Shown here: positions 1-14,381 of the stretch, piece after piece
How positions within the stretch are numbered: position 1 is the first letter of the stretch
How the letters are laid out: each line of letters begins with the position of its first letter
Origin: Smithellaceae bacterium
GTDB lineage: Bacteria; Desulfobacterota; Syntrophia; Syntrophales; JAQULV01
Direction: 5' to 3'
Length of the DNA stretch: 14,381 nucleotides
Assembly (NCBI GenBank): GCA_028718405.1
Contig: JAQULV010000005.1
Span: 1-14,381, forward strand
The notes under the pieces: model-generated
What the model saw: the letters and a program-made list of their open reading frames with translations, nothing else
What the model was told of the DNA's origin: nothing
Databases searched by the model: none
Position numbers and translations under genes: made by a program

Positions 1-431
1 AAAACAGGACGATTGCATGGCGGCAGGCCTTTTTTGAATGGGTTGTCGGGGACATGCCCACGGGATACGGGGATAGGACGCTGGTCAAGCAGGTCTGCTG
101 GAATCTCCTTACCAATGCCGTCAAGTTTACAAAGTACCGGGCGGAGACGAAGGTGGAAGTCGGAGGCTACGCAGAAGGCGATGAACACGTCTTCTTTGTG
201 AAGGACAACGGTGCCGGCTTTGACATGGCTTACGTAGACAAGCTCTTCGGTATCTTCCAGCGCCTCCATAAGAACGAGCAGTTCGAAGGCACCGGCGTCG
301 GCTTGGCTACCGTTCAACGCGTTGTCCTCCGTCATGGCGGCCGCGTCTGGGCGGAAGGAGCCGTTGATCGGGGCGCCTGCTTCTACTTTTCTCTTCCCAT
401 AAAAGGTCATCCACAGCGGATCGTGGACTAA
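1..431 (+). CDS. Sensor histidine kinase, C-terminal ATPase part (5' end outside window)
   Basis: The reading frame is open from base 3 to the TAA at 429-431, and no start is needed inside the window, so this is the tail of a larger gene. The visible 142 residues form a HATPase_c domain: an N box ([10 protein letters not shown]), a G1 box (DNGAGFD), an F box region (LFGIFQRLH) and a G2 box (GTGVGLATV) followed by [10 protein letters not shown]. The IFQRLH...FEGTGVGLA...RHGGR..AEG pattern is typical of phytochrome/Cph1-like and other PAS/GAF sensor kinases. The domain binds ATP and phosphorylates a histidine in the upstream DHp domain, which is not visible. The sensor part is also outside the window, so the signal cannot be named. 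An ATG at 54 is in frame but would cut off part of the fold and is not the start. The following gene begins 11 bases after the stop. Confidence 0.93.
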
Positions 432-442
432 GAGGGTTACCC

Positions 443-1918
443 ATGAAGCCCGTTAATGCTTCCATGCTTTACAATCTGGTTTGCTGTCCCCACCGGGTCT
501 ATATGGATCTTTACGGAGATTATGCGCAGCGCGACCCCGTCAATCCTTTCGTGCAGCTTCTGTGGGAACGGGGCAATGCCTTCGAGGCCGAGGTCATTTC
601 CGGAGTCTCCGCGCCCTTATTAAATCTCAAAGGGAGACTGGCGGAGCAGCGGGTGATCGAAACGATGAAGGCAATGCGCGCGGGCGTGGATCTCATCTAC
701 GGCGGCAGGATAGAGAAAGATGGGTTGATTGGCGAGCCGGATCTGATTAGAAGATGTATGGGCGGCTATGTTGCCGGCGACATCAAAAGCGGCTCCGGCT
801 TTGAAGGGCAGGGTGAGGAAGACGAAGAAGGCAGGCCGAAGAAACATTATGCCGTACAACTCGCCCTCTATACGGATGTCTTGGAAAGATTGGGAGTCGC
901 AGGTGCGAGGAGGCCGTTCATCTGGGACATCCACAGCCGCGAGGTAACTTACGAATTGAATGAGCTTTCGGGGCGAAGGAAGGTCAGCCTCTGGGATGAA
1001 TACCTCTCGGTCCTGGAGCGTGCCCGCAGCATCGTTGCCAAAAAAGAGGTGACGCTTCCCGCCTACGGAGGGCTCTGCAAGCTCTGCCATTGGTATTCGG
1101 CCTGCAAAAAGGCGCTGCTGGAAAGTGACGATCTGACGCTCATCCCCGAGCTGGGGCGCGCCCGGCGCGACGCGATGCTCTGTCGGCTGCCGACCCGACA
1201 CGTCTTTGCCGCCACCGATCCCGCCTCCTTTCTTGAGGACGGGAAAACGATCTTCCCGGGCATAGGGAGAGAGCAACTCTTCAGGTTCCACGAGCGGGTG
1301 AGGCTGCAGATGCAGAAGAACGCTCTTCCCTACGCCAGGGAGCCGCTCCATCTTCCCGAGGCGCCGCGCGAACTCTTCTTCGACGTCGAGACGGATCCCA
1401 TGCGGGATATATGTTATCTCCATGGTTTCGTCGAGCGTACAGGTACGGGCGGCAAAGAAAGATACGTGGCGTTTTTTGCCGACGATCCCCGTGAGGCGGC
1501 GGAGGAGAAGGCCTTTGCCGAGGCCTGGGCCTACGTGCAGGAAAGCCGGCCCTGCCGGATATATTACTACTCCGCTTACGAGCGAACCATCTGGGGCAAG
1601 CTGCAGAAAAAGTATCCTCACGTCGCGTCGGTTGAAGAGATCGCCGCCTTCTTTGCTCCGGAACTGGCCATCGATCTCTATCACCACGTCGTTCGGTCCA
1701 AGACCGAGTGGCCTACCTACGACTACTCCATCAAGACGCTCGCCTCTTTCCTGGGATTTTCCTGGCGCGATGTCAACCCCTCCGGGGCCGCGTCCATCGA
1801 GTGGTATCACCGTTGGCTGGAAACGGGCGATGCCGCCGTCAAACAGAGAATCCTGGATTACAACGAGGATGACTGCCGCGCCATGAGGGTCCTGCTCGAC
1901 AGGCTTCGCGTGCTGTAA
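443..1918 (+). CDS. TM0106-type RecB/Cas4-like nuclease fused to RNase H-like domain
   Basis: A 491-residue protein with two nuclease-like halves. The N-terminal half (about 1-225) has the PD-(D/E)XK layout of RecB/Cas4 proteins: GEPD with D100, GDIKSG with D113 and K115, and a QLALY motif (Q139, Y143). Cysteines at 14/15 and at 212, 215 and 221 are placed as in Cas4/AddB-type [4Fe-4S] nucleases. The C-terminal half (about 308-491) resembles the YprB/RNase_H_2 exonuclease-like fold: FFDVET (D314, E316), YYYSAYE near 374-380, D411, and YNEDDC (473-478). This matches the TM0106 family of putative RecB-like nucleases. A role in DNA processing or repair is inferred from the family; no substrate is known to me. 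No helicase domain and no CRISPR genes are present. The start is ATG with AGAGGG upstream, 11 bases after the kinase stop, so co-transcription is likely. Confidence 0.85.
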   Translation: MKPVNASMLYNLVCCPHRVYMDLYGDYAQRDPVNPFVQLLWERGNAFEAEVISGVSAPLLNLKGRLAEQRVIETMKAMRAGVDLIYGGRIEKDGLIGEPDLIRRCMGGYVAGDIKSGSGFEGQGEEDEEGRPKKHYAVQLALYTDVLERLGVAGARRPFIWDIHSREVTYELNELSGRRKVSLWDEYLSVLERARSIVAKKEVTLPAYGGLCKLCHWYSACKKALLESDDLTLIPELGRARRDAMLCRLPTRHVFAATDPASFLEDGKTIFPGIGREQLFRFHERVRLQMQKNALPYAREPLHLPEAPRELFFDVETDPMRDICYLHGFVERTGTGGKERYVAFFADDPREAAEEKAFAEAWAYVQESRPCRIYYYSAYERTIWGKLQKKYPHVASVEEIAAFFAPELAIDLYHHVVRSKTEWPTYDYSIKTLASFLGFSWRDVNPSGAASIEWYHRWLETGDAAVKQRILDYNEDDCRAMRVLLDRLRVL

Positions 1919-1948
1919 AAAACCTGTCGGGCCGATATCTCCTGTCGA
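1896..1948 (+). repeat. Inverted repeat with two competing right arms
   Basis: TCGACAGG at 1896-1903, inside the last codons of the nuclease gene, can pair with CCTGTCGA at 1941-1948 (8 bp). Its inner seven bases can instead pair with CCTGTCG at 1923-1929. No T-run follows either arm, so this is not a standard intrinsic terminator. It could mark an mRNA 3' end or processing structure, or be chance. Confidence 0.3.
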
Positions 1949-1957
1949 ACCGTCCTA

Positions 1958-1986
1958 TTGACAACAACGGTGAATTGGAAGAAAAT
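1958..1986 (+). promoter_or_regulatory. Candidate sigma70 promoter for hsp20-lon
   Basis: A perfect -35 hexamer TTGACA (1958-1963) is followed by a 17-base spacer and GAAAAT (1981-1986), which matches four of six positions of TATAAT. It lies about 100 bases upstream of the Hsp20 start in the only sizeable gap before the pair. I saw no CIRCE element and no clear sigma32-type promoter, so heat control, if any, is not evident from this sequence. Confidence 0.5.
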
Positions 1987-2087
1987 AACAACATCAAGAA
2001 GTAATCCGCCGCAGGAATGCTTCCCATGAGGTTACCGGCTCGCCATTTAACGCCAAGAAAATCATATCCACCTCCAGGAGTTTACCG

Positions 2088-2534
2088 ATGAACCGTATCA
2101 AGATCAGATTCAGGGACGATTTGGGAAAGGTCGAAGCTGATTTCCGCCGTAGCGTCCATGATATGTTTCAGCTCGTCACCCCGGTACTTACCCATTGTCA
2201 TCGTATCTGGAGGCCGCAGCTGGACATATACGAGACACCCGATGCGGTCATCATCGTGGCCGAGATCGCGGGGGTGAAGAGGGAAGACCTCTTCGTGGAG
2301 ATCGGCAGGCGCAGCATCAAGATCCACGGGAATCGTTGCGAGAGATACCTGACGGAAGGCACTAAGTACGCCTTGGCTGAGATTCCCTACGGTGACTTCG
2401 AGAGGAATATTTCCTTCCCCATGCCGATCAACGTCGATACGGCGATCGCAACTTACGCGGAGGGACTCCTGCAGATCCGCGTCGAAAAATTACCGACCGA
2501 CAAGGTGCACAAGATCAACATCACCAGCGGCTGA
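2088..2534 (+). CDS. Hsp20/alpha-crystallin family small heat-shock protein
   Basis: A 148-residue cytoplasmic holdase chaperone of normal bacterial sHSP size. The alpha-crystallin domain starts at W41-RPQLDIYET, a close match to the usual 'P..DIYET.DA..V.AE..G' start, and runs to about residue 135. It includes AGVKREDL (61-68) and the G-L-L signature near the end (G126-L128). An I-x-I motif (I143-N-I145) in the short C-terminal tail is the element that docks subunits into oligomers. The N-terminal arm (1-40) is variable. The start is ATG with AGGAG at 2076-2080, seven bases upstream. lon follows after 52 bases, so the two are probably one transcript: a holdase that keeps misfolded proteins soluble next to the protease that degrades them. 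The Hsp20 assignment is firm. A specific symbol such as ibpA is not justified. Confidence 0.93.
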   Translation: MNRIKIRFRDDLGKVEADFRRSVHDMFQLVTPVLTHCHRIWRPQLDIYETPDAVIIVAEIAGVKREDLFVEIGRRSIKIHGNRCERYLTEGTKYALAEIPYGDFERNISFPMPINVDTAIATYAEGLLQIRVEKLPTDKVHKINITSG

Positions 2535-2586
2535 TTGTTTGTGAGCGATTACCGCAATCCTATTACTCCATAGCTGGGAGGTCTAA

Positions 2587-4935
2587 ATGGCGGAGCAGAA
2601 ACCCGATGAGTTGAAGGCCGTGAAGATTCCGGAAATCATGCCGATCATGCCTCTTTTTAACGTGGTCGTCTTTCCCAAGATGATGTTTCCCATGGAAATC
2701 TTCGGCGACCAGTCAGCGGCCTTGGTAGACGAGGCGATGTCCAAAGACAGGATTATGGGTCTTCTCGTCTCCAAGAAGACCCACGAGGATCTGCAGTATA
2801 AACCGGAGGATTTCTACAATATCGGAACGTCCGTCGTGATCCTCAAGATGGCCAAGGGAGGCGAGAACCGCGCGCAACTTCTCGTGCAGGGGATCAGCCG
2901 TTTCCGCATCGTGGAGTTCATCGAGGGCAAGCCCTACCTGCAAGCTCGCGTAGAGACGCTGGAAGAGGAAGAAACAAACGATATCGAGGTAGAGGCCTTG
3001 ATGACGAACCTCGTGTCGCTGTTCGACCGGATCGTCAAACTCTCGCCTTTTTTGCCCCAGGAGTTCGCCGTCATCGCGAAGTCCATCACCGATCCGGGAA
3101 TCCTGGCGGACATGGTGGCCTCCATCATCAATTCCGCGACCGAGGAGAAGCAGAAGATCTTGGAACTTATGGATGTGAAGTCCCGTCTGAAAGAAGTGAC
3201 CAGGCTTGTCAACCACCAGTTGGAGATCCTGGAGCTGGGAAACAAGATCCAGTCCCAGGTGAAGGATGATATGGATAAGTCCCAGCGGGAGTATTACCTG
3301 CGTCAGCAACTCAAGGCGATCCAGAAAGAGCTCGGGGAAGGCGAAGACGAGTCGAAGGTTGAGGTCGAAGAGTACGAAGCCAAGATCGCGGCCAAGAACC
3401 TTCCCGAAGAGGCGAAAAAAGAGGCCGAGCGCGAGTTGGACCGCTTGCGGAGGATGCACCCTGCCTCGGCGGAGTACACCGTTTCCTCCACGTATCTGGA
3501 CTGGATCACGTCGCTGCCCTGGAACGAAAGCACCGAAGACAATCTTGACATCAAGAAAGCGAGAAAGGTCTTGGACGAGGACCACTACGGCCTCGAGAAG
3601 GCAAAAAAGAGAATCATCGAGTACCTGGCGGTCCGTAAGCTGAAACCCGACAGCCGCGGGGCTATCCTTTGCTTCGCCGGTCCTCCTGGCACCGGCAAGA
3701 CCTCGCTGGGACACTCCATCGCCCGCGCCCTGGGCAGAAAGTTCATCCGCATCTCGCTGGGTGGTGTCCGTGACGAAGCCGAGATCAGGGGGCATAGGCG
3801 TACTTATGTGGGGGCACTCCCGGGCCGGATCATCCAAGGTCTGCGGCGGGCCGAGTCGAACAATCCCGTTTTTATGCTCGACGAGATCGACAAGGTGGGC
3901 GCCGATTTCCGCGGCGATCCCTCTTCAGCGATCCTCGAGGTTCTCGATCCCGAGCAGAACTTCAGCTTCTCCGATCATTACCTGGACGTCCCCTTTGATC
4001 TTTCCAAGGTGATGTTCATTACGACGGCCAATATCTTAGATACGATCCAGCCGGCGCTTCGGGATCGCATGGAGGTGATCGAGCTTCCGGGCTACACGAT
4101 GGACGAAAAACTCCAGATCGCCGAGCGTTACCTCATCCCGCGCCAGATCGAGGCCAACGGTCTCAAGTCGGAGCAGATCAGCATCAGCCGCAATGCGCTG
4201 AAGGCGATCATCGACGGGTACACGCGCGAGGCAGGGGTCAGGAACCTGGAACGGGAGATCGCCAGTTTGTGCCGCGGCGTGGCCAGTGGAGTCGCCGCCG
4301 GGGACGTGGAAAAACAGGCGATTGCCGCCAAAGACATCCATAAATATCTGGGGCCCGTTCGCATTCCTCCCGAGGTCAGTATCAGGACCACCAAGCCGGG
4401 CATCGCTGTGGGGCTCGCTTGGACGCCGACGGGCGGCGACATTCTCTTCATCGAAGCCACGGCGATGAAGGGGAGAAAGAACCTCACCCTCACGGGGCAG
4501 TTGGGAGACGTGATGAAGGAATCGGCCACGGCGGCCATGAGTTTCGTCCGTGCCAATGCCGCCGCACTCGGGATCAACAACGACTTCTTTGAGGAGAACG
4601 ATATCCACATCCACGTGCCCTCCGGCGCCATTCCCAAGGACGGCCCTTCTGCCGGAGTGACGATCCTCACGGCGCTGACATCGCTCATCACCAACAGGCT
4701 CATCAAGAAGGACCTCGCGATGACGGGAGAGATCACCCTGCGGGGCCTGGTGCTTCCCGTGGGCGGGATCAAGGAGAAGGTCCTGGCCGCCCACCGGGCG
4801 GGGATCAAGACGATCCTGCTTCCCAAATGGAACAAGAACGACCTCGTCGATGTTCCCGTCAAGGTTCAAAAGGATATCGAATTCTTCTTCGTCGATGACA
4901 TGATGGAGGTCTTGAAGCTGGCCTTGGAGAAATGA
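2587..4935 (+). CDS. lon: ATP-dependent Lon protease (LonA type)
   Basis: A full-length LonA of 782 residues, about the size of E. coli Lon (784). It acts as a cytoplasmic homo-oligomeric AAA+ serine protease that degrades misfolded and regulatory proteins. The N-terminal substrate-binding domain begins at the MPLFNVVVFP motif (about 18-210) and is followed by a charged coiled-coil region (about 215-300). The AAA+ module has Walker A GPPGTGKT (365-372) and Walker B FMLDEID (429-435, D432 and E433). The C-terminal protease domain carries the catalytic dyad: S688 in DGPSAG and K731 in GGIKEK, 43 residues apart as in E. coli (S679/K722). No membrane segment is seen, so it is LonA, not LonB. The start is ATG with GGGAGGT at 2577-2583. 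All key residues are intact. Confidence 0.98.
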   Translation: MAEQKPDELKAVKIPEIMPIMPLFNVVVFPKMMFPMEIFGDQSAALVDEAMSKDRIMGLLVSKKTHEDLQYKPEDFYNIGTSVVILKMAKGGENRAQLLVQGISRFRIVEFIEGKPYLQARVETLEEEETNDIEVEALMTNLVSLFDRIVKLSPFLPQEFAVIAKSITDPGILADMVASIINSATEEKQKILELMDVKSRLKEVTRLVNHQLEILELGNKIQSQVKDDMDKSQREYYLRQQLKAIQKELGEGEDESKVEVEEYEAKIAAKNLPEEAKKEAERELDRLRRMHPASAEYTVSSTYLDWITSLPWNESTEDNLDIKKARKVLDEDHYGLEKAKKRIIEYLAVRKLKPDSRGAILCFAGPPGTGKTSLGHSIARALGRKFIRISLGGVRDEAEIRGHRRTYVGALPGRIIQGLRRAESNNPVFMLDEIDKVGADFRGDPSSAILEVLDPEQNFSFSDHYLDVPFDLSKVMFITTANILDTIQPALRDRMEVIELPGYTMDEKLQIAERYLIPRQIEANGLKSEQISISRNALKAIIDGYTREAGVRNLEREIASLCRGVASGVAAGDVEKQAIAAKDIHKYLGPVRIPPEVSIRTTKPGIAVGLAWTPTGGDILFIEATAMKGRKNLTLTGQLGDVMKESATAAMSFVRANAAALGINNDFFEENDIHIHVPSGAIPKDGPSAGVTILTALTSLITNRLIKKDLAMTGEITLRGLVLPVGGIKEKVLAAHRAGIKTILLPKWNKNDLVDVPVKVQKDIEFFFVDDMMEVLKLALEK

Positions 4936-5148
4936 GGGTGGGGCGGGCGAGATTCGCTCCGCGCTGGCATCCTTTCTGCAGTAATCACCTTCCGAAGGGC
5001 GGACTAAAACCCGGGGGTAAAGCGGTTGGTCCTTTCCTTCGGAGTCGTAAACTCCTGACGTAATGGTTCGGCGGTTCCTCTTGGAGGAAGTACTCCACTT
5101 CGGGGCTCCGGGTTTCGGCAGACAAACGAGAAAGCGAGTGCAGGTACC
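4936..5148. other. Gene-free stretch with several small dyads
   Basis: A 213-base gap between lon and the CphA-N/receiver gene with no credible ORF. In the frame of the next gene a TGA at 5056 closes any upstream extension, and there is no good start between it and 5149. The stretch holds a dyad CCTTC-C-GAAGG (4988-4998), GGAGT-5-ACTCC (5041-5055), a perfect 6-bp hairpin TTCCTC-TTG-GAGGAA (5075-5089) and an overlapping GAAGT-5-ACTTC (5087-5101). The last two cannot form together. No T-run follows any of them, so none is an obvious lon terminator. No riboswitch class I know matches, and I found no convincing sigma70 promoter. It may be a structured leader or an unannotated RNA. Confidence 0.4.
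5075..5089 (+). other. Perfect 6-bp hairpin in the leader before the receiver-fusion gene
   Basis: TTCCTC and GAGGAA are perfectly complementary around a three-base TTG loop. It lies 60 bases before the ATG at 5149. The GAGGAA arm is purine-rich, but it is too far upstream to be the ribosome site of that gene. No T-tract follows, so it is not a typical terminator. Confidence 0.35.
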
Positions 5149-6567
5149 ATGACCGAGCCTCAGGAAATCGTCAAATCGAGCGTTTCCGTGTACGAGATCG
5201 AGTTGGACCTCAGTCGCTGGGAATATGCCCATACCGGCGAAGCGCCGAGGTTCTCGGAGCGTCTCTTCCGGATTATCCCCTTACTGAAGGACCAGCGCTG
5301 CCTGACGGCGAAATCAGGTACCTTAGCCGCGGAGGTGGAGAGCGGCACCAGTTTCGCACATGTCATCGAGCACGTGATCATCGAGTTGATCCGTCTTGCC
5401 GATCCTGAAAAAGAGCTGCATGCCGGCTGGACCAGAGAGAAGGCCGATCGGCCGGTGTACGTCGTCCACTACACGGCGCCCGATTTCCTGACGGGGAGAC
5501 TGGCCGCCATTCTGGCCGTTGATCTCGTCAAGCGGGTCATCCGTGAAGAAGAACCTGTTCTCTCCGCGTACGTGGAGTTGATGAAAAATCCACTGCAATA
5601 CTTCACGCAGGATGATGCCATCTCAGCTACCTTCACCAGAACCTGTGAGCCGCTCAGCGTCATCCGGGAGATAAGGGGCGGCCCCGGAGGGATCTCTGCC
5701 GCCAAAGAGGAGATCGGCCTGACGGACGTCCAGATGGAAGACATCCGTACGACGCTGAAGGGTATCCGCAGGCACCTGCCCACCATCAACGACGCCTGGC
5801 GCAATGCGTTCCTCGAGTACAGCGGCAGTTTCGGCCGATCAATCATAGACAAAGTCGAACTGATCAATATCGACAAATTCATCGATTCTCTCGTCCTGGG
5901 CCACTTCCACGTCTTCTACCGCGGCGTCACCAGGGCGGCACAGCTCATCGGTTCCTACCGGATTCCCCCGAACTTCCTTACCCATTCGCTTTGGCTCTAT
6001 AAGAACAAACTCCTCAACTACTTCATCGAGGAGTACCGTTACCAGAAAGACAAGGCAACGCTGGATCGTATCATCAAGGACTTCGAAGATTTCTTCCGCG
6101 TGATCCTGCAGCGGATCCTGCTTGGGTACGTACAGCACAGCCCCGTTCCCGACGAACAGGAGCTGGCGGAACTCACCAAATTCTGCGAGGTCAGCGGGAA
6201 GAAGGGTTGCATCCTGATCGTTGACGATGACGAGATGATCCGCATCACCTGCCTCGATATCCTGGAGTACGAGGGCTATCGCGTGATCCTGGCCAAGGAC
6301 GGCAGTCAGGCAAGGGACGCCTTGGCGAGACGCAAGGACGAGATCACCCTTGTCATCCTGGATCTGATGCTCCCAGGTGAAAGCGGAGAGGAGATCTTTT
6401 CGCAGCTGCGGGCCGTGAAACCTGACCTGAAGGTTCTGGTCATGACGGGCTACTCCCATCTCCTCGAGGGTCTTCAGGTGATTCTGGCCCACGAGGGGGT
6501 CGATTTCATCCAGAAGCCTTTCAGCGCCGAAGGCCTGCTCCGCAAGGTCAGGACCGTCTTGGAATAG
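5149..6567 (+). CDS. Response regulator with CphA N-domain-like region and helical (possibly globin-like) middle
   Basis: A 472-residue soluble protein in three parts. Residues about 10-135 resemble the N domain of cyanophycin synthetase: a GT..HVIEHVIIEL..LA block with an HxxEH motif (H71, E74, H75) and E79, then GWTRE (93-97), VVHYTAP and a helix like CphA's GR.A...AV.LV. The ATP-grasp and Mur-ligase parts of CphA are absent. Residues about 190-329 are helical, with GHFH (251-254) then GV and IGSY, which loosely recalls protoglobin/globin-coupled sensors; this is tentative. Residues 353-472 are a complete receiver: D359/D360, phospho-acceptor D405, T433 and K456. No DNA-binding or enzymatic output follows the receiver, so any output must lie upstream of it. 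ATG at 5149 was chosen because a TGA at 5056 closes the frame; the ribosome site (GCAGG) is weak. Its partner kinase is unknown. Confidence 0.72.
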   Translation: MTEPQEIVKSSVSVYEIELDLSRWEYAHTGEAPRFSERLFRIIPLLKDQRCLTAKSGTLAAEVESGTSFAHVIEHVIIELIRLADPEKELHAGWTREKADRPVYVVHYTAPDFLTGRLAAILAVDLVKRVIREEEPVLSAYVELMKNPLQYFTQDDAISATFTRTCEPLSVIREIRGGPGGISAAKEEIGLTDVQMEDIRTTLKGIRRHLPTINDAWRNAFLEYSGSFGRSIIDKVELINIDKFIDSLVLGHFHVFYRGVTRAAQLIGSYRIPPNFLTHSLWLYKNKLLNYFIEEYRYQKDKATLDRIIKDFEDFFRVILQRILLGYVQHSPVPDEQELAELTKFCEVSGKKGCILIVDDDEMIRITCLDILEYEGYRVILAKDGSQARDALARRKDEITLVILDLMLPGESGEEIFSQLRAVKPDLKVLVMTGYSHLLEGLQVILAHEGVDFIQKPFSAEGLLRKVRTVLE

Positions 6568-6597
6568 AAGGCGTCAAAAAAGTCTCCCGGAAAAAAC

Positions 6598-6626
6598 TTG
6601 ACAGATAGTATCCGCCCGCGTATTTT
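6598..6626 (+). promoter_or_regulatory. Sigma70 promoter of the TetR-efflux operon
   Basis: TTGACA (6598-6603), exactly 17 bases, then TATTTT (6621-6626). This is the strongest promoter-like sequence in the window and sits in the only gap before the operon. Its position also argues against using the TTG at 6598 as the start codon of the TetR gene. Confidence 0.75.
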
Positions 6627-6653
6627 ACTAACTAGTTTAACTAAACGGTTAGT
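6627..6653 (+). promoter_or_regulatory. Probable TetR operator (nested dyads)
   Basis: An AT-rich block directly behind the -10 box holds nested inverted repeats: ACTAAC (6627-6632) with GTTAGT (6648-6653), TAGTT-T-AACTA (6633-6643), and GTTTA-AC-TAAAC (6635-6646). The base composition contrasts sharply with the GC-rich surroundings. Operators of autoregulating TetR proteins are commonly such dyads, and this position would cover the transcription start and block the promoter. Binding by the adjacent TetR protein is inferred. The exact operator boundaries cannot be set from one copy. Confidence 0.68.
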
Positions 6654-6669
6654 ATCGGCAGGGGGCCCT

Positions 6670-7293
6670 TTGGACAGAGCAGCCGAAACTACGGCTAAGA
6701 TCATTGCTGCGGCAACGGAGGTCTTCTCCGAGGCAGGGTTTAGCGGCGCCCGTGTCGATGAGATCGCCGCGCGCTCGGGAGTCAACAAAGCCACCATCTA
6801 TTATCACATCGGCAACAAGAAGGTTCTTTACGGCGAGGTGATGCACAATGTGATGGGCAATCTCGCCATGCATCTGGCCCGCGACGTGAAGGAAGCCCAG
6901 ACGCCGGAGCAGAGGCTCAAAGCTTACGTCCGCAACTTCGTCGCCACGATCAATCTCAATCCCCACCTTCCGCCCATTATCATGAGGGAACTCGCTTCGG
7001 GCGGGAAGAACTTACCCGAGGTGGCGACCAAGGACATGAACGCGGTAGTCGGCATCCTGGCGAGCATCCTTGAGGATGGCGCCACGCGCGGTGATTTCGC
7101 CGTCATGTCGCCGTTCATCGTCCACGCCATGATCCTGGGGGCGATCATCCTCTTTAAGGTATCGAGTCCCATCAGGGCCAGGATAGAGGTCCTTCCTGAG
7201 GAGCTGAAGGGTGATCGCATCTCGCCGGAGGTCGCGGCAGAACTGGAAAGACTCGCCTTGAAGATGGTGAGAGAGGAAAGGCAGAAAGATTAA
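6670..7293 (+). CDS. TetR/AcrR-family repressor, CecR(YbiH)-like position
   Basis: A 207-residue one-component regulator. The N-terminal DNA-binding domain is clear: AAATEVFSEAGFSGARVDEI, then AARSGVNKATIYYHIGNKK (to about residue 51), with the usual Y-Y-H ending of the recognition helix region. The C-terminal ligand-binding helices are not recognisable to a specific subfamily. The start is placed at TTG 6670, with AGGGGG at 6660-6665 just upstream (short, 4-base spacing). The open frame extends back to a TTG at 6598, but that codon is part of the -35 box and the extension would encode the operator, so it is rejected. The outer-membrane channel gene follows 13 bases after the stop. As in E. 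coli cecR-ybhGFSR, it most likely represses itself and the exporter until a toxic ligand binds. Confidence 0.88.
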   Translation: MDRAAETTAKIIAAATEVFSEAGFSGARVDEIAARSGVNKATIYYHIGNKKVLYGEVMHNVMGNLAMHLARDVKEAQTPEQRLKAYVRNFVATINLNPHLPPIIMRELASGGKNLPEVATKDMNAVVGILASILEDGATRGDFAVMSPFIVHAMILGAIILFKVSSPIRARIEVLPEELKGDRISPEVAAELERLALKMVREERQKD

Positions 7294-7306
7294 CAGGGGG
7301 TGTACG

Positions 7307-8659
7307 ATGAAAAGAAAGATGGAGATGATCATTGCCTGGGCGACGGTTTTTCTTCTCTTCCCGGGTTGTCTCTGGGCGCAGTCCGCCGGTCCGATGAGCC
7401 TTAAGGAGAGCATTGATCTGGCTCTGAAGCAGAGCGTCTTGATCCACGCTTCCCGGGAAGGTGTCCGCGGCGCCGAAGCCCAGCAGAGGGAGGCGGCCAC
7501 GGGTTTCCTTCCCAAGTTCAACACTACCTATAGTTACACGCGGCTCAACGATAACCCCCACACCGTGATCGGGCCGCTGCCGCCGCCTATTCCCACGGCC
7601 GCCCAGGCGCAGGTGGGAACAGCCGACAACTATGATTGGACGATCAGCCTGAAGCAGCCCCTCTACACGGGAGGCGCACTCACTGCGAGCTACCGCATCA
7701 GCGAGCTGGGTGCAAATGCTGCCCGGATGGATCAACAGACGGTGACAAGCGATACGGTCCAGGATGTGACGGTTTCTTATTTCAACATCCTGAAGGCGCA
7801 AAAGATCCTGGGCGTCGCCAGGCAATCCGTGGAGCAGCTTCAGGCCCATCGCGATGTTGCCCAGGATTTCTTCGACGTAGGGCTGATTCCCAGAAACGAT
7901 CTCCTCCAGAGCGAGGTGCAACTCGCCAACGGCCGACAGTTTCTCGTGCAGGCGGAAAACGGAGTGGAGCTTGCCAAGGCGAGGTTCAATACTCTTTTGC
8001 GCCGCGACATTGAGACGCCCCTGGAGGTGGAAGACATCATGACCTATACACCCTTCGGGAAGAGCATCGAGGAGTGTCTGCGGATCGCCCTGCAGAACCG
8101 AACGGAGCTGAAGTCATACGCCTTGAGACTGGAGCAGGCCAAGGCGGGCGTGACGCTCGCCCGCAGCGACTTCTTTCCCAAGCTGAACCTCATGGGGAAC
8201 TACGAGCGTTTCGGAGACCATCCCAATGTGGAAGGAAGCTATTATAAGGACCGAGAAACCTGGTACGTCATGGCCGTCGCCAGTTGGGATTTCTGGGAAT
8301 GGGGTCGGACGAAGGACCGCGTGGATGCAAATCTTGCGCGCGAAAACCAGGCCTCGGACGTGCTGATGAACGTAAGAGACCAGATTACCCTAGAGCTGAA
8401 GAACGCCTTCCTGATGCTCCGGCAATCCGAAAAGCAGGTCGGCGTAGCGAAGAAAGCCATCGAACAGGCCGAAGAGAATTTCCGCATCAACGAGGAGCGT
8501 TACAAGGAGCAGGTGTCGACCTCGACGGACGTAATCGACGCCCTGACACTGCTCACCAGAGCCAAATCGGACTATGCGGGAGCCCTGGGCGACTTCTGCA
8601 TCAGCCGGGCGCGACTGGAAAGGGCCATGGGTGTCATCTACGGGGGAGAAGACAAATAG
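7307..8659 (+). CDS. TolC-family outer-membrane efflux channel protein
   Basis: A 450-residue protein with a hydrophobic N-terminal export signal (residues about 7-24, likely cut after CLWA). It then has the two tandem OEP repeats of TolC-like proteins: SLKESIDLALKQS (about 30-42) opens the first half, and SIEECLRIALQNRTEL (about 253-268) opens the second. Each half has long alternating helices and a beta segment, for example FNTTYSYTRL and LNLMGNYERFG. Trimers form the outer-membrane barrel and periplasmic tunnel that receive substrate from the adaptor. A cysteine at 21 follows FPG, but the lipobox is poor, so lipoprotein processing is doubtful. The start is ATG with AGGGGG at 7295-7300. The stop (TAG 8657-8659) overlaps the ribosome site of the adaptor gene, which indicates tight coupling. 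E. coli ybhGFSR itself has no channel gene; here the channel is supplied in the operon. Confidence 0.93.
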   Translation: MKRKMEMIIAWATVFLLFPGCLWAQSAGPMSLKESIDLALKQSVLIHASREGVRGAEAQQREAATGFLPKFNTTYSYTRLNDNPHTVIGPLPPPIPTAAQAQVGTADNYDWTISLKQPLYTGGALTASYRISELGANAARMDQQTVTSDTVQDVTVSYFNILKAQKILGVARQSVEQLQAHRDVAQDFFDVGLIPRNDLLQSEVQLANGRQFLVQAENGVELAKARFNTLLRRDIETPLEVEDIMTYTPFGKSIEECLRIALQNRTELKSYALRLEQAKAGVTLARSDFFPKLNLMGNYERFGDHPNVEGSYYKDRETWYVMAVASWDFWEWGRTKDRVDANLARENQASDVLMNVRDQITLELKNAFLMLRQSEKQVGVAKKAIEQAEENFRINEERYKEQVSTSTDVIDALTLLTRAKSDYAGALGDFCISRARLERAMGVIYGGEDK

Positions 8660-8671
8660 GGGAGGATTCCA

Positions 8672-9838
8672 TTGAAGAAGCGCATCGCTATCGTTATTTT
8701 TCTGGCCCTTCTCGTCGGGGTGGCACTGCTCGTCTACTTCGGGCAGTGGAAGACGAAACAGACTGAACTTTACTACTCCGGCACCATCGACGCCCGGCAG
8801 TCCAACCTCGCCTTCCAGGCCGGGGGCCGTGTCCGTTCCGTTCTGGTCGATGAGGGCCAGGCAGTTCAGGCAGGGCAGGTCTTGGCCGAGCTGGACAGCG
8901 CCGAGTTTCAGTCGCGCTACGAGCAGGCGCAGGCCAACCTGGACAGAGCGGAGAAGGGCAAGCAGCAGTTGGAGACGATGCTGGAGGTTTACCGAAAGAC
9001 CCTTCCTGCCGATGTCGCCCGCGCGGAGGCGGGGAAGAATGCCCTGAAGGCCCAGTTGGACGAATTGCGGGCCGGCAGCCGTATCCAGGACCTGCAGAGG
9101 GCAAATCAGGCCGTGCTCGCCGCCCAGGCCGTCATGGACGACGCCAAGAAAAATCGGGACAGGATAGGGCTTCTCTTTGCCAAAGGCGTTGTCTCCGATA
9201 AGGACAACGACGCGGCCAATCTCAAATATGAGACGTCGCTGCGCGATTATGAGCGTGCTAAAGAAACCTATGATCTGCTCAAGGAAGGTGCTCGGCCGGA
9301 GACAATACGCTCGGCCGAAGCGCGGCTGGCGGAAGCGGAGGCGGTGCGACGCCAGGCGCAGAGCAATCTGAAGAAGATTGACGCGACGGTGAAGGAGATC
9401 GAAGGGGCAAAGTCTGCGGTGCAGGCCGCCCGTGCCGTTTTGGGCCAGGCTGCCATTCAGCTTACCTACGTGCAACTGAAGGCGCCGTTCGCGGGGATTA
9501 TTACGAGCCGGGATGTGGAACCGGGAGAGGTCGTGAACCCCAGCCGCGAATGTCTGTCCCTGGCCGATCTTTCGCGGGTCGATCTCAAGATCTTCGTCCC
9601 CGAGACGGAGATCGGCAAAGTCAGGCCCGGCCAGAAGGCGACGGTTAAGATCGATACCTTTCCTGGACGCGACTTTCCGGGGGTCGTAACCTTCGTTTCC
9701 CCCGAGGGGGAATTCACACCGAAGATGATTCAGACCAAGAAAGAAAGGGTCAAGATCGTTTATCTCGTCAAGGTCTCTATTCCCAACCCCAGCTTGGAGT
9801 TGAAATCGGGGATGCCCGCCGATGCCTGGCTCGAATGA
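8672..9838 (+). CDS. HlyD/YbhG-like periplasmic adaptor (membrane fusion) protein
   Basis: A 388-residue adaptor linking the inner-membrane ABC transporter to the TolC-like channel. A single N-terminal membrane anchor spans residues 4-22, with KK before it and no lipobox. The first lipoyl half follows (about 43-77, QAGGRVRSVLVDEGQAVQAGQVLAEL, with D75). A long alpha-hairpin rich in A, E, Q and R heptads covers about 78-262. The second lipoyl half is at LKAPFAGIITSRDVEPGEVV (269-288), then beta-barrel and membrane-proximal parts. The long hairpin and the ELRAG / EGARPE repeats fit YbhG/YhiI-type adaptors. The start is TTG at 8672, supported by a strong GGGGAGG six bases upstream and the K-rich anchor start; there is no ATG nearby. 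Its end overlaps the first ATPase gene by 17 bases. Confidence 0.93.
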   Translation: MKKRIAIVIFLALLVGVALLVYFGQWKTKQTELYYSGTIDARQSNLAFQAGGRVRSVLVDEGQAVQAGQVLAELDSAEFQSRYEQAQANLDRAEKGKQQLETMLEVYRKTLPADVARAEAGKNALKAQLDELRAGSRIQDLQRANQAVLAAQAVMDDAKKNRDRIGLLFAKGVVSDKDNDAANLKYETSLRDYERAKETYDLLKEGARPETIRSAEARLAEAEAVRRQAQSNLKKIDATVKEIEGAKSAVQAARAVLGQAAIQLTYVQLKAPFAGIITSRDVEPGEVVNPSRECLSLADLSRVDLKIFVPETEIGKVRPGQKATVKIDTFPGRDFPGVVTFVSPEGEFTPKMIQTKKERVKIVYLVKVSIPNPSLELKSGMPADAWLE

Positions 9839-10586
9839 TCCCTTTGTCCGGATCGATGATGTCTCCATGAACTTCGGTACGATCGAGGCCGTGCGGGGGA
9901 TAACGCTGGGAGTCCCGGCGGGAGCCACCTTCGGTCTGGTCGGCTCCGATGGCGCCGGCAAATCGACGCTGCTGCGTATGATCGCCACGATGATCAGGCC
10001 TGCCGCCGGTGCGATCACCATCGGCGGTCTTGACGTCGTTACCGATAAGAGAAAGGTCAAGCGTCTCATCGGCTATATGCCGCAGCGCTTCGGCCTGTAC
10101 CAGGATCTCACCGTCGCCGAGAACATGGATTTCTTCATGAACATCTTCGGCATTTACGGCGCCGAGCGGGAGAAGAGGAGGGAGCGTTATCTGGGCTTTT
10201 CCAATCTCTTGCCCTTCCTGGAGCGCCGCGCCGGCGATCTGTCGGGAGGGATGAAGCAGAAATTGGGGCTTGCCTGCGTCCTCGTCCACGAACCGAAACT
10301 CCTGATCTTAGATGAACCAACCAACGGCGTGGACCCCGTCTCACGACAGGAATTCTGGGAAATCCTGGGCGAGATGCGCGGGAGCGGCATGACGATCATC
10401 GTTTCGACGGCCTATCTGGACGAGGGCGAGAGATGCGACGGGCTTGTCCTCATGCACAGAGCTTCCCTGCTGGCAAAGGCGACGCCCGCGGAGCTGCGCG
10501 ACGGCTATCCCAATCTTGAAGAGGCGATCATCGCCCGTATTCAGGAGGTGGACAAGGGGATCATCCATGATCGTTTCCACTTCTGA
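9822..10586 (+). CDS. ABC transporter ATPase 1 (YbhF N-half-like), switch histidine missing
   Basis: A 254-residue nucleotide-binding subunit. It has Walker A GSDGAGKST (41-49), Q-loop Q88 (MPQRF), a canonical signature LSGGMKQ (140-146), Walker B LLILDE (160-165) and D-loop GVDP. The switch region reads VSTAYLDEGER, so alanine 197 replaces the usual catalytic H-loop histidine. The same STAY-type switch is, from memory, usual in the N-terminal ATPase half of YbhF/RbbA-like double ATPases. It corresponds to the first half of YbhF, encoded here as its own gene. The start is ATG 9822, inside the end of the adaptor gene; no later start fits before the first strand (FVRIDDVSMNFG). It should pair with ATPase 2 and power the two permeases. 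Confidence 0.92.
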   Translation: MPGSNDPFVRIDDVSMNFGTIEAVRGITLGVPAGATFGLVGSDGAGKSTLLRMIATMIRPAAGAITIGGLDVVTDKRKVKRLIGYMPQRFGLYQDLTVAENMDFFMNIFGIYGAEREKRRERYLGFSNLLPFLERRAGDLSGGMKQKLGLACVLVHEPKLLILDEPTNGVDPVSRQEFWEILGEMRGSGMTIIVSTAYLDEGERCDGLVLMHRASLLAKATPAELRDGYPNLEEAIIARIQEVDKGIIHDRFHF

Positions 10587-11325
10587 AGCGATAGTTGTGA
10601 GGGATTTGGAGAAACGCTTCGGCGCCTTTGTCGCCGTAGATCGGATCAGCTTCTCCGTGCGCAAAGGTGAGATCTTCGGATTCCTGGGCGCCAACGGGAG
10701 CGGCAAATCAACCACGATCCGCATGCTCTGCGGTATCATCACCCCCACCTCCGGCCACGGCACCGTCGCGGGCCATGACATCTTCACGGAGGCCGAAGAG
10801 ATCAAACATTCCATCGGCTACATGTCGCAGAAGTTCTCTCTTTATGAAGACCTCACCCCTTGCGAAAATCTGCGTTTCTATCTCGGTATCTACAGCGTCC
10901 CCGAGGAAACGTGGAAAGAGAGGATCGAATGGATCCTCGAAATGGCGAACCTGAAAGACCTGAGGGATCGGGTCACCAAGGAACTGGCACCCGGCTGGCG
11001 TCAGCGGCTGGCCCTGGGCTGCGCGCTGCTGCACAAACCCGATATCCTCTTTTTGGACGAGCCGACCTCGGGCGTCGATCCCGTGACCCGCCGCCACTTC
11101 TGGGAGTTCATCGGTCAACTCGCCGGTGAGGGGATCACCGTCTTCGTGACGACCCATTACATGGACGAAGCTCATAACTGTCAGCGGATCGTCATGATCA
11201 ACGAGGGAAGGATCGTCGCCCAGGGGAGCCCCGCGGAGATCGTGGCGAACACCTGCCCGGAACTTCCCAACGCCGATCTGAATAGCGCCTTCATCAAGCT
11301 GATGAAGCGGAGGGACGACCGATGA
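10567..11325 (+). CDS. ABC transporter ATPase 2 (YbhF C-half-like), degenerate signature
   Basis: A 252-residue nucleotide-binding subunit. It has Walker A GANGSGKST (41-49), Q-loop Q88 (MSQKF), Walker B ILFLDE (160-165) and an intact switch histidine H197 (TTHYMDEA). The signature is LAPGWRQ (140-146) in place of LSGGxxQ, so the serine that contacts the partner's ATP is missing. It is the mirror image of ATPase 1, with conserved elements at identical residue numbers. The start is placed at ATG 10567, with AGGGGA at 10555-10560. A longer frame from 10444 would add 41 residues read out of frame through ATPase 1, with no ABC similarity, and is rejected. The gene overlaps ATPase 1 by 20 bases, and its stop overlaps the ATG of the first permease. 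Confidence 0.92.
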   Translation: MIVSTSEAIVVRDLEKRFGAFVAVDRISFSVRKGEIFGFLGANGSGKSTTIRMLCGIITPTSGHGTVAGHDIFTEAEEIKHSIGYMSQKFSLYEDLTPCENLRFYLGIYSVPEETWKERIEWILEMANLKDLRDRVTKELAPGWRQRLALGCALLHKPDILFLDEPTSGVDPVTRRHFWEFIGQLAGEGITVFVTTHYMDEAHNCQRIVMINEGRIVAQGSPAEIVANTCPELPNADLNSAFIKLMKRRDDR

Positions 11326-12455
11326 ACCCGCGCAAGATCAAGGCCGTCATGGACAAGGAGATATACCATCTCCTGCGCGACTACCGAAGCCTCTACCTCG
11401 CCTTTGCCATACCTCTGATCTTGATTCTTCTTTTCGGCTACGCCTTGAGCCTCGATGTGGACAACATCGAGACGGTCGTCGTCGATTACGATGGGACCGA
11501 CCTCAGCCGCGACTTTATCGACCACCTGGATGCCTCTTCATATTTCCACGTGCGGGCCTATCTTCCGAGCGATGCCTTGGCAAATCGTTATCTGGACCGG
11601 GGACTGGCGATGGTAGCCGTTGTCATCCCCCCCCACTGGACGAAAGACCTGCGCGCCGATCGGACGGCACCGCTGCAAATCCTCCTCGACGGGTCCGATC
11701 CCAATTTCTCCAACATCGCCCGCGGCTACATCAACAGCTTCGTCGAGATGTACAACCAGAAGTTGCTGGCCGATTTTCTCAACCGCCAGGGGATGGATAC
11801 GATCAAGCCTCCCCTGGAGGGAAGGGTGCGGGTTTGGTTCAACGAGGACTTGGAGAGCCGCAACTTCATCATCCCCGGCATCATCGCCGTAATCATCATG
11901 ATCGTTGGTGCGATCCTCACGTCGCTCGTTATCGCCCGGGAGTATGAGAACGGCACGATGGAGACGCTCAAGTCGCTGCCGCTCAGCGCCGGAGAGCTTC
12001 TCGCGGGCAAGGCGATCCCCTATTTTTTTATCACCCTCGTAAACGTTCTGATCGCCGTTCTTATGGGGCAGGTGCTTTTCGGGATCGTCATGAAATCCAG
12101 CTTCTGGCTGATGATCGGCGCCTCTGTTGTCTATATCCTGGTGGCCCTGATGCTGGGGCTGCTCATCTCGATCGTTACGAAATCTCAACTGGTGGCCAAC
12201 CAGATGGCCATCCTGATCACGTTTCTGCCCTCGATGCTGCTTTCCAATTTCGTCTTCCCCGTTTCCAACATGCCGCCGGCGCTGCAACTCGTCACCAAGA
12301 TCGTTCCGGCAACCTACTACATAGACATCTTAAGCGGCATCTATCTGAAGAACCTGGGGATGGCTCATCTGTGGCCGAATTTCGCCGTCCTTTTCACGAT
12401 GGCTGCTTTGCTTGGCTTCCTCAGTTTTACGCTGCTGAAGAGGGAGGGCCTCTGA
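11322..12455 (+). CDS. ABC-2 type permease 1 (YbhS/YbhR-like)
   Basis: A 377-residue inner-membrane subunit of the ABC2_membrane_3 (YhgE/YbhS-like) type. One membrane helix (about 24-43) is followed by a periplasmic domain of about 135 residues (45-180; VVVDYDGTDLSRDF, ILLDGSDPNFSNI). Then come five further helices (about 182-205, 229-255, 261-285, 295-314 and 350-372). The cytoplasmic coupling motif REYENGTMETLKSLPL (206-221) matches the family consensus RExExGTxExLxxxPL. Late motifs SNFVFPVSNMP and PATYYIDILSGIYLKNLG are also typical. It forms the transport path with permease 2. The ATG overlaps the ATPase 2 stop by four bases, with GGAGGG at 11309-11314. Which of YbhS or YbhR it corresponds to cannot be decided here, and substrates are unknown. 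Confidence 0.92.
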   Translation: MNPRKIKAVMDKEIYHLLRDYRSLYLAFAIPLILILLFGYALSLDVDNIETVVVDYDGTDLSRDFIDHLDASSYFHVRAYLPSDALANRYLDRGLAMVAVVIPPHWTKDLRADRTAPLQILLDGSDPNFSNIARGYINSFVEMYNQKLLADFLNRQGMDTIKPPLEGRVRVWFNEDLESRNFIIPGIIAVIIMIVGAILTSLVIAREYENGTMETLKSLPLSAGELLAGKAIPYFFITLVNVLIAVLMGQVLFGIVMKSSFWLMIGASVVYILVALMLGLLISIVTKSQLVANQMAILITFLPSMLLSNFVFPVSNMPPALQLVTKIVPATYYIDILSGIYLKNLGMAHLWPNFAVLFTMAALLGFLSFTLLKREGL

Positions 12456-12456
12456 G

Positions 12457-13578
12457 ATGAGCTGGCTGCGCATTCGCGAACTGGTGAGGAAGGAATTTAT
12501 CGCCCTTTTCCGGGACAGGAAGATCAGGCCCATCCTGATCATCGCCCCTGTCGTCCAGTTGATGGTCTTCGGCTACGTCGTCAATTACGACATCAGCAAC
12601 GTCAGGCTGGCTGTTCTCGACCAGGCCCGGACAAAGGAAAGCAGGATGATCATAGATGCCTTCCGCGGCAACGGTACCTTCGAGATCGTGGGCTACCCTC
12701 ACGATCAAAAGGAACTGGAAGGAATGCTGCTGGCAGGGAAGGTGGACCTGGGCGTGAAGCTGGCACCCGATCTCAGCCGCAAGATTCGCGGCGGCGATAC
12801 CTCCCCCGTTCAGATACTTGCCGACGGCTCCATGAGCAACATGGCGGCGGTCCGTATCGTCTACAGCTTGCTTGTCGTCGATCAGGTCAACCGCGGGTTG
12901 CTGCGCGAACTCCACCCGCAGCACCTGGGATACGGCCGCATCGACGCCAGGATCCGCAGTTGGTACAACCCCAACAACTACAGCCGCTACTTCTTCGTGC
13001 CCGGAATCGTCGCCTTTTTAATCATGCTGATCTCCCTTCTGCTCACCTCGATTGCCATCATCAAGGAGAAGGAGGCAGGGACCATCGAGCAGCTGATCGT
13101 GACGCCGCTCCGCCCCATCGAGATGATCATCGGCAAGACCATTCCGTATATCGTCATCTCCTTTGCGCAGATGCTCACCGTTACCGTCATTGCCCTCCTC
13201 TGGTTTCAGATCCCCCTGGTGGGGAGCATCACGCTTCTGTTTTTCGCCACCTGTCTTTTTCTCTTGAGCACTTTAGGAGCGGGGCTTTTCATCTCGACAA
13301 TTTCGTCGACCCAGCAGCAGGCGATGATGACAACCTTCTTCGTCATCGTTCCGTTCTTCATGCTTTCGGGATTCGTCTTTCCCATTGTCAACATGCCTAC
13401 CTTGGTCCAGTGGCTCACCTATTTGAACCCTCTGCGCTACTTCCTGGTCGTCATCCGCGGCATCTTTCTCAAGGGGATCGGGATCGATATCCTCTGGCCG
13501 CAGTTTCTCGCCCTGGCGATCCTGGGTTTTGCAGTTTTTGCCGGTGCGGTGGGGCGTTTCCGCAAGCGACTCGACTGA
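12457..13578 (+). CDS. ABC-2 type permease 2 (YbhR/YbhS-like)
   Basis: A 373-residue partner of permease 1 with the same plan. There is a first helix (about 25-43), a periplasmic domain (about 45-175; LAVLDQARTKESR, ILADGSMSNMA), then helices at about 180-202, 228-250, 256-281, 291-311 and 344-365. The coupling motif KEKEAGTIEQLIVTPL (203-218) and the late motifs SGFVFPIVNMP and NPLRYFLVVIRGIFLKG are typical of the family. Two different permeases together with two different ATPases suggest an ABC exporter with two-sided asymmetry. The start is ATG one base after the previous stop, with AGGGAGG at 12441-12447. It is the last gene of the efflux unit. No intrinsic terminator with a T-run is visible in the 80 bases after it. 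Confidence 0.92.
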   Translation: MSWLRIRELVRKEFIALFRDRKIRPILIIAPVVQLMVFGYVVNYDISNVRLAVLDQARTKESRMIIDAFRGNGTFEIVGYPHDQKELEGMLLAGKVDLGVKLAPDLSRKIRGGDTSPVQILADGSMSNMAAVRIVYSLLVVDQVNRGLLRELHPQHLGYGRIDARIRSWYNPNNYSRYFFVPGIVAFLIMLISLLLTSIAIIKEKEAGTIEQLIVTPLRPIEMIIGKTIPYIVISFAQMLTVTVIALLWFQIPLVGSITLLFFATCLFLLSTLGAGLFISTISSTQQQAMMTTFFVIVPFFMLSGFVFPIVNMPTLVQWLTYLNPLRYFLVVIRGIFLKGIGIDILWPQFLALAILGFAVFAGAVGRFRKRLD

Positions 13579-13658
13579 ACATCTTATCCTTGTAAAAGCA
13601 GCGGAAATATTATAGCAATAGGCACCGATATGCATCTCAACACGCGGAGTGCAGGGCT
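13579..13658. other. Gap after the efflux operon, weak promoter-like bases only
   Basis: 80 bases, AT-richer than the flanks. TTGTAA (13590-13595) and TATAGC (13611-13616) sit 15 bases apart, a poor spacing for a sigma70 promoter; TATTAT at 13608-13613 is too close to the same -35. No hairpin with a T-run is present, so read-through from the efflux operon into the next gene is possible. Confidence 0.3.
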
Positions 13659-14381
13659 ATGCTGAAGATTGTCGACGATCCGGAAGCCATCCTCAAGTAC
13701 CAGCAGCGTCTTGTTAAAACCCTGAAACCTTATTGGGACGAGAAGATCCCCGTGAAGATCGGCCATCCCGGGGCGAACTTCGCGGCCAAGATCTTCTATT
13801 CGATGGAGCTTGGTCTCTGGATGTATTCCCGTGCCGAGGAGGGCTTCTTCTGGAATGCCTTCGGCACCGGCCGCCCCCGGGAGGGAGCCTCGTTATCCAT
13901 TACCTGCGAGATCAATTTCCCGACCCGCGGGATCGACAGAAAGATCGGCGGGGGCCTGGCAAAAGACGGGAAGGGAAGGATCTACGTTGTGCACCGCGGC
14001 AAGATAGGCGGCGGTAAGAAAGGCGTAGGGAAAGCCCTCTTTGAGAAGCATTATCGGGGCGTGTGGGCCGTCATGGAAGACGGCGACGCCGAAACCCCCG
14101 TCGCCCTCATCGGCGCCCTATCGACTCCCCGTTTCATCAGGCAGCTTGTGTCCTTCGTCCGCAAGGTGGACCGCATCAAGGGACTCTCCGCCCCCGCCTC
14201 GCCGCAGCTGGAGATCGGCTTCGAGGAAGGATCCTTCAGCGAGGAATTCACGGGGATGAGGTACTGCGAGCTGGAGCGCGACCTGGAGCGGGAGAGTGAC
14301 TACGTCCTGGTCGTCTCCGATCTGGCCTCCTCCCTCACGCGCCGCGGTCTGCGGGTGAGAAACGACAGTGTCCGGGATCTC
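13659..14381 (+). CDS. Unrecognised protein, 3' end outside window
   Basis: The frame is open from ATG 13659 to the last base (241 codons, no stop). CAGGG at 13652-13656 lies very close to the ATG, so the ribosome site is only fair. Codon use and third-position GC match the neighbouring genes, and the protein looks real. Visible features are a W/F/Y-rich stretch (SMELGLWMYSRAEEGFFWN, 48-66), then ITCEINFPTRGIDRKIGGGL (81-100), RIYVVHRGKIGGGKKGVGKA (107-126) and RGVWAVMEDGD (133-143), with VSFVRKVDRIK near 164-174. The Gly/Lys-rich GKIGGGKKGVGK segment suggests a binding loop, but the Walker A serine/threonine is replaced by alanine and no Walker B is seen. There is no signal peptide or membrane helix in this part. 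The function is unknown to me, and it may be unrelated to the exporter upstream. Confidence 0.72.
   Translation, partial: MLKIVDDPEAILKYQQRLVKTLKPYWDEKIPVKIGHPGANFAAKIFYSMELGLWMYSRAEEGFFWNAFGTGRPREGASLSITCEINFPTRGIDRKIGGGLAKDGKGRIYVVHRGKIGGGKKGVGKALFEKHYRGVWAVMEDGDAETPVALIGALSTPRFIRQLVSFVRKVDRIKGLSAPASPQLEIGFEEGSFSEEFTGMRYCELERDLERESDYVLVVSDLASSLTRRGLRVRNDSVRDL

Follow-up and report, generated by a model that had tools for sequence, protein, structure and literature searches.

The gene at positions 5149-6567 of the window (the whole stretch of DNA that was analysed, 14,381 nucleotides) encodes a protein in which a domain homologous to the N domain of cyanophycin synthetase (CphA) is followed by a globin-fold domain and a receiver, and in which the residues of a metallopeptidase-like site are conserved across the family. 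On balance, and with modest confidence, we take the protein to be a response regulator with a small zinc metallopeptidase as its output, the substrate of which would be something other than home-made cyanophycin.

Domain architecture of the 472-residue protein

A single open frame of 472 residues runs through positions 5149-6567 of the plus strand, just as the earlier note had placed it. Pfam searches of the product returned PF18921 (Cyanophycin synthase-like N-terminal domain) at residues 17-131 and PF00072 at residues 355-467, no further family at E<=1 (the HMMER filters remove most matches above about 0.1), and no STAS domain among the matches. The features are as follows.

5149-6567, plus strand: whole gene, encoding the CphA-N-like peptidase domain, the globin-fold domain and the receiver (ORF, Pfam)
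5185-5607, plus strand: CphA-N-like domain, residues 13-153 (Pfam, sequence matches to solved structures, AlphaFold model)
5197-5541, plus strand: PF18921 match, residues 17-131 (Pfam, E 5e-19)
5299-5301, plus strand: Cys51, predicted third metal ligand, equivalent to C59 of SuCphA1 (alignment and PMC9262961)
5359-5373, plus strand: H71-x-x-E74-H75, predicted metal-binding HxxEH, equivalent to H79, E82 and H83 of SuCphA1 (conservation)
5383-5385, plus strand: Glu79, second-shell residue, equivalent to E87 of SuCphA1 (conservation)
5725-6135, plus strand: globin-fold helical domain, residues 193-329, probably heme-free (model fold, profile match)
6211-6549, plus strand: receiver domain, residues 355-467 (Pfam PF00072)
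6361-6363, plus strand: phosphoacceptor D405 of the receiver
6445-6447, plus strand: T433 of the receiver
6514-6516, plus strand: K456 of the receiver

The earlier description of a CphA-type N domain joined to a receiver holds for both of these domains and is incomplete in that the globin-fold domain (about 193-329) sits between them; this domain and the Cx19HxxEH active site had been overlooked.

The PF18921 match scored 68.8 bits against a cut-off of 27 and covered positions 2-114 of the 115 in the profile, and matches at E<=0.01 were obtained for all 45 aligned family members. Moreover, residues 17-131 matched solved cyanophycin synthases by sequence (7wac, 1.2e-9; 7lg5, 5.1e-8), which were the only significant matches of the first 160 residues among solved structures (next E, 0.081), and a profile built from eight family members matched the solved synthases 7wac/7lg5/7txv with an E value of 8.4e-17. 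The likeness thus extends over the whole domain; a likeness confined to one short helix, named in the earlier note as a finding that would overturn the assignment, is not what the sequence match shows. Indeed, the module is detached from its enzyme, as had been proposed: the protein lacks the ATP-grasp and Mur-ligase domains and does not qualify as a cyanophycin synthetase, reaching 69.3 of the more than 850 bits needed for the NCBIfam model TIGR02068, at positions 18-150 of 862 only. In a tree of 45 family and four CphA N domains, from which a fifth CphA-like locus (L040) was omitted as the motif pattern did not find it, the two groups lay apart on long branches; the CphA clade had a support of 1.0, and the family clade had a value of 0.046 at the midpoint root, so that the root is uninformative. 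Of the three parts of the protein, the N domain is also the most conserved, with a mean top-residue frequency of 0.67, as against 0.54 for the globin and 0.55 for the receiver.

The globin fold of residues ~193-329 was recognized by fold comparison of a model of this part folded alone, the whole-model search having given only receivers among the matches listed, and by a pairwise profile match of the middle domain with protoglobins (E 8.9e-5, compared with 0.04-0.5 for four control pairs). A profile of this globin-fold part searched against the sequences of solved structures gave one chance-level match (E 0.17). PF11563 (Protoglobin) was absent from eight middle fragments at E<=10 and had no match in the window's genome, and PF08678 (RsbR N) reached 13.6 bits on the middle fragments against a cut-off of 27, with no match in the same genome at E<=0.001. 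In one profile alignment, the column of the proximal heme His, residue 267, was I/L/V/A/M in 45/45 members and His in 29/29 protoglobins; the nearby column 265 was His in 7/45. The domain is probably heme-free, and heme sensing was set aside, with no His at the aligned heme-ligand column in any of the 45 members.

The receiver is complete, in agreement with the earlier note: the PF00072 match (E 1.6e-20) covers a receiver fold with the acidic pair, phospho-Asp, Thr/Ser and Lys, and among the 45 aligned members D405 is Asp in 42, T433 is Ser or Thr in 44 and K456 is Lys in 44.

Predicted metallopeptidase site

According to the study of CphA1 (PMC9262961), the N domain of that enzyme contains a cryptic metallopeptidase-like site with the motif Cx19HxxEH, which cuts cyanophycin as an endo-cyanophycinase, and in which the ligands C59, H79 and H83 hold a metal that is tentatively identified as zinc, with E82 as the general base. 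In the same study, the isolated N domain functions in trans, primer-independent activity is absent in E82Q and reduced or abolished in H57A, R100A is the sole mutant without lowered activity, and cleavage is several-fold slower than polymerisation, residues of the M domain aiding chain binding (PMC9262961). The earlier statement that the domain handles the polymer chain in CphA is correspondingly incomplete, since it also acts there as a metallopeptidase-like endo-cyanophycinase, the metal ligands and base of which are kept here.

With residue equivalences taken from a profile alignment and by counting from the numbers given in PMC9262961, the 472-residue protein carries C51-x19-H71-x-x-E74-H75, an exact Cx19HxxEH, together with E79 in place of E87. 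Among the 45 proteins aligned out of 50 (P0008, P0011, P0013, P0029 and P0038 being left out), E74 and H75 are invariant, H71 is present in 44, and C51 and E79 are present in 41 each. Of all 50 proteins, the query included, 45 have the full motif and 49 have HxxEH; in the remaining five, one motif residue is missing (Cys in four, the first His in one). Three stand-alone N-domain proteins, when added, bring these counts to 48/53 and 52/53. Since the metal ligands and general base of CphA1 are kept, it is more plausible that the N domain hydrolyses a substrate than that it only binds one.

The surroundings of the site are less well preserved in the window's own copy. Among the counterparts of the second-shell residues H57/F67/E87 and the contact residue R70 of CphA1, E79 is kept, but the others are Q49, L59 and E62. 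His and Phe are mostly retained at the columns of Q49 and L59 in the family (40/45 and 44/45, respectively), and because of these replacements the enzyme activity of this particular copy may be weak; P0002 is an example of a relative in which the second shell is complete. The substrate-contact R70 position is Glu62, with Glu in 44/45 members, which suggests that the substrate probably differs from that of CphA1 and weakens the earlier idea of an Asp/Arg-rich substrate. The E90 position is R82 here and His in 27/45 members. The R100 position is Trp94, with Trp in 44/45 members; this change says less, because the R100A mutation was harmless in CphA1 (PMC9262961).

Family distribution and genomic context

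When residues 1-345 were searched against 5.8 billion proteins, 50 were obtained, counting the query itself, and 49 of them contained both PF18921 and PF00072; the exception, P0032 (314 residues), had PF18921 only. The few source names included Syntrophales, Syntrophus and Deltaproteobacteria, with one each of Planctomycetota, Gemmatimonadales and Candidatus Krumholzibacteria. Stand-alone N-domain proteins were the above three only, each 53-56% identical to the query and encoded on a short contig of 930-1279 bases; they are probably cut-off genes and were not accepted as a real form.

Genome contigs scanned with the single sequence gave no relatives, and the alignment gave eight loci; L017 was dropped, its match being limited to the receiver (query 352-472). 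When 100 related genomes were scanned with the full-length alignment, 63 matched, swamped by other receivers, with four full-length matches at the top among the matches listed, and the later scans used the N-plus-globin part only. The family occurred in 6/155 genomes of the window's order, the window's own included. In two of the 155, the match was confined to the N domain and fell in longer, CphA-looking frames, and no genome had both kinds of match at E<=1e-8. In an even sample of the phylum, the family was found in 1/395 genomes, the window's own, and an N-domain-only match in three others, the open frames of which were 886-908 residues long. The phylum to which the Gemmatimonadales genome belongs had the family in 1/80. 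None of the 1224 matching plasmid records covered 80% of the query in one place, and the eight plasmid matches listed begin at residue 260 or later. Because both domains are present in 49/50 proteins and the genome counts are low, it may be concluded that the CphA-N/receiver architecture is real and conserved and is patchy in distribution.

The only PF18921 match in the window's genome (~86% complete) is the 5149-6567 gene, and the same holds, with one match each, for the genomes behind L015 and L016, two carriers that do not belong to the window's order. The earlier note had seen no cyanophycin genes nearby; none were seen, and genome-wide, among the six carriers of the order (78-98% complete), neither cyanophycin synthetase nor cyanophycinase was found over its cut-off in any. 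Partial synthetase matches below the cut-off occurred in all six, including the family proteins and stretches of synthetase parts in other frames, and there was one sub-threshold cyanophycinase match. PF01112 isoaspartyl peptidase was found in 0/6 of these carriers and in 2/8 carriers overall.

No gene was a constant neighbour in the window and the seven other family loci (L010-L016), for which ORFs were read by eye within about 5-8 kb at most on each side, with Pfam searches of a few of the neighbours. The window, L010 and L015 have kinase or receiver genes at most a few kb from the family gene, among them an HATPase_c piece at 54-428 of the window, and no single kinase recurs. With no partner gene constant across the loci, the family protein behaves as an orphan regulator. 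At L015, a 1084-residue ORF with a receiver-like end (9391-12645) lies directly downstream of the family gene on the same strand; it is perhaps a hybrid kinase and a possible partner kinase.

Elsewhere in the window, Hsp20-like and lon-like ORFs, named from their translations (2088-4935; lon-like, 2587-4935), stand directly upstream on the same strand; neither was recognised next to the family gene at the other loci that were read. Positions 443-1915 encode a RecB-like nuclease with RNase_H_2 (PF13482) and PDDEXK_1 (PF12705), which we take to be TM0106-type. Positions 6598-13578 encode, judging from translations, a TetR-type regulator followed by TolC-, HlyD-, ABC-ATPase- and two ABC-permease-like ORFs, likely an efflux operon. 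A phasin-looking 111-residue protein devoid of Pfam matches is encoded upstream of the family gene in both L010 (5412-5747) and L011 (4601-4936), the latter also having a PhaC-like alpha/beta hydrolase nearby. The Lon, phasin-like and efflux neighbours were set aside as clues to function, there being no constant partner across loci.

Proposed mechanism and comparison with known systems

In the mechanism that we propose, a histidine kinase would phosphorylate D405 of the receiver, and the resulting change would be relayed via the globin-fold domain, which resembles RsbR-N and globin-coupled sensors without the heme-binding His and may itself sense something. The CphA-N-type active site, with zinc held by C51, H71 and H75 and with E74 as the general base, would thereby be opened or closed and would hydrolyse a peptide or isopeptide linkage of a substrate in the cytoplasm that is not cyanophycin made by the cell itself. 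We infer the zinc, the catalysis, the gating, the cytoplasmic place and the class of substrate from the comparisons above.

Several points speak against a peptidase. Q49 and L59 of the window's copy and the loss of one motif residue in 5/50 relatives, together with the slow cleavage by CphA1 (PMC9262961), would also suit a non-hydrolytic metal- or peptide-binding module, that is, a zinc or peptide sensor or an adaptor from which the receiver or globin would pass the signal on. The absence here of the M domain, which aids chain binding in CphA1, may likewise count against the preferred reading, as may the only tentative assignment of the CphA1 metal as zinc (PMC9262961), the lack of one constant kinase gene and the incompleteness (78-98%) of the genomes searched for CphA. 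A pure metal-binding site, however, would have no need of the general base, and E74 is present in 45/45 members; we regard a module for binding alone as unlikely, though as the least unlikely of the alternatives.

The same motif and domain as in the CphA1 endo-cyanophycinase (PMC9262961) might instead denote a true endo-cyanophycinase scavenging cyanophycin from other organisms. The protein, however, starts almost directly at the conserved N domain and carries a receiver, so that it should be cytoplasmic; the cyanophycinase and PF01112 counts in the carriers and the changes at the R70 and E90 positions also argue against scavenging, which appears improbable. A stressosome-like partner-switching regulator, in which the globin and receiver would be the working parts, with the N domain serving only to aid assembly, is slightly more improbable still, as the protein has no STAS domain by Pfam and the N domain is its most conserved part. 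The adjacent lon-like and Hsp20-like ORFs would accord with an adaptor or helper of the Lon protease that is controlled by phosphorylation, but Lon was not recognised by eye at the seven other loci within about 5-8 kb at most on each side, and we give this reading very little credence.

Under the preferred reading of a phospho-regulated peptidase, two-component signalling would be linked directly and post-translationally to proteolysis, the "cryptic" peptidase site of CphA1 would exist outside cyanophycin, which bears on the origin of the site, and the question of the substrate would be accessible to ordinary biochemistry. A more specific claim, offered tentatively as somewhat short of probable, is that the family constitutes an undescribed class of response regulators, in which a minimal (~140-residue) inverted-zinc peptidase, phospho-gated via a heme-free globin, would cleave a conserved peptide or isopeptide target inside the cell that has no relation to cyanophycin; on this view, there would be a broader family of peptidases, to which the N domain of CphA would belong or from which CphA would have acquired it. 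We know of no response regulator with a zinc-peptidase output, and the titles and abstract openings of the papers listed in searches of the open-licence PMC literature contained no description of the CphA-N/globin/receiver architecture.

Among known systems, the CphA1 N domain (PF18921; 7lg5, 7txv, 7wac) is alike in whole-domain homology, in Cx19HxxEH and in E79, which corresponds to E87. Unlike CphA1, the 472-residue protein has a globin and a receiver after the N domain in place of ATP-grasp/Mur-ligase domains, a conserved Glu62 for R70 and a conserved Trp94 for R100 (which may matter less), and the six carrier genomes tested have no CphA over the cut-off. The M16 inverzincins (pitrilysin, insulin-degrading enzyme) share the inverted zinc motif HxxEH, and a distant kinship between them and the CphA1 N domain is proposed in PMC9262961. 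The RsbR N-terminal non-heme globin (PF08678) and the heme globin-coupled sensors (PF11563) resemble residues ~193-329 in globin fold and in the protoglobin profile match, but neither Pfam model reaches its cut-off here, a conserved proximal His is absent, and a peptidase-like domain and a receiver are attached. CheB is a response regulator with enzymatic output and likewise combines a receiver and a hydrolase-like domain in one chain; unlike CheB, the present protein has its receiver at the C-terminus, a predicted metallopeptidase as output and a globin between the two.
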